A stretch of 64,000 nt of DNA, taken from assembly GCA_025917655.1 (NCBI GenBank), contig CP084608.1:1922001-1986000 (forward strand), read 5' to 3'. The notes beneath the pieces are model-generated. The model did not search any database. It was not told the origin of the DNA and saw only the letters and a program-made list of their open reading frames with translations. Numbering within the stretch: position 1 is the first letter of the stretch; every line of letters starts with the position of its first letter. The DNA comes from Chlorella sorokiniana. Taxonomy: Eukaryota; Chlorophyta; Trebouxiophyceae; Chlorellales; Chlorellaceae. Below are positions 1-64,000 of this stretch, one piece after another. A program made the position numbers and the translations under genes.

Positions 1-849
1 GACGGGGGTCAGCCTGCTGGGCAAGCTGGCCTACAGCTACGACCTGGGGGCGTGGAGCATCCTGGAGGGGGTGACCCCGCTCGGGCCCACCCCAACCTGC
101 TGCTGTGGAACGTCACGCGCTTCCACCCCTTCTACGCGCTGGTGGAGGTGCTGATGGGGGTGGCGGCGGCGCGCCTGGTGATGACCGAGGGCGTGGACGA
201 CGAGGGGCGCCCGCTGGGCTCCCCGCCGCCGCCGCCCGCCTCGGCCGCGCTGCCCGCGCTGGCCCTGCTGGGCATCACGCTCGCCCGCGCCGCCGGCTAC
301 CTCCCCCTCAACGACCCCCTCACCCGCGGCGCCCTCTTCGTCCCCCTCTTCACCCTGCTGCTCACCCGCCTGCACCGCAACACCCTGGCCGGCGCGCGCG
401 GCCTCACCGCCTTCCTCTCCCACCCAGCCCTCACCTACCTCGGCACCATCTCCTTCCCCATCTTCATCGTGCACGGCGCCCTGGGACAGCTGTTCTACAA
501 GAAGATCGTGGCAACCAAAGTGTGGGGCGGCGTCATGCCCCTCACCTTCTTCCCCGCCTACTGCGCCATCGTGCTTGTCTTTGCCGCCGCCTGCCAGAAG
601 CTGTTCCTGGTGAGCAGCGGGGGTGTTTTTGGGGGGGCGCGGCGGGATCGGCTTGCAGCAGATTGGGAGGCGGTTGGGGCAGACGTTGGCCTCCCCGCGG
701 AGACGTGGGGTCCCGGCTGGGGGCCAGGTGCTCAATATCTGCTGCGCATTCAGTTGCCAGCGTCCACTGCGGGCCCGCAGGAGAACAAGCGGGTGCAGGA
801 GATCAGCGGCAGCATCGCCAAGAGCATCACTAATGCCCTCACGGCCTGA
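1..849 (+). CDS. Acyltransferase 3 (OafA-like) membrane protein, 3' part
   Basis: The gene enters from the left edge and only the C-terminal part is present. The readable protein has alternating hydrophobic segments typical of acyltransferase-3 integral membrane enzymes, which move acyl groups from CoA donors to sugars or lipids. The segment LTYLGTISFPIFIVHGALG matches the family's conserved penultimate helix. The last coding intron is 610-780 (GT-AG, phase 0) and the stop is 847-849, after a Lys/Ile-rich tail. Sequence before about position 80 reads well only in another frame (GVSLLGKLAYSYDLGAWSI). The two frames join if one C is missing in the C run near 90-96, like other frame breaks in this window. 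The substrate cannot be told. Family assignment rests on topology and one motif block. Confidence 0.6.
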   Translation, partial: DGGQPAGQAGLQLRPGGVEHPGGGDPARAHPNLLLWNVTRFHPFYALVEVLMGVAAARLVMTEGVDDEGRPLGSPPPPPASAALPALALLGITLARAAGYLPLNDPLTRGALFVPLFTLLLTRLHRNTLAGARGLTAFLSHPALTYLGTISFPIFIVHGALGQLFYKKIVATKVWGGVMPLTFFPAYCAIVLVFAAACQKLFLVSSGGVFGGARRDRLAADWEAVGADVGLPAETWGPGWGPGAQYLLRIQLPASTAGPQENKRVQEISGSIAKSITNALTA

Positions 850-1211
850 GAAGCCGCCTGCACACCGACGCTTTCTACCCGCACCCGCAAAGCCCAGCCT
901 GTGCACAGCCCCCAGCCTGCAGCGCCCGCGGCGGCTGGCAAATCACCAGCCGCGACTGCAGCTGTTGAGATACCCAGCACTGCTAACCCTTGAATGCCCT
1001 TCCTCCGCGCATTTGCTATCTGCACAGCAGAACAATGCGCCCGCGCTTGCGTGCATACCTGCCATGCATGAACATTCGTCTGCCAAGCCAGCCGACCATA
1101 CAACCGCCTTTTATCTTGAACTGATGCTGCCTTGCTGATCCCCCAACAGTTTGTGCTGTCAAAGCTGGCTGCAAAGTTTTGTTACTAGACAGCAACTGAC
1201 CACAACATCAG

Positions 1212-1216
1212 TGTAA
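1212..1216 (+). terminator. TGTAA poly(A) signal of the acyltransferase gene
   Basis: A TGTAA pentamer lies about 360 bases after the stop of the acyltransferase gene. This is the standard chlorophyte poly(A) signal. The opposite-strand signal for the convergent Fic gene lies only 26 bases away. Confidence 0.5.
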
Positions 1217-1237
1217 TGCCGGCCGGCGTGCAAGCAT

Positions 1238-1242
1238 TTACA
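1238..1242 (-). terminator. TGTAA poly(A) signal of the Fic gene (minus strand)
   Basis: TTACA on the plus strand reads TGTAA on the minus strand, about 52 bases after the Fic stop. A second TGTAA on this strand lies at 1317-1321 inside the last codons. Confidence 0.5.
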
Positions 1243-1293
1243 TTGCCATGACATCATGCAGGAAGCTCTCCCTCTCTTGCTAGCGAAGCGGCA

Positions 1294-2383
1294 TCAAGAG
1301 AAGGCGCGGCGGCCCCTTACACCTGCAAACGCCACCGCATTCTGCCACTGGAAATGCATGCACTCCAGGATGAAGCTCTGCAGGCGCGAGGTGTCGCCAG
1401 CGTGTTTGTCGGCGTGACGCAGCACCTGCAGGTAGTGCTGGCGCGCTTTTCGGTGCCCGTTGTGCAAGTGCAGTATGAAGGGCACGCCCGCCGCACACGC
1501 CGCGTAGGCCGCCAGCAGCCTGCACATGCGCCCGTTGCCGTTCTGGAAGGGATGCAGCGTGACAAAGCGATACAACAGCTCTGCTGCAAGCTGGCTTGGC
1601 ACGGCGTCGGTGGAGCCGGCGGCCGCGTTGAAATCATCCACTATCTGCTGCAGCCCCTGTGGGATGGTGTCGGCTGGTGGGTACACATACCCAGTGCCAG
1701 AGTGTGCTGGCGTGGTGCGGAACTGTCCTGCTGCCAGCAGCATGCCGTCGTCCTCTACGGCGCCCCACATCATGAGCTTGTGGGCCGTGCATATGTGCTC
1801 AACGCTGAGGGGCACGCGCAGCGGGCTGCACAGGTACTTGACTGCCTTGAGCGACTGCAGCAGCTGCTGCCCGGTGGCGCAGGTGCTGCCGCCGCCTTCT
1901 GCTGGCCAGTGCACCGTCGGCGCTCCATCGGGCTCGCTGTCCTGCGTGCTGTCGAGCTCAGCTTCCAGCCGCTGGTAGGTTGCCCAGTCGTTGAAGCTCG
2001 CAGGGAGCGTGCCCTCCAGCTTGTTGAACATGAACACGAATGCCAGTAAGGTCCGTTTCCTGAACATGGCCATCGCCTGCGCCCCCTCCAGCCGTTGCTT
2101 TGCAGCATCGATGCCTGCCCACAGGACTGCAGGCGAGCCCCCATCCCACCATGCTAGGGTTGGCAGGGCGTGGGCCATTCTGCACGGACAGATATGGCAG
2201 CGCCTACTGTAAAATGGCAGGAGAGCACCGCTGAGGCGCCGCCATGACGCTAGGGACGGTCCCGCCACGCACTTCGGCTTGCCCAGTTGCATAGTCTACA
2301 GTAACAAAGAGCTCTGTTCCTAACTCGTGCGGGTAGTAACGCACTCTATCATGCACACCAAGATATACAGCAAACAAACGCAT
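1294..2383 (-). CDS. Fic/DOC domain protein (probable AMPylator)
   Basis: Fic enzymes transfer AMP or another phosphate-containing group from a nucleotide to hydroxyl side chains of target proteins. The core motif HPFQNGNGRMCRLL is intact, with catalytic His, the GNGR phosphate loop and the trailing Arg. About 150 residues upstream the segment FNKLEGT resembles the inhibitory helix motif of class II Fic proteins and keeps its Glu, although Phe replaces the usual Ser/Thr four residues before it. I propose two exons, 2383-2229 and 2179-1294, joined in phase 2, giving about 346 residues. An ATG at 2290-2292 opens an uninterrupted reading through the short intron and is the alternative start. No signal peptide or membrane segment is evident. 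It lies downstream of the mutase on the same strand and is convergent with the acyltransferase. The target protein is unknown. Confidence 0.83.
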
Positions 2384-2879
2384 CAGAGGTGAGTTTTCAA
2401 GCACTTGTAAACAAACAGGCACTCTGAAGTCCGAAGTCCAGCGAGACGGAGCTTCGCGGCACAAACATCAGAAGGAAGCATCCAGCGGCCAGCGCTCTGG
2501 ATGGCTCAAATGTATGTTTTTGCAGCAGAGCAGCCCTGCCGATCCCAACTGCTGGCGCTCTCTCACCACTCACCTCTCTCAGCTCTAACAGCTCTGTGCC
2601 TTGTGACGCTTCTTCTTGCTTTTGGCAACTCAGAGAAGAAGACACGCGGTACTTGCCCGAAAACAGAAATGCTGCATGGCTAGTCCCTGCCTGTACTTCT
2701 CCCCAGCTGCGCTTATTGCTTGCTGCCCGCTCGGAGTGTGCTGCTGCATGTGCATGTGCAGGTACAACATCCATGCAGCTTGGAAGAGATACAGGATCGT
2801 ACAACAGCATCTGGAAAACGCCCTCAGCATGGTACACACCGCCTGGTGGCCGCGGCGGTCAAAGCGTGCGTCTGCAGCC
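2384..2879. other. Intergenic, mutase 3' end to Fic 5' end
   Basis: About 500 bases without a recognisable gene. It should hold the 3' UTR of the mutase and the promoter/5' UTR of the Fic gene, both on the minus strand. I see no clear minus-strand TGTAA here. Sequence directly upstream of the proposed Fic ATG stays open in frame for some codons, so the true start could lie higher. Confidence 0.5.
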
Positions 2880-5800
2880 TCAGGCGGTGCCCTGGTTGGA
2901 CTGCGGCGCCTCCTCCAGCAGCAGGCCCAGCATGTCCAGCGCAGCAGCAGGCACCCGCGTGCCCGGGCCGAAGAAGGCCGCAACGCCCGCCCGCCGCAGC
3001 GGCTCCTGATCCTGCGGCAGCCGGGGAAGCACCGGGCAGCACCGCTGAGAGGCCCAGCTCCTCAGGCTCAGCTCGCTGCACAGCTCCCTGCCAGACAAAG
3101 CATGGCAGCGGGCAGCCAGCCGGCAAGCAGCCACGCAAGGCAAAGCAAGGCAAGGCGGGCGCCAGGGGCCCGGGAGCGCAGGGGGCCCCCTTGCTGCGGC
3201 TGGGCGTAGCTGGGCGTGGCGTGCCTGCTTGGGGATGATGCCGCCGCACACCACCAGCACGTGGCCCATGCCCTGCTGCTGCAGCTCCTCCAGCAGCTCC
3301 GGGACCAGGGTGTTGTGCCCAGCTGCCTGGCTGGACACGCCCACGATGTGCACGTCTGCAAGGAGGGAAGGGGTGTGGGGGTTTGGGGGGCACAATGCTC
3401 TGTGCCTGCCACCAGGCCTTCACAAGTGCAAGTGTGTCATCAAACGGACGCCAGGTGCAAAACGTCCCAAAGCCCCCGATTGGCGCCTTGCCTGCGTCCA
3501 CCGCGTGCTGCGCCACCTCCCGGGCGTCATGAACAGCGGGCCGATGTCGACGTCAAACCCCAGGTCCGCCAGCCTGGCAGGCATTCATGGGGGGGGGCCA
3601 GGGCAGGGGGATGGGCTTTTATCTTGGGTGTGGGGGTGGGTGGGTGAGTGGGTTGTGTGTGTGTGAGAGAGAGAGGGCAAGCTGAAGGGGCTGGAGGGTG
3701 CACAGAGCGGCAGGGCGTGGCGGCAGGGTGCAGCCGTCAGAAGCAGGCGGGAGGGACCCGGGCCAGCAGCCATGCGGCCAAGGGATCGGGCCCCGGCCAG
3801 CCCAGCCGCCCCTGGCTTCCGGGGTCACAGCAGCTGTGCCAGCTCAGCAGCGTGCCTGGGTCCTCACCCGGTGGCCATGACCTTGGCGCCGCGGTCGTGC
3901 CCATCCTGCCCCATCTTGGCGATCAGGATGCGCGGTCGCCGCCCCGCCTCCGCTTCAAAGCGCGCCACCGCGCGCTCCACAGCCGCCACCTCAGCGCCCG
4001 CCGAGCTGCCCAGCGCCTTGTTGTACACGCCGGTGGCCATGCCGCCTGCGGTCAGACGGTCAGACGAGGTTGTTAGGGACGTGCTGAAGGCTGAAGCACA
4101 CAGGCGCCGCGCTCGAGGGCAGACCCGGTCGCACGGCAGGCACGGCAGGCAAGGCAGTACACTGAGGTACAGCAGCTGCAGGGCTCACCCCGGCCTCGTA
4201 CCGCCCCCACGCCTTCTCCAGTGCCGACGTGATCTCGCCCACAGTGGCCCTGCCTCACAGAGAACAAAGGCGGGGAGCAGGGGCCAGGGATGATCAACAC
4301 AAGCTCTCGTCAACAGTGCAGCACACTTGCGGCAAGCATGCATGCTCCTAGCCGCAGCAGGGCCAGGTGGTGGTGTGCAGGACCCCATGCCCTGACCGCC
4401 GCCAGGCGGCATCCCTCCGCCCAGGCGACGGCTGCCCTCGCATGCTTGCACCTGAGGCGTGCCGCCGCCACCGCCAGCTCCATTAGGTTCTTGCTGCGGT
4501 CGCCGCTATGTGCCGCTGCCTCCAGCGCAGCCAGCGCAGCCTGGACAGCGGCAGCGTCGCGCGACGCCCGCACACGCTGCAGGGGAGGGTGAGGGTGGAC
4601 AGCCTTGCAGTCGCAGCGACAGGCAGGGACGAGCCAAGCGACTCTGCTGTCTTTCCAGATGTACTGTGCAGGTAGCACGCACTGGACCTCTGCAGGGCTG
4701 CTGTGAGCGTGGCAGCTCCGCAGGGGCAGGCAACCACACCTGCAGCCGCTCCTTCTGCTTCTGCAGCACCGCTGTGTTGTCTATCTTGCGCACATCCACC
4801 TCTCGGGTGGCTGCCCCCTCCTCATCGTGCCGCGCATACTTGTTCACCCCCACAATCACCTGCACACAAGCATGGCGATGCCAGGTTATACACCTGGGGA
4901 ACTGACTGAGGCAGCGGCAAAAGCTCGGGCGCGCAATGCAGGGGAGGCCGCCCCCTGCCGCCACGGCACACCCACCTGCTTGTTGCTGTCGATGTGGGCC
5001 TGCTGCCGTGCCGCGCACTCCTCGATCTTTAGCTTGGGCAAGCCTGCACCGTGCAGCCATGCCGAGAGACTCCATGTGCAGCCGACGAGGCACAACTGCT
5101 CTCGGACGCAACGCACAAAGCGGCCGCCCCTGCTGCCGCGGAGACGACACAGAAGCGGGGCTCGCCGCTGCCGCTGCTTCCTCCCAACAACGCTTCCCCT
5201 TCACCCCTACAGCACCCACCAGAGATGATGGCCTCGGTCATGCCCCCAGGGCCTCCACCTCCCGAATGATTTCTGCCGCCGCCTCCTCCATCTGGCTGGT
5301 GAGGGCCTCCACAAAGAAGGAGCCTCCCAGCGGGTCGGCCACCTGGATGAGGTGATGAGGTGGCCATGGGGACAGCAGGAGGACAGGGAAGGGCTGTGCA
5401 GGCGCCTGAAGTGCAGGCGCCTGCCAGCCGCTGCTGCCGGGCAAGGCCGACAGCTGCTCGCTTGGGAAGGCAGGGATGGCGCAATCATTGCCGTCCGGTA
5501 CCCTCACCCAATCCAAAAAAAAGTTCACAAGAAGCACACACAAGCAGACACCGCCATGCACACCCAGCGCTCACGCCCTGCCTTGCCCCCTACCCGCGTG
5601 ATCCCTGTCTCCTCCGCTAGTATGAGCTGTGTGTTGCGCGCCAGCTTGGCTGAGAAGTCGGTGGGCAGCGCAATGGCCTGCGGCGCAAAAGATAACATCA
5701 ACGCGGCAGCTCACATGCTGCATGCCCCGGCATTGCCTCTGTCGGCAGCGCAAAAGGAGCGGCAGCAGCACGGCAGTCCCATGGGCTCCAACACCGCAGG

Positions 5801-6388
5801 ATTCTGCATGCCAAACGGCCGCCCCGCCCAGGGCCGCACCTCGTCAAACGAGTTGGTGTGCAGGGACTGCGTGCCGCCCAGGACCGCCGCCAGGGCCTCC
5901 ACCGTGGTGCGAATGATGTTGTTGTAGGGCTCCTGTGCGGTCAGGCTGTAGCCAGATGTCTGCGGTACACAGGCCACATGATGGGGGCCGGGGCAGGACC
6001 ATTTGCACAGCGGGATGCGCAAGAGTGTGTTGCAGCCAGAAAAGCAGGCAAGCTGGGCAAGTGTCTGGCCCACCCGGTGCTCATTCACCAGTAAAAGAAA
6101 TAAGACTGGATGCAGGCGGCATGCACAGCAAGCACAGCGTGGCCACCTGGCAGTGCGTGCGCAGCACCAGCGACTTCTCATCCTGCGGGCTGAACTGCTC
6201 CCTGACCAGCTTGGCCCAAGGCGGCGCGCCGCACGCAGCTTGGCCACCTGTGGTACAGGGAAGGAACAAGGGGCAGCGCGCCGGCCCTTGACAGGAGGAG
6301 AGGCCAAATACGAGGGATGTAAGCTTTACCCACACAGCCCAGGCCCGCAGCTCAGACATGGAAGAAGCGGGCACCAGGATGGCGTAGC

Positions 6389-6423
<35 letters not shown>

Positions 6424-8631
6424 CAGCCCAGCTGTGCCGTTCCCAAGCAGCCCTTTGCCCTGGGCCGGCCTCGCCTCAGCAAAGAAGTCCATGCCAATGG
6501 CGAAGAAAAAAGAAAGGCGGGGGCCACTTGGTCCACGGTCAGCCCAGCCTGCTGCGCACAGCTGCGGGCAGTTGCGCACACAGGATAGGAGCGGTGTGGG
6601 TTGGGTTGATAGGTGCCAGTGTCTGTGTGTGTGTGCGCAAGGGGGAGGCCAGGCACGCTGCCAGCCGCGACAAGCCAGGGCATCCTCAAGTGACCAGATG
6701 GCCAGGTAGGCAGATGGCTCCTGCCCACCGAATGTACTCTAAGCCGTCTGCCAGGGTGAATGCCAGCTCCAGCACGGGAGTGGCCCCTGCTTCCTGCACC
6801 GCAGCGTGAGAAGACAGGGTGCGGAGTTGGGATTGTGCGGCCTGCAAGCCGCTGTCGATCTGCTGGCGGGCCAGCTGCAGGCTGGCAGCGCTGCGGTGGG
6901 CTGAGGGGCCAGCCCCCTGCTGGCGCCGGTGCTGCTGGCGGCAGCGCGCGCCTGCATGTGGTAGCCGGAGATGGAGATGGGGTGGAACTTGGGCATGGCG
7001 CGGGAGCAGTAGGCAAAAATGTCGCCTGTGTTGGAGGCAAGCGTGGGTAGGGTAGTGTGTAGGATGTCCGCGGCGCCGCTTGGCAGCGGTCAATTGCAAC
7101 AACACTGGCAACCGTGCATTTAAATGTTGGCGGTGTTCGGGAGTGGGGGTGTTAAGGGGGAGGGGGTTGGGGGGGGGAGGGGATGTTCTCACCAACGATG
7201 CGCATGGAGGGGTGAGGATGAAAAATGAACGTGTTTCGCACCATGAACTCCTAGCAAAGGGAGCAGGGAAGGGGTGCAGGCAGCCAAGGGATGAGCAACG
7301 GCTCATACCAACTGCAGCACGCATGAGCAAGACCCGGGGAAAGCATGACAGCGCAGCCTGCACGCGGGGGCTCTGCCCACATGGCCACCTGTGCCCCTCC
7401 TATGTCAGCCTACATGCCCAGCACCTCTCCCGCGGACCTTCAAAATGTCGTTCTGGATGGTGCCCTGCAGCTTCTCAGGCGCCACTCCCTGCTCCTGCGC
7501 CGCCACCACGTACATGGCCAGCACAGGCAGCACAGCGCCGTTCATGGTCATCGACACAGACATGCGGTCCAGGGGAATGCCTTCAAACAGAATCTGGACG
7601 AGAAAGGGGGTAGCGGGGGAGGATGTGATGTGGAGGGGGAGGATGTGATGTGGGAAACTCCCCGCCACGCCACTCGCGCCAACTGCGCATGCAACCAGAA
7701 GGCACGGCATGGACGGCTTCACGATCATGCAAGGCAGCCATGCGTCCACGCTACCACCTTCATGTCCTCCACAGAATCGATGGCCACCCCCGCCATGCCA
7801 ACGTCGCCCCCACCCGGGGTGATCGCTGTCGTAGCCGCGGTGAGTGGGCAGGTCAAAAGCCACGGACACGCCCTGCTGCCCAGCAGCCAGCCCCTTCTGC
7901 GGGTAGCCACGGCAAGGAGGAGAGGGGTTGCGGGGCGCTGGGAGGGATAGGGGCCCCTCGCAGACCACACGCAGCGCCCAGCCCAGGCAGCATGCCGCAG
8001 CAGAGGTGTCGTCGCTGCCGCTGCCGCACCTTATAGAACGCGTTGGACTCCTCGGCGGTCGAGAAGCCGGCATACTGGCGGATGGTCCAGGGGCGGCCTG
8101 CGTACATGCTGGCATAGGGGCCCCTGCAGCACAGGGGTCAGCCGCGGTGGTGGGTGCGAGTCGGCTCCATCGCGTGTTGCATATGAGTGACAGGGCAGCA
8201 CACGCTGGTGTGCCGCGAGTGTGTGCCTCTTACCGAGTAAATGGAAAGATGCCTGGGAACTCGGCACCATAGTCTGGCTGCTGCGCTACATCTAGCGCAC
8301 TGTAGACCGGCATGAGTCGGGTCTCCTGCACAGCACTCGATAACAGCACAGCCTGCTAACCAGCGATACGGCGTTCCACAGCAGTGCATCAATTGCTACC
8401 TCTACGCAGCCCTTGGGCGCGCAACACATGCACGCAGCTCACGTCGGTGTTGGTGGAAGAGAAGGCGTCCCAAGGGTCCCGCCCCCTGGCCTCCTTGATG
8501 GCCCGCTGCCGCCATTCCTCCAGGTTGCGCTCAGCGGCAGCGCAGCTTACGGTGGCAGCCGACGCATAGCAGCGCGTTGTGCTGCCCCTCAAGCGTGGCC
8601 CCAGCCGGACCAACGCCCGCAGTGACGGCAT
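2880..8631 (-). CDS. MUT: Methylmalonyl-CoA mutase, adenosylcobalamin-dependent, mitochondrial
   Basis: Interconverts L-methylmalonyl-CoA and succinyl-CoA with adenosylcobalamin, the last step of propionate breakdown. Substrate-barrel blocks include [38 protein letters not shown] and [14 protein letters not shown]-type sequence (here [14 protein letters not shown]). The C-terminal B12 domain keeps MGQDGHDRG, with the DxHxxG cobalt ligand. The N-terminus is Arg/Ser-rich, a plausible mitochondrial presequence. Exons, 5' to 3': 8631-8443, 8280-8234, 8123-8030, 7896-7758, 7593-7438, 7250-7193, 7025-6952, 6793-6729, 6561-6475, 6247-6147, 5959-5840, 5677-5594, 5342-5220, 5043-4976, 4859-4740, 4576-4452, 4249-4189, 4045-3868, 3573-3492, 3355-3225, 3011-2880. 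Four introns start with GC (after exons 7, 9, 19, 20). Frame breaks near 7810, 6521, 6219, 5245, 4190 and 3521 sit mostly in G/C runs within conserved sequence and look like base-calling losses. The fusion of large-domain and B12-domain matches the single-chain enzyme. Confidence 0.93.
6390..6421. repeat. CAG trinucleotide microsatellite in a mutase intron
   Basis: About ten uninterrupted CAG/AGC units lie in the intron between mutase exons 9 and 10. They open a spurious poly-Ala frame on the minus strand. Confidence 0.9.
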
Positions 8632-9375
8632 GCACCCAACCTGAAATTCAGGCACAAGAAGTGGCCTGCATACAGAGCACAGGCCTGGCACTGAGAAGGC
8701 AGGCGGCAACGCCGGCAGCACCGCCCAGGCTCATGTCGAAGGAGCCCATACAACTTCTGGATGTTCATACAATGGGGGCGTCTGTGAGACGTGAATGTCA
8801 GTCTTCTTACCCGATGGGCGAAGGGAAAAAGGGGGACCAGTGTCCGACACTGCAAGACTCTCTCAGTATTTGATTTATTTCACAAGTGATGTCCGAAGTG
8901 ACGATACTTCCGGGTGAGCGATCAAAGGGCTTAGAAGTTGAGACGAAAGTGCATGTACCTTCTGTACTGAAAACGGTGACAATGCGGCCTAACCATTAAG
9001 CACTCGGTATATGTGAAACTGAAACAAGCTCATAGAAGTTCAGGGACAGCGTGGCTGACTGCCCCTTGTCTTTGCAAGCAGCCGCGAGCTATCTCCGCTC
9101 AGGCAGGCCGCCAAGGTCATTTGCCCAGCAATTTGATTGTGAAAGTGACGATCAGACGTCGTGGGCTATCTGACTTGTGCCGTTGGCTGTGCACTGCAGG
9201 TGGTGCGATCCGCCTTTCGCTCATAGCAACAGAACCGCAGGTACAGTTTCTTTGACAAGTTCACAAGCATCCAATCATGCAGTAAACAGGTGAGATCCAT
9301 GGGAAGGGTTGGGTTCATTCACGAGCCGCTGCTGCCGGCAGTGCGGAGCCAGCGGCGGCAGCGGTCTTCTGTTCA
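8338..9375 (+). repeat. Direct repeat copy A (mutase 5' end plus TIM44 5' end)
   Basis: About 1.04 kb that aligns in the same orientation with 14590-15650. It spans intact mutase exon 1 (minus strand), the spacer and a decayed copy of the TIM44 first two exons (plus strand). Shared blocks include the sequence around the exon-1 donor, the spacer run near 8810-8870 matching 15085-15145, and 9160-9270 matching 15435-15545. Copies differ at many positions, so the duplication is not recent. Ends are approximate. Confidence 0.8.
9057..9290 (+). pseudogene. Decayed copy of the TIM44 5' exons
   Basis: Matches 15325-15560, which holds exons 1 and 2 of intact TIM44. The start codon and first donor site of the intact copy are not preserved and the exon 2 frame is not kept. 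No further TIM44 exons follow, so this is only the 5' end of a dead copy. Confidence 0.7.
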
Positions 9376-10258
9376 CTCGGCCTTCTGTTCACTCGAGTGC
9401 TTGCGACAAAAAGACTATGGGGATGAAGGGTGTGTGAGGGCTGGCTGGCGTGCACCCCAAGAGCAGCTGCCTGGCTGTGCAGGCGGCAGCGCTAGCGGGC
9501 GGTTGTTGTGCAGGCCGGCCCTGGCTGCGCGTTGCTGCCGGCTCAAGTGCTACCTCCCCATGCAGGTACACCTGGGCGGCAGTTGCAGGGCGGCAGTCTG
9601 GATGTGGCGGCGATGCTCCGGTCTCGCCCAGCTGCTAGTAGCCGCAAATGCAGCTGCTGGAGCCAACTGCCTGCCCTTGACGTCTCGATGCGGCCCTTTT
9701 CAGCACCCAGCATCAATCAGCTATGCGCCCTCAAACAGCGTGGCGGCGAAACGGCAGCACCGTGGCGACTTCCTGTTTCCCGTGGCATTCACCTATAACG
9801 CTCTCTTTGTAAATGTGTTTTCGTGCTCTTTGCATGACTTTTGTTTCAGCAATTGCTTTCTTGGCTACCGCATTGTTGGCACAACTCTTGCTAGCCCTTT
9901 GGAATCCCACCCTCGTGCATGCCCTTCATTCCCATGTATCCCCCACCGTCGCCCAAGTCCTTCTGCATGGCTTCCCTTCCCGGTTGTTGACATTCCTGTC
10001 GCCTCTTTGCAGCCCATGTCGACGACCCCCTCTCTCCTCCCACTCTGTTTGTGTGCCGTTTTCTTGTGGGTCGTGTGCCAGCCCAGGCTAGTCATTGCTA
10101 TCAAGCCTTTGCTTAAGGTGGAGCCCAAAAAGTTGGTGTCCATTACTCAACTGTCTCCATGCTTTGAGTGCTATTCAAGTGGCCGTTCAATAAGGACAAC
10201 ACGTGTACACCATTGCTCATGCAATGCACAGCTTTGTAAGGACTTGGGGGCATCGGAA
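9376..10258. other. No gene seen between repeat A and the GT61 3' end
   Basis: AT-richer DNA without convincing coding sequence. A long plus-strand frame runs through it and on into the GT61 gene, but it crosses GT61 exons in antisense, lacks any family resemblance and has unlike codon usage. If the tandem-duplication model is right, the rest of a TIM44 copy was deleted from here. Confidence 0.5.
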
Positions 10259-13200
10259 TCAGATGATGAAGCGCACGTTAAAGGGGTACCGCAGCTTTTC
10301 GTACGCAGCTTTACTACGTTTCACCGCAGTGATGTTGGTAAATATAGGAACCCACTGCTCCCACTTCAAAACCGTGTTGCGCTCCAATTCATAAAAGTGG
10401 TGGGCTGCATGTGTGTGGGGTTGGGAACCACAATGCAAGTCATGACGCTAAGAACACAACTGAACATGAATCTTGTGCAATGCAAGCACAAGCAAGTGCA
10501 ACCAAGCACGCCATCTAAACAACCACAAAAACGGTGCGTACTATGCAATGCACACAGAAGTTCAGCACATTTTCTTACGTCGGCCGTCCTTCTCCCAAGG
10601 TGCAGGCTCCCAGGTTCCGTCGCTCTCCACCTTCACAAACCAGTAGAAGATTTCGTTCTCGGTACGCATAACCGAGGGGACGTACACTTGCGCCCAGTCC
10701 TGGAGCAAATGGATTTAAGTGTGAGCGTGGCGCAATTGTGGTGCAGTATGCTTCTTCCCAACCCTTCAACCCAGCGCAACCACACTGCATTTCAGCAATT
10801 CACCCGATCAAACACAAAGGCGAAGAACATGGCTTTAACACACTCCCAAACTGCAAAGTATACCTCTGCGAATCCGTGTGGCCGCACTTCAACAATGGAT
10901 GCGCGCCAAGGTAGGAATACAGCGTGGTTTGCAGTGGCGCCGTGATGCGTGACCTACGAGCAAGGTTCAACAGGGGCGAGCACGAAGTAGACAATGTTGT
11001 CCCAGCGTCGGCCCCTTCCGCCCAGGCCATTCAGCCCTTGAGCAAGGACATGTTACTGGGTGCAATTGCTAGAGCTCCCCTACAACATGCTGGTTCGCAC
11101 AACGCCTTCCTGCCCAACCCTCGCACCAAGATGTCTGTCTCTTGCAGCACAGACACGTCCTGAAGAAAAGTTTTGGGCGAAAAGGTGATCCAAGAACAGC
11201 TTGTGCGCTTGTACGGAGGAGGTGGCGTCCATGCGTTGCAATCTGTTAGAAACTCGGTCAGATTGAGGAACATGCGATATCCATCGATTCTTTTTCCGAA
11301 TACGATCTGCAAATCATCGGCCGAACGTTAAATGCTTTGTAAGCACATCTCCTACTACCAACCACGTAAGGTTGTACACGTGTAGCTCGACCAAGAAGCA
11401 ATGGCCGCAAGCATTCACACAGTCATCCACCTGTAAAGTGCCCTCCGCCTTTGGCTTCGGGGGCTTGAGCAGCTTGCCCTCCTTGCGGTAGAAGTCAACC
11501 AACTGCAAAGGGAAGCTTCAAGGAGTCAACCGCAATGAGCAAGTGGACAAGCGAGGTGCAACCTACTCACGTTCTTGCCAGCACGGGCTGGCTGGTACCA
11601 AGTCCAAGTCTTGTCACCATTATACCTGCAATAGAACACGATGCTGGCGACAATTCTTCGCGAAACCCAAGAGAGCACCAATTGGTGGTACGACTGCTGA
11701 CAGCATGACAGCAGCCTGACCATGAGTTGTTGGGCGTGTGAATCATTGTTCGTGAGCTAATTGGCATGACAAATGAAACACGACAGGATGCACACTTACA
11801 TGGTTGTGTTGGTATCCGGATTGAGGTACTTGGGTGGCGGCCTGTCTTTATCTGCAAAGCAGGCAAACTGAACACCATCAAACATGCAGGTGAGCGCTAC
11901 ATGATCGCTAGGGTGCCTAGAATTTATTAAGTGAAGGGTGATTGCATGCGGGGCAGGAGGGGGCCCGGACAGCAAGGGCGTTGCCTCCCATGAGGAAGGT
12001 TTCCATGTCTGGCTTGGCCTGCTTACATAGGCCCTTGAGGCCGCAGATGGCGACTTTCTTGAAGCATCGCGGGTACTTGGGCTCGTACATGTGCTCCCGG
12101 CTTGAGATTTCTTGAAAGGTGGATATCTGCATGCGGGTGAAGAGGGTGGGTGGGGTGCGCGCGTTTTGCGGAGGAGGGCAAGGAGTGTTAATAAAGTCCA
12201 ATGTGTGCATCCCAAACAGTCAAAAACAAGCACGGGTGAAACAAGAACAGTGTATAAATGACCCAAGCAGCAATAGCTTACAAATTTGTTAGTGTAGGGA
12301 CGCAACAAGTTCTCCATGAATGGTTGCGTGCGATGGCCATCAAGTACAGGTGCCTGCATATGGGTGCAAGTGGACAAGCGCTTGTAACAGGCTATCAAGG
12401 AATGCCACACAAAACATTTGGGCTTCACCAGCAGGACTTCACGGTCAAAGAGCTTGCGCTTGACTTGCATGTCCCACAGCGGCACGAAGCTGAAGGGCAG
12501 CATGACAACTATCAATCAATAACACAACACAACTCTTTGGCGCAACACAACCATGTCACAATAAACAAAGATTGAAGGATCTAGAGCTTCATGTTGCATG
12601 TGCCTAGCAAACAGTGAACCCCGCACAACCTCATTCACCTGTTCAAGAAGAACTCGCCATAAACAACGTGCCATGGCGAGTTCCACACAATCGGCGTGTA
12701 GCACGCAGAAAAGATAGGGTCAAGCTGGTCGGGCGATCCTCAGTTGAATTTTTCGCACCACAGGCTGCCAATTGTTGCCAATGCCTGCAGGATTTCCATC
12801 CTGCATACACAACAATAAGGCAGCAAGTTGACACCAAAGTGGCTCACATGGCCTCCCACTACTGCCACGCCTGTGCATGCTGACCACCATGACCATCATG
12901 GCAAAAGCCTAATCTGCCATTTGGCCCACCGATTTGTTCAACTTCTTCCAGCCTGGGATAAATCCAGGCAACCATCCCATATTCACAAACGGATAGGGAA
13001 GTCAAGATCATCAGGCGGATTGTGCACAAGGATGCGGTTCTGCAAAGGCAGGGGCGCTGTGAGACGAAATGGGCCGCATTCGCCAACACAGCGCTACCCT
13101 CTTCAGCTCGAAAAGCGCGGAGAATGCATGTGCAGACAATACCATTGCAACTACTAGACAGGCACGCAATCAATGTACTCCCCAGCTTGTTGCTTGACAA

Positions 13201-13634
13201 ACAAAACGGTACTTCAGTCAACCATTTCACCTGGTCGAAGCAAGAATCGTTCAGAACTTTACATCCATACTCCTCCAGTCCTTTGACGTCCAACCGGGGC
13301 ACGGTGCAATTGCCAAAAGATGCCTCATCACCTGCATGCAGCAAAAATGCTGGCTGGATATGGAAATCAACCCTGGAAATGAAGACGTCACCAAATGTGC
13401 TGTGGTGCAACACAGTGGCATGGCACCACTTGCCTACAAATGGTTGCACCTCGCGTGTGTAAGAGCTGCGGAGCGAGGCACTGCTAGGATAAGGCAAACC
13501 CAGCCGCAATCTCGCTGGGCCTGGCAGGCTGCTGACCATCCACAGGCAGGCCAGCAGGACGGCAGCAGTTGCCAGCCCCAGGATGACAGCTGATTGCCTC
13601 TTTTTCGCATTGGCAGCCTGAACTGCGGCTGCAT
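10259..13634 (-). CDS. Glycosyltransferase family 61-like type II membrane protein
   Basis: Probable Golgi glycosyltransferase. The N-terminus has a basic AKKRQ stretch followed by one membrane helix (VILGLATAAVLLACLW) and a lumenal stem, the type II layout of Golgi transferases. The C-terminal part carries the GT61 signature THHGATANHAVFLPW followed by SIVEVRPHGF, and upstream PRCFKKVAICGLKGL fits the family. Thirteen exons, 5' to 3': 13634-13231, 13039-12930, 12800-12639, 12489-12411, 12353-12282, 12126-12027, 11851-11800, 11625-11571, 11502-11431, 11306-11127, 10953-10864, 10699-10579, 10404-10259. Exons 4-13 join in phase; small frame breaks remain in exons 1, 2 and 3. The protein would be about 545 residues. 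The DNA is clearly AT-richer than its neighbours and a relic of the same 3' end lies at 18513-18640. Sugar donor and acceptor are unknown. Confidence 0.72.
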
Positions 13635-13641
13635 GATGACA

Positions 13642-14589
13642 GGGCGGACAGGGGCAGGGAATTCACTGTGCCATGTGCAGTAGAGGTGGCTGCAACGCTT
13701 GTGTTGGGGCACAACGTGCACACATTCCGCCAAGTTCGATAGCTCATAAGGACGGACAGGGGCCTACCAAGCAGCTGACCCATGGATGGCGCTGTGGCGA
13801 ACTGGTTATTCCAGCGAAGGCGCGGAGTCGCGCCTTCGCTGTCACCGACGATATGCTCCGGCTAGGAATGCCGCAGGGATGAAATCAGGCCTTGGTACTC
13901 GAGATGGTGCCGAAGCAGGATGCACGTGGCATTGATGCCCTGCAACAGTGTTGGTGGTACTCATCCCTGGGCTAAATGAACGTTGAGTCCTTGTCTTGTA
14001 ACACGCCCTTTGGAATCCTCTTACTGTTGCACAAGGCACGAGGTGAAAGTGCCATGGTTCTCGTCGTGCTCTCGCTGTCCAGTACTGGGCAAATTGTGTC
14101 GTTTCCCGGGTCCACAAACCAGGAATAGCTGGCAGAGGCTGCAAGTTGGCCTCACTTGGCAGCGCCTCATGGAAAACTCTGGTTGGGTGTCTTGCAGCAT
14201 CTTACAAAGAAGCCTATCGCTTCTAAGGCTGGTAGAGCTTCGAAGAAGAAGGAGTTCCGCTTCATGGCCCCTCTATCGGGCCCAGACAGTCCAACCCGCA
14301 CGAGACCACCCTCGGCCGGTGCCCAGCTCCTGCCAAGGGCACTTACACTTTCATTTTGACCATGTTTCTGCTTGGGTCCTGTGGACGGTCGTGTGGCCGC
14401 TGAGCTGCGTGATATTGCAGTTTGCCGTATATCTGGGCGCATTTGCAGTTGCCTCAAACTTGCTGAATTGAAGAACGCTCGCATGCAGGTCACCTGGACT
14501 GCGCACCCTTTGCAGGGGCATTCGATGCAGTGATCAATGCCCAATGCTGGTTGAAACAGCACTGGGCAGGACACGCAAGTTCTGCAGCG
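13642..14589. other. Upstream region of the GT61 gene, no gene seen
   Basis: About 950 bases between the GT61 start and repeat copy B. It should contain the GT61 promoter. Frames on both strands (for example 13983-14471) have no recognisable content. The one distinct structure is the inverted repeat at 13812-13841. Confidence 0.5.
13812..13841. repeat. Perfect 12-bp inverted repeat (hairpin)
   Basis: CAGCGAAGGCGC and its exact reverse complement are separated by the six bases GGAGTC. The stem is GC-rich and would be stable in RNA or single-stranded DNA. It lies about 180 bases upstream of the GT61 start and well away from any poly(A) signal, so its role is open. Confidence 0.85.
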
Positions 14590-15650
14590 AGCGATAACAG
14601 GTGTCGATACACCAATCACCTGGCCAGCTGATGCGGCGCCTGCGTTCCACAGCGGTGCTAGCAGTGCATCAACCGCTACCTGTACACAGCCTTTGGTCGT
14701 GCAACACATGTGTGAAGCTCACATTGATATTCATGGAACAGAAGGCGTCCCAAAAGTCCCGCCCCCTAGCCTCCTTGGTGGGCCGCTGCCGCACTGCTCC
14801 AGGTTCTGCTCTGCAGCAGCGCAGCCCACGATGGAGCCCGTGCACAGCAGCGCGTTATGCCGCCCCCAAAGCGCGGTCCCAGCTGGGCCCCACCAACAAT
14901 AATGGAAAACACCAAACTGAAAACCAAACAATGAGAATGGGCCTGCATACACAGTGCACAAGCCTCGACAGAGTGTCCAGGCGGCACCACCGCCCCGGCT
15001 GATTCCGACCGACATCATGTGATTTCTGAATGCGAGGGACATTGAAGGGTGTTTTTCAAACCTGATCGCCAGGGTTCTCACCCGATTTGGCCGTAAAGAC
15101 AACTGCGGGGACCAATGTCCAACGACTGAAAAACTTTCTCGCTAATACCTTATTAACGAGCACCAGAAAATCTACAACAATATGTTGCCGGGCAGGCAAT
15201 CAATCTCAGAAGTCGAGCCGTAGTATGTGTACCTCTGTACCATCTCATAGCGGTGTGGCCTGAGCAATCATTGGTCGGGATCATTAGACCACGCTGATAA
15301 GTCATCGAAACTGCGCAACAGACTGCCCCTTTCTGTCTTTGTCTGCCGGCTGCGGGCATGTCTCCTCTGAGGGAGGCCGCGAGGGTGAGTTGACACGAAT
15401 CAGATACTTGGATATGCATCCGGACGTTTTCGACTATCTGACTTGTGCCGATGGCTGTGCAATGCAGGTAGCGCGGTCCGCCTTTCGCTCACAGCAACAG
15501 ACCCGCAGCTACAGCCTCTTAGACAAGCTCTCAAAGACAGCCAAGGATGCTGTAAACAAGTGAGCTCCGTGTGAAGGGTTGGGTTGTGGTTTTGCTTTCG
15601 CACGCCGCCGCTGCTGCCGTGGCTGGGCCACCGCCCTTTCACTCCTGGCT
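14590..15650 (+). repeat. Direct repeat copy B (decayed mutase 5' end plus intact TIM44 5' end)
   Basis: Same-orientation partner of 8338-9375. Here the TIM44 part is functional and the mutase part is dead, the reverse of copy A. The left edge lies near 14585-14590, where similarity to the intron after mutase exon 1 fades. Confidence 0.8.
14712..14905 (-). pseudogene. Decayed copy of mutase exon 1
   Basis: Corresponds to mutase exon 1 (8443-8631). Recognisable residues include GCAAAEQNLEQ against [11 protein letters not shown] in the intact gene, and in a shifted frame TKEARGRDFWDAF. The start codon position is altered and the reading frame is broken. No second mutase exon follows, so the copy ends within the first intron. 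Confidence 0.75.
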
Positions 15651-18179
15651 GAGTAAGTGCCATTCTGATGAATTGGCAATAGTGGTTCGAAGCAGAATCG
15701 ATTCATTAAATCGCTGCCTTGCTTCTCCTCCGTAAGTTTCTTGTGGGCAACCCTCACCAGTTTTGCTGACCAGCCGACTCCTGGCGAGGGGTGCAGGACG
15801 AAAGAGGCGGCCGAAGAGCTCCAGAAGGAGCGGCTACAGCAGCTCAAAGACCAAGCAGCAGCCGCGACTTCCACACTTGGGGAGCGGGTGCAGCAGGCTG
15901 CCACCAGCGCACAGCAGCTGGCCAGAGAGACGGTGGAAGAGCTGAAGAAGCAGAACGTGCCTGGTGCCGCCAGCAGCGACAGCGCCGGCACCCGGGAGCA
16001 AAACATGTCGGGCACTGACCGCAGCGCTGGTGCTGCTGCGGGCGAGCAGCAGCAGCAGCGGGAACAGGAACAGGAGGGCGAGGGCGCATCAGCAGAATCC
16101 GCGGGGCAGGCTGCTGGCGGCGACTCGCCCCCGGTAATCTGGGCTTCACAGCGCGTCTCCAAGGCTTTGCGTCCGCTGCGGCTCGCGAAATTGTCCGAGC
16201 TGTGAGGAACGAAGAACCTTCCGCGTCCGCTCTGCGGGGTGCCTCTGCTAAAGCCGGCGACGTCCAGACCGCCGGCACCGATGCGCTGGCTGTGTCGCAG
16301 CAGCAGCAGAGCGCGTGGCAGCGGCAGTTTGAGGACATGCGCAGCAAGGTGCGCGCTGGGGTGTGAGAGGGTTTGTGAACAAATGGCATTTGCGGCCCGG
16401 TTCGTGAAGGTGCACGTATAACGGTTCAGGCAGCCGCAGAAGCCGCCCCGTTCTGCTGGCGAGCTTCCCCGTTGTTTTCCCCACCGCCACCGAGTGCGAG
16501 ACGGTGCTGCGTGTGTCCACCCCGCAGCTGGGCTCCCACCCCTTTTCGCCCGCATGCGGGGCCTGAACCTGGGCGCCAACCCGGTCTTCAGCAAGGGGCG
16601 GGAGGCGGCGGAGAGCATCCGCGAGCGCTGGGAGACGAGCGATTCGCCGCTGGTGCATCGCATACAGGTGGGGGCACAGGGGTGGGGACCTAGTCTATGG
16701 AGTCGTGCTGGTGGAAGGCCGAGGCGTTGCAGCTTGAGCCTGCGCCGGTTTTGGCGTGGGTCCCTGCCCCTTGCCTGCCCGGCAGGAAGACAAGTTTGTC
16801 TTCCTCCCAGCAGCCCGTCCTGACTTCTCTTCTGCAACCCCCTACTATGTCTCGTCTGCAAACCCGCAATTTACCAGCTCCCAGTTTCGCAGCAACACAC
16901 TATCAACAGTCTCCCTTGCTGGCACCTTCCCCCCGCCGCAGGACGCCGTGGACAGCCTGCAGACGGAGAGCGAGCAGGCGCGGGCGATGCGCGAGATCCG
17001 CTCCCGCGACCCCGCCTTTGACATGGCCACCTTCCTGCGCAACCTGCGAACCGACGTGCAGCTGCTGATCAAGGTGAGTGTGTTTGCGGGTGCGGTGGGC
17101 TGGGGCTGGGTGGGCTGGCGACGTGGTTTTAAGTGGTTGTGCAGGGGGTGGGGGTGCAGCGAAGCGCCGGCTGCCTGGCCCTGCTGCGCCCTATCCGGAA
17201 CTTGCTGCGGGCTTGCTTCCCCCTCACCCATCCCTCCTCCCTTCTAGGCCTACTTGGAGTCGAACGAAGAGGTAATCAAGGAGCATTGCTCCCCGAGATG
17301 ATCGAGCGCCTCACCGGCATCATGCGCGCGCAAAAGCAGCAGGTGCGCTTGCTGACGCTGGTGCCAGCGCAAGCGGCTACTCCTGCTGGCTGTCGAGCGG
17401 CAGTGCAACGCGCTTGTGCATGTCGGCTTCGCTGCTGCACTCAGCCTCGCCTGTGCTGGTGCTGAGCTGCTGTCTATGGCGCACTTCTAGACTGGTGAAA
17501 GGAAGAAAGCAAGGAAGAACTGCGCCCTGGGGCGACCCTGGCTGGTGCAGGGGCTGGTGCCCGACCCCACCTTGCTGGACACAAGCGAGGTGGAGCTGGT
17601 CGACATCAAGGTGCTGGAGGAGGAGCCGATTGTGGTGGTGCAGTTCACCTGCCAGCAGGTGGGGCTCGGCAGCGCGTGGCAGTGTTGGATGCCTTCCGAG
17701 GTACCAGCGTCCGGATGTGACAAGCTGTGAGGCCGTGTCTGGGGCTGAGCGGTGCGGTGGAGGCCAACTGTCCGATGACATCACATTGCCCTTGTCAACC
17801 CGATGTGCGCCCTTACCCCCGCAGATCAACTGCACGCGCGACTCCTTTGGCAATGTCGTGGACGGCAGGCCAGACGAAGTGCACAGGTGGGGCCAGATGC
17901 GCACATGTGCATTTTGTGCCGGACAAACCTCATGCATGGTCCCCACCCCTCCACATGAGGGCCAAGGCTTGTCTGCTGCATGTACGATGCCCAGCCTGAC
18001 AAACGATTGTCACAGTGCCTGACGTTGTGTTGTTTTGGCTCGCCCCCCCGCACAGAGTGTACTACTATTGGGCGCTGCAGCAAGAGCGGCAGGGCTACGT
18101 GGGCGCCGACGGCGGCTATCACCCGCCGCGGTGGCAGCTGCGCGAGATGCTCATCCGCGGTATGCACCACCTGCTGTGA
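15358..18179 (+). CDS. TIM44: Mitochondrial import inner membrane translocase subunit TIM44
   Basis: TIM44 tethers the mtHsp70 motor to the TIM23 channel on the matrix face of the inner membrane. The N-terminus MSPLREAARVARSAFRSQQQ is a good matrix presequence. A long Gln/Glu/Lys-rich coiled-coil region follows (TKEAAEELQKERLQQLKDQA), then the C-terminal TIM44 domain with REIRSRDPAFDMATFLRNLR and a final block ending RWQLREMLIRGMHHLL. Exons: 15358-15384, 15468-15559, 15797-16348, 16528-16667, 16942-17073, 17248-17342, 17551-17658, 17825-17886, 18056-18179. Frame breaks near 16130, 16541 and 17297 each disappear if one C is added to a C run. The 5' end is shared with repeat copy A beside the mutase, so the ancestral locus probably had mutase and TIM44 head to head on one promoter region. 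Confidence 0.9.
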
Positions 18180-18512
18180 GGGCTGCAACAACCTCGCTCC
18201 CGGCCAATCAGTGAGGACACGGCACAATCACTGCATAAGTTGCCGCAGTGCTAGCAATCCCTCCTAGATGCTGCAGCTGGTGTCCAACAGCTGGTGTCCA
18301 ACAATCCGCTTGCATTGCTTCATAGCCATTGCAATGGGATTCAAAACGCACGACTTGGTAATGCAGCATGGGAAAGGTTGAAACTTTGCTTCAGTCGGTT
18401 CTGATGCAATCTGCTGGACAACAAGACCAAGACAGAGGCAGCAGAACGAGATTTGCAGAATTCATGAGATCGATTGGGTGCACTTCAAGGACCACACACA
18501 GCAGATGTGCCA
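18180..18512. other. TIM44 3' region
   Basis: AT-richer spacer after TIM44. I see no coding sequence and no clear plus-strand TGTAA. A short duplicated phrase near 18275-18300 is the only notable pattern. Confidence 0.4.
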
Positions 18513-18640
18513 TCATGTGATGAAGCGCAGGTCAAAGGGGTATCACAACTTCTCATAAGCCTCCTTGCTGTGTTGCACCACATTGCACAACAAAACATTG
18601 TTGTGGCGCAAACTCGCATAGATTACAATTAGACAATGCT
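18513..18640 (-). pseudogene. Relic of the 3' end of a GT61-like gene
   Basis: On the minus strand this reads SKEAYEKL then YPFDLRFIT, against SKAAYEKLRYPFNVRFII at the end of the GT61 gene at 10259. A preceding block YASLRHNNVLL parallels YELERNTVLKW. The relic has an in-frame stop and part of the exon is missing. No upstream exons were recognised. Its orientation relative to TIM44 fits a tandem duplication of a TIM44-GT61 pair. Confidence 0.7.
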
Positions 18641-18862
18641 ATCAACTTAGCAATAGAGCGGATTAAATTGGTTTGGGGGATCATCAACAAGATAGTTTGC
18701 ATGGCTGGCTTCATAGGTTTGCCACCAGGTACAGCAGAGCCGCCGAGGCGATGACGTGGCGGGATGGGGCTGCCGCCTAAACCGCAATTCAACATACCGG
18801 CGGTGCAGGTGCACTTGAATCTTGTCATCGCAATTGAGTTGATCCTTTAGCAGACGGAGGAC

Positions 18863-20539
18863 ATGTCCGCTACAACTGCGCGAACTGCAGCGCCTTGCGC
18901 CGCGAGGAGCATCCAGGCAGCCGCGCCACTTCAGCATGCACAATGTTTCATCGTGTCCTGCGGCCCCAGGCGGCAATTGACTGCGACAGGCCGGTGGCAG
19001 AGGTGGGTCTGTGGGCTCGAGTTTTGCGGCTTGTAGGGCCCCTGTGACATGCCTACAGTTGGGTAGGATTAAATTGAGCAACCCAGGTGACGCGCACCGC
19101 CCATCATGCAGGCTGACAGCGCGGCGGGCGGTGCTTGTGGTGCCACGGGCGTCGGCTGAGGTGGATATCACCGTGGAGGAGGATGCGGTGCGTGTTCCTA
19201 TGGTCCCTGGATCAAGCAGCTTTGCAAAGAAGCAAGTGTGTAATTTGACGTTCATTCCTGTCCCGAGTCCCCCAGCACGCACCCTTCCTGCTGCCGCCCG
19301 CCTTGCCACAGATGGAGAAGATGGACAAGTCGCTTGAGAGCGTGAAGCGCTCCTTTGCCACCGTGCGCACCGGACGCGCCAACCCTGCCATGCTGGACCG
19401 CATTGAGGTGGGCCCGGAGGTTTTCTTGGGACTGTATTTTGTGACCGGAGGTACGGTTGGCAGAGGTGTTATGGTGGGTGCGTGAGGAGAAGGGCATTGC
19501 ACGGCTCGGTCCAGGCGGCCACAGAGACAGATGCAGCGCGACATTGAACAACGTATTGTTAGCAGTGCTCAAGGTTATGTTGCCCCCTCCCCCTCAGCAG
19601 TTTGACTACTACGGCGCCCCCACCCCCTTGCGCACCGTGGCCAGCGTGTCCACCCCAGAGGCCACGTTGCTGGTGGTGCAGGTGCGCTGGCAGGCAGGAG
19701 GGGGCAGTCAGTTGACAGACAGCGTTGCGAAGGGAGAGAATGGTAGAGCGTGCTTTCCGCGCCTTCTGCCATGCGGGCAGCGCCAGCGGGCTCCCCTGCA
19801 GAAGCAAGCTCACCTGTCGCTGTGTGCCCCCTTGTTCTTCCGCTACCACAGCCGTACGACACGTCAGCCATCCCGGCCATCGAGAGGGCCATCATGCAGA
19901 GCGACCTGGGCCTGACCCCCAACAACGACGGCAAGGTCATCCGCCTGCAAGTGCCCCAGCTGACCGCGGTGAGCCCCAGGGGCGGAGCCAAGGAGGGGTT
20001 GGCCGGGTGCAGCTGGCAGCGCCAACCAAGCTAAAAAGCAAAGACTCACCTGCCCCGCCCTGCCTGCCTCACCTTCTAACGTTTTTGCCTCGTGCTCGGC
20101 GGCTCCCCTTGCTTCCTTGTCCGGCCTGCAGGACCGCCGGAAGGAGATGAGCAAGACGGTGAGCAAGCTGGGCGAGGAAGGCAAGGTGGCGGTGCGCAAC
20201 GTGCGGCGCGATGCCATGAAGACAATTGAAAAGCTAGAGAAGGATGGCTCCATCTCGGGTGCGGCAGCGGCGTCCAGGGTGTGGACGTCGGGGGGGCTTT
20301 GCCTTGGAGTCAATGTCACCCTATGCAGAGCCCGTATGGTGCTGTGTTATTGGCTGCTCAAGCCTGGGCGAGTGTGTCTTTAGCTTGCGCGCATGCGCTT
20401 CACGTGCATGCGGGCCTCCGCGCTTGCAGAGGACCAGCGTAAGGGCATGGAGGCAGCTGTGCAGAAGCTGACCGACGACTATGTCAAGCAAATCGACGGC
20501 CTGATCAAGGCCAAGAGCGACGAGCTGACGAAGGTCTGA
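18863..20539 (+). CDS. RRF: Ribosome recycling factor, plastid-targeted
   Basis: Releases ribosomes from mRNA after termination together with EF-G; here predicted for the chloroplast. An N-terminal transit peptide rich in Ala, Ser, Thr and Arg ([20 protein letters not shown]) precedes the mature domain. Conserved blocks are [77 protein letters not shown] and the final helix before [10 protein letters not shown]. Exons: 18863-19002, 19112-19187, 19312-19407, 19601-19681, 19852-19968, 20132-20258, 20430-20539. All junction phases agree and no frame correction is needed, which makes this one of the cleanest genes in the window. Length without the transit peptide is normal for the family. Confidence 0.94.
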
Positions 20540-20684
20540 GTTGGTGCAGCTGGGCTGCCGTACTCGAGCTGGCCATGCACAGGCTCTCGTAAAGTCTGAA
20601 TTAGAGACCCTTCCCAGCATCCAGTTCTATCTTCGTTGAGCGCCGTTGCCTTAGGCGCAGTGCGGCCAGCGCATGTTCATTCAG

Positions 20685-20689
20685 TTACA
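20685..20689 (-). terminator. TGTAA poly(A) signal of the HHL1-like gene
   Basis: TTACA on the plus strand, about 110 bases downstream of the HHL1-like stop. The RRF gene ends convergently at 20539, so the two 3' UTRs are close together. Confidence 0.5.
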
Positions 20690-20796
20690 GAGCGCCAAGG
20701 GCGACAATTTTCAATACTGGTTGAAACTCTTGTTATATACCCCAATGGCACGCCGCACCGTGCACGGCCACCTCAGCTCGTGCACTCTCAGAGTGC

Positions 20797-22626
20797 TCAC
20801 TTCTTGCCGCCAAAGCCGGCAAAAGCGTTGCCAAAAAGTCCTGCAGCACAAGCATCCACAGCAGCACAGGATCAGCACTTTGAGTGAGCAAGAGCAACGT
20901 AAGCAGCCGCTGACCGGCCAACCAGCCAGGATCCAGGCAGCAGCACAGCCGTGGAGCGGTTAGTTTGTTACTCAGCCACTCTAACCCACACAACCGCATA
21001 CACTGGCTAACATTGCCACCCACTTGCTGTCCGTCACCGCGGCATAAGCCAGCCGCCGCCCCCACCTTCACATTCTCAGCGGGCGTCTTCTCCAGCTCGC
21101 TCTCCGGCGGGATATCCATCAGGTCCTTGGCAACGAACCAGGACTTGGGGTCGGAGCGGTCGCTGCGGGGGGGGGGGGGGGATGGAAAATTGTCAGTGTG
21201 TGGGGGATAAATGGAAGTGGGGCCACAAATGCTGGGGGCACATGGATAGATAAGGCAGGGGCAGGGCTGGGCACAGTGAAGCAGGCAGGCAAGCTGGCAG
21301 CCGTTGAAGGGACGGCCCGCTGGCCAGCGCCCGAGCCAAAGCAGGCGGCGCGGCCTGCGCAAGCAGGGGGCAGCAGCGTCGCCAGCACAGAGTGCCCACC
21401 GGATCTTGAAGGCAAACTGGAACTCCCGGGTCTCCTTGAAGGGGGGTAGGCCTTGCGCAGCGACGCGATGATCTGCTCCTTGTCCTTGTACACCGCCTTG
21501 CCAATGTTCTGCAGGGCGGCAGGGGAGGTGGGCGGCTAGGCTGAGCACCGAGCGGCCGCGGAGCCGTCTATATCGACCCCTGCAGGCCCCGCCTGCCAGC
21601 CGCAGGATGAGCAGCGAGGGAAGATGTGTGCAACGGTGGGGCCAGCAGGGCGGGGCAGCCCCCCACCTGCACCAGCGTCTTGACCGTGGTTTCCCGCATG
21701 AAGTCGCTGCCCAGGCCCTTGACCAGCATGTTGGCCGCGGTGCCGCCCTTGACCACGCTCAGCGGCACCCACTGCGGCAGCTGCACGTCGCGGGGCAGGG
21801 AGGGGCAGCGACAGGCAGGGTACAAGTGGACGTGAGCAACCGCAGCCACACGCACAGCAGCAAGGACGCGCTTCGCGGCTCATGTTCTCCGCAGCAAACA
21901 GTCAAAGGTGCAGATACCGAAGCAGGGAGCGCAATAGCAGGGGTGCTTGTTGATGCAGAGGGATCGCATGCCAGGGCGAGGGCGGGCCGCCCCGCACCTT
22001 GGTAGACTTGACAAAGATCACAAACTCCTCATTCTCAGGGTCCACAGGTGGCGTGGGCGGCGTCTGCAAGCAAAGACCGTGGTCAAACAACAGAGCTGCA
22101 GACAAAAACTTAAGCCAACAGAGTCCAGCCTGGCCATGCCGAGAAGGGCCGAGAACTGCCGGCATCAGGCTGAGGGACCAGTGCTGCGAGCGACTCACCA
22201 TCTGCTGCTGCATCTGCTGCATGACACGGGTGCTGCCGCCCGACCGCATGCGCTGCTTGCCCTTTGCCGCATACACCTGCATCAATAGACAAGTGGATTG
22301 AGGTGTTGAACATGCGGAGATGCATCACAGCCCAACGCTAGGAGGATCGCTGCCGCCACGCTCCACTGCCAGTGCGCACCCAATGCGCCTCACATCCCCA
22401 GCCAGGTGAGTGCTGGTCTACCGCGCTCACCTCTAGCTGCACCCTCCTGCTGCTGGGCTGCGTGCTGGTGAAGGCAGCGCGCACTGCCCGGGTGCCGGTG
22501 AAGGCAGACGACCTGCATTGTCGGCAACGGTAGTGTGATGTCGACCCGCAGTACATAACAAGCGCAATGTGCAGAGATCAGGCGCGCGGAAACACACCTG
22601 CTGGTGAGTGCAGCCTGGCCCTGCAT
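20797..22626 (-). CDS. HHL1: HHL1-like thylakoid protein
   Basis: Resembles the land-plant protein HYPERSENSITIVE TO HIGH LIGHT 1, a thylakoid protein that helps repair and protect photosystem II under strong light. The N-terminus is a transit peptide (MQGQAALTSRSSAFTGTRAV) followed by a Met/Gln-rich stretch. The core blocks are PENEEFVIFVKSTK, WVPLSVVKGGTAANMLVKGL, GKAVYKDKEQIIASLRKAYP and FKETREFQFAFKIRDRSDP. Exons, 5' to 3': 22626-22598, 22512-22431, 22276-22199, 22063-21998, 21780-21667, 21508-21400, 21162-21066, 20840-20797. Frame breaks near 21440 (C run) and 20835 (T run) each vanish with one added base; the second restores a C-terminus ending GFGGKK. The family call is from remembered conserved blocks and is fairly but not fully secure. 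Confidence 0.65.
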
Positions 22627-23150
22627 GGTGGTGGTGCTGCAGTGGCCTCAACGAAGCGAATGTAAGACGAGAACGTAGTAATCTTGTAAATGGCAGCTTG
22701 CTGGCCAGAATGGCGCGGAAACAAAGGACGGTCTGCCAACTCATCCGTTTCACCTCTGCCATTCCATGGCGCGTGTCAAGCCACCGAAATGCGCCCAATG
22801 GTGTGATCCAACGATACAAGAATGTCTCCACCGCCGCCATGCAAAGGTGGGAAGAGGGGGCACCCAGTGCCCCAGTTGTGGGTGGGCAACCGGCAACCTG
22901 GGCAAGCCCAGCCGCTGGGAGGTCAAACTTGCTTGATCTTTTACTGCAAGCTGTGGCTGAACGAACAGTGAAATGCTGGGATTTCCAGCTTGTCTTGACA
23001 TATCAATCGCATGCAGAAGCTAGCTGGTGACCCTCAAGGCAACGGCGTGGCGTGGGGTGCCGCCTCGAAAGTGTGCGCAGCACAACAGGTATTCTTTGAA
23101 ACAGGTAAGAAAAGGTGCGGAAGAAACGTATGTTGCTTTGCTTGCTCCTC
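22627..23150. other. Spacer between kinase 3' end and HHL1-like 5' end
   Basis: About 520 bases holding the kinase 3' UTR and the HHL1-like promoter. A minus-strand frame begins with an ATG near 22840 but shows no known domain and does not connect in phase to the HHL1-like exons. Confidence 0.45.
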
Positions 23151-26100
23151 TCAAAGCTGCATCTGGTGCAGCTCCGCTTGGGCAGCAGCGGCAGCCCATG
23201 CCGCCGCAGTGCTGGCATCCCCTGTGTGCTGCTGTGCCTGCTGCTTGCCGGTGGGGCTGGGGGAACCACGGTTCGAGAGGCTGCTGCTGCTCCTGAGCGC
23301 TGTGAAGGAGCTGGCCCGCAGCGACATCGACAGGCTGTTGCCACCGCTGCTGCCGCCAAAGGCAGTGAAGGAGGCTGAGCGGTCCCCCAGGCGCAAGCTC
23401 CCACTGCTGCCATCCTTGGAGCGCAGCGAAGTAAAGGAGCTGGACCGCCCCGGCTGCACTGGGCTGCTCAGCGGAGCCTGCGCCGCTGCGGCCGCCTGGG
23501 CCTCGTCGTTTTCCGCCGCCGCCGCAAAGCGGCTGGGCCGGGCGGGGGCCTTGGGCCGGGCAGCTGCCGACAGGGGCTGCATCTCGGCAGGAGGGGGCGT
23601 GGCGGCGCCACCGCCGCTGCCGGGTGTGGCCAGCGGCAGCAGGAAAGGCGTGCGGCCCAGGGGCGCGCGCTGCAGCACCACCGGCCGCTGGCGGGGCAAC
23701 GGGGTGGTCTTCAGGCCAGGTGTGCCGGGGTTTCAAAGCACTGTGGTGCCCGAGAGCTGCTTGCCCCATCATCCCTAACGTCGGCTGCCGCCGCCACCGA
23801 GCCCTGGCCATCGCTGGCACAGGCAGGGACGGCTGCTGGCGGCGGCGTGCTGGGCGGCGCTCCCACCTCGGCCGCGGCGGTAGCTGCCCTGCTGGGTGCT
23901 GCGCTCCCTGCTGCGCCAGCTGCTGCCCGGGACTGCGAGACTCTGCCCAGAGGGTCGGACACCCGCCTGCGCGGCCGTGCCGCCTTGCCGCTGCTGGGGG
24001 CCCTGCCCGGCGACAGCAGCCGCACCTTGTGGGCCAGCTTGGCCTGCGACAGCGGCAGGAAGGGCGCCAGCACCGCCGCTCCGCCCGCGGCGTCCACACC
24101 GCGCTGCTGGCGCCGCCCCCGCCGCGCAGCCGACGCCGGGCATGCTCTTGCTGGGGGACGGCGGCTGGCTGGCGGTGCGCCGCAGCTCGGGCGTGAGCGT
24201 CGCGGCGCCAGCTGCTGCAGCAGCCGTTGCGGGCTGCGCCTGCGCTGCTGCCAGCTGGCGGTAGTGCTGCTGCACCCAGGGGTGCTTAAACAGCTGTGCA
24301 GCGTGCGGCCGGCTCTCCGGCCGCTTGGTCAGCGCCTGCACAGCGTGAAAGCAGTGGAATGTAAAGCAAAGCTGGCACCGCTGTCTTTGTCAGCCACCAC
24401 AGCCCTCGGCCAGCACGCAGCATCCGCATATGCAAGCCTCACACCTTGCCCACCTACCCACCCACCCACCCACGGAGTGCCCACCTGTTGGATGAAGCTG
24501 CAGCAGAGCGGCGACAGGTGGCACGGGAAGGCGACCTCCGCCAGCTTGATGTGCTGCTCAGTCTTCTTCACGTCCTCCACCTGCGCAGCATGCACAGCAC
24601 AGCTCAGCACAGCACAGCACAGCACGCAGGGCGGTCATCGCTGCGCAACCGCTGGCAGGGCGCGGCAGGCAGGCAGGGCGCCCTACGCCTGCGCCCGCTG
24701 CTGAGAGCTGGTGCAGGAGGCCAGGGGGGCCCCGGAGGTGGCAGCGCACCTCAAACGGCGGCTTGCCGCAGAGCAGTTCGTACACCAGGATGCCCACCCC
24801 CACACGTCCACCTGCACCCCCAGCCAAGGCGTGGCTTGCCCGTGAGAGGGGGCACAGGGCCCGGGGACGAGAGCCGCCAACCACGCCGCCCAAGCGGGGC
24901 AGTGGCACCAGATCGGGCGGGGCACGCCACTCACCTTGCAGCCGTAGTGCCCAATCTGGTTGGGGGCCAGGCCCAGCCGCTGGATGTCGTCAGGGGACGG
25001 CATGCCCACCACCTCGGGCGCCCTGCGTGTGCAGGAAGCACGATGTTCGGCGCCCCCTTTCAATCTGAACGATGGCGTCATGCCAGCAGCCAGCGCCTGG
25101 CTGCGGCCCCATGCCCGCCACAAGGCCACAGCCAAGCGGGAGGAAGAGCAGGCCCCTGCCCCCCCCCCGCCCGCCCCCCCCCACACACACACACATGTAG
25201 TCGAGAGTGCCGACTCGGGACGTGGGCCGCTCCCGTGCCGCGTCGATGCTCAGCCCAAAGTCGCCCAGGCGCAGGCCGCCGTCCGCCGTGAAGAAGACGT
25301 TCTCAGGCTTGATGTCCCTGCAGGGGCGGGACATCTGGGTGTTTAGGGCAGAGGGCAGAGTTTCGGGATTCAGGTGCTGAGGAATGATTTGCAGCACACA
25401 GCTCATGCCCTGCAGCCAGAGCTTGCATGCTGCGCACATCGTGCGCCCACGACTGGGGGCGCCAGCCAGCCCCGAACAGGCAGAGGACCCACTTCCCGCC
25501 CATTCCCACCACTGGCCGCCCAGCACGCGCCTGTGCACTATGTGGTTGGCGTGCAGGAACGTGAGGGTGAGCAGCAGTGGCACCACCACCTCCCGACACG
25601 CCTCCGCCTCGCCCAGCGTGCCCCTGACCGCACCAGCCGCTTGTACAGGTCGCCGCCTGGCGGTGGGGTTGAGGTGGAGCTGGGCAGGCATGCAAGGCAC
25701 GGCTGCACACCATAGGGCCGCCAAGCTGCGCGTGGCAGCAGGAAATGGCAGCACCCAGCAGCAGACCTGCCTGCCAATCGAGCAGGTTCTCACCTGCACA
25801 GCTCTCCTGCACCAAGTGTATGTGCCCCTCGTCCCTCAAAGGCACCCAGGAGCTGCACCGCGCCAGTGAACCTGCGGCATCGGCGGCGCAGGGTCGTGTG
25901 CAGCCACTTCAAGCAATATGTGCAGAGGAAGAACGCCTTGCAAAACGCTCCGAAAACTGCTGCAAGCAATTTGAAGGCTTCTGAGGGCTTGACGCGACCA
26001 GTGATACAGGCTGCCCACCGCCAGTGCCTCACCCCTGGCGGGCCAGCATGCGGCTGATGGCGACCTCTCGCCGCACGTTGCGGAAGTGGCGCTTGGCCAT

Positions 26101-26662
26101 GGTGCGCTTGTAGTAGGTTTTCACAGCCACCAACCTCCCGGTGCGGGCGTCCAAGTACGAGTGCACCGTGCTGTGCTTGCCCTTGTGCAGTTCGGCTGAA
26201 CGGGGGAGGTAGGGGGGGTCCAGTGAAATGGGGCCGCAACGGCACTGTGCAGCAGCAAAACTGGCTTGGTGAAGTTTTCAAAGATTCCACCGGTGCACTG
26301 AGGTGGTTGTAAGTCCATGTCATCCCATGCAACAACGCACCTAGTTTTGTAAGGCCGTCCAGGGAGGTGAAAGTTGTTGCGGGGTTTCCCTCCGAAGCTG
26401 CGTGCACCTGCGGCAGCTGCCGACCGGGCCCACGCATGCCACCTGGCAAGACTCGATAAGGAGGCAGCGCTGACGCTTTGTGGGGGCTAAGCGGGCTGCT
26501 GCTGCTGGTAAGGGAAGCTGTGGGAGGCAACAGGGGCGCCAGGCGCACGGCCGCCCTGGGGCTGTCACCGCCGCCGCCTGCCAGGCGGTGTGCAGGGCGA
26601 GCCTTGCTGCTGTCATCGCGTCCCGATACTTCTCTCGGTGCAATATGCAGATGGGGCAACAT
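23151..26662 (-). CDS. Serine/threonine protein kinase, Aurora-like catalytic domain
   Basis: A kinase domain is assembled from several exons. It has the catalytic Lys in GRLVAVKTYYK, the loop HRDIKPENVF, the DFG motif in LRLGDFGLS, the activation-segment end VGTLDYMAPEVV and VDVWGVGILVYELLCGKPPF. GTLDY before the APE motif and the subdomain IX-XI sequence are closest to Aurora kinases. A Ser/Pro-rich N-terminus of about 110 residues precedes it. A long Ala/Ser/Pro-rich tail follows, with three Ser-Phe-Thr motifs (RSSSFTSLR, RSASFTAFG, RASSFTALR). Exons, 5' to 3': 26662-26341, 26195-26033, 25871-25794, 25656-25531, 25317-25195, 25022-24935, 24811-24750, 24580-24485, from 24335 into the tail, and 23708-23151. 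Exon 4 ends at a GC donor. Frame breaks near 25840, 25640, 24797 and in the tail near 24100 look technical. Substrate and pathway are unknown. Confidence 0.82.
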
Positions 26663-27055
26663 GACGGCGCACGGCTGCCTCGCGCTCCCACCGACAGTTC
26701 GTTAGGGACAACGTGCCGTCCCGGCTTCCCGCCGGTGATCCCTACGAAGCGCGACAAGCAAACGACAAAGGGATGAAGACCGACACAGACCTCCGCCATT
26801 TAAGAACCCGCAGATGCACAGCAGGTGCACAGCACGGCCGGCTCAGCAGCAGCGCGCAGGCGCAGTGCTTTGCAACAAAGGCTTTGTTCTTTTGAGTGTC
26901 GCTGCAAACACTTTGGTAACTGCATAGGTTCCCTGTTGTTGTATCTTACTTGCAACGCAATGAAAGGGGCGCAAGATTGAGTGCTGCAGAAATGAAATGA
27001 ACTTGATCAGAGCATGGCCTGACTCGGGTGCCAGCAGCGCAGCCAGAGCATGGCC
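26663..27055. other. Kinase promoter / protease 3' region
   Basis: About 390 bases between the kinase start and the protease stop, both on the minus strand. No coding sequence and no clear minus-strand TGTAA seen. Confidence 0.45.
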
Positions 27056-29501
27056 CTAGCGCGCGGGGTCACCGGCCTCCAGTGCCACCACAGTCAGCGT
27101 TTCCACCACGCCCCCGGGCGCGCCACGCGCAGCGCCAGCGGCCGCCCGATGTGCTCCCCCCAGCGCCTTGATCAGCGCGGCGGTGGTCACCTCGCCGCCG
27201 CGGTCGCCAAAGCCTGCCGGGCAGCACAGGGCACAGCCAACGGCGCGTGTGCGGCCTGCACAACCAAACCTAACACGGCGGCACGGCACTCCTTCCTGCG
27301 TCGCGTGGTTTATCGGAAACGGAGGCAAGCGGGCGGCACGCACCCACAATGACGTCCCCCGCCCGCAGCCCGGCACGCTCTGCAGGGCTGCCGCCGTGCA
27401 CCCCTGGCACCAGGATGCCCGCGTCCACGGCGGGGAAGGCGGCGTCGCGCCGCCGGAAGCTGGCCGCGTTGTGCTTGGTCAGCTGCAGCATCTTGATGCC
27501 CACATACGGGCGCATGACGCGGCCGTGGGCGCGCAGCTGGCGCATCACATCCACCGCCGTGTCCACCGGGATCGCAAACGACACGCCGTCTGCAGCAAAG
27601 TGGCGTGGATGGGGTGGAAACAGGAGTGAGGCATGCGAGGGGGAAGGCGCGCGCCAGCCCCACAGTGGGCAAGCGGTTGGGAGGCGCGCCAGCCGGCCTG
27701 GTGCCTCCCTTCCCATCATCATTCGGCTGGCCTTGCCACGCAGGGGGCTGCCCACAGTCAAGGGGAGGGATCTGGTAGCAGACGCCGCACCCGCCGCCAC
27801 CGCCTTCATCGCGGAGATGCCCACCACCTCGCCATACAGGTTCACTAGAGGGCCGCCAGAGTTGCCCTGCAGACACGAGAGCGGCGGCACAGTGACACAG
27901 CGTGCTCTGACAGTGGCAGCTTAACAACTGCTGTCCCTCGTGCAGCTCACAATCCCCTGTCTGTGCTTGGCGGCGGCGGAGCGGGCGCACCTTGTTGATG
28001 GCGGCGTCGGTCTGAATGAAGTCGCCGGTGCGGGCGCCCGCCAGGCCCAGCTCCACAGCCTTGCGGTCCACGCAGCTGCGAATGAGGGGCAGGGGGGTAC
28101 AGGTTGGGGGGTTGGGGGGGGGGGGCAGCAGCAGAGGGGCATCACAGGCGGCGGACCATGCGTGGATTGAGCACATGGGGAACAGACAGCAGACAGGGAA
28201 GGAACAGTGCACAGCAGGTGTGCCGCAAGGGCGAGGCGGCCCCTGCGGAGCACGAGGGGAGGAGTGCAGGACCACGGCCATGTGCCAGCTGCGGGGCCCC
28301 CTCGCCGGCCGCCCACCTGATGATGCCGGCGGTGACGGAGTTCTGCAGGTGCAGGGGGCTGCCCAGCGCGACGACCCACTCGCCCACGCGCAGCGACGCG
28401 GAGCGGCCGAGCCGCGCGGCGGGCAGCGGCGCCTCGCTCTCCACCTTCACCACCGCCAGGTCGCTGACCGTGTCGAAGCTGACCAGGCGGCCGTCAAACA
28501 CGCGGCCGTCCTGCAGCGTGACAATGATGCCGCGGGCGGCGTCGCCGCCGCCGCCGCCGCCGCTGCTGCTGCTGCTGCTGCTGCCAGAACCGCTGCCTGC
28601 GCTGGCGTCGGCGCCCCCGCCGTAGTAGTGGCGCTGGATGGCCTCTGATACGACGTGTGCGTTGGTGAGGATGGTGCCTGAAAGGCGGGGAAGAAGGGTC
28701 TGGTACCAGGGTGGAGCGGGGCATGACGCATGAGGAGGCTGTTGGGCGCCTACTTCGATCTGCCCTGCAGACAGTGTCATGCACAGCATGCACAGCGTGT
28801 AGGGCAGCGCACCGTCGGGATCCACGAGGAAGCCGGAGCCGCTGGAGCCGACCGCCAGGCCGCCGCCCGCCTGCACCATGATGTTCACCACCGCGGGGGC
28901 CGCCTTGGCGGCGGCGTCGCTGATGAAGTACGGCGACAGGCAGCCCCCAGCGGCACGCCGCCGGCGCTGGCGCTGCTGTGCGGCTCTGGGGCGGCGAGGG
29001 GGCCAGGGCGCCGCCGTGGGCCTGGGCGTGCGAGCGGGAGAGGAATGGAGGGAGGTGCAACAGCTCTTGCAGGCGCTCCCGCCAGGGCAGAGACGCTGCT
29101 GCTGCTGCTGTTGCTGCACTACTCGGGCTGCCGGCTGCTGCTGCTGGGCCTGGGCCCAAGCTGGCGGCGTGGAGGGCATCCGCTTGCCAGGCTAGGCGGT
29201 CGGCGGCGGCACCGAGAGCGACGCCGCCCATCAGGAGGGCGGCCGAGCTGATGAGCAGCGTGCTGCGGGTCATGGACACAGGGTCGCCCAGCAGCCGTTG
29301 CGACGAGGACTGGTGTTGCTGAAGCACCTGATGCTGCAAGGGGTGCGCAGCATGCTGCTGCAGGCGGGTTGGAGAAGGCGGCTGCTGTGACGCGGCAGCA
29401 GCACCCTGACTACAGCCGCCGCTGCCCGCGCTGCTACTGCTGCTGCGAGAGGCGGACGGGAGGCCCAGGCGGCTGCCCAGCCGCTGCACTGAGCGCCTCA
29501 T
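27056..29501 (-). CDS. DegP/HtrA family serine protease with PDZ domain
   Basis: A membrane-anchored HtrA-type quality-control protease, most like plant DEG14 and animal HTRA2, which act in organelles. Residues 1-75 are Ser/Gln/Arg-rich like a targeting peptide, then a hydrophobic helix (TLLISSAALLMGGVALGAAA). The triad is visible: His in LTNAHVV, Asp in VSDLAVVKV and Ser in GNSGGPLVN. TDAAINKGNSGGPLVNLYGE is very characteristic. A PDZ domain follows (GGSPAERAGLRAGDVIVG). A Gly/Ser-rich insert lies just after the His exon block. Exons, 5' to 3': 29501-28813, 28677-28317, 28075-27991, 27866-27791, 27589-27344, 27213-27056. Frame breaks occur near 28955 and as a compensating pair near 27130-27170, where the shifted reading GEHIGRPLALRVARPGG fits PDZ sequences better. 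Confidence 0.86.
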
Positions 29502-29956
29502 GGCCGCTCGCAAGCGGCAGCCCTAGCGTTCCCAATACCGCACTATGGGTGTCTCAATAGGCTAGACGCTGCGATAATTGTGAAGCTTCCGGAGATGGTC
29601 TGGGGGTTAGCAAGCCCTGTGGTTCAGGGCGGTGTTGCTACGAAACCGAAGCGACAGCGGCTGCCCCAGGAAGCAGAGGAAGTTTCCTTTGTGTTTGTTC
29701 TATCGACGAACCGTATGGGTTCTCCGCAAGGTTTACCCACCCCAGCGGCGGCGGGCGGCATGCTACCAAAACGCAGCGTATGGAAAACAGAGACTGGCTC
29801 GTTCATAGTGGTGAGCTGCTTATCCTTGAAGAGCGAATTCGGCTCGCCTTTATTTTGAATTGAGCAATCATACACCTTGACCAGCCCTTCTAAGGGCTTT
29901 TCGGTTTGCAAGCTTGCGGAAGTATCCGCCGCGGCCTGCCCCGCTTCCTCGCCACC
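29502..29956. other. Divergent spacer, protease and SDR remnant
   Basis: About 455 bases between the divergent protease gene and the dehydrogenase remnant. It probably holds the protease promoter. No open frame here resembles a known protein. Confidence 0.45.
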
Positions 29957-31170
29957 ATGCCTGACCTGCGAGGGAAGGCAGCCCTGGTTACAGGCCCTAC
30001 CAGTGGCATTGGAGAGTACGCTGAGCCTCTCTCCCAAGAACCTTTCGAAGCAGAAACGACGGATTCCAGCCCACTCAGGCAGGTGCACCGCGGCTCCTTG
30101 TTGCAGGGTGTGCAGGGCGTCCCGCGAGCTCGCCGGCATGGGGGCAACGGTCGTGCTGGCGGCGCGATCGCCACAGAAGACGGAGGCAACCCTGCACCGG
30201 ATCAAGTGAGATGCAGCCAACAGAGGCGTCCAGGCCTAGAGAGTCTCAAGACAAGATGGGTGTATGCTGGTGACATTTATTCACGTATACAGTATACATC
30301 ATGAAGTATCAGCCGCCGCCCTGCAGGGAGAAGTATCCCGAGGCAGATGCAATCGCGGGTCCGCCAATAGACATGATGGACCCAGGCAGCATCAGGTGCT
30401 TGGCAGGGCCCTAGCAGGCGTCGGCTTGCAGCCTGCATCGCCTGCCCTTTAGGCTTCCCACAGCTTTGCTGAGGGTGTGCCTCGCATGTGATCCCCCTGT
30501 GCAGCGGGTGCCGAGTCCCTGCTGTATGCCGCGGTGGCGCCCTGGGACACGGCAGGGGACCGCGTGGGGACAGCGGGCGAGCGCAACTGCCAGCTGAAGA
30601 GGACCTGAGGGTGCTGGGCGCATCTTTTGGCTTGTCGGAATGCAGCTTGGCTGCCTCGGTGGTGCACCTTTCACGGGGCTCAACGTGGCGCAAGTTCAGC
30701 ACGGATTGGCCACTCGAAAAATGCTGCCACCCACTGGCCCCTCACACCCTGCAGTTCTATGCCCCGCTGGTCTTTGCCTCGCCGCTGGTCACCTGGTACG
30801 CCCCCGACAACAGGCAGGGGCCCCTGGCGCGCAGCATGATGCGCTGCAGCTGGTTCGGCATGCCCTTCAGCACAGCCTGGGGTGAGCCGGGTGAACCGCC
30901 ACGGTGCCTCCGACCCGTCAGCCTTCAACAATCGAACACCCTTCCATTTCATGCGCTGGGACATTGATTGGTTTGCAGGATCCATCAAACAGGGAGCCTG
31001 GGCGACAGCCGCCATGGCTTGCTCCGTTGCCGACTGGCCCCTGCGCCAGCTGTCAGCTGGTGGGCAGGCGGGGGTGCGGCTGGCGCGGCCCTCGCCCCTC
31101 AGCATGGATGCTGACCTGGGGCGGCAGCTGTGGGACGCCTCTGCAGATGTCGCAGGTGCTGATGTTGAGT
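29957..31170 (+). pseudogene. Short-chain dehydrogenase (RDH-like) remnants, catalytic middle missing
   Basis: Two exons give a good SDR N-terminus: 29957-30015 with ALVTGPTSGIGE (the TGxxxGIG cofactor motif) and 30107-30205 with LAGMGATVVLAARSPQKTEA. The next expected parts, NNAG and the YxxxK catalytic pair, are absent. Instead a C-terminal-like exon near 30508-30608 reads AGAESLLYAAVAPWD. A second C-terminal block reads LVTWYAPDNRQGPL near 30780 and, at 30980-31165, IKQGAWATAAMAC and DADLGRQLWDASADVAG, typical of the end of retinol dehydrogenase-like SDRs. This looks like one or two SDR copies with internal deletions. Normal RDH-like proteins have about 300-330 residues. Confidence 0.6.
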
Positions 31171-31780
31171 TACACTATTCCTTGCTAAGTGGGCACAGTT
31201 GTGAGGCACCGCTGCACCAACATGCTCCCAATCGTTCCTACCTGGCTGTGTGCCTGCAGGTGTCCCTCGCAAGACTACATGGCAGTAGGGAGGGGCCATC
31301 AATGCAACGTGGTGAGGATCAGGATCAGAAGGTTGTCACCCCTCATCCAAACTGCAGGGGTGGCACATGCTGGCTACGAGGACGGCGCACACTAGAGGGG
31401 GTGTTGACCCAAGCCGGCCCCGGCGCTCATTGCGTCCTTGCAGCGGGATCAACGGCCTTTTTGTGTTCTGAGACTCCATATCAATTGAGTTAACGCAAAA
31501 TGTGCCAAGAATGTTGAAGAAGGGTAGATGGTGGCAAGCCAGGGTGGCAGGCCCTGCCCGCGCCAAGTTGCGCGCATTCCTCGGCATCGCGTGACAAAAG
31601 TGTCCAATTGTCTATTTTGCCTACGAGCGGCAGTCAACCAGTTCGGCAAACAAGTGCTGGGCAGTTGTTGTAGACTGGCGCTTTCGACGGGCTCTTCCAG
31701 GTCATTTCCAGTTTGTTGGTATTGATATCGTTCTCTGCAGACGGCCTCCTGCAGCCCGAGCAGCCCCCGGGCCAGCAGCG

Positions 31781-34700
31781 ATGCTGAGTTCCGCTTGGGT
31801 GCTCCCTGGTGGAGCTCTAGGCACACGTACTGCGTCTTATGGCCACAACGGTGAGTATCATGCGCGCTCGGTCGCCAGTATGGTGGGGAACGGACGCAGC
31901 ACCCAGGCTAAACAGCAGCGAGGCGCCCTTGCTCGTCCGCCACGACAAGAGCCTCTCGACGGGCCTAAACTTGCATTGGACATGGTTTGCGGTCACCGAC
32001 ACGAGCCAGCACGGCTGTGCGGCTGCTGCACGGAGGGCCCGCCGCCGTCGCGCTGCTGCTGCCGCAGGCCGAGCTCACTGCACCCCTGCAACCCCCCTGC
32101 AGGTCGTGGCACCCGGCTGCGCATAGTCGCCGCTGCTGGCGGCAAGACGCGGAGGCGCCGGGCGCCTCCCCTGCCACCAGCTCTGGGGATGAGGAGATGT
32201 GGCGCCTGCACCAAGAGCTTCTTGAGCAGGCGCGCTGCCGCCACCTGGCCCGCTGCAGCTGCCCACATCCACTCCCCCTGCTGCTACCGCATCGTTTATC
32301 AATTTGAAGCAGTGCAGCAGCCAGGCAGCAGGAATATCAGGGGCATGCAACTTACGTTTGGTTGTTGGCACAGTTGCCGCCTGCCTCGATGAGTCCCGAA
32401 TGCTCGTTTGCCTTGCTGCTCAGCAGCTTCCAAGGCGAACCCGCTTCCTGCATCCCCTGGAGCTGCTGCAGATAGAGGAGCGCAAGCGTGCGCAGCAGGG
32501 ACTGCTGCAGCAGCTGGGTCAGCCCATCAAGGCTGCCCGCGTGGCCCCGCCGCCGCCCGCGCGCCAGGCGCCGCTAGCGCCGGCTCGCCCGCAGGCACCG
32601 CCGCCGCCACCTGTCACACAGCAGGCGTCGCAGCCTGCGGCGCCCCGCGCCCTGCGGCGGTGCCACCCCTCCGCCGGTGCGTCCCATGGCAGCCCCGCGC
32701 CGCCGCCCACCATGCCGCCGCCACCCGTCGTGCCACCGCCACCCGTCAGCCGCACGGCGGCGCCGCCCGCGCCCACCGTGCCGCCACCCGCCCCCGCCCA
32801 CCGCCCACGCGTGCTTGAGTTTCCGACGGAACCTGCGGCAGCGACAGCGGCAGCGCCCCGCGGCAGTACCAGCCCGCCCCACCGCCGCCGCCACCACAGC
32901 CGCGTGTGCAGGAGCCGGAGCCGGTGGCCCCCGCCGCCCCTCAGGAACCGGAGAAGCCGCACAACCCCAACGCCATGAACATCGTGTTTGTGGGCGCCGA
33001 GTGCGCGCCCTGGTCCAAGACGGGTGAGCCCCGGGAGGCGCCGTGGCTGCCTGCGGGGTTGGGGGCGAGGGGAAGGCGGGCACCGGCCGCGTGTGGCTGT
33101 GCCGTCGCCGCATGCTGCCCTCCCCTGGGGTGCCCTGTGCTCACCGGCTGGCCACAACACCCAAGAGATTCCTCCTCAAACCCCATCCCCACCCGTATCC
33201 CCCACCCAACCCCAACCCCTTGCGCGCACCAGGCGGGCTGGGCGACGTGATGCACGCGCTGCCCAAGGCCCTGGCCAAGCGTGGGCACCGCGTCATGTGC
33301 ATCGCCCCGCGCTACAAAAACTATGACGACGCGTGGGAGACGGGGTGCGCCACCGCATGAACGTGTTCAACAACGAGCAGGAGGTGGGCGAGGGTGGGGT
33401 GGCCTGGTGGCAACGGCGGCGGTGGTGATGCCCTTGTGTATGTGGGCGGGCCAGGATTGGGTGTCAGCATTTGTGGGGTGGAGGGTGTTGATTAGCAGGC
33501 TGCAAGGTCCGGCATGCGCTTGGTCCGCCGCTCGCGGTCCCTCACCTCCCCTCTCCCCGGTTGTCGCAGGTGGGCTACTTCCATTCCTACCGCGACGGCG
33601 TGGACTATGTGTTTGTGGACCACCCTTCCTACCACCGTTGGGGAGGTGAGGGTGGACTGGAGGGGTGGAGGCTCCATTACGAGGGGCTGGGGAGCGGGAG
33701 CTGCTGCCGGGAGGGAGAACGGGGCAGTGCGCTATGCGTTGTGCGGGTCGGACCGTGGTGCGGGGCTCTTGTGATGGCGGGTCAGAGTGGCAGCGGTCGC
33801 GCGCGTTCAGGCGTGGCTGGTGTAGCCCCTTTAGTAAGGGGTAGCCTACAGCCGCCGCTTGAGGTGCCTGCAAGCGCTGGCCCTCTTTCTGTGCCCCGCC
33901 ACCTCGACACGTCTGTCAAGCTCCTCAGCTTCTTTACTTCCATCCCATCCAATGCCGTCACTCACCCCTGTTTGCTTGCCCCCCTCCCCCGATTCAGACG
34001 AGATCTACGGCGGCTCCCGCGAGGAGGTGCTCTTCCGCTGCGCCCTGCTGTCCAAGGCGGCGCTGGAGGCGCCCTGGGTGGTGCCCTGCGGCGGGGTGCC
34101 CTACGGCGAGGACAACCTGGTGTTTGTGGCCAACGACTGGCACACCAGCCTGCTGCCCTTCTACCTGCAGGTGGGGGCCGCATCTCTTCGATGCACACAC
34201 CTGCCTCAAATCCCACACTATTTAACCCCCGTTTGCTGCCTCCCTCCATGTCTCGGCACCTGCACTGCTTGTGCCCCCGTGTGTGCCTCCCAGCCCGCCG
34301 ACCCGCAGCGCCGTGCACACCCCCCGCCGCAGGCCCACTACCGCGACCACGGCAAGTACCACTACGCGCGGTCGGTGCTGGTGCTGCACAACGTGGCGCA
34401 CCAGGGGCGGGGCCCCATGGACGACCTCTCCTTCCTCGAGGTGCCAGACCACTACACCGAGCTGTTCAGGTGGGGCGCTGGGTGGCGGGGCTGCGGATGT
34501 GTGGAGACGTGTGAGGACGTGTGCGGGCGCGTGTGTTGATTGTGTTTGGTGCGGGCGTGTGGGTGTGTGTGGGAGGGGGAGCAGAGGGGGGGGGTCGTCC
34601 AGGGATCTCGCGCCAGCCTGGGGTGCTGTGCCAATGGTTGGGTTCATGCCTGATGTGCTGCTTCACGTCCGTCTGCTTGCGCCCATTCCACCGCAGGCTG

Positions 34701-37142
34701 TACGACCCTGTCGGCGGCGAGCACATGAACATCATGAAGGCGGGGGCCATCACCGCACACAGGTGGGCAGCATGGGGGAGCTTGCGCAGGTGGAGGCACA
34801 CGTGGCAATCAGGCCCGCCCGCAGGCCTTGCCGCACGGGAGCTCGCCGCGTTGCGCTGCATCCCCCTTCCCGGGACCGCCTCTCACAGCTGTTTCCGCCT
34901 CCAGCGACAAACATCACTGCCCCATGCCGCTGTCCCGCTCCTTCCAAACAGGATGGTGGCGGTGAGCCACGGGTACGCGTGGGAGTGCCAGACGCAGGAG
35001 GGCGGCTGGGGCCTGCACGCCGTGTTCCAGGAGCACGCCTGGAAGCTGCGGGGCGTGGTGAACGGCATCGACACCGCGGAGTGGCACCCTGATGTGGACC
35101 CCCATCTGCAGGGCGGTGCGTGGGGCGCGGTGGGGGTTTGTTCGCTTTTCATTTTTTCATGGGACGGGGATACACTCGTGCTGCTGTGCGCTCTACCAAT
35201 CAAGCGACGTGGTGTATGTTTTGGACTGCGTTTTCAAGCGTTTCCACCGGCTGTTCCCAACCGCCACCCACCCATCCACCCTGCGCAGACGGCTACGTCA
35301 ACTACGACGCCGACAGCCTGGACAAAAAGGCAGAGTGCAAGGCAGCGCTGCAGCGGGTATGTGGCCTGCATGCGCTGCAGCGGCCTCGGTCACGCAGTAA
35401 TCGCAAGGGCCTCAAGAGCCGGCATGTGTTTCACGCAGCATGTGGCTCCGGTGCTTTCCTTCCGCAAGCAGCCGCCTGGACCGACCCCCCCCCCGCCCCC
35501 GCCTCCGCTGTCGGCTGTCTTGCAGGAGCTGGGGCTGCCGGTGAACCCGGACGTCCCCTGCTGGGCTTCATCGGCCGGCTGGACTACCAGAAGGGCGTGG
35601 ACCTAATCCGCGACAACTACGACTGGCTGATGGGGGTGAGCAGGGGCAATGTGTTTTTGTGTTGGGATGGGCGTTCATCATCCAGCACAAGCAAGCAGCC
35701 AGGCCGCGAATGGATGACGAGACTATAGTGCAGTCCTGGGTGGCGTGCTTCTGATCATAATAGCCCACCTTGGGATGCTGGGGGAATGCCCAGCCAGGTG
35801 CCATTTCAGCTTGTTCCTGCCTGGCTGCATGCCGAGCACATTCGCCGTCTCCCCCATGCTGCAGAGAATGCCCAGCTGGTGCTGCTGGGCAGCGGGCGGG
35901 AGGACCTGGAGAATGCGCTCAGGTGAGCGCACAGCTTCAAAGCAGCTTTGCTTGTGTTTGTTTTTCGAACGACGCAACAGGTGCCAAGGGCATGACCAAC
36001 CTTGGTGGGGCATGACCAACCTTGCCTCTCACTCCAGGCTGTCTGCAAGCTTGTCTTCACGTCGCCACCCTTCTTTTCCATATTGTGCAGGGAGATGGAG
36101 GCGCGCAACCACGACAAGTGCCGTGGCTGGGTTGGGTTCTCCGTCAAGATGGCGCACCGCATCACCGCCGGCTGTGATGTCCTGCTCATGCCCTCCCGCT
36201 TTGAGCCCTGCGGCCTCAACCAGCTCTATGCGATGGCCTACGGCACAGGTGTGTGTGTGTGCATGTGGGGTGCGGTGGGGCGCGGGGGGCGGGGGCAGGG
36301 AAAGGGTACGGGGAGGAGGGGGGCGTATTAAATGAGGGGGAAGATCAGCAGTTGGAGGCAGAGTCGCTGTGTCGCAGCGGCCATGCCCTTCCGCAGGTGC
36401 CCCGGTGCTTGCTGTTTCGAGGGCCGACGCGCTGCTGCGCCTCCACATCCCCCTGCAGTGCCCGTGGTGCATGCCGTGGGTGGGCTGCGGGACACGGTGA
36501 AGCCCTTCAACCCGTTTGAGAACAGCGGCACCGGTGGGTGCGAGTGTGGTGCAGGCCGTGCATCCTGCCTGCAGCTCTCCCGCTCCGCCTGCAGCCGTGC
36601 CTCCTCCACTCCCTTCCATAGTTGCCTGCGCTTTGGCCAGGCCGTCCTGAGCGCCTCCGTTTGCTGTGCGACCCTCCCCCTGCAGGCTGGGTGTTTGAGA
36701 GCGCCGACACGGAACGCTTCCGCAACGCCATGGGCGACGCGCTGTACACGTACCGCCAACACCGCGACAGCTTCAGGTGGGTTGGTGTTGCGGCTGAGTG
36801 GGTGTAGGGCACAGTGGAGACCATGCATGGGTGGAGAGTAAGTTTGGTGCTGCCACGCTGTGTGGAACAGCGTGCATGTTCGCGTGCCGTGCACTTGCAC
36901 AGCACATGCGCGTTAGATGAAGTGTACCGCAAGGAAGACACAGTCCAGCCCAAGGGCGCAAGCTGCCATGCCTCATGCCGGAACAACCCTGCGCCTTGCT
37001 GCCATTGACCCTGTCCCCGCTTGCTGCCCCTGGCGCGCCTGCAGGGCCCTGCAGCTGCGCGGCATGCAGCAGGACTTGAGCTGGGACCACGCCGCGGAGC
37101 AGTACGAGGATGTGCTGATGCAGGCCAAGTTCCAGTGGTAGA
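31781..37142 (+). CDS. SS2: Soluble starch synthase II (GT5), plastidial
   Basis: Elongates glucan chains of starch from ADP-glucose in the plastid. The GT5 domain starts at [20 protein letters not shown], whose KTGGL loop binds ADP-glucose, and includes [60 protein letters not shown] and [11 protein letters not shown]. The ending [10 protein letters not shown] is characteristic of the SSII class. A transit peptide, a Glu/Gln-rich helix ([13 protein letters not shown]) and a long Pro-rich linker precede it. Exons: 31781-31850, 32103-32229, 32472-33023, 33233-33383, 33570-33645, 33998-34170, 34333-34469, 34697-34762, 34952-35115, 35289-35356, 35526-35635, 35865-35922, 36091-36248, 36459-36533, 36686-36776, 37045-37142. 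Exon 2 ends at a GC donor. Five one-base frame breaks (near 32158, 32857, 33344, 35561, 35635) sit in G/C runs. Confidence 0.94.
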
Positions 37143-38269
37143 GGCTGCTGCTGCACGGCTGCAAGCCTGCAGTCCTGTGAGCCTGGGGCACGCCACGCCC
37201 GCTGCCTGCATCCAGCAAGCAGGGGCGCTCCTGCCGTCGCCCCCTCCCTCCTCCAAGCACTCTTTCCCTTCCGCACTCCCCCATTTTTTGTGTTTCATTG
37301 GCCCCTGCCTACTGACGCTCGAAGGACCTGCCTGCTGCCGCCGGTCGGTCACGTGGCACGTCGGCGGCAGGCAGTGCCCTCGGGCAGGTGGCAGGGGCAG
37401 CATGCCTTCTCATTGTCAGCTGCATGGCTTCTGATATGCTTGCCAGCCATGCGGCCAAGTCTGCCTCTCCCTCTGCCCACGGCGCACGCTCTGAGTGCCG
37501 CCGTGCGATTTTCTGGACGGCCCGTCTCCACAACAAAAAGAAGAAAAGCCTTTGCAACAAAGCCCTGGCCCTTTGGCACGTGTGTGCATGCACCCCTTGC
37601 CTTTTCAAGGGGCATACCCTTCGTCGTCCGCATTAGCCCCTTTTGCACCACCGCTCGCCCACCACCCCCAGCGTGCCGTATTGCACAGCCTGTAATCATG
37701 CGCCCCTTCACCCGCCCCTTTGGTTTGAGTGACCTCCATTCCACTGTCCACTGTATTTCATCAATTCCCTGCTCCGTTTGATCGCGCTGGTAGCGAATTG
37801 CTGCTGGTGGTGCATTTGCTGTCCAAACCGTGTTGCTGCCCGTTCTTGCGCGCTTGAGCTTGGAAAGCCGAGCTTGCTGCCCCTGCTGGCTTGCTTGCTG
37901 TAACATTGAAGACTGCAAGCGGCACTGGATGATCGGAGCATGGCTGTTGAACATGGGCATGAGGCGCCAGCACAGCGCTGGTGGCTGCTGACTAGCAGGT
38001 GTCTGAGGTGTGCGGGCCTTCTTCTTCGACAGAAAACACTGATTCACGAACACCCCAAGCCTCGAGCCACACCAGCATTGGACAAGGTAGGGCGGTCCAA
38101 GGCTGGGCAGCCTTTGACAGCGGCCTTCATTCGGACTGCTGTACCCCTGATTGCCAGCAGCCCTTGTCAGGCACAGGTTGGCCTCTGCCTTGTAGCTTGT
38201 GGCGGGGCACTTGGAGTGTGCAGCACCCCCTCCTGCCTTCCGTGCCCCTGCCACAGCAGCTGGGCAGCC
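37143..38269. other. Intergenic, starch synthase 3' region and next promoter
   Basis: About 1.1 kb without a recognisable gene. A TGTAA at 37691-37695 is a candidate poly(A) signal for starch synthase, about 550 bases after the stop. Long minus-strand frames across this stretch have no family resemblance and run antisense into the next gene. Confidence 0.5.
37691..37695 (+). terminator. Candidate TGTAA poly(A) signal of starch synthase
   Basis: First clear plus-strand TGTAA after the starch synthase stop. The distance implies a 3' UTR of roughly 560 bases, long but usual for chlorophytes. Confidence 0.4.
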
Positions 38270-40330
38270 ATGCGAGAGAAGCGGCTGCCCTTCAGTGACG
38301 CCGAGGCTCTGGACGAAGAGGAGGAGCCAACCAAGCGGCAGCGCACGCAGTTTGTGGAACTGCAGCCCTCCCAAGAGGACCCAGGTGGGGCGTTTGGGGA
38401 GTCGAGAGGCATGGGGAGCCGGTGCGAATCCCAGGAAGCTTGGCCCAGCCCTGTAAGCGCTGAGCGTGTGGCTGCCGCCCTGTGGAAGCGCTGCCCGAAA
38501 GGCTGCCGCGCTGCAGCCGACGCGATTGATGAGGAGGTGCCCGGCTCGGTTCCAGCGGGGTGGACCCCCTGGTGCTCGCCGACCGCCCGTTTCATCCCTA
38601 CAGCCCGGGAGGCGAGGCCAGCTGCACTTCTTCACTACCCTACCCCCATGGGGTCCAGACGCTCTTGCTGCCTTCATTGCTTCCGTACACTGCACTTAAA
38701 TTGGCATGCGCAGCGTGAGCAAAGCGTGCTGCTGCCCACACCGCCCTTGCTTGCAGACCCAAAGCTCAGCAGCAGCCGCGCAGCAGGTAACCCAGGCTTT
38801 GCGAGGGCCCAGCGAGCATTGCTGCGCCGCCGGCGAGAAGACAACAGCACACTGGGCCAGGCGCTGCAGGCGACACAGCGCAGCCCCTACACATGTGCTG
38901 CATCTGCCACTGCATGAGCCAATCAGGACACTTTCGTGACGGGCACTGCGGCTGCATGCCTGCTGGCTGAGGAAGCGGCCCCCCAGAAAGCAAGCCCTGA
39001 GCTGTCATGGCCGCATGCCCGTACTGCAGGCCCAGGAGCAGTACGACCAGCCCGAGGAGACGGTCAACGAGCGGGGGGTGCCCATAGAGCCATTCCACCT
39101 GCGACGCGAGCTGTGGGTGAGGGGCGGCAGCAGGCGGGGGCAGCCGGGAGCATACTTCACGGTGAAGGGAAGGGCGCAGCGTCCGACAAGCTTGCCGGCT
39201 TGCCGGTGGTAACTGATGGGCAAGTGATGTCGGGGTGCCACTTGCAGGAGGGCTTTTACGAGCCATCTGGCAACTACATTGCCTATGACCAATCTGAAGA
39301 GAAGGACGCTTGGCTGGAGAGCCTTGATGGTGGGCAACCGGGAGTCACCGCAACGTTGAGCTGCCCATGTGTCTTCAGGGCTTGGTGAATTGGCTGGCAG
39401 CTGAAAAGCATGACATGACCAACCCCTGGCCCAATCCCAGACCGAGTGCAGGGCACTGGTGAGGGCACCGCCGAGCGCCTGCCCTACCCAAACGAGCCTG
39501 TGGCGGAGCCGCCGCCGCTGCCCCCCCCGCCAGCTGCTGACGTACGGGGAGCGGCTGGTGGGGCTGCTGCAGCCGGGGGAGACGGTGCCGCAGGCGCTGA
39601 GGTGAGGGGGACAGCTGGGTGGGGGGGGTGGCGGTGTGTGAGTGCGTGGGTGCGGGTGGGAGGGTGGGGGTGGAGGGGGGGGGGGGGGGGGGGGCATGCA
39701 ACGGCACGTGCCTGGGGGGGGGGGCATGCAACGGCACGTGCCTGGGAGCAAGCGTTTGAAAACAGAGCAAGGCCAGCGTGCTGTACTGGAAAACAGGCTG
39801 CCGGGCATGTAGCCTGCCAGGCAAGCTGAGCCAAGGCCCTGCGGCTTCCATAGCAGAGCTGAGTTTGAAGCCATGCCTGCCAGTCTGCCCATGCCTGCCG
39901 CAGGCGCCTGGCAGGTGGCGGCCCCGTGCTGGACAAGTTTGGCAGCAGGGAGGAGGCGCGCGCTTTCTTTACGGACCGCGTGCGCAGCGGGCATGCCGTG
40001 CCGCCGGGTAACTACAGCGAGTTCAGGGAGCTGACAGGTGGGGGGCTGGGGTGTTATTACGGGGCAGGGGGGGGGCTGTGTGTGTGTGTGTGTGTTGCTG
40101 TGAATGTGGGGGTGGCAGTGGTAATGGCACGCACCAGCAGCTGCGGCTGCAGGCCCTCATGCCTCTCGACAATTTGGACATCTGCTTCTCCCTCCTTGAC
40201 CGTCCTGCATGCAGAGGCTGCCGAGGTGCTGTTTGATGGCGGCTTCACCGAGGTCTACACAGCCTCGAGGGCCGAGCTGGACGGGGGCATGCTGGGCCGG
40301 CTGCAGGAGAGCAAGAGGCGCCCTGAGACT
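38270..40330 (+). CDS. Lin1/CD2BP2-like U5 snRNP protein (N-terminal and middle regions)
   Basis: Resembles CD2BP2/U5-52K and yeast Lin1, a U5 snRNP assembly factor in the nucleus. The acidic, basic N-terminus (EALDEEEEPTKRQRTQFVEL) carries a KRQR-type nuclear signal. GVPIEPFHLRRELWEGFYEP and GNYIAYDQSEEKDAWLESLD match the family's first conserved block. LVGLLQPGETVPQALRRLAG and EAAEVLFDGGFTEVY match the second. Exons: 38270-38384, 38757-38786, 39030-39116, 39248-39329, 39441-39601, 39904-40037 and from 40215. The join between exons 2 and 3 is out of phase, so an exon is missed or a base is wrong there; a C run near 39520 also breaks the frame. The GYF domain expected at the C-terminus was not found. 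The end of this gene is therefore uncertain. Confidence 0.7.
39680..39745. repeat. Tandem G-run plus 20-base repeat, two copies
   Basis: A long G homopolymer followed by GCATGCAACGGCACGTGCCT occurs twice in direct tandem, in the intron between exons 5 and 6 of the Lin1-like gene. Confidence 0.85.
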
Positions 40331-41951
40331 GCTGCCTGCCAGGCAGGGCAGAGGGATCAAGGGGCAGAGGCAGGGGGCAGGCCGCTGGGGCAGGGCGGCG
40401 GCGCCATCACGACCCACCAGAGGCGGCGCCCGCCGCCGCTGCTGAGCCGCCTGCGGCGCGTGGGCAGCCCTCCGTGCCCAGCGGGGAGCGCACAGAGGCC
40501 GCCACACGTGGAGGCGAGGGCGCGGGGCTGCAGCGCTGGGTTTTGCTGCGGAGCTTCCCAAAGACGTGCTGGAGGAGCAGCCGCCTACCGTGTTGCCAAA
40601 CTTGGTGAGCGCGTCAAAATTGCCAAGCCCGCCAGCTTTGCTGGCTCAGCCAGGGCGCCTGGCTTCAGTCACTTTCTAGAACAATCGAGATATTTCGAAG
40701 CATACTATGCACCTTTACCCTGCTCCGCATTTCTCTGCCCTGTCCCTGAACAGGTGATGGAGGCAGGGCTGGGTGCGCACGGCGAAGCCCCCACTGCCGT
40801 CGAGCTACGCCAGCAGCAGGGTGCATCTGGAGAGGGCGGGCCGACAGGTCAGCAACATGGGCTGCCCGGGGATCTGCCTATGCCAGCATCGCAGCCCGCT
40901 CGCGCCGCCATGGAGGCTGCCCTGCACGGCACCTTTGGCGGAGGGGCGGCATCCGTAGGGGCGCATGCCGAGCCTGCCACGCGACACCTGCAAGGCAGCA
41001 ACAGCCGCCCGGCGGGCGGCACGTCAGCTCGCACTCTTTCCCTTGCTGCGGGGCAGCAGGGGCCGCCAGATGAGCAACTGGAGACAGAGTTTCAGCGGGC
41101 TGCTCGGCGGCACCACGACGTCGTGCAGCTGCCGCTGCCCGAGCACGGTGGCAGGGGCGTGCCTGACCTGGCTCCAGCTGCCGGCGGCAATTTCCGCGAG
41201 CGGCAGCAGCAGGGGGTGGACCAGCCGAGCACCAAGGTGCTGCCTGGAGCTGGAGGCGGCGGCGGTGAGCGCCCTGCCCGTTCCCAAGCGGCAATTCAGG
41301 TCAGGCCCTCGCTCTGCCGCTCCTTTGGCTGCTGCCTCTGCTGCTCCTTGGCTGTGTTTTACGGCAGGATGCTTGAGGCAGGTACCAAGGGTCACGCAGG
41401 GCGATTCGGCGCCCGGCTGGCAGGAGCTGCTGCATCCCACCAGCCTGCCCGGCGAGGTGGCGGGCCTGGTTGAGGACCCGCTGGCCTACCCACCCCCAGC
41501 CAGCCAGCTGTGGCCAGCCAGGGACCTGGCCTTCACAAAGGCAATCACAAAGGCAAGGGCACCGGCTACATTGACGGCGTGCTGCCCAAGAGAGCGGCCG
41601 CGGCGGCATCTGCCACTGGCAACGTGGCTCTGATGGGCGTCATGGTACAGCCAGCGGTGGGGGCTAGCGCTGCGGGGGCTGCCTTGGCTGGTCGGCTGGG
41701 AAGTGTGGAGAGGCTGCTGGAGGAGCAGGAAGAGCAGGTGGGGCTTGCGTGTGCCAATTGGTCTGCAGTTCTAGTTTTCAAGTCGGGATGATGCGGCAAA
41801 CACGGCTGTGTGAGCCTGGGGCTGCCTCCGCTGCAGGCGATGCACCGCGGGCAGGGCGCCCGCACTACCAAGCAGGCCATTGCGTTCGACAATGAAGCCG
41901 CCAACCTTGCAGTTGCCCACGGCGCTGATGCTGCGCCTGCTGAAGAGTGAG
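40331..41951 (+). CDS. Coding-like stretch, unrecognised; separate gene or 3' exons of the Lin1-like gene
   Basis: Several exon-like segments read well but belong to no family I recognise. In order they include ELPKDVLEEQPPTVLPNL ending at a GT donor near 40602, an Ala/Gln/Gly-rich block from 40753 (VMEAGLGAHGEAPTAVELRQ), WQELLHPTSLPGEVAGLVED near 41425, GKGTGYIDGVLPKRAAAAA near 41560 and a last exon from about 41838 with GARTTKQAIAFDNEAANL, ending at a TGA near 41949-41951. Reading frame changes between segments, so introns and base errors are both involved. No membrane segment, signal peptide or catalytic motif is apparent. No GYF domain, which would tie it to the gene upstream, was found. 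Confidence 0.4.
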
Positions 41952-42444
41952 GGTTCGGCTGTGACTGTGACAGCACGCGGATTTATGCATGCACATGCCC
42001 TTGCTTGCTTTAGCAGTGGTGATTACAAGTGCCAACTAAGAATGGCAGTCTCGTTCTAGAAAGCCCTGATGGCCAAACAATAAAATGCATGCAAATAATA
42101 GTCAAACAAGCGAGCCAGTGTCTGAGTGCTGCTGTTGCTGCTGCTTGGTCAAGACAGGAGGTGCACAGGCGCTCCAGCCAGCGGCGGCGAAAGAAGACAG
42201 GGCAGGCGAAAGTACAAAGGTTGTATCAAAGGTGTCGCGCAACAAAGGAATGGCAGGGGTGCAAGGAACATTGCTTCCTTCCCCACTTCCCCACAAAATT
42301 ACACAGAGGGCCGCAGGCATGCGCGGCAATTTCTCAGGGGAAGGAGGCTGGTGGGAGCGAAGGCCGAGGCCTTCGCTAAAGGCTAAGCCCGCTGCGGCGC
42401 GGACTTGCAGCCACCGTAGGTGGAGCCGCCCACGCAGCCAGGGC
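41952..42444. other. Convergent 3' spacer
   Basis: About 490 bases between two converging genes. Apart from the minus-strand TGTAA at 42299-42303 nothing was recognised. Confidence 0.5.
42299..42303 (-). terminator. TGTAA poly(A) signal of the oxidase-CFAS fusion gene
   Basis: TTACA on the plus strand, about 142 bases downstream of the fusion gene's stop on the minus strand. Confidence 0.5.
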
Positions 42445-45400
42445 TTAGTGCGCGTGCGCTTTGCTGGCTGGCGGCGCCAGCAGCGCGACAGCGCGGCGCC
42501 CGTTTGTGACCGACATGTAAGCCATGCCCGCCACCGCCAGCACGTAGTATGTGCGCGTGGCAAAGGCGGCGGGCTGGAAGAGGACGAGCAGGCCCAGCAG
42601 GGCATGAGGCACCAGCCTACGGCGAGGAGGGGTGTGGGTGGGCATGAGGGGTGGATGGGGAAGGCGGCCGACAGCTGGGCAGCTTCACCGCAATCATGCA
42701 AACCCTTGGGCCCCAATGGAAACGCACGGGAGGTCGCACATGCTGCTCATCCAGCATGCCCAAGCCCTCACCGGAAGAATACGAAGGTGATGCGGTCGGC
42801 GGCCGCCAGCACAGTGGCCACAGTGTTCAGGCGAGAGCCGCCACCGCCGCCGCTCTGCGCCAGAGCGAGGAGCTTGCCGGCCAGGCGGAACACCGAGTTG
42901 ATTTCCGACAGCAGGCAGATGGCCATGAAGGCGGTGTGCTGCACCGATGGGAGGAGGGGCAAAGCCGAGATGCTCAGAAGCACACGCCGGCGAGAGGCAG
43001 GCTGGCCACTGGGGCTTGGCGACGGGCGCTCGGACCGCCGACAGATGCCTGCACCCATTTGCAGCCTGGCCCCCACCCCCCCAACACACACACACACACA
43101 CACACACACCGCACCTCCGACTTGTATGCGGCGGCGGAGAAGAGGCAGAGGAGCAGGGTGAAGTGGGCCATGTGGCGGTAGGAGGCGCGGAACAGCCGTT
43201 GCGTCACCTCAGCATACAGCATGAACCCGAAGAAGCCGGCTGCGGTGCAGCAGAGGAAGCGCAGGCATAAAGCCACAGGGTGCACAAGCTCAGCCAAGGC
43301 AAGGGCTCAGTATCGAGGCCCTGACAGCCTGTCGCCACAAGCAAGGGGGCCAGCCATCGTCCAAGGCAATGGATGCAGCAGGCAGGCGGGCAGCTGCGGC
43401 CCAAGCCCACCTGATGCCACGATGAGCGCCTGCGGCAGGTCGGCGCACCACATGCCCGCGGCCGGCAGCTGCGCCGACAGCAGCAGGGCGCGGGGGCAGG
43501 CCAACAGGAAGACGCCCACCAGAAGGGCTGCGGGCAGGGGAGGAAGGGGGGGGAGGGGGGCACAGCGCAGCTTGTGTTTAGTTTAGACAAACACAACACA
43601 GAAGAGGTGGACAGGTGCATTGGAGCACATTCAGACCAGCAGAGCAGAGTCGAGTCGACCCCCTGCCTGCTCTGCCTTCCAGCCCCACCCCGCCAAGCAA
43701 GCCATTGGCAACGGCGAAACAAGCCATCGCCGTTGCTAACTGCGCCCTCACATACACACCCATACCAGCCGGCCCCCACCCACCCGTGACTGCCGAGTAG
43801 GCGAGGTGTGTGAGGTCCACGCGCCACAGCGCCGCTCGCTCCGGGGGCAGCTCGCGGTAGAAGGGCAGCGCCAGCTGGCTCGCGGCGCCCGCCAGCCAGT
43901 GCACGGCGGCGGAGGCCGCTGTGGCCAGCGGCAGCAGCCACAGCAGGCGGCCCGTGGAGACGGCGATGCCGGCCAGGAAGCAGTAGAGGCAGAGCAGGGC
44001 CTGCATGGCTGGGTCGCCGCCGGCAGCGGCAGGCGCCGCCTTGAGGCTGCCGTCGGCGCCGCGGATGCCCTTGCTGATCTCGACTGCAGGCGGGCAGGGA
44101 GCGCGGTTGTAGGTTTGCAGGATAAATAACCACAACTTGCTTCTGTGCACGGCATGCATCCGTGGCAGGCCGTCTTGAGGGCTGGCTGTCCACCCCTGCC
44201 GGGCTGCTGCCTGCAGAGGGGCGCCGCCACCCGGCCAGCCACTCACTGGAGCGCTGCATGTCCTCGGGAGTGAGGGTGCTGGGCTCGTCCTGACCCACGT
44301 CACCTGGAAGGTGTGGATGTAGCTGCGGGCGGGGGCGGCAGCGGGGCCGCAAGTGAAGCAGGGGCATCGAGGGAGGAGATGAACAGGCACACGCTGCCGC
44401 AGCTCGCCCGCAGGCGTGGGAGCGCTGCGCGCGCCTGCCGCTGCGCCGGTTCGGCCCCACGCACCGCGCATCGAAGGCCGCCTCGCAGTAGGCCACCCTA
44501 AACCCTAAACCCCTAAACCCTAGACCCTTCCACGCACCGCGCATCGAAGGCCGCCTCGCAGTAGGCGAAGTAGAACTGGTACTTGCGCCAGAAGCGCTCC
44601 GAGTAGCCTAGGGCCAGCACCTGCAAAAGGGAGGGGATCGGGGGCAGTGAGCTGGTGGGTGGGTGGGAGGCCTGGGGGCGTTGCGAGCACCGCCCGCCTC
44701 ATCCAGAATAATCCAAACAAGCTATCCAGCAGCAGCAGCTGCACACAGTCCTGCTCGAGGTGACAGCCGCACAGCCGGTCCGCACGCCGCCCTGCCTGCA
44801 GGCCTGTCGCCCGCAACGCACCTCCTCCTTGCGCGCCTCCCAGGCGTCGCGCCACGCCCGCAGCGTGACGGCGTAGTCGGGCCCGATGTCCTGGCAGCCG
44901 TGCACGCGCATGCCGGTGCCGCGTGCGGAGTCAACCATCACCCCCATGCAGGGCAGGTGCCCGCCTGCGCGAAAGCCGAGACGAGTGGTGTCAGAAGCGT
45001 GGTGTGGTGGGGGTCGGAAGCCCAGCAGGCGTGCTTCCATGTATAAGCGCGGCCCCCAGGCAGGGCGGCCCCCAGAGCCCAGGTCCTCGTGCAGTAAAAC
45101 GACGGTTCACTTGAAACCCAGGGCTATGGGCCCAGGCAGCGCGGCGCCGCCCAGGCCCAACCCACACACCCCAAGGTGCCCCCGGCAGCGCGCACCCACC
45201 GGGGAAGATGTGTTCGCGGATGAAGTCGGAGGACTTGCAGTACGCCTCGTACCGCTCATCAGGCTCAGCAATCACCTGCACAGTTGGTTTGCGAGGCAGC
45301 AGGAACGATCCCGATGTACCGAGGGAGGAAGGGCAATCAAGCGCAGGGCACGCCTCGGTGGCAGGGCCGGTGCAGCAAGGCAAGCCGGTGCGGGGGTAGG

Positions 45401-48400
45401 AAGCGCCGCAGCAGCCGCTGCCGCGGGCCGCTCTGTCACCGCACCTGCAGCACGCACTTTCCTCCCGGCTTCAGCATGGCTCCCAGGGTGCGGAAGTAGG
45501 CCTGCATGTGCTCGTGGCCCACGGCCTCAATCATCTCACACGACACCACCTGCGTGGGGGCGGTGAACAGGGTGGTTGAAACCGTGAACAGGCCACAAAA
45601 CCGGTCGTAAACAAACCTCTGGGCTTGCAGTCACTTGATGTCCCTGTTCCCCTGTCCGCTTTGCAGCCTGCCCACCTTGTCGTACGTGCCCGCCCCGGGG
45701 CACTCGCGGTAGTCACAGAAGAGCAGGGTGACGCGGTCGGCCAGCCCCGCCGCCTTGACCCGCGCCGTCGCCTCCGCCAGCTGCTCCTTGCTGACGGTGA
45801 TGCCGGTGACGCGGCAGCCGGTGCGCTGCGCGGCGCGCATGGCAAAGGAGCCCCAGCCGCAGCCCACCTCCAGCACGTGGTCGCCGCCTGCACGGCACGG
45901 CGCACGCAGTGTGGGTGTGGCTCAGCTGCTTGGGGCAGGTGGTGGTCGAGGGGCTGCCTGGGGCAGCTAAGTACGCTGGGTAGCCACGGGCAGCACGCAT
46001 GTGCCACCCTTCCCGGCTTTCAGCGGAAGCCACAGCAGCAGCTGGCTGCCCACCCTGGATCTCCGCCTTGTCGATCAGCGCATCGATCTTGTTCAGCTGG
46101 CTCTGGTGCAGGTCGCAGCCTGCGGCACGCTTGGGACAGGGCACGTGCTGTGGATGCAGCGGCGGCACTCTGCAAGGCTTCGCGCTGCTGAGAGCAGCAG
46201 TGTGCCATGTGTGTGTGGCGCAACATGAAGGGAGCCAGCAGCGCCGCCTGTCATACATATTAATTTGAGCAGCCTGCAACCCACCAGGGGTCCAGATGCC
46301 GCAGGAGTAGGTCATGGACTGGTCCAGAAACAGCTTGTACATGTCGTTGCCTGCGGTACAACAAGGCGGTACAAGGCGGCACTCGAGACGAACTGGCAGG
46401 CAAGGAGAAGGAAGGCGGAGCAGCATGCGCGCCAAGCCAGCGGCGTGCGCCAGCTGACGCTCCCGGCCGGTGACACAGCCATCGGCACCGCTTTTCCGAG
46501 GCGGCAAACAAGTCTCCGTGCTGCCCCCCCCTTTCCCTCCCTGCAGGTACCCCACCCGCGTCATAATGCTCCTCAATGTTCTTGCGGGAGCCCTCCAGGG
46601 TGTTGGACCGCGCCGCGTGCGCCGCCGCCAGCAGCCGGTCGCCCAGCCAGTTGAAGGCGCCCAGCAGGCCGCGGCTCTCCTGCGCAAGGGGCGGGCCCAA
46701 CGGGACAGAGGTTGAGCATGGCGAGCTGTTCGCCCATGCCCTGCAAGCTGTGTGGCCTCTAAAGTCGCCTCCCAAGCACCATATTCATCGTGAACCTGTG
46801 CGTCAACAGTCCTATTGCATATTGGCACCACGCCCCAGTGGCACCCGCATATACACCCACCTGCTGTGCAACCCCTCGCCCCCCCACCCCCACCCCCACC
46901 ACCCGCCAGCGGGCACACAGCGCACCTCGATGTTGACTGCGTTTGCGGTGGCCACAGCCAGCAGCGCGCCCAGGTCCTGCACAGCGTAATCGCCGTCCAT
47001 GTAGCTCTCCCCCATGCCTGATAGCAAGGGCGGGGCAGCGGCCGGGGGGGATGGGCAGGAAGGGGGCCATGGGCAGGCGGGGTAGGCTGGGGTGCATACA
47101 CACCGGGTGCTGACTCACATGCATGCACCCTGCCGCCGACAACAACCCAGCCTTCTGGGGCTGCATGCTTGCCAGCTGTTCTCTGTTTTTTGAGAGGAAG
47201 GCCTGGTTCCTGGGAACCCTCCCCCGCCCCCAGCCCCTGCACCCTCCTCCAAGGCCCCCTCCCGCCGTCAACACAAGACACATTCAGCGCACCTGTGTCG
47301 TGGCGGGTGATGACCTTGCGGAAGAAGGCGGTGTCAAAGATGCGCAGGGTGGCAGACAGGCGCGGCCGCCCCCGCCACTCCTCGCCTGCGTGGGTGGCAG
47401 ATGGGAGCAAGGCCGGATGCAACCGAGGCTGTCAACACACAAGCCAAGCAGGCCTTTAGCCTGCCTGCCATCCCCTGCACAGCACTGAATAGTGCAGGGA
47501 CAGCCAACGCCCCCGCCGCTGGGCCCTCCCTGGGGGTTGGACACGGAGTGTCCCCCTTTGGGGCTCACCTTTGGGCACGGGTGGGGCGGCCTTGGCAGGG
47601 TCCCCATACACCAGCTCCTCGCCGCTGGGCAGCACCAGGCGGAGGTGGCCGGTGCGGATGGCGGCGCGCGCAAACTTGTCGAACAGCGCGATGGCGGCGC
47701 GGTCCAGCAGCGGGATCTTGGGGGACACTGAGCGCGGCACCCAGGGAGTGGTGCCGCCTGCGCAGGGCAGGGAAGAAGCAGAAGCTCAACCAAACAACAA
47801 GGGAAGACAAGCAGGCCGCATGCACATGACGACTCCAGGCCAGTGCCGCGGCAGCCTCGGCGGCAGGCGGTGCGCGGGCGTGAGCTGGGCGGGTGCTTGG
47901 ACCGTGCCGGTTGTGGTGCCGGCGCCGGCACCACACGCCAAGCACACGCCTGCCCCCGCCGCCAGCCAGCGGAAGCGCACCCATGGCTGCCACAGCGTCC
48001 ACGGCGCTCTTGATGCCGTCCTCGTGGAAGCCGTAGCCCGCCCACGCTCCCGCCAGGAACACGCCGCCCTCGCCCTGCCCCCAGGCAGCAGCACAGGCAG
48101 CTTTGTCGCCAGGTGTTGCGGCCGCTGAAGGAAAGTGCCGCGTGCTTTGGGATGCTGGCAGGCAAGCAGGCGAGCAGGGAACTGGTAGGAGAAGACACAG
48201 AAGGCAGTTGCCCTCCGTCCAGCCCACCTGGACCGAGGGCAGGCGCCGCTGCGCCGCGTCGGAGGCAAATGAGAAGACGGGGTGGGCCAGCGACAGGCGG
48301 CGGAAGACCTTGTCTGCCGCGGGGGCTGGATGGGGTTGAGTGTGACAAACAGGTTGGGCGCGCCCGCGGGCAGCGGCTGCAGCCGGTTGGCCCAGTACGA

Positions 48401-50780
48401 AACACACACAGCAGCCCTGCAGCCAGGGTGTGTTGGTGGGGGCGAGGTAGGGTCATCAAGAAGTGTGCCACTGGCTGCAGCGTTCTGCCGCTGTCTTATC
48501 ACAAGTCCATCCACTTTGCAGCAGAAAGCAAACGCAATACACGCGGCCCTCAGGGCCTCTTCTGCAGGCCCCCCCTCCCCCAAAAAAGCAAAAACAACAT
48601 TATACTGCAGCTCGCCTGTCGCCGTCGGCGCCGCTGCGCCCCAGGAAGTTCCAGGAGGCCCAGGTCTTGCGGCAGCGCGGCATCAGAGCCTCGTCGGTGT
48701 GCAGCCACACGTCGTTGTCGTTGTAGGGGATTGCGCGCAGCACGTCCAACAGCGCCTGTGGAAAGAAGGCAGGCAGGGCGGTGGGCGCAGGCGGAGGCGG
48801 CTGGCAAACGCCGCCTGGGTGCTGCACAACCCACTCAGAACAGCCAGCTCAGCCGTGAACAGCCGCGGCATGCACCAGTCTACGGCTGTACAAACTTCAG
48901 GTAAGCTGCATGTGGGAAGCCCACCTGGGGCCCCTCCTCCCCCAGAATCTTCAGGCTGATGTCGGAGTGGGTGGCGAGCACCACGGCGTCATACTCTGCG
49001 GTACCGTCGGCCGCAGCCAGCTGCACGGGACCCTGTGCTCCCAGGCTCTTCACGGAAGTCACGGGGTGCCGGTGCGCACGTCTGGCAGCACTGCAAACGG
49101 CGGCGGCGCATGCGGCCAAGTGGGAGGGCGCAGCCAGGCGATCAAGCCTCCAGAAGACGGCAGGGAAACGGCTGTCGGCTGGGAACTTGCATCGGCTGCC
49201 ACTCTACACCTTGTCAGACAACAACCAGGCACGCGCGGCCACCACGCTTGAAAGGGCACCAAGCCATGTGTCTGCCCTGTCAGGCCCTCCACAGCCGCCC
49301 ACGCACCCCCAGGATCTTGTCCACGTACTGCTTCCCGCGCCCCGACACCACGCGCCAGCAGGGGCGCCCGAAGATGTCCAGCAGGTGGTGGTTGGCCCAG
49401 AAGCGAACCAGGGTGGTCACCGGGAACTCAAGCACCTGAGGCTCAGGAGGGGGAGAGGCAGCAGCGTGGGCAGGGCCTGCCTCGCGCTTCAACCTGCTGA
49501 TTGACACACTTGCGGTTGCGTTTCCGGCATGGAGGTCATTTTGTGAGGAGGTATGCGTGAGCAGGCAAAGCGGCCCAGCAGCGCCCCACCTGCGCGTTGG
49601 GCACGCTCCACACGGCCGCGCACATGGGGGCCACGTAGAGGTCGCGGAAGGCGGCGCCGTACCGCCGCAATGACAGGTACTGCCCCAGCGTCATGCGCGC
49701 AAACTGCAGACGAGTGGGGCGGACGCGGCCACGGCGGGGGTGGGCAGTGCTGCTCGCAGAGTCCAGACTGATGCTGCACAGCTTGCAGGAAGCCTGTGGT
49801 AGGGGCAGCATCCCCGAGGGCGTCCTGCACCCTCCCTGTGCTCCAGCCCACCTGAGCCTCGTGCTCGGGCCGCAGCACCTCTGGCGCCTGCCGCCCGAAG
49901 CGCACCACGTCCCGAATCATGCCCAGGAAGGCGGGCGAGGCCAGGTTGCCGCGCTGCGCAAATATCGTGTCCAGACTGTGGCTGCCCCACTCCAGCTTGC
50001 CGCCGTCCACTGCAGTACAGCGGGGCAGCGGGTAAGCGGGGGCCGGCACGCGGAGTTTTGCAAAGCGGGACGCTTCGTCACGCAGCAGGAGCGGGACAGG
50101 CAGGCGCCTCCCAAGCGAGGGTGGGCATGCAGCAGCATGGACCAATGTGCTTCTGCGCCCCAGGCGCAGCCCAGCGGCGCAGCCCACGTCTGCCGCCACG
50201 CTCTCACCCGACAGCGCAAAGGACATGTCGCTGGGCTGCGTTTCCACCCCCAGCTCCTCAAACAGCCCCACCAGGTGCGGGTAGGTGGTCAGGTTGTACA
50301 CCTGTGGTCATTGGGGACAAAGAAAAGGGAGCATGATCAGCAGCATGATCAATGCTGCCAGGGCGGCACAGGCACCCTGCGGTGGCAGGGCGGCAGCAGC
50401 GCCCGCAAGATACCTGGAAGCCCAGGTCGACGGGGTAGCCGGATGATGTGTCGGTCAGCGTGTGGCCGCCGCAGGTCTCCTCGCTCTCGTACAGCGTGAC
50501 GCGGGCGCCATTCCTGCAAGCGGCAGTGCGGCGCGGCGGGAAGCGTTTGCGCAAGGCTCGGCGCCGACCTGGGCGGGCTCAGCAGTGGGAGCCTAGGGAC
50601 CAGGCGAGGACGGTGTTCCTGCGCCCCTGCCGGCTTTATTGCCATGCAGGTCAAAGAGCGCTTCGCAGAATGTGGCAACACGTGGTCTGCAAGGCTCCTG
50701 CGCGCCCACCTGTGCAGCAAGTAAGCGGCCGAGAGGCCGCTAATGCCGCTGCCCACTACAGCGACTCTACGGCCTTCCAT
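42445..50780 (-). CDS. FAD amine oxidase - cyclopropane fatty acid synthase - TLC-like membrane domain fusion
   Basis: One 27-exon gene of about 1155 residues. Residues 1 to about 470 form an FAD amine oxidoreductase: RRVAVVGSGISGLSAAYLLH is the dinucleotide fold, and GYGFHEDGIKSA is the C-terminal flavin motif. A cyclopropane fatty acid synthase follows (YMDGDYAVQDLGALL, MYKLFLDQSMTYSCGIW, HVLEVGCGWGSFAMRAAQR for SAM, VSCEMIEAVGHEHMQAYFRT), which methylenates acyl-chain double bonds. This pair occurs in land-plant CFAS. Unusually, about 300 further residues form a multi-helix membrane domain with a TLC-like block (CLLSEINSVFRLAGKLL). Exons 5' to 3': 50780-50710, 50513-50414, 50301-50208, 50009-49852, 49703-49590, 49435-49307, 49090-48925, 48755-48616, 48416-48228, 48074-47981, 47757-47569, 47385-47293, 47017-46926, 46679-46556, 46350-46285, 46119-46054, 45887-45676, 45549-45445, 45275-45200, 44964-44822, 44620-44538, 44322-44247, 44083-43784, 43527-43411, 43239-43115, 42938-42772, 42616-42445. 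The exon 8 donor is GC. Confidence 0.87.
43082..43110. repeat. CA dinucleotide microsatellite
   Basis: About 14 CA units in the intron between exons 25 and 26 of the fusion gene, next to that intron's donor side on the minus strand. Confidence 0.9.
44458..44566. repeat. Interstitial telomeric tract with 36-bp flanking duplication
   Basis: Positions 44496-44524 hold about four CCCTAAA-type telomeric units, one with an extra C. The tract is bounded by two identical 36-base direct copies, 44458-44493 and 44531-44566. The duplicated segment covers the end of coding exon 21 of the fusion gene and its splice donor, so the intron now carries a second copy of the exon end and donor. Confidence 0.9.
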
Positions 50781-51037
50781 TATACCGAATTCTGTGCCAG
50801 AGGGCACAATGTACCAGCCAGCGCTACCAGGCGAGAGGTGGCAAACTAGGGCTGTGGCTAAAACTTTGGTGGGGAAGCGAAGCTTGCACCACAGGCATGC
50901 CTCACAGCTGCAAGACCGTACTTACTGCTTTATGTGAGCTCGAGCACCGTGCTGTGCTTGAGCACAGCATACGACGGAGAACGGCAATTGCGCCACCTAA
51001 CCGGCTGTCTGCACTGTTGGAAGTGATCGATCGCTGT
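50781..51037. promoter_or_regulatory. Divergent promoter region, fusion gene and RUS gene
   Basis: Only about 257 bases separate the two divergent start codons. The two promoters must overlap or be shared. No obvious core motif was recognised by eye. Confidence 0.45.
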
Positions 51038-53306
51038 ATGGCATCGCTGCAGCCTCATGGCCGCGCTCTGCGGGCCGGAAGGGCTGGGGACCTTGCACTG
51101 TTTCGCTCCCAGAGGCGAAGGCCCCAAGCTGTGGCGAAGGGGACTTTTAGGGAGGCAAGCACGCCCCAGCAGGCGCCGCCACGCACGGTTGTAGAAACAG
51201 GGCTCCTTGGGGAGCGCCGCCAGGCGGTCGTCCTTGTCACTGCGGGGGCGGGTGAAGTAAGCGTGGCGCAAGCTGACGCGTCAGCTGCAGCCTCATTGGA
51301 TGCTTCAGCGCCCACAAGCAGCAGCAGCAGCCACCACAGTGGCGGGCCATTAGCTGCTCTACGTGCATTCTTCCTGCCCACAGGTGCTCCGTCGCTCGCG
51401 ACGTTTCCTTCATTTTGCTGCCACCCTATGTCGGCATCCGCAATGTAGTGCATCGATTGCGTGGCGCCTAGCCTCTCCAGCTAAGAATGCACTGCATGTG
51501 TGCTCTCCTGTGCAGGGTGGCCCCACAGCGTCACCCCGATTACTTGAACTACCAGCTGGCCACCATCCCCGCCCACGTCACGGGGTGGATGAGCCACTCA
51601 TTGGCCACCTCCTCCATGATTGCCGCCCTGGGCATCGACGCAGGCCCTGCCCAGGCCGCCGCCGTCAGCGCCGCCGTCAAGTGGATCACAAAGGACGGGC
51701 TGGGCGCGGCGGGGCGGCTGATTGTGGGCGGGCGCCTGGCAGCAGGTGAGACGCCTTGCGTGGGGTGTCAGTGACTGCGCTGGACTGCTGCGAGGACCGC
51801 TTTTATCGACAACTCCTCGCAACCATGCGTTCCTGCGTCTCGCCTCGGCTGCCAGTGTTTGACGAGGACCCCAAGCGCTGGCGCATGGCGGCGGAGGGCG
51901 TGAGCACTGTGGGCCTGGCGCTGGAGATCGCCACACAGGTCTACCCAGGTGGGCGGGGTGCGCGCCGGCGGGGCAGATGCCAGTGGAGGCTGACCATGCG
52001 CCAGCAGGCTCGCATGCGCTGTGCTGGGGGACGGCGCCGAGCTGGCAGGCTGCTGAGCGCTGCCAGGCGTGGCCGATGCCTGATGCGCCCCCTGCAGGCA
52101 GCTTTGTGGTCCTGGCGGGGCTGGGCACGCTGTGCAAGTCGATGGCCAAGGGCATGGGCACGCCCTGCTTCCGCATCATCCAGACACATTTCTCGGGTGC
52201 GTGGGCGAGTGGGAGGCGCTTGCTGTGCTGGCTGCATGCTTTGGCTGCATGCCGTGCCTGACATGCTTTGGTGCAGAGGTGCCTGTTCCGGACTAACCTT
52301 TACCGCCAGCCCTGTGCTCTTCTTGACGCAGCAACCAACAACGTTGGGGATGTGGCTGCCAAGGAGGAGGTGTGGGAGGTGGTGGCTCAGGTCAGCCCGC
52401 AGCGTTGTTTGACCAGGAGGCACTGCCCTTATCGCGGCATCCTGCCGCTGGCATGCAGTGCTGCTAAAGAAACGGTTCAAACATCCGCGCATTCCCTGCC
52501 TGCAGCTTGCGGGCCTGGCAGCCAGCGTTGCGGCGCTGCAAGCTCTAGAAGCGGCAGGCTCGCCTGACGCTGTAGTTCTCGTGTGGGCCGCTGTGCACGC
52601 TGTGCATGTCTACATGCGCTACGTTGCGCTGAGCGCGTTGCGCTTCCCCTACCCAAATCAGGCACGGCAGCGGCGGGGTGGAACCTGACATTCATGCGTC
52701 CCCCTTGTGCCTGTGATCTTGCTCAGCTGGTTGTGTGCTCACGGCCCGTCTTCTGCTTCCGGCTGCTTGCAGAAACGGGCAGCGGTAATGGTCAGCAGCC
52801 ACGTCAGCAGCGGACGGGTGCCGTCGGTGGAGGAGGGCAACCTTGGGGAGCGAGTGCTGCTGACGCCGACCCAGTGCAGCCCTCGAGTCCACTACGGCTG
52901 CACCTTGGAACAGGCCCTGGGCGGCAGCGGCGGCGCCCAGGCGGAGCAGCTGCGGCAGCTGGTGCGCCTGTACAGCAGTGAGCGGTACATGCTCACGTGG
53001 CACAGCGGCGCGGCATGGGTGCTGGTGCTGGAGGGGGCGCAGTGCACGGATCTGCTGCGGGCCATGTGGCAGGCGGCCTGGCTGGATCGGCAGCACCAGT
53101 GGCTGCAGCAAACAAGCGGCTCGGATATGCACAGCAGCAACGGCGGCAGCGGAGGCGGCGGCGCTTCCAATGCAGGCCTGTTGGCAGACAGCCTTGCAGC
53201 GCTGCAGGACCATTGGCCCGATTTCGTGCGGCAGGCGGAGCAGCAGGGCTGGCAGCTTCAGAAGGCTGTGCTGCCTAGCGGCACAGCTCGGCTGCGGCTA
53301 GAGTGA
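51038..53306 (+). CDS. Root UVB sensitive (RUS) / DUF647 family protein
   Basis: RUS proteins are membrane-associated factors; land-plant members act in UV-B sensing, vitamin B6 balance and auxin transport. Conserved parts are GWPHSVTPDYLNYQLATIPA, AAVKWITKDGLGAAGRLIVG, FDEDPKRWRMAAEGVSTVGL and ATNNVGDVAAKEEVWEVVAQ, followed by a hydrophobic helix pair and a soluble C-terminal domain with a Gly/Ser linker. The first exon encodes an Arg/Ala/Ser-rich leader that could target a plastid. Exons: 51038-51383, 51516-51745, 51856-51948, 52098-52196, 52332-52390, 52506-52661, 52773-53306, all in phase. Intron 6 begins with GC. One frame break near 51536 disappears with one added C. Which RUS subgroup it belongs to cannot be decided here. 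Confidence 0.88.
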
Positions 53307-53603
53307 GTTGCCAGTGGATGCATACAACAAAGTGGTGCACTGAGCACCATATTTATTTAAGTTTTTGGTCTGTATGCAACTCTTTCTGTGATGGAACTGT
53401 CTGGGAGGTGCTGAATTGCAGGCGTGGAGTATGTTGAGCACGGCGCGGCAGCGTGCTCGGCGCGGCAGCTGGCTCGCGAGGCTTAGGAACCTGCTGCCTG
53501 CCGCCCGACGGCGTTTTTAGTGACCGATAATCCTTATGTGCCTGAATTGGGATCAGTATTGCGTATAAAGCGTGCTATCGGCCAGCCGGGTGCTGTGAGA
53601 AAA

Positions 53604-55548
53604 ATGCTGGCCAGGGTTTCGAGTCCGAGCCTGTTGGAATCATCTCTTACGACGATCAGATCACTTGGGCACCTTCCCATGTGCGTCCGAGCGGCGCAAA
53701 GTGAGGCAACTTCCGCTTCCCCGTCAGCAGGCTGAGCTTTCAACTCCTTTTGCGCTGCGTAGGCTGTGGACGCGATCCTATAGTGCATCCGACACATCCA
53801 AGCCCCCGGGAGTCGACGCTGCGGAGGCAGCAGGCATCGCAGCGGCGGCCGAGGCGGCAGCCCAGGCAGGCCCTTCATCTGCGGAGGCAGACCGTGCGGC
53901 TGCAGCGGGCGCTGAGGCGGCTGGCCAGACCGGCACAGAGGGGCCTGCTTCCGCGTCCTCTGCCGCTGATCTGGGCGATTACCACGCCTACCTGCCACGC
54001 CTGGTCGTGTTTGGCGGCAACGGCTTTGTGGGCAGCCGCGTGTGCCAGCAGGGACTGGCCATGGGCGCCGCTGTGGTCAGCATCAACCGCTCGGGCGGCC
54101 GCGCAACTTGTCGGGGGACTGGGTGGGCCAAGTGACGTGGGTGCAGGCGAGTGTCAACAGGCAACAGCAGCCCTGCGCGCTGCGTGCGTCGCTTGCTCCC
54201 ATCTCCGTGGCTCCTGCTCTGTTTTGTTGCACAAGGCATGCTCGAGCACGTAGGTTCCACTGCTTGCCGCTTGCGCTTCGCTCCGCAGGGGGATGCGTTG
54301 GACGCGCAGGCGGGCTGGAAGGAGCTGCTGAGGGGGCCTCTGGGGTGGTGTCCACGCTGGGCGCCTTTGGCAGCAACGAGCTCATGTACAGGGTGGGTGC
54401 CGCCCCTGCCTCCTGGCGGGGCTGCTGCTGGCAGCAGCGGGAGCCAGTCCTGTGGGGTCTCTGGAGCTGAGAGCAGGCACGTGCTGCTGCGGCCACAAGG
54501 CTTCCAGCCGCCCTGCCCCTCCTCTCCTTCTCGGGTGGCTGCAGGTCTGCGGAGAGGCCAACATGCGTGTCATGGACGCAGCGGCGGCGGCGGGGTGCCC
54601 CGCTTCGCCTTCATCTCCGGTGTGGCGCCGCCTGCCCAGCCCCCTGCTCCAGTATTGACTTTGTTCCATTGAAGCCCTTGATGCCTGGACGTGCTGAACC
54701 CTCCTGGCTGCCTGCTCCTGCCCCCTTCCCACTCCTCCTGGGCCGGCAGTGCACGACTACAAGTTCCCTGCTGGGTGGCACGCCCAGGACTTCCTGCTGA
54801 AGGGTTACTTTCAGGGCAAGCGCGACGCTGAGGCGCACATGGCGGCTGCCTATCCCACGGGTGAGCCGCACTCGCCTGCCCAGCATCTGTTCGACTGAGC
54901 ATTGTGCAGGGCGCGCCGCACGCATGCAGCAACGCCTTGGCAGAAGGCTGCGTTAGCGCAGCGTGCTCCTGGTTTGCGGCATGCCCCGTGGCCTCCCGAT
55001 CTGCACCCTTGGGCCCACGGCTGCAGGGGGCGTGGCGCTGCGTCCGGGCTTCATTTACGGCAGCCGCGCGGTTGGCGGCGCCAGCCTGCCGCTGGGGCTG
55101 GTGGGGGCTCCTCTCAAGGCGGTGAGCAACAGGGCTGTGGATGCACGGCTGTGCCTTGGGCGGAAAGCATGCACCCAAGAGGGCGGCGTAAGCGGGGTTC
55201 AGGGTGGCTTGGATGCCGTGGGCCACCCAGCGCAAGGCCCTGCTCCTCCGCAGGCGCTGAGTGTGCTACCAACGAGGAGCCTGGCCGGCATCCCTATCGT
55301 TGGGGCAGCCTTCGTGCCCCCTGTGAGGTGGGCGCAGTCCAGCTGCACACCTGTCGCCATGCGTGGCCCGTAGCAAATGCACCTCAGCACCCAGTCCTGG
55401 ACGTTTCTGGCCTCTGCCCACCGCCCCCGCCCCATGTGCACCCTGCAGCGTGGACACTGTGGCCAAGGCTGCTGTGAGCGCTGTGCTGGACCCGTCGGTA
55501 CCGCCGGGCCCAATGGATGTGTGGGCCATGGAAAGGTACGGCAAGTGA
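53604..55548 (+). CDS. NAD(P)-binding Rossmann (atypical SDR) protein, At1g32220/Coq11-like
   Basis: An extended-type Rossmann protein related to the plastid protein At1g32220 and yeast Coq11/YLR290C, linked to quinone metabolism or storage. The fold starts with RLVVFGGNGFVGSRVCQQGL (GGxGFxG), then SGVVSTLGAFGSNELMYR, RFAFIS and VHDYKFPAGWHAQDFLLKGY, then ALRPGFIYGSRAVGG, ending VWAMERYGK. An Ala-rich leader suggests organelle targeting. Exons: 53604-53700 (uncertain), 53763-54146, 54289-54392, 54545-54619, 54750-54860, 55027-55121, 55254-55327, 55449-55548. Exons 1 and 2 do not join in phase as written, so the start may differ. Intron 2 begins with GC. Frame breaks near 54095, 54338 and 54598 each need one more G. 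TGTAA at 55600-55604 follows closely. Confidence 0.75.
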
Positions 55549-55599
55549 GCGTTTGAAGTGCGCTCGCGTCAAGCGCACGCTGTTCTGCTGCCCACCCAG

Positions 55600-55604
55600 T
55601 GTAA
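55600..55604 (+). terminator. TGTAA poly(A) signal of the Rossmann protein gene
   Basis: Lies about 52 bases after the stop at 55548. A minus-strand TGTAA (TTACA at 55637-55641) sits just beyond and could serve the long 3' UTR of the converging gene. Confidence 0.55.
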
Positions 55605-55641
55605 GCCTGACACCCAGGCCCAGGCCGCCACATTGCTTACA

Positions 55642-56696
55642 CAAGCTGCGCAGCATGACTATGGCCGACATAGCGTGGGCAGGCGGGCGGCCAGCATATG
55701 AAAAAATTGGCAGTGGTTGGGCGAGAAGTATGAATCAAGGATGGGGGCAAGCAGAGGCACCGTTTTCCTCACAGCGAGGTGGCGGGGTGGCTGGGTGAGG
55801 GGAGTGCCTGAGCCGCGTGCGGAGCAGGGGTGGGCAGGGTGAGGTGAAACATGCTACAAGCCACAACGGGGAGGGAGGGGTGCACACGCGAGCTGCATTC
55901 GTTGAGCCGATGCATGCACAACATTGCAGTCATCAAGCGAGGGAGAAGGGCACGGGACAAGTAAGTTTTGAGTTTCTGCAATGCAACTGGCTACGACGGT
56001 TGGCGGGAGGGGAAGGCACTGGGTTGCCGCTGGGGTGGCAGGCACGAAGCCAGGAGACAGGTGCAGCATGCAAAGTGGGCTGCTAGGATGCCCATGCCCA
56101 AAGGTGCATGAAAGGGTGGTAACAATGGCTGGCAGCGGCGCCACAGCGGCTGCCGCGCCACAGCGGTGCATGAAAAGGGGGATGGAGGAAGCAATGCGCA
56201 CATGTTTGCACGGTGTGCCGGGCCGCAATAGCGCGCGCCTGCTGGGCTGGCTCATCACACGAGGCGCGCGCGCGCATGGGGTGGCTTCCGTGAGGGGGTG
56301 CAAGGGCGCAGAAAGGGCGAAAAACATGAAGGCAGTGGGGCCGATCCATACAGGCTGACCACTGAATAGTTATTAAGTGAGGGGCACACGGGGGCACCCA
56401 ACTCAGCACTCGCATCAGAAGTACGCGGCGCAGGCCGCAGCCACCCTCGCCCACCCGCGCAACAACCTCAGGCTCAAGCGAGGCTGCGCGGCGCGGGTGG
56501 GGCGGGGGCCGCCGAGGCGACACAAAGACGGATGGCACGTGAACCCGCTCAGCACGCCGCCGCTCAAGGAGGAAGGGAGAAAGAGCCAGAGAAAGAAAGA
56601 AAGAGCAGGGCAGGCACGGCTGCTGCCTCACGGCTGGGCACGGGCAGGCGCGCAGATGAAGTGAGTTGGTTTGGTGTTGAATTCAAGTATCAGCGC
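55642..56696. other. Intergenic or long 3' UTR, no gene seen
   Basis: About 1.05 kb between convergent genes. Purine-rich on the plus strand, with a short AAAG-type run near 56590. No coding sequence recognised on either strand. Confidence 0.5.
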
Positions 56697-59600
56697 TCAC
56701 AAGTAGCTGGCTATGCTCACGGCATCCGAGAAGTATCCGCCCAGCATCTGCGGCAAGGGGGACGGGTGGGGGCCAAGCCAGCGCGTCGGTTCTGGGCAAG
56801 CCGGGGCAAGCCAGCATGGCAGGCCCACTGCAGGGCCACCGCAGGCGGCGTGCAGCACCTCGCGGGCCCCATAGAAAAGGGTTCTGGACATGAGGCTGGC
56901 CGGGGGACAACCGCGCGGGGGGGGGCGCGGCAAGATGCCACCACCGCCCGTCTGCATGCACAGGGCGCGCATGCTCAGCCCCCTCCAGCGCCGCCCACCT
57001 TGGAAAACGTCGCCACCCGCAGCTTCAGGTCCCAGGCCGAGGGGTTGGCCAGCAGATCGAGGAAGCTCTGGGCCCGGCGGCGGACCTGCAGGGAGGAACA
57101 GGGCAGTGCAGGGAGGGGTGGTTTGCCTCGCGAGCGAGCGACAGGTCGCGGAACGCCTGGGGCAACAGGCAGCGAGGGGGTCAGGGAGGGGACGCCGTTC
57201 CCCAGGCGGCAAGCGCAAGCGGCAGTGGCAGGCAGGGCAGGGCTGCACGCGGGCGTGCAGCGGTGGCTCACGCTTTCCACCGGGAAGTGGGAGGTGAGGG
57301 CGGCCAGCACCGCCTGCATGGCCGCCGCCACCTCCTCCTGCTGCGCCGTCCACTGCGGCGTGGCGGTGCCGTCGGTGGCGGCCCTGGGGCTGGCGCCGCG
57401 CAGCGTGCCGCTGTGCACGCTGCAGGCGTCGTCGTCGGCGCGCTGGCGAGCCCTGCCGCGGCCGCCCTGGGTGGAGCGCCGCCGCTGGCGCTGCGGGGGA
57501 GCCTGGAGCGGGGTGGGCCTGCGGGCCGACCAGCAGGTGGGTCATGGCGGCCGCCTGGCAGATGGCCAGGAGGCAGGAGCCGGCCTCCTTGGGGGCAGCG
57601 CGTGACCTGGCTGCTCCCCGTGGTACTGGCTGCAGGGAGGGGGAGGAGAAGGGGTGGAGGGTCGGCAAGGCACCAAAGCTGACTGGGCAGGGGCCGCCCC
57701 TGCAGCATGCCACGGCAGTGCACTGCCCCGCGCCAGCCAGGGCAGGTGGGCGCGCGCAGCAGCCAAACGTCGTCCGGCAGGCGGCGGCCGCGCTCGCCTG
57801 GCGTACGCAGCGAGGAAGCGCAGCGCGCCCATGGGCAGTGCTGCAGGCCCAGCCTGGGCCAGTCGCAGCAGCAGTGAGCGGTAGGCCAGAGGGTCGTGGG
57901 CCAACAGGTGAGGGCTGCGCATAGGATGTGTGTGTGTGTGTGGGGGGCGCGCGCGCACTGTCAGCAGCTAGGGCACAGCAGGCAGGCAGCGCAAGCAAGC
58001 AAGCAGGGCGGGGGCCCTGGCAGTGCAGCAGCTGCATGGCTTGTTGCTGTCGCTGCAGTTGTTGTCGTTGGTTTCAGAGGGGAAGGGGGATGGCGGGATG
58101 GGAAGCGCAAAGGTGCCAGGCGCGGCCGCCGCTCACCAGAGGGGGGCCCAGGTGCGGGAGTCCCACAGCCACGCCTGCGCCTCAGGCCAGCTGGCCAGCG
58201 GCTGAGGCGGCTGCGGCGCCGCCATGCCCAGCGGCGACTCTTCGGCCAGGGAGGCAGCGGCGGCGAGCACGCCTCGCCCGACTCGGCTGCTGCGGCCAGG
58301 CTGCCCGCCTCGTCGTCGGGAGACGAGTCTGTTGGGGGTTGGGGGCGGGTGGGGTGGGGTGGCAAGCAGGTGAAGAGGAGCCAACTTGCAAGCCTGAAGC
58401 AGCAACCCGAGAAGAGATGGGGCAGGTGGAAAGGAGGCTGCAGCGAGCGACGGCAGGGTGGCTCATGCAAGCGCAGAGCCAGGCAGCCCCAGTGGGCTCA
58501 CTCGGAGAGAAGCGCCGCGACACGCTTTTGGCCACCCGCTGCAGCACGGAGCCGAGGCGGGGCTTGCTGGAGGCGCCGACCGTGGGCGGACTGCCCTGCG
58601 GGCTGCCCGCTGCCCCGCCCGCGCCGCGCCGCCCGCAGGCTGCCCCTTCCGCTGCGGCGGCGGCGGCGCCAGGCAGGCAAAGGTGCCGGTGGCGGCGGCC
58701 GACAGCATGGCGTCGAGGGCGTTGAGCAGCGCCAGGTGGAGGTCTGGGCAGCATGAGGCGCAGTGCGCCAGGAACGCCTCCACCGCAGGCAGGTACTGCG
58801 GCCGCGTGGCCAGCAGCTGCAGGCAGGCCGACAGCAGGCACGCGCGCACGTAGTGCGGCGTGGCGGCAGGACGCACGGCCGCGGCGGCGCCGCGGCGGCG
58901 GGCGCCGCACCGCCTCGGCCTCGCCGGGCGGCAGCGCCGCGTACGCCGCCGCGGCGGAGCCCAGCATGCGCAGCGCGTAGGTGGCCAGCCGCTGCTGCTG
59001 ATCCCCGGGCGGCGCTGCCAGAAGCCGTCCCAGGCGAAGACCATGGGGCAGATCTCCTCGGCGCGGCCGATGCCCACTGCGCGTGGACGGGATGGGTGGA
59101 AAACAGCATTTGTGGGGGGCTGGCATGGGGGCGGGTCATTGCAGCAGTTAGGACAAAGGACTGGCAAGGGCAGCACGCAGGAGCGGGAGCAGGGCGTATT
59201 TGGCCCGTCCTTGAATCCCCCTACCCCCCTTGCTATCAACGCCGTCCCTCCTCCCCTCCCCCGGCTGCCTCACCCGCCAGGCACGCCGACAGCCCCTTGA
59301 CCTTGAGCGACAGCAGCTGCGCGCGGGTCGTCGGCGCGCGGCAGCAGCTGGCGCCACGCCCCGCAAAGAGGGAGGGCCGCCCCGTGTGCATCTGCGCGTG
59401 GTGCTGCACCAGGCACCAGGTGGCCGCCACCACGCGCTGCTCAACGGGGTGCGGCCCGCTGACCATCATCAGCACAGAGTCCAGCAGGCGTTCGCGCCAG
59501 CCCTCCATGCCCTCGGGCACCTCGCCGTGCAGCTTCAGCACTGCCTGCACTCAGCAGGGCAGGTGGGAGGACAAAGCTGTGAACGAGGGATAGGAAGGAG

Positions 59601-61852
59601 GCCAGCAAGAGTTTGGTCTCCCCTTTTATTTTGTGGGTGGGTGGGTGGGTGGGGGGGGCGGGGGCGGCGGGGGAGCCGGCGGGAGGGGCCGGCGGCTGCA
59701 AAGGCAGCAGGGCAAAGGCAGCCCCTGCGCAGCAGCAGCCATGCCTGGAGCAGCAGGGTGCGGCCGCTGTGCAGCAGCGCGTCCAGCTCGGCAGCCAGCT
59801 CAGCGGGGGCAGAGCCGCCAGGCGCAGCACGGGCGGCAGCGCCGCCGTCACGCACGCCACGCCCTCCACCCCCAGCGCCGGCAGCGCGGCCAGCAGCTCC
59901 AGGGCGGCGCGGCGCAGGTCCTCCTCCGCCTCGGGCGGCAGGTATACCAGCAGCGCGGCGGCGGCCAGCGCGTCGGGCCAGTGCAGGTGCTGCGGCACGC
60001 GGAAGTGGCGCAGGCCGGGGCCGGGCAGCGAGGGCAGCAGCGGCTGCGCGCGCAGCCGCCGTCCAGGGCCACGCTGCCGCTGATCTGCAGGGGCGGACAG
60101 GAGGGCAACGCAGGCGGGCGCAGATGAACCAAAAAAGCGGCGAGTCTGAAAAAAAATCTTCTCGCTGTCCGACACACGCGCGCAGCCGGCGTGGATGGGC
60201 GGGCAGCGTGGAGGCACCAACGCAGCACGCCGCGCTCAACCAGCTTTGCAGGCCCCCACCTCGCTGGACGCGATGGACGCGTGGCGCGCCATGCCCAGCG
60301 CCACGCTGCGCCCGCTGTCGTCGCACGTGGTGGCGGTGCCCAGCAGGGAGGCCACGGCGCGGGGCTGCCTGGCCCCTCCTTGGGGCTGCTCAGGTCGTCG
60401 GACGAGGCGGCTGCGGCGGCAGGCACAGGGTGGGAGGGGGACCAAGGAGTCGAACACGCCGCTTCTTGCAAGGCCGGGCGCCGCGCAGCTGTCGGCTGCC
60501 TGGTGCGCCCCCGGCCGTGGGCTGGACGTGGCCCTCCTCAGGGGCTGGGCTGCTGCTTGCTACGTGTGGCGCGGGTGCACCTTCTCCCCACCCACTGGGC
60601 CTCCCCACACGCCCACGCCCAGTCCCCCTCCCCCACGCGCCCCCTTACCCGTGCGCCCCGAGGCGAAAGCCGCCATGCCCTGGGCCAGAGAATCCAGGGT
60701 GGCGGCGGGGGAGACGTCACGGGCGCCCGGCGGGGTGGCGCCGCCGCCGCTGCTGCCGCCGGCGCCGCCCTCCAGGCCAAGCCCCACCGCCCGCACGTCG
60801 ATGGCTGCCAAGAAGGCCTCGTGCTCAGCCTCCTCCGCCTCTGAGCGGCCAGAACAGCTGCGCACTGGCTTGGCAGCGGCGGTCTGTCGCAGCGCTGCTG
60901 CCGTGGGCGCGCCGTGCGCGTCGTTGCCGCGGCGGGCGTCGAGGCAGCGCTGGGCTCCGTGCGCCAGCACGCGGGCTGCCAGCATGACGTAGCTCTCGGC
61001 GGCTGGGCCGGCCTCGCGCCGCGCCAGCTCCAGCAGCTGCTTCGACCCCGCCAGCAGCAGCGTGGGGACGCCTCCTCCATCAGCCTGCCAGTACGGCAAC
61101 GTGGCGCAAATGAAGAATGCAGTGAACAGCGCGGCGTGCATGCGTAGCACAAGTCCTGCCGGCTGCTCAACCCTTCACCCTTGCACAAGCAGGATACACA
61201 GGCGAGTGCATGCCACCCCCCCCCCACACACACACACAAAACACACACGCTCCCGACGAGCACTGCACCTGAGGCAAGTGGCGGCACAGCGACACAGCTC
61301 AGGGGGCGCGGTGGAGTATGGCCCGCTCCGCTCCATCAAGCGGAACAGCATCTCCACGTGCACTTTGACCAGGCGCGCGTCGCGCTGCGGCATCTCCAGC
61401 TTGATCAGCAGCTGGGTGCACGTGGCCAGCGCAGCGAGCTGCAGGCGGGCCGCCGTTGCGGGCGTGTCGCGGCCGGGTGCTGCAGCCCGGTCCCGCACGT
61501 TTTCATACAGCTGACGCAGCGCGTCCACGGGAGCTTCGCTGCACAGGTCCACCGCGCGCTCCTCCAGCAGGGTGAGCACTTGCAGCCTGCGGTGGGAGCA
61601 CAGGGTGCCGACGTCGCAAGGCGGGCGAGAGTAGCGAGCGGCTGCCGGCGCCGCCGTGCAACACCTCCCCCAGCTATCGGAGGCGGCCTGCGCTTGGTCT
61701 CAAGCGTTCGAAAGCATGGCCCGTGACGCGCGAGGGACGAAAAACGCTTACCTGAGGCCGGGTTCGGCCGTGTTCAAAACACCTCCCGGAGAGATGGCCT
61801 GGGCTATCGCACGCACAACATCAGTGGCTCTGCAGACCGGGGCAGTAGTCAT
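56697..61852 (-). CDS. Large helical-repeat protein, tentatively AP-5 complex subunit beta
   Basis: Begins MTTAPVCRATDVVRAIAQAI (61852-61752) and continues in phase into 61586-61269, with EERAVDLCSEAPVDALRQLY and a helical stretch ending PPELCRCAATCLR. The next exon, about 61086-60649, reads GVPTLLLAGSKQLLELARRE and AESYVMLAARVLAHGAQRCL. This pattern parallels the N-terminal region of AP5B1, a late-endosomal coat subunit. Later exons encode Ala/Leu/Arg-rich amphipathic helices, for example AEEDLRRAALELLAALPALG near 59900. The end is LGGYFSDAVSIASYL with a TGA at 56697-56699. Frame changes between about 60.2 and 57 kb could be introns, base errors or both, so the exon structure there is not resolved and two genes cannot be excluded. 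The family call is weak; an ARM/HEAT-like protein is the safer description. Confidence 0.45.
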
Positions 61853-62502
61853 GAGTGTTGATTGACAGGCTCAGGACGGCAAGTAGACCCCCGGCCAACG
61901 CCGGTTTGGCATGGCCCAGTTCGCGGCCTCAATGCGGCTTGCGCGCGGGGACAGGGCCCGAATCACCTGCCCGGCTCCTGTAGCAGTGTTTCCAACGCCG
62001 CTGGCTCGCTGCACAGCTGCTGGAATTGGCGATGCCCCAGTTGCAGGGGCTGCCGCTTCTTTCCCATCCTGTGTTTTTGAGGATTATGCGACATGAAAGT
62101 GTCTGCCGGCCTCGCCCTCGCCCCAACCGGCGAAGAGGGCAGGCAGTGGTTGCAAGCAGGTTGCAGCTGAAGGGTTTCGTTCTCTACTGTTGCTTGGTAA
62201 AAGCAAACCAGGGAATGGGTATGAACGCCGAGAAACATGCAGGTTGAGATGTCCCTGGCGTGCACTGTGCATCCGCATGTGTGAGAAGCTGCGTCCTTTT
62301 TACGCATTTCTCATTTGATGCCCGCATTTCCTACTAGTGTGCCGGTCTGTGGCCCGGCGCTGTAACTCGGCTGGGAGAAATAGCGGCTTCTTGTGCAGCC
62401 AAGTTACATACTACGCCAATGCCCCCGCCGGCAGGGCCGAGGGAAACAGAATTGCGCGGGTTGCGCAAGTAGAGCTTATTCAGTGCATGCAAGCGTGAGG
62501 GC
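61853..62502. other. Upstream region of the AP-5-like gene, no gene seen
   Basis: About 650 bases, somewhat AT-richer than its surroundings. Probably promoter sequence of the minus-strand gene. No recognisable coding sequence. Confidence 0.45.
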
Positions 62503-62675
62503 ATGCAGTGGACAACGCTGTCGCGGTTTGAGCTACCTTGGGACAAGACTCCAGAGGGGGCAGAACGGCGACGGAAACTTTGCTGGCTTGAGGGTCAGCT
62601 TGCTGACTTTTTCTACACTTTCACGGGTGCGTCAGACATGGTCACGCTTGAAGAAGCACGCATGGCTCTAGGTTC
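62503..62675 (+). other. Exon-like open segment, unrecognised
   Basis: Starts at an ATG and reads MQWTTLSRFELPWDKTPEGA followed by RRRKLCWLEGQLADFFYTF and a Thr/Glu-rich end. Composition is protein-like, unlike most chance frames here. The frame stays open into the RIQ gene at about 62994 but that later part is not convincing. It could be the first exon of a small gene, an upstream 5' exon or a relic. Confidence 0.3.
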
Positions 62676-62888
62676 CCTCAGCAGGCTGCGTGTTCTCAGA
62701 GCCAAGCAGCGCCCGCCGAGCAGGCAGAACTGCATCGGCACAAAGCACCAGAACAGTAACATGCATACCCATCAATCGTGGTTAGGATTTCTATTTGCTC
62801 CTGACCAGCCCTTGACTAGCGTGGCACAGCATGCACACCATGTGGATAGATGCGACGACGGGAGCTCACTGCAGTCCGTCAAACCACG

Positions 62889-63991
62889 ATGTCTGCCACC
62901 CTCAGCACCCGCAGCGCCTTCGTGGGCGCCAAGCTGCAGCAGCAGGCTCGCAGGGGTCGTACCCCGTGCGGCACTCCCTGCGTGGCGGCGGTGAAGAAGA
63001 TCAACAGCTATGACGAGGACTGGAACAAGGGTGGGTGCTGTGTGGGTCGCGGCTGCAGGAAGCCGACGGCCGGTGTGCTGACCGCGCTGGAGTGCTGCGG
63101 CGCGCTTGGTTGCCACGCTCTGTTGCTCCCCTCCCTTCTGCTTTCCAGGCATTGGTTCCATTGGCATCTTCCTGGAGGACCGGGAGAAGCCAGCAGTCAA
63201 CATCTTCAAGCAAGTGGAGAAGAAGAAGCTTCTGTCCACGGTGGAGAAGGCCGGCCTGCTGACGTGAGCGGCGCAGAGCGCCTGCTGCTCGCCATGCCCT
63301 GCAACAGTGCCGAAATCGGAACATCTGTTGTTGTTACTATCACAATTTCCAGCCAATTGTCTCGGCAGAGGCCTGACGCCCATCGGTCAGGCACCCCCGC
63401 ATGCCCACGCTTGCCCCTCCTCCCCTCCTGGCTGTACGCAGCGCTGCTGAGAAGGCGGGGCTGTCCCTGTCCAAGATTGAGAAGCTGGGTTTGCTGTCCA
63501 CTGCGGAGCGTTTGGGGTTGCTGACCCTGGCGGAGGATCTGCTGACCACCGAGCCGGGCAAGATCAGCTCAGGTCAGTGCTGGCTGCGACCCACTGGGGC
63601 TGGAGAATCGCCCGCTCCACCCAACCATCTCCCTGTGCCTACACCAAGCACTGAGCTGCTGGCTGCGTCTCCTGGCTTTGCAGCTTCCCTGCCCTTTCTT
63701 GTGGCCGCCATTGGCAGCCTGGTGTTCATCCCTCAGGACAATGCACTGGAGAGCTTCTTGGCGTGAGTGCTTGCTGATGCACGTATCGCAGCCTACGTCC
63801 TCTCGGCACGAATCGTTGCAATTGACAGACCAGCAGGCGATTGGCTCAGGCTCTTGTTTAACACAACACAATGTTTGGTCCTCCTGCTCCCCCGCTCCCC
63901 CTGCAGCTACACTGTTGCCCTGGGTGCCGGCAGTGTGGGCGCCGCCCTTTTCATCGGTGGATTTGTTGTGAAGGGCCTCCAGGACGACTGA
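62889..63991 (+). CDS. RIQ/DUF1118-like thylakoid membrane protein
   Basis: Resembles land-plant RIQ1/RIQ2, thylakoid proteins that influence grana stacking, light-harvesting complex organisation and photoprotective quenching. The N-terminus is a transit peptide (MSATLSTRSAFVGAKLQQQA). A conserved tandem of short helices follows (LLSTVEKAGLLTAAEKAGLS, then IEKLGLLSTAERLGLLTLAE), then two membrane helices, SLPFLVAAIGSLVFIPQDN and YTVALGAGSVGAALFIGGFV, with a short KGLQDD end. Exons: 62889-63030, 63149-63263, 63442-63572, 63684-63762, 63907-63991, all in phase and with no frame problem. Length is about 183 residues, close to the plant proteins. The gene ends 9 bases before the window edge. Confidence 0.85.
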
Positions 63992-64000
63992 GTGCCTGGC

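Follow-up and report, generated by a model that had tools for sequence, protein, structure and literature searches.

A locus of the green alga Chlorella sorokiniana raises the question of whether one gene joins a flavin oxidase, a lipid methylase and a membrane domain in a single polypeptide, and of which lipid chemistry such a protein would carry out. It lies at 42445–50780, on the minus strand, of a 64,000-nucleotide stretch of DNA that was analysed as a whole (hereafter the window). A preliminary description, made from the letters alone, had read it as a 27-exon fusion of an amine oxidase, a cyclopropane synthase and a C-terminal membrane domain. An independent minus-strand model, in which splice sites were joined from start to stop, arrived at the same coordinates and the same 27 exons, running from an ATG at 50780 to a TAA at 42445; the gene is real and its coordinates are right. 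Pfam domains follow one another in the order oxidase, methylase and TLC-like tail, so that the three-part order proposed earlier holds, and we regard the three-part architecture as very probably correct.

GT opens 25 of the 26 introns in the model and GC the remaining one, at the donor of exon 8, and AG closes all of them; the donor between exons 6 and 7 is ambiguous. Intron lengths ranged from 103 to 275 nt in the first version of the model. The start originally assigned to exon 10 was dropped, an acceptor at 48075/48074 fitting without a frame change, and with this preferred acceptor intron 9 measures 153 nt rather than 103 nt. The stretch from 50921 to 50780 has no further in-frame Met, so that, barring an upstream exon that the model lacks, there is no sign of a long transit peptide. 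A divergent neighbour on the plus strand (51472–51774) encodes a UVB_sens_prot domain (PF04884, E 3.4e-11). A promoter region shared between this neighbour and a light-stress lipid gene, which is how the fusion gene is interpreted below, is possible.

Intron 21, as modelled, holds an insert. An exact 37-bp direct repeat (44457–44493 and 44530–44566) flanks 36 bp of CCCTAAA telomere-type repeat, and each copy of the 37 bp includes the last part of exon 21 together with the donor, which places the insert within the intron. The feature as a whole (44457–44566) looks as though telomere repeat had been taken up at a staggered break; on that reading the insertion would be tolerated because one copy of the exon 21 donor still serves. 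CCCTAAA repeats are also present at both ends of contig C1 and at the start of contig C2, among the contig ends listed.

Exons 11–21 and 23–27 are open and in phase. The conserved reading shifts frame once each in exons 7, 9 and 22, at or beside a homopolymer run: C runs at 49063–49066 in exon 7 and 48321–48325 in exon 9, and a GGG run at 44294–44296 in exon 22. These three breaks, the ambiguous donor and the telomere-type insert at the donor of exon 21 could together be taken as the marks of a decaying pseudogene, its frame breaks being real. Breaks of the same kind are found elsewhere in the assembly, however. In an HSP70 stretch on contig C3 (L076 1–801) the reading shifts frame twice, at G runs, as judged by eye against the HSP70 consensus; this control, one stretch among 57 HSP70 matches, was chosen for abutting matches in different frames and is not a random sample. 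Likewise, a TLC gene on contig C11 (L019, near 1825) has its conserved motif interrupted by a frame change at a C run. The two cases indicate that such breaks are not special to the fusion gene, and an indel error in the assembly is the likeliest cause of all of them, that in exon 22 included. The long open portions of the gene and the conservation of its active-site residues, except for one His, also oppose decay, as does its standing in the genome: in the C. sorokiniana assembly searched (38,804,885 bases in 15 contigs), where the chlorophyll a/b-binding family gave 41 matches, all 11 CFAS matches fall within the fusion gene, which is the sole CFAS gene found there. A pseudogene is thus a very improbable explanation.

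Exon 22 (44247–44322, minus strand) forms the junction between the methylase and the linker, and the single shift of frame in it, at the GGG run, bears directly on whether the locus is one unit or two. Its start is in the CFAS frame (YIHTFQVTW), whereas its end (DEPSTLTPEDMQRS) is in a different one, which alone meets exon 23 in phase. The earlier statement that the exons continue in splice phase into the membrane part therefore stands for junctions 23/24, 24/25, 25/26 and 26/27, but not for the raw letters through exon 22. Two routes would provide the frame without any error in the assembly, namely retention of the following intron, which is open, or a donor after YIHTFQ spliced to a weak acceptor before 44078. 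A stop between the synthase and the membrane part, which the preliminary description had named as evidence against the fusion, was searched for and none was found; with the intron before exon 23 retained, the CFAS frame is open from 44322 into exon 23.

The raw break would equally suit two adjoining genes, an oxidase-methylase and a separate TLC gene beginning at ATG 44259 or in exon 23, and ATG codons in the TLC frame do occur within the DEPSTLTPEDMQRS and GDPAMQALL stretches. The gap from the methylase end (44304) to exon 23 (44083) is nevertheless of about 220 nt, within the intron size range of the gene, and the methylase frame lacks a stop before exon 23; the like breaks elsewhere in the assembly further weaken the significance of the one in exon 22. 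The distribution of TGTAA, the green-algal poly(A) motif, points in the same direction. On the coding strand it occurs 16 times in the window, which at average density predicts about two inside the gene, and none is present in 42445–50780, hence none between the methylase and TLC parts. Past the TLC stop, one lies at 42299–42303 and a second at 42023–42027 (minus strand). The absence of the motif inside the gene is mild evidence for a single unit, and the division into two genes is improbable, although less so than decay.

The membrane part comprises exons 23–27 (42445–44083, minus strand). The preliminary description had claimed about 300 residues of membrane helices with a TLC-like block and had suggested a profile search of them. 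The TLC-like reading stands, on scores close to the cutoff. The last 293 residues contain roughly 6–8 membrane segments by hydropathy, the maxima for the exon 1–6 and exon 11–22 pieces being 1.2 and 1.27, respectively. Searched with Pfam, exons 23–27 as a whole match TLC (PF03798) at 3.1e-5 and 24.5 bits, the Pfam cutoff of 24.6 being 0.1 bit above this score, and exons 24–27 match at 3.1e-6 and 27.7 bits, over the cutoff; exon 23 alone gave no Pfam match. A genome-wide search with PF03798 returned six rows, four of them over the cutoff, and the fusion gene is missing from these because its match is split by introns. Elsewhere in the genome no close copy of the tail was found, the next match having an E value of 0.13, and among solved structures the best sequence match to it is at chance level (E 0.53).

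The tail shares its TLC match in exons 24–27 with a family that includes TRAM, ceramide synthase, CLN8 and TLCD proteins, and differs from these in being fused to a methylase. Ceramide synthases carry paired histidines together with an acidic motif. Hand-cut segments of the tail and of three TLC genes of the genome gave a weak alignment; in it the tail retains one histidine of the pair, and the acidic motif, present in a ceramide-synthase-like copy among the three, was not seen in the tail. With a single paired His apparently retained, a role in anchoring or lipid handling would fit better than acyl transfer; it is plausible that the tail anchors the enzyme in a membrane, and its sequence weakly suggests a TLCD-like role.

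At the other end of the protein, exons 1–10 (47981–50780, minus strand) encode a putative flavin amine-oxidase, UfaD-like part, assigned by Pfam on exons 1–6 and by splice phases and sequence contexts. The Pfam scan, which covered exons 1–6 of this part, gave NAD_binding_8 (2.1e-17) and Amino_oxidase (3.6e-17). Against solved structures the same piece finds amine oxidases, LkcE being first (1.1e-12).

The methylase occupies exons 11–22, as far as YIHTFQ (44304–47757, minus strand), and is open and in phase. Pfam, a phylogenetic tree and active-site residues identify it as a CMAS/CFAS-type, UfaM-like enzyme. The CMAS domain is matched at 4.5e-79 over residues 156–423 of the exon 11–22 piece, and the solved structures found first are cyclopropane-fatty-acyl-phospholipid synthases (6bqc, 1.9e-44, which we take to be the E. 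coli structure). The tree contains 53 rows, the characterised UfaM sequences lying outside it. Within it the alga groups with all 16 oxidase-linked rows plus a single row from a spirochaete, in an unstarred set of 18 rows (94/83). This group is nested in a starred set of 22 rows (99/88) that adds four long-branch rows. The pairing of the alga with the bacterial row L029 is weak (88/65), and the tree program warns that long branches meet.

Residues were counted in 41 of the 53 tree rows, 12 second copies being left out. Of the bicarbonate-site and active-site residues of CFAS (Cys, Glu, His, Ile and Tyr, the His being numbered 266), all but the His are retained in the alga, which has Gln in its place, so that the classical set is incomplete. 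Gln stands at the His266-equivalent position in the alga and in all 15 readable linked rows, a feature seen here and not taken from the literature; the other 23 readable rows have His in 17, Gln in four (one being the spirochaete row) and other residues in two. At the Cys position the linked rows have Ser in 11 of 16, Ala in one and Cys in four, and the other rows have Cys in 22 of 24. That the alga should have Cys where linked rows mostly have Ser argues against a simple split of the methylase groups. The name cyclopropane synthase is probably too specific and needs correcting, because the methylase groups with oxidase-linked rows rather than with the other CFAS-type rows and shares the Gln-for-His exchange of the former.

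The gene partners of the bacterial relatives add a further line of evidence. Scanning prokaryote genomes with the methylase recovered 37 relatives, some on short contigs, and an oxidase ORF was present in the fetched DNA of 13 of them at E 1.1e-27 or better; a 14th match (L049, 8.6e-4) was left out of the count. All six ORFs given to Pfam, whether situated between the oxidase and the methylase or fused to the latter, proved to be DUF1365, separate in L022, L024, L033 and L035 and fused in L023 and L029. The two DUF1365–CFAS-type methylase fusions (L023, 7188–9200; L029, 2393–3994) join parts of the pathway in another way. Among 304 plasmid records with a methylase match, three regions were read, and each has an FAD oxidoreductase gene upstream. 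DUF1365 lies between in two (Azospirillum and Rhodococcus), the Mesorhizobium region having an unlisted gap at that place. A ChrR family anti-sigma-E gene is near in the Mesorhizobium region, that of Azospirillum has genes for a sigma factor and a cupin, and the Rhodococcus region has none of these. An oxidase and a DUF1365 protein as partners of a methylase correspond to the ufaD-ufaO-ufaM set for furan fatty acids (PMC7380195).

A search for TLC relatives beside the bacterial methylases found none, phmmer giving no match with an E value of 1 or lower in 1932 ORFs of at least 80 residues from the 37 loci; this is a point against the interpretation given below. Membrane ORFs near two of the operons were considered as TLC relatives and rejected, Pfam assigning them to DUF1295 (L022 and L038) and to fatty acid desaturase (L022). 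Viral contigs, scanned with either the methylase or the TLC piece, yielded no confirmed relative. Three of the oxidase–DUF1365–methylase loci have a second, distant CFAS-like methylase downstream (L022, 10008–11312; L035, 10064–11185; L038, 10293–11333), which adjoins the DUF1295 gene in L022 and L038 and may be a later step of the pathway.

In Rhodobacter sphaeroides UfaM, UfaD and UfaO convert cis-vaccenate through a methyl-alkene and a methyl-diene to a furan acid, on phospholipid chains, and UfaO carries DUF1365 (PMC7380195). The alga has in common with the ufaD/ufaO/ufaM genes of this species and of Rhodopseudomonas palustris (PMC7380195) the pairing of a desaturase with a methylase, and its genome also has a DUF1365 gene; UfaD-like, UfaM-like and UfaO-like genes are thus all present. 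The algal DUF1365 gene, on contig C6, scores 53.2 bits, its match over the cutoff spanning positions 77–127 of 235 (one exon). Unlike the bacterial genes, the alga appears to combine two of the enzymes in a single eukaryotic polypeptide that lacks DUF1365 and ends in a TLC tail. Arabidopsis AT3G23510 (AtUFAMD1), reported to be 34.26% identical to UfaM and 38.50% to UfaD, likewise holds oxidase and methylase in one protein, but it is located on lipid droplets and the words TLC and transmembrane are absent from the main text of its report (PMC10940516). In Chlamydomonas, likewise a green alga, CFA1 and CFA2 are annotated as CFAS, and their induction by singlet oxygen depends on SAK1; a TRAM-superfamily gene appears in the same table of up-regulated genes, listed apart from CFA1 and CFA2 (PMC4067076). 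This gene is a possible counterpart of the TLC part of the alga. The authors of a 2021 review state that they are testing whether such lipid modification occurs in Chlamydomonas (PMC8491031). A literature search found no oxidase-CFAS pair in Chlamydomonas and, judged from its listings, no methylase joined to TLC, CLN8 or LAG1; the consulted passages of PMC4067076 and PMC8491031 describe no CFAS-TLC fusion in green algae.

In plants, CFAS enzymes fused to an oxidase yield true cyclopropane acids, and plant enzymes with Gln at the His266-equivalent remain active. The oxidase-linked grouping consequently does not settle the product of the algal enzyme, and this could instead be a cyclopropane acid. 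The alga would then have a true plant-type cyclopropane fatty acid synthase with a membrane tail, the oxidase being accessory and no furan acids being made, a reading in keeping with the CMAS domain and with the four active-site residues retained. It sits less well with a grouping and gene partners that are those of the furan pathway, with the Gln at the His266-equivalent and with the DUF1365 gene in the genome, and we hold it to be a minority possibility.

In our reading, the gene encodes a fusion of UfaD and UfaM that ends in a TLC tail; the enzyme pair has known relatives, on which a membrane tail of this sort is not known to have been described. On balance we lean, by a modest degree, towards one transcription unit and one polypeptide, composed of a UfaD-like desaturase/oxidase, a UfaM/plant-CFAS-type methylase and a TLCD-like tail, with a predicted role in furan-type lipids; the biochemical role itself, as predicted from sequence, is moderately likely. 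In such a protein the N-terminal part would act as a flavin desaturase/oxidase and the middle part as a SAM-dependent acyl methylase, with the TLC part fixing both in the ER or another membrane beside the phospholipid substrate. The methylase would act on an acyl double bond, adding methylene or methyl there, after which the oxidase would desaturate the methylated chain, and the separate UfaO-like DUF1365 protein encoded on contig C6 could close the furan ring. The expected setting would be the defence against singlet oxygen and high light. The gene structure, the domains, the way the methylase groups, the DUF1365 gene and the lack of a separating stop are observed, whereas the product, the membrane, the order of steps, the regulation and an assembly error behind the exon 22 frame change are what we infer here.

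The presence of the UfaD/UfaM/UfaO gene set, seen together with the singlet-oxygen induction in Chlamydomonas, suggests a membrane-fixed desaturase-methylase in light-stress lipid chemistry. A bolder version, which we offer as speculation and think rather unlikely in full, has a green-algal lineage with a membrane-embedded single-chain desaturase-methylase that makes furan fatty acids protective against singlet oxygen; its TLC domain would be a working lipid-presenting module, more than an anchor, and the singlet-oxygen-induced Chlamydomonas TRAM-superfamily gene would be its unfused partner.

The locus touches on two open questions, the making of furan or cyclopropane acyl chains in eukaryotes and the effect of singlet-oxygen stress on algal lipids. 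As seemingly the only gene of its kind in the genome, joining both enzymes to a membrane module, it provides one clean target for these. The fusion also hints at the functions open to TLC domains placed next to lipid enzymes.
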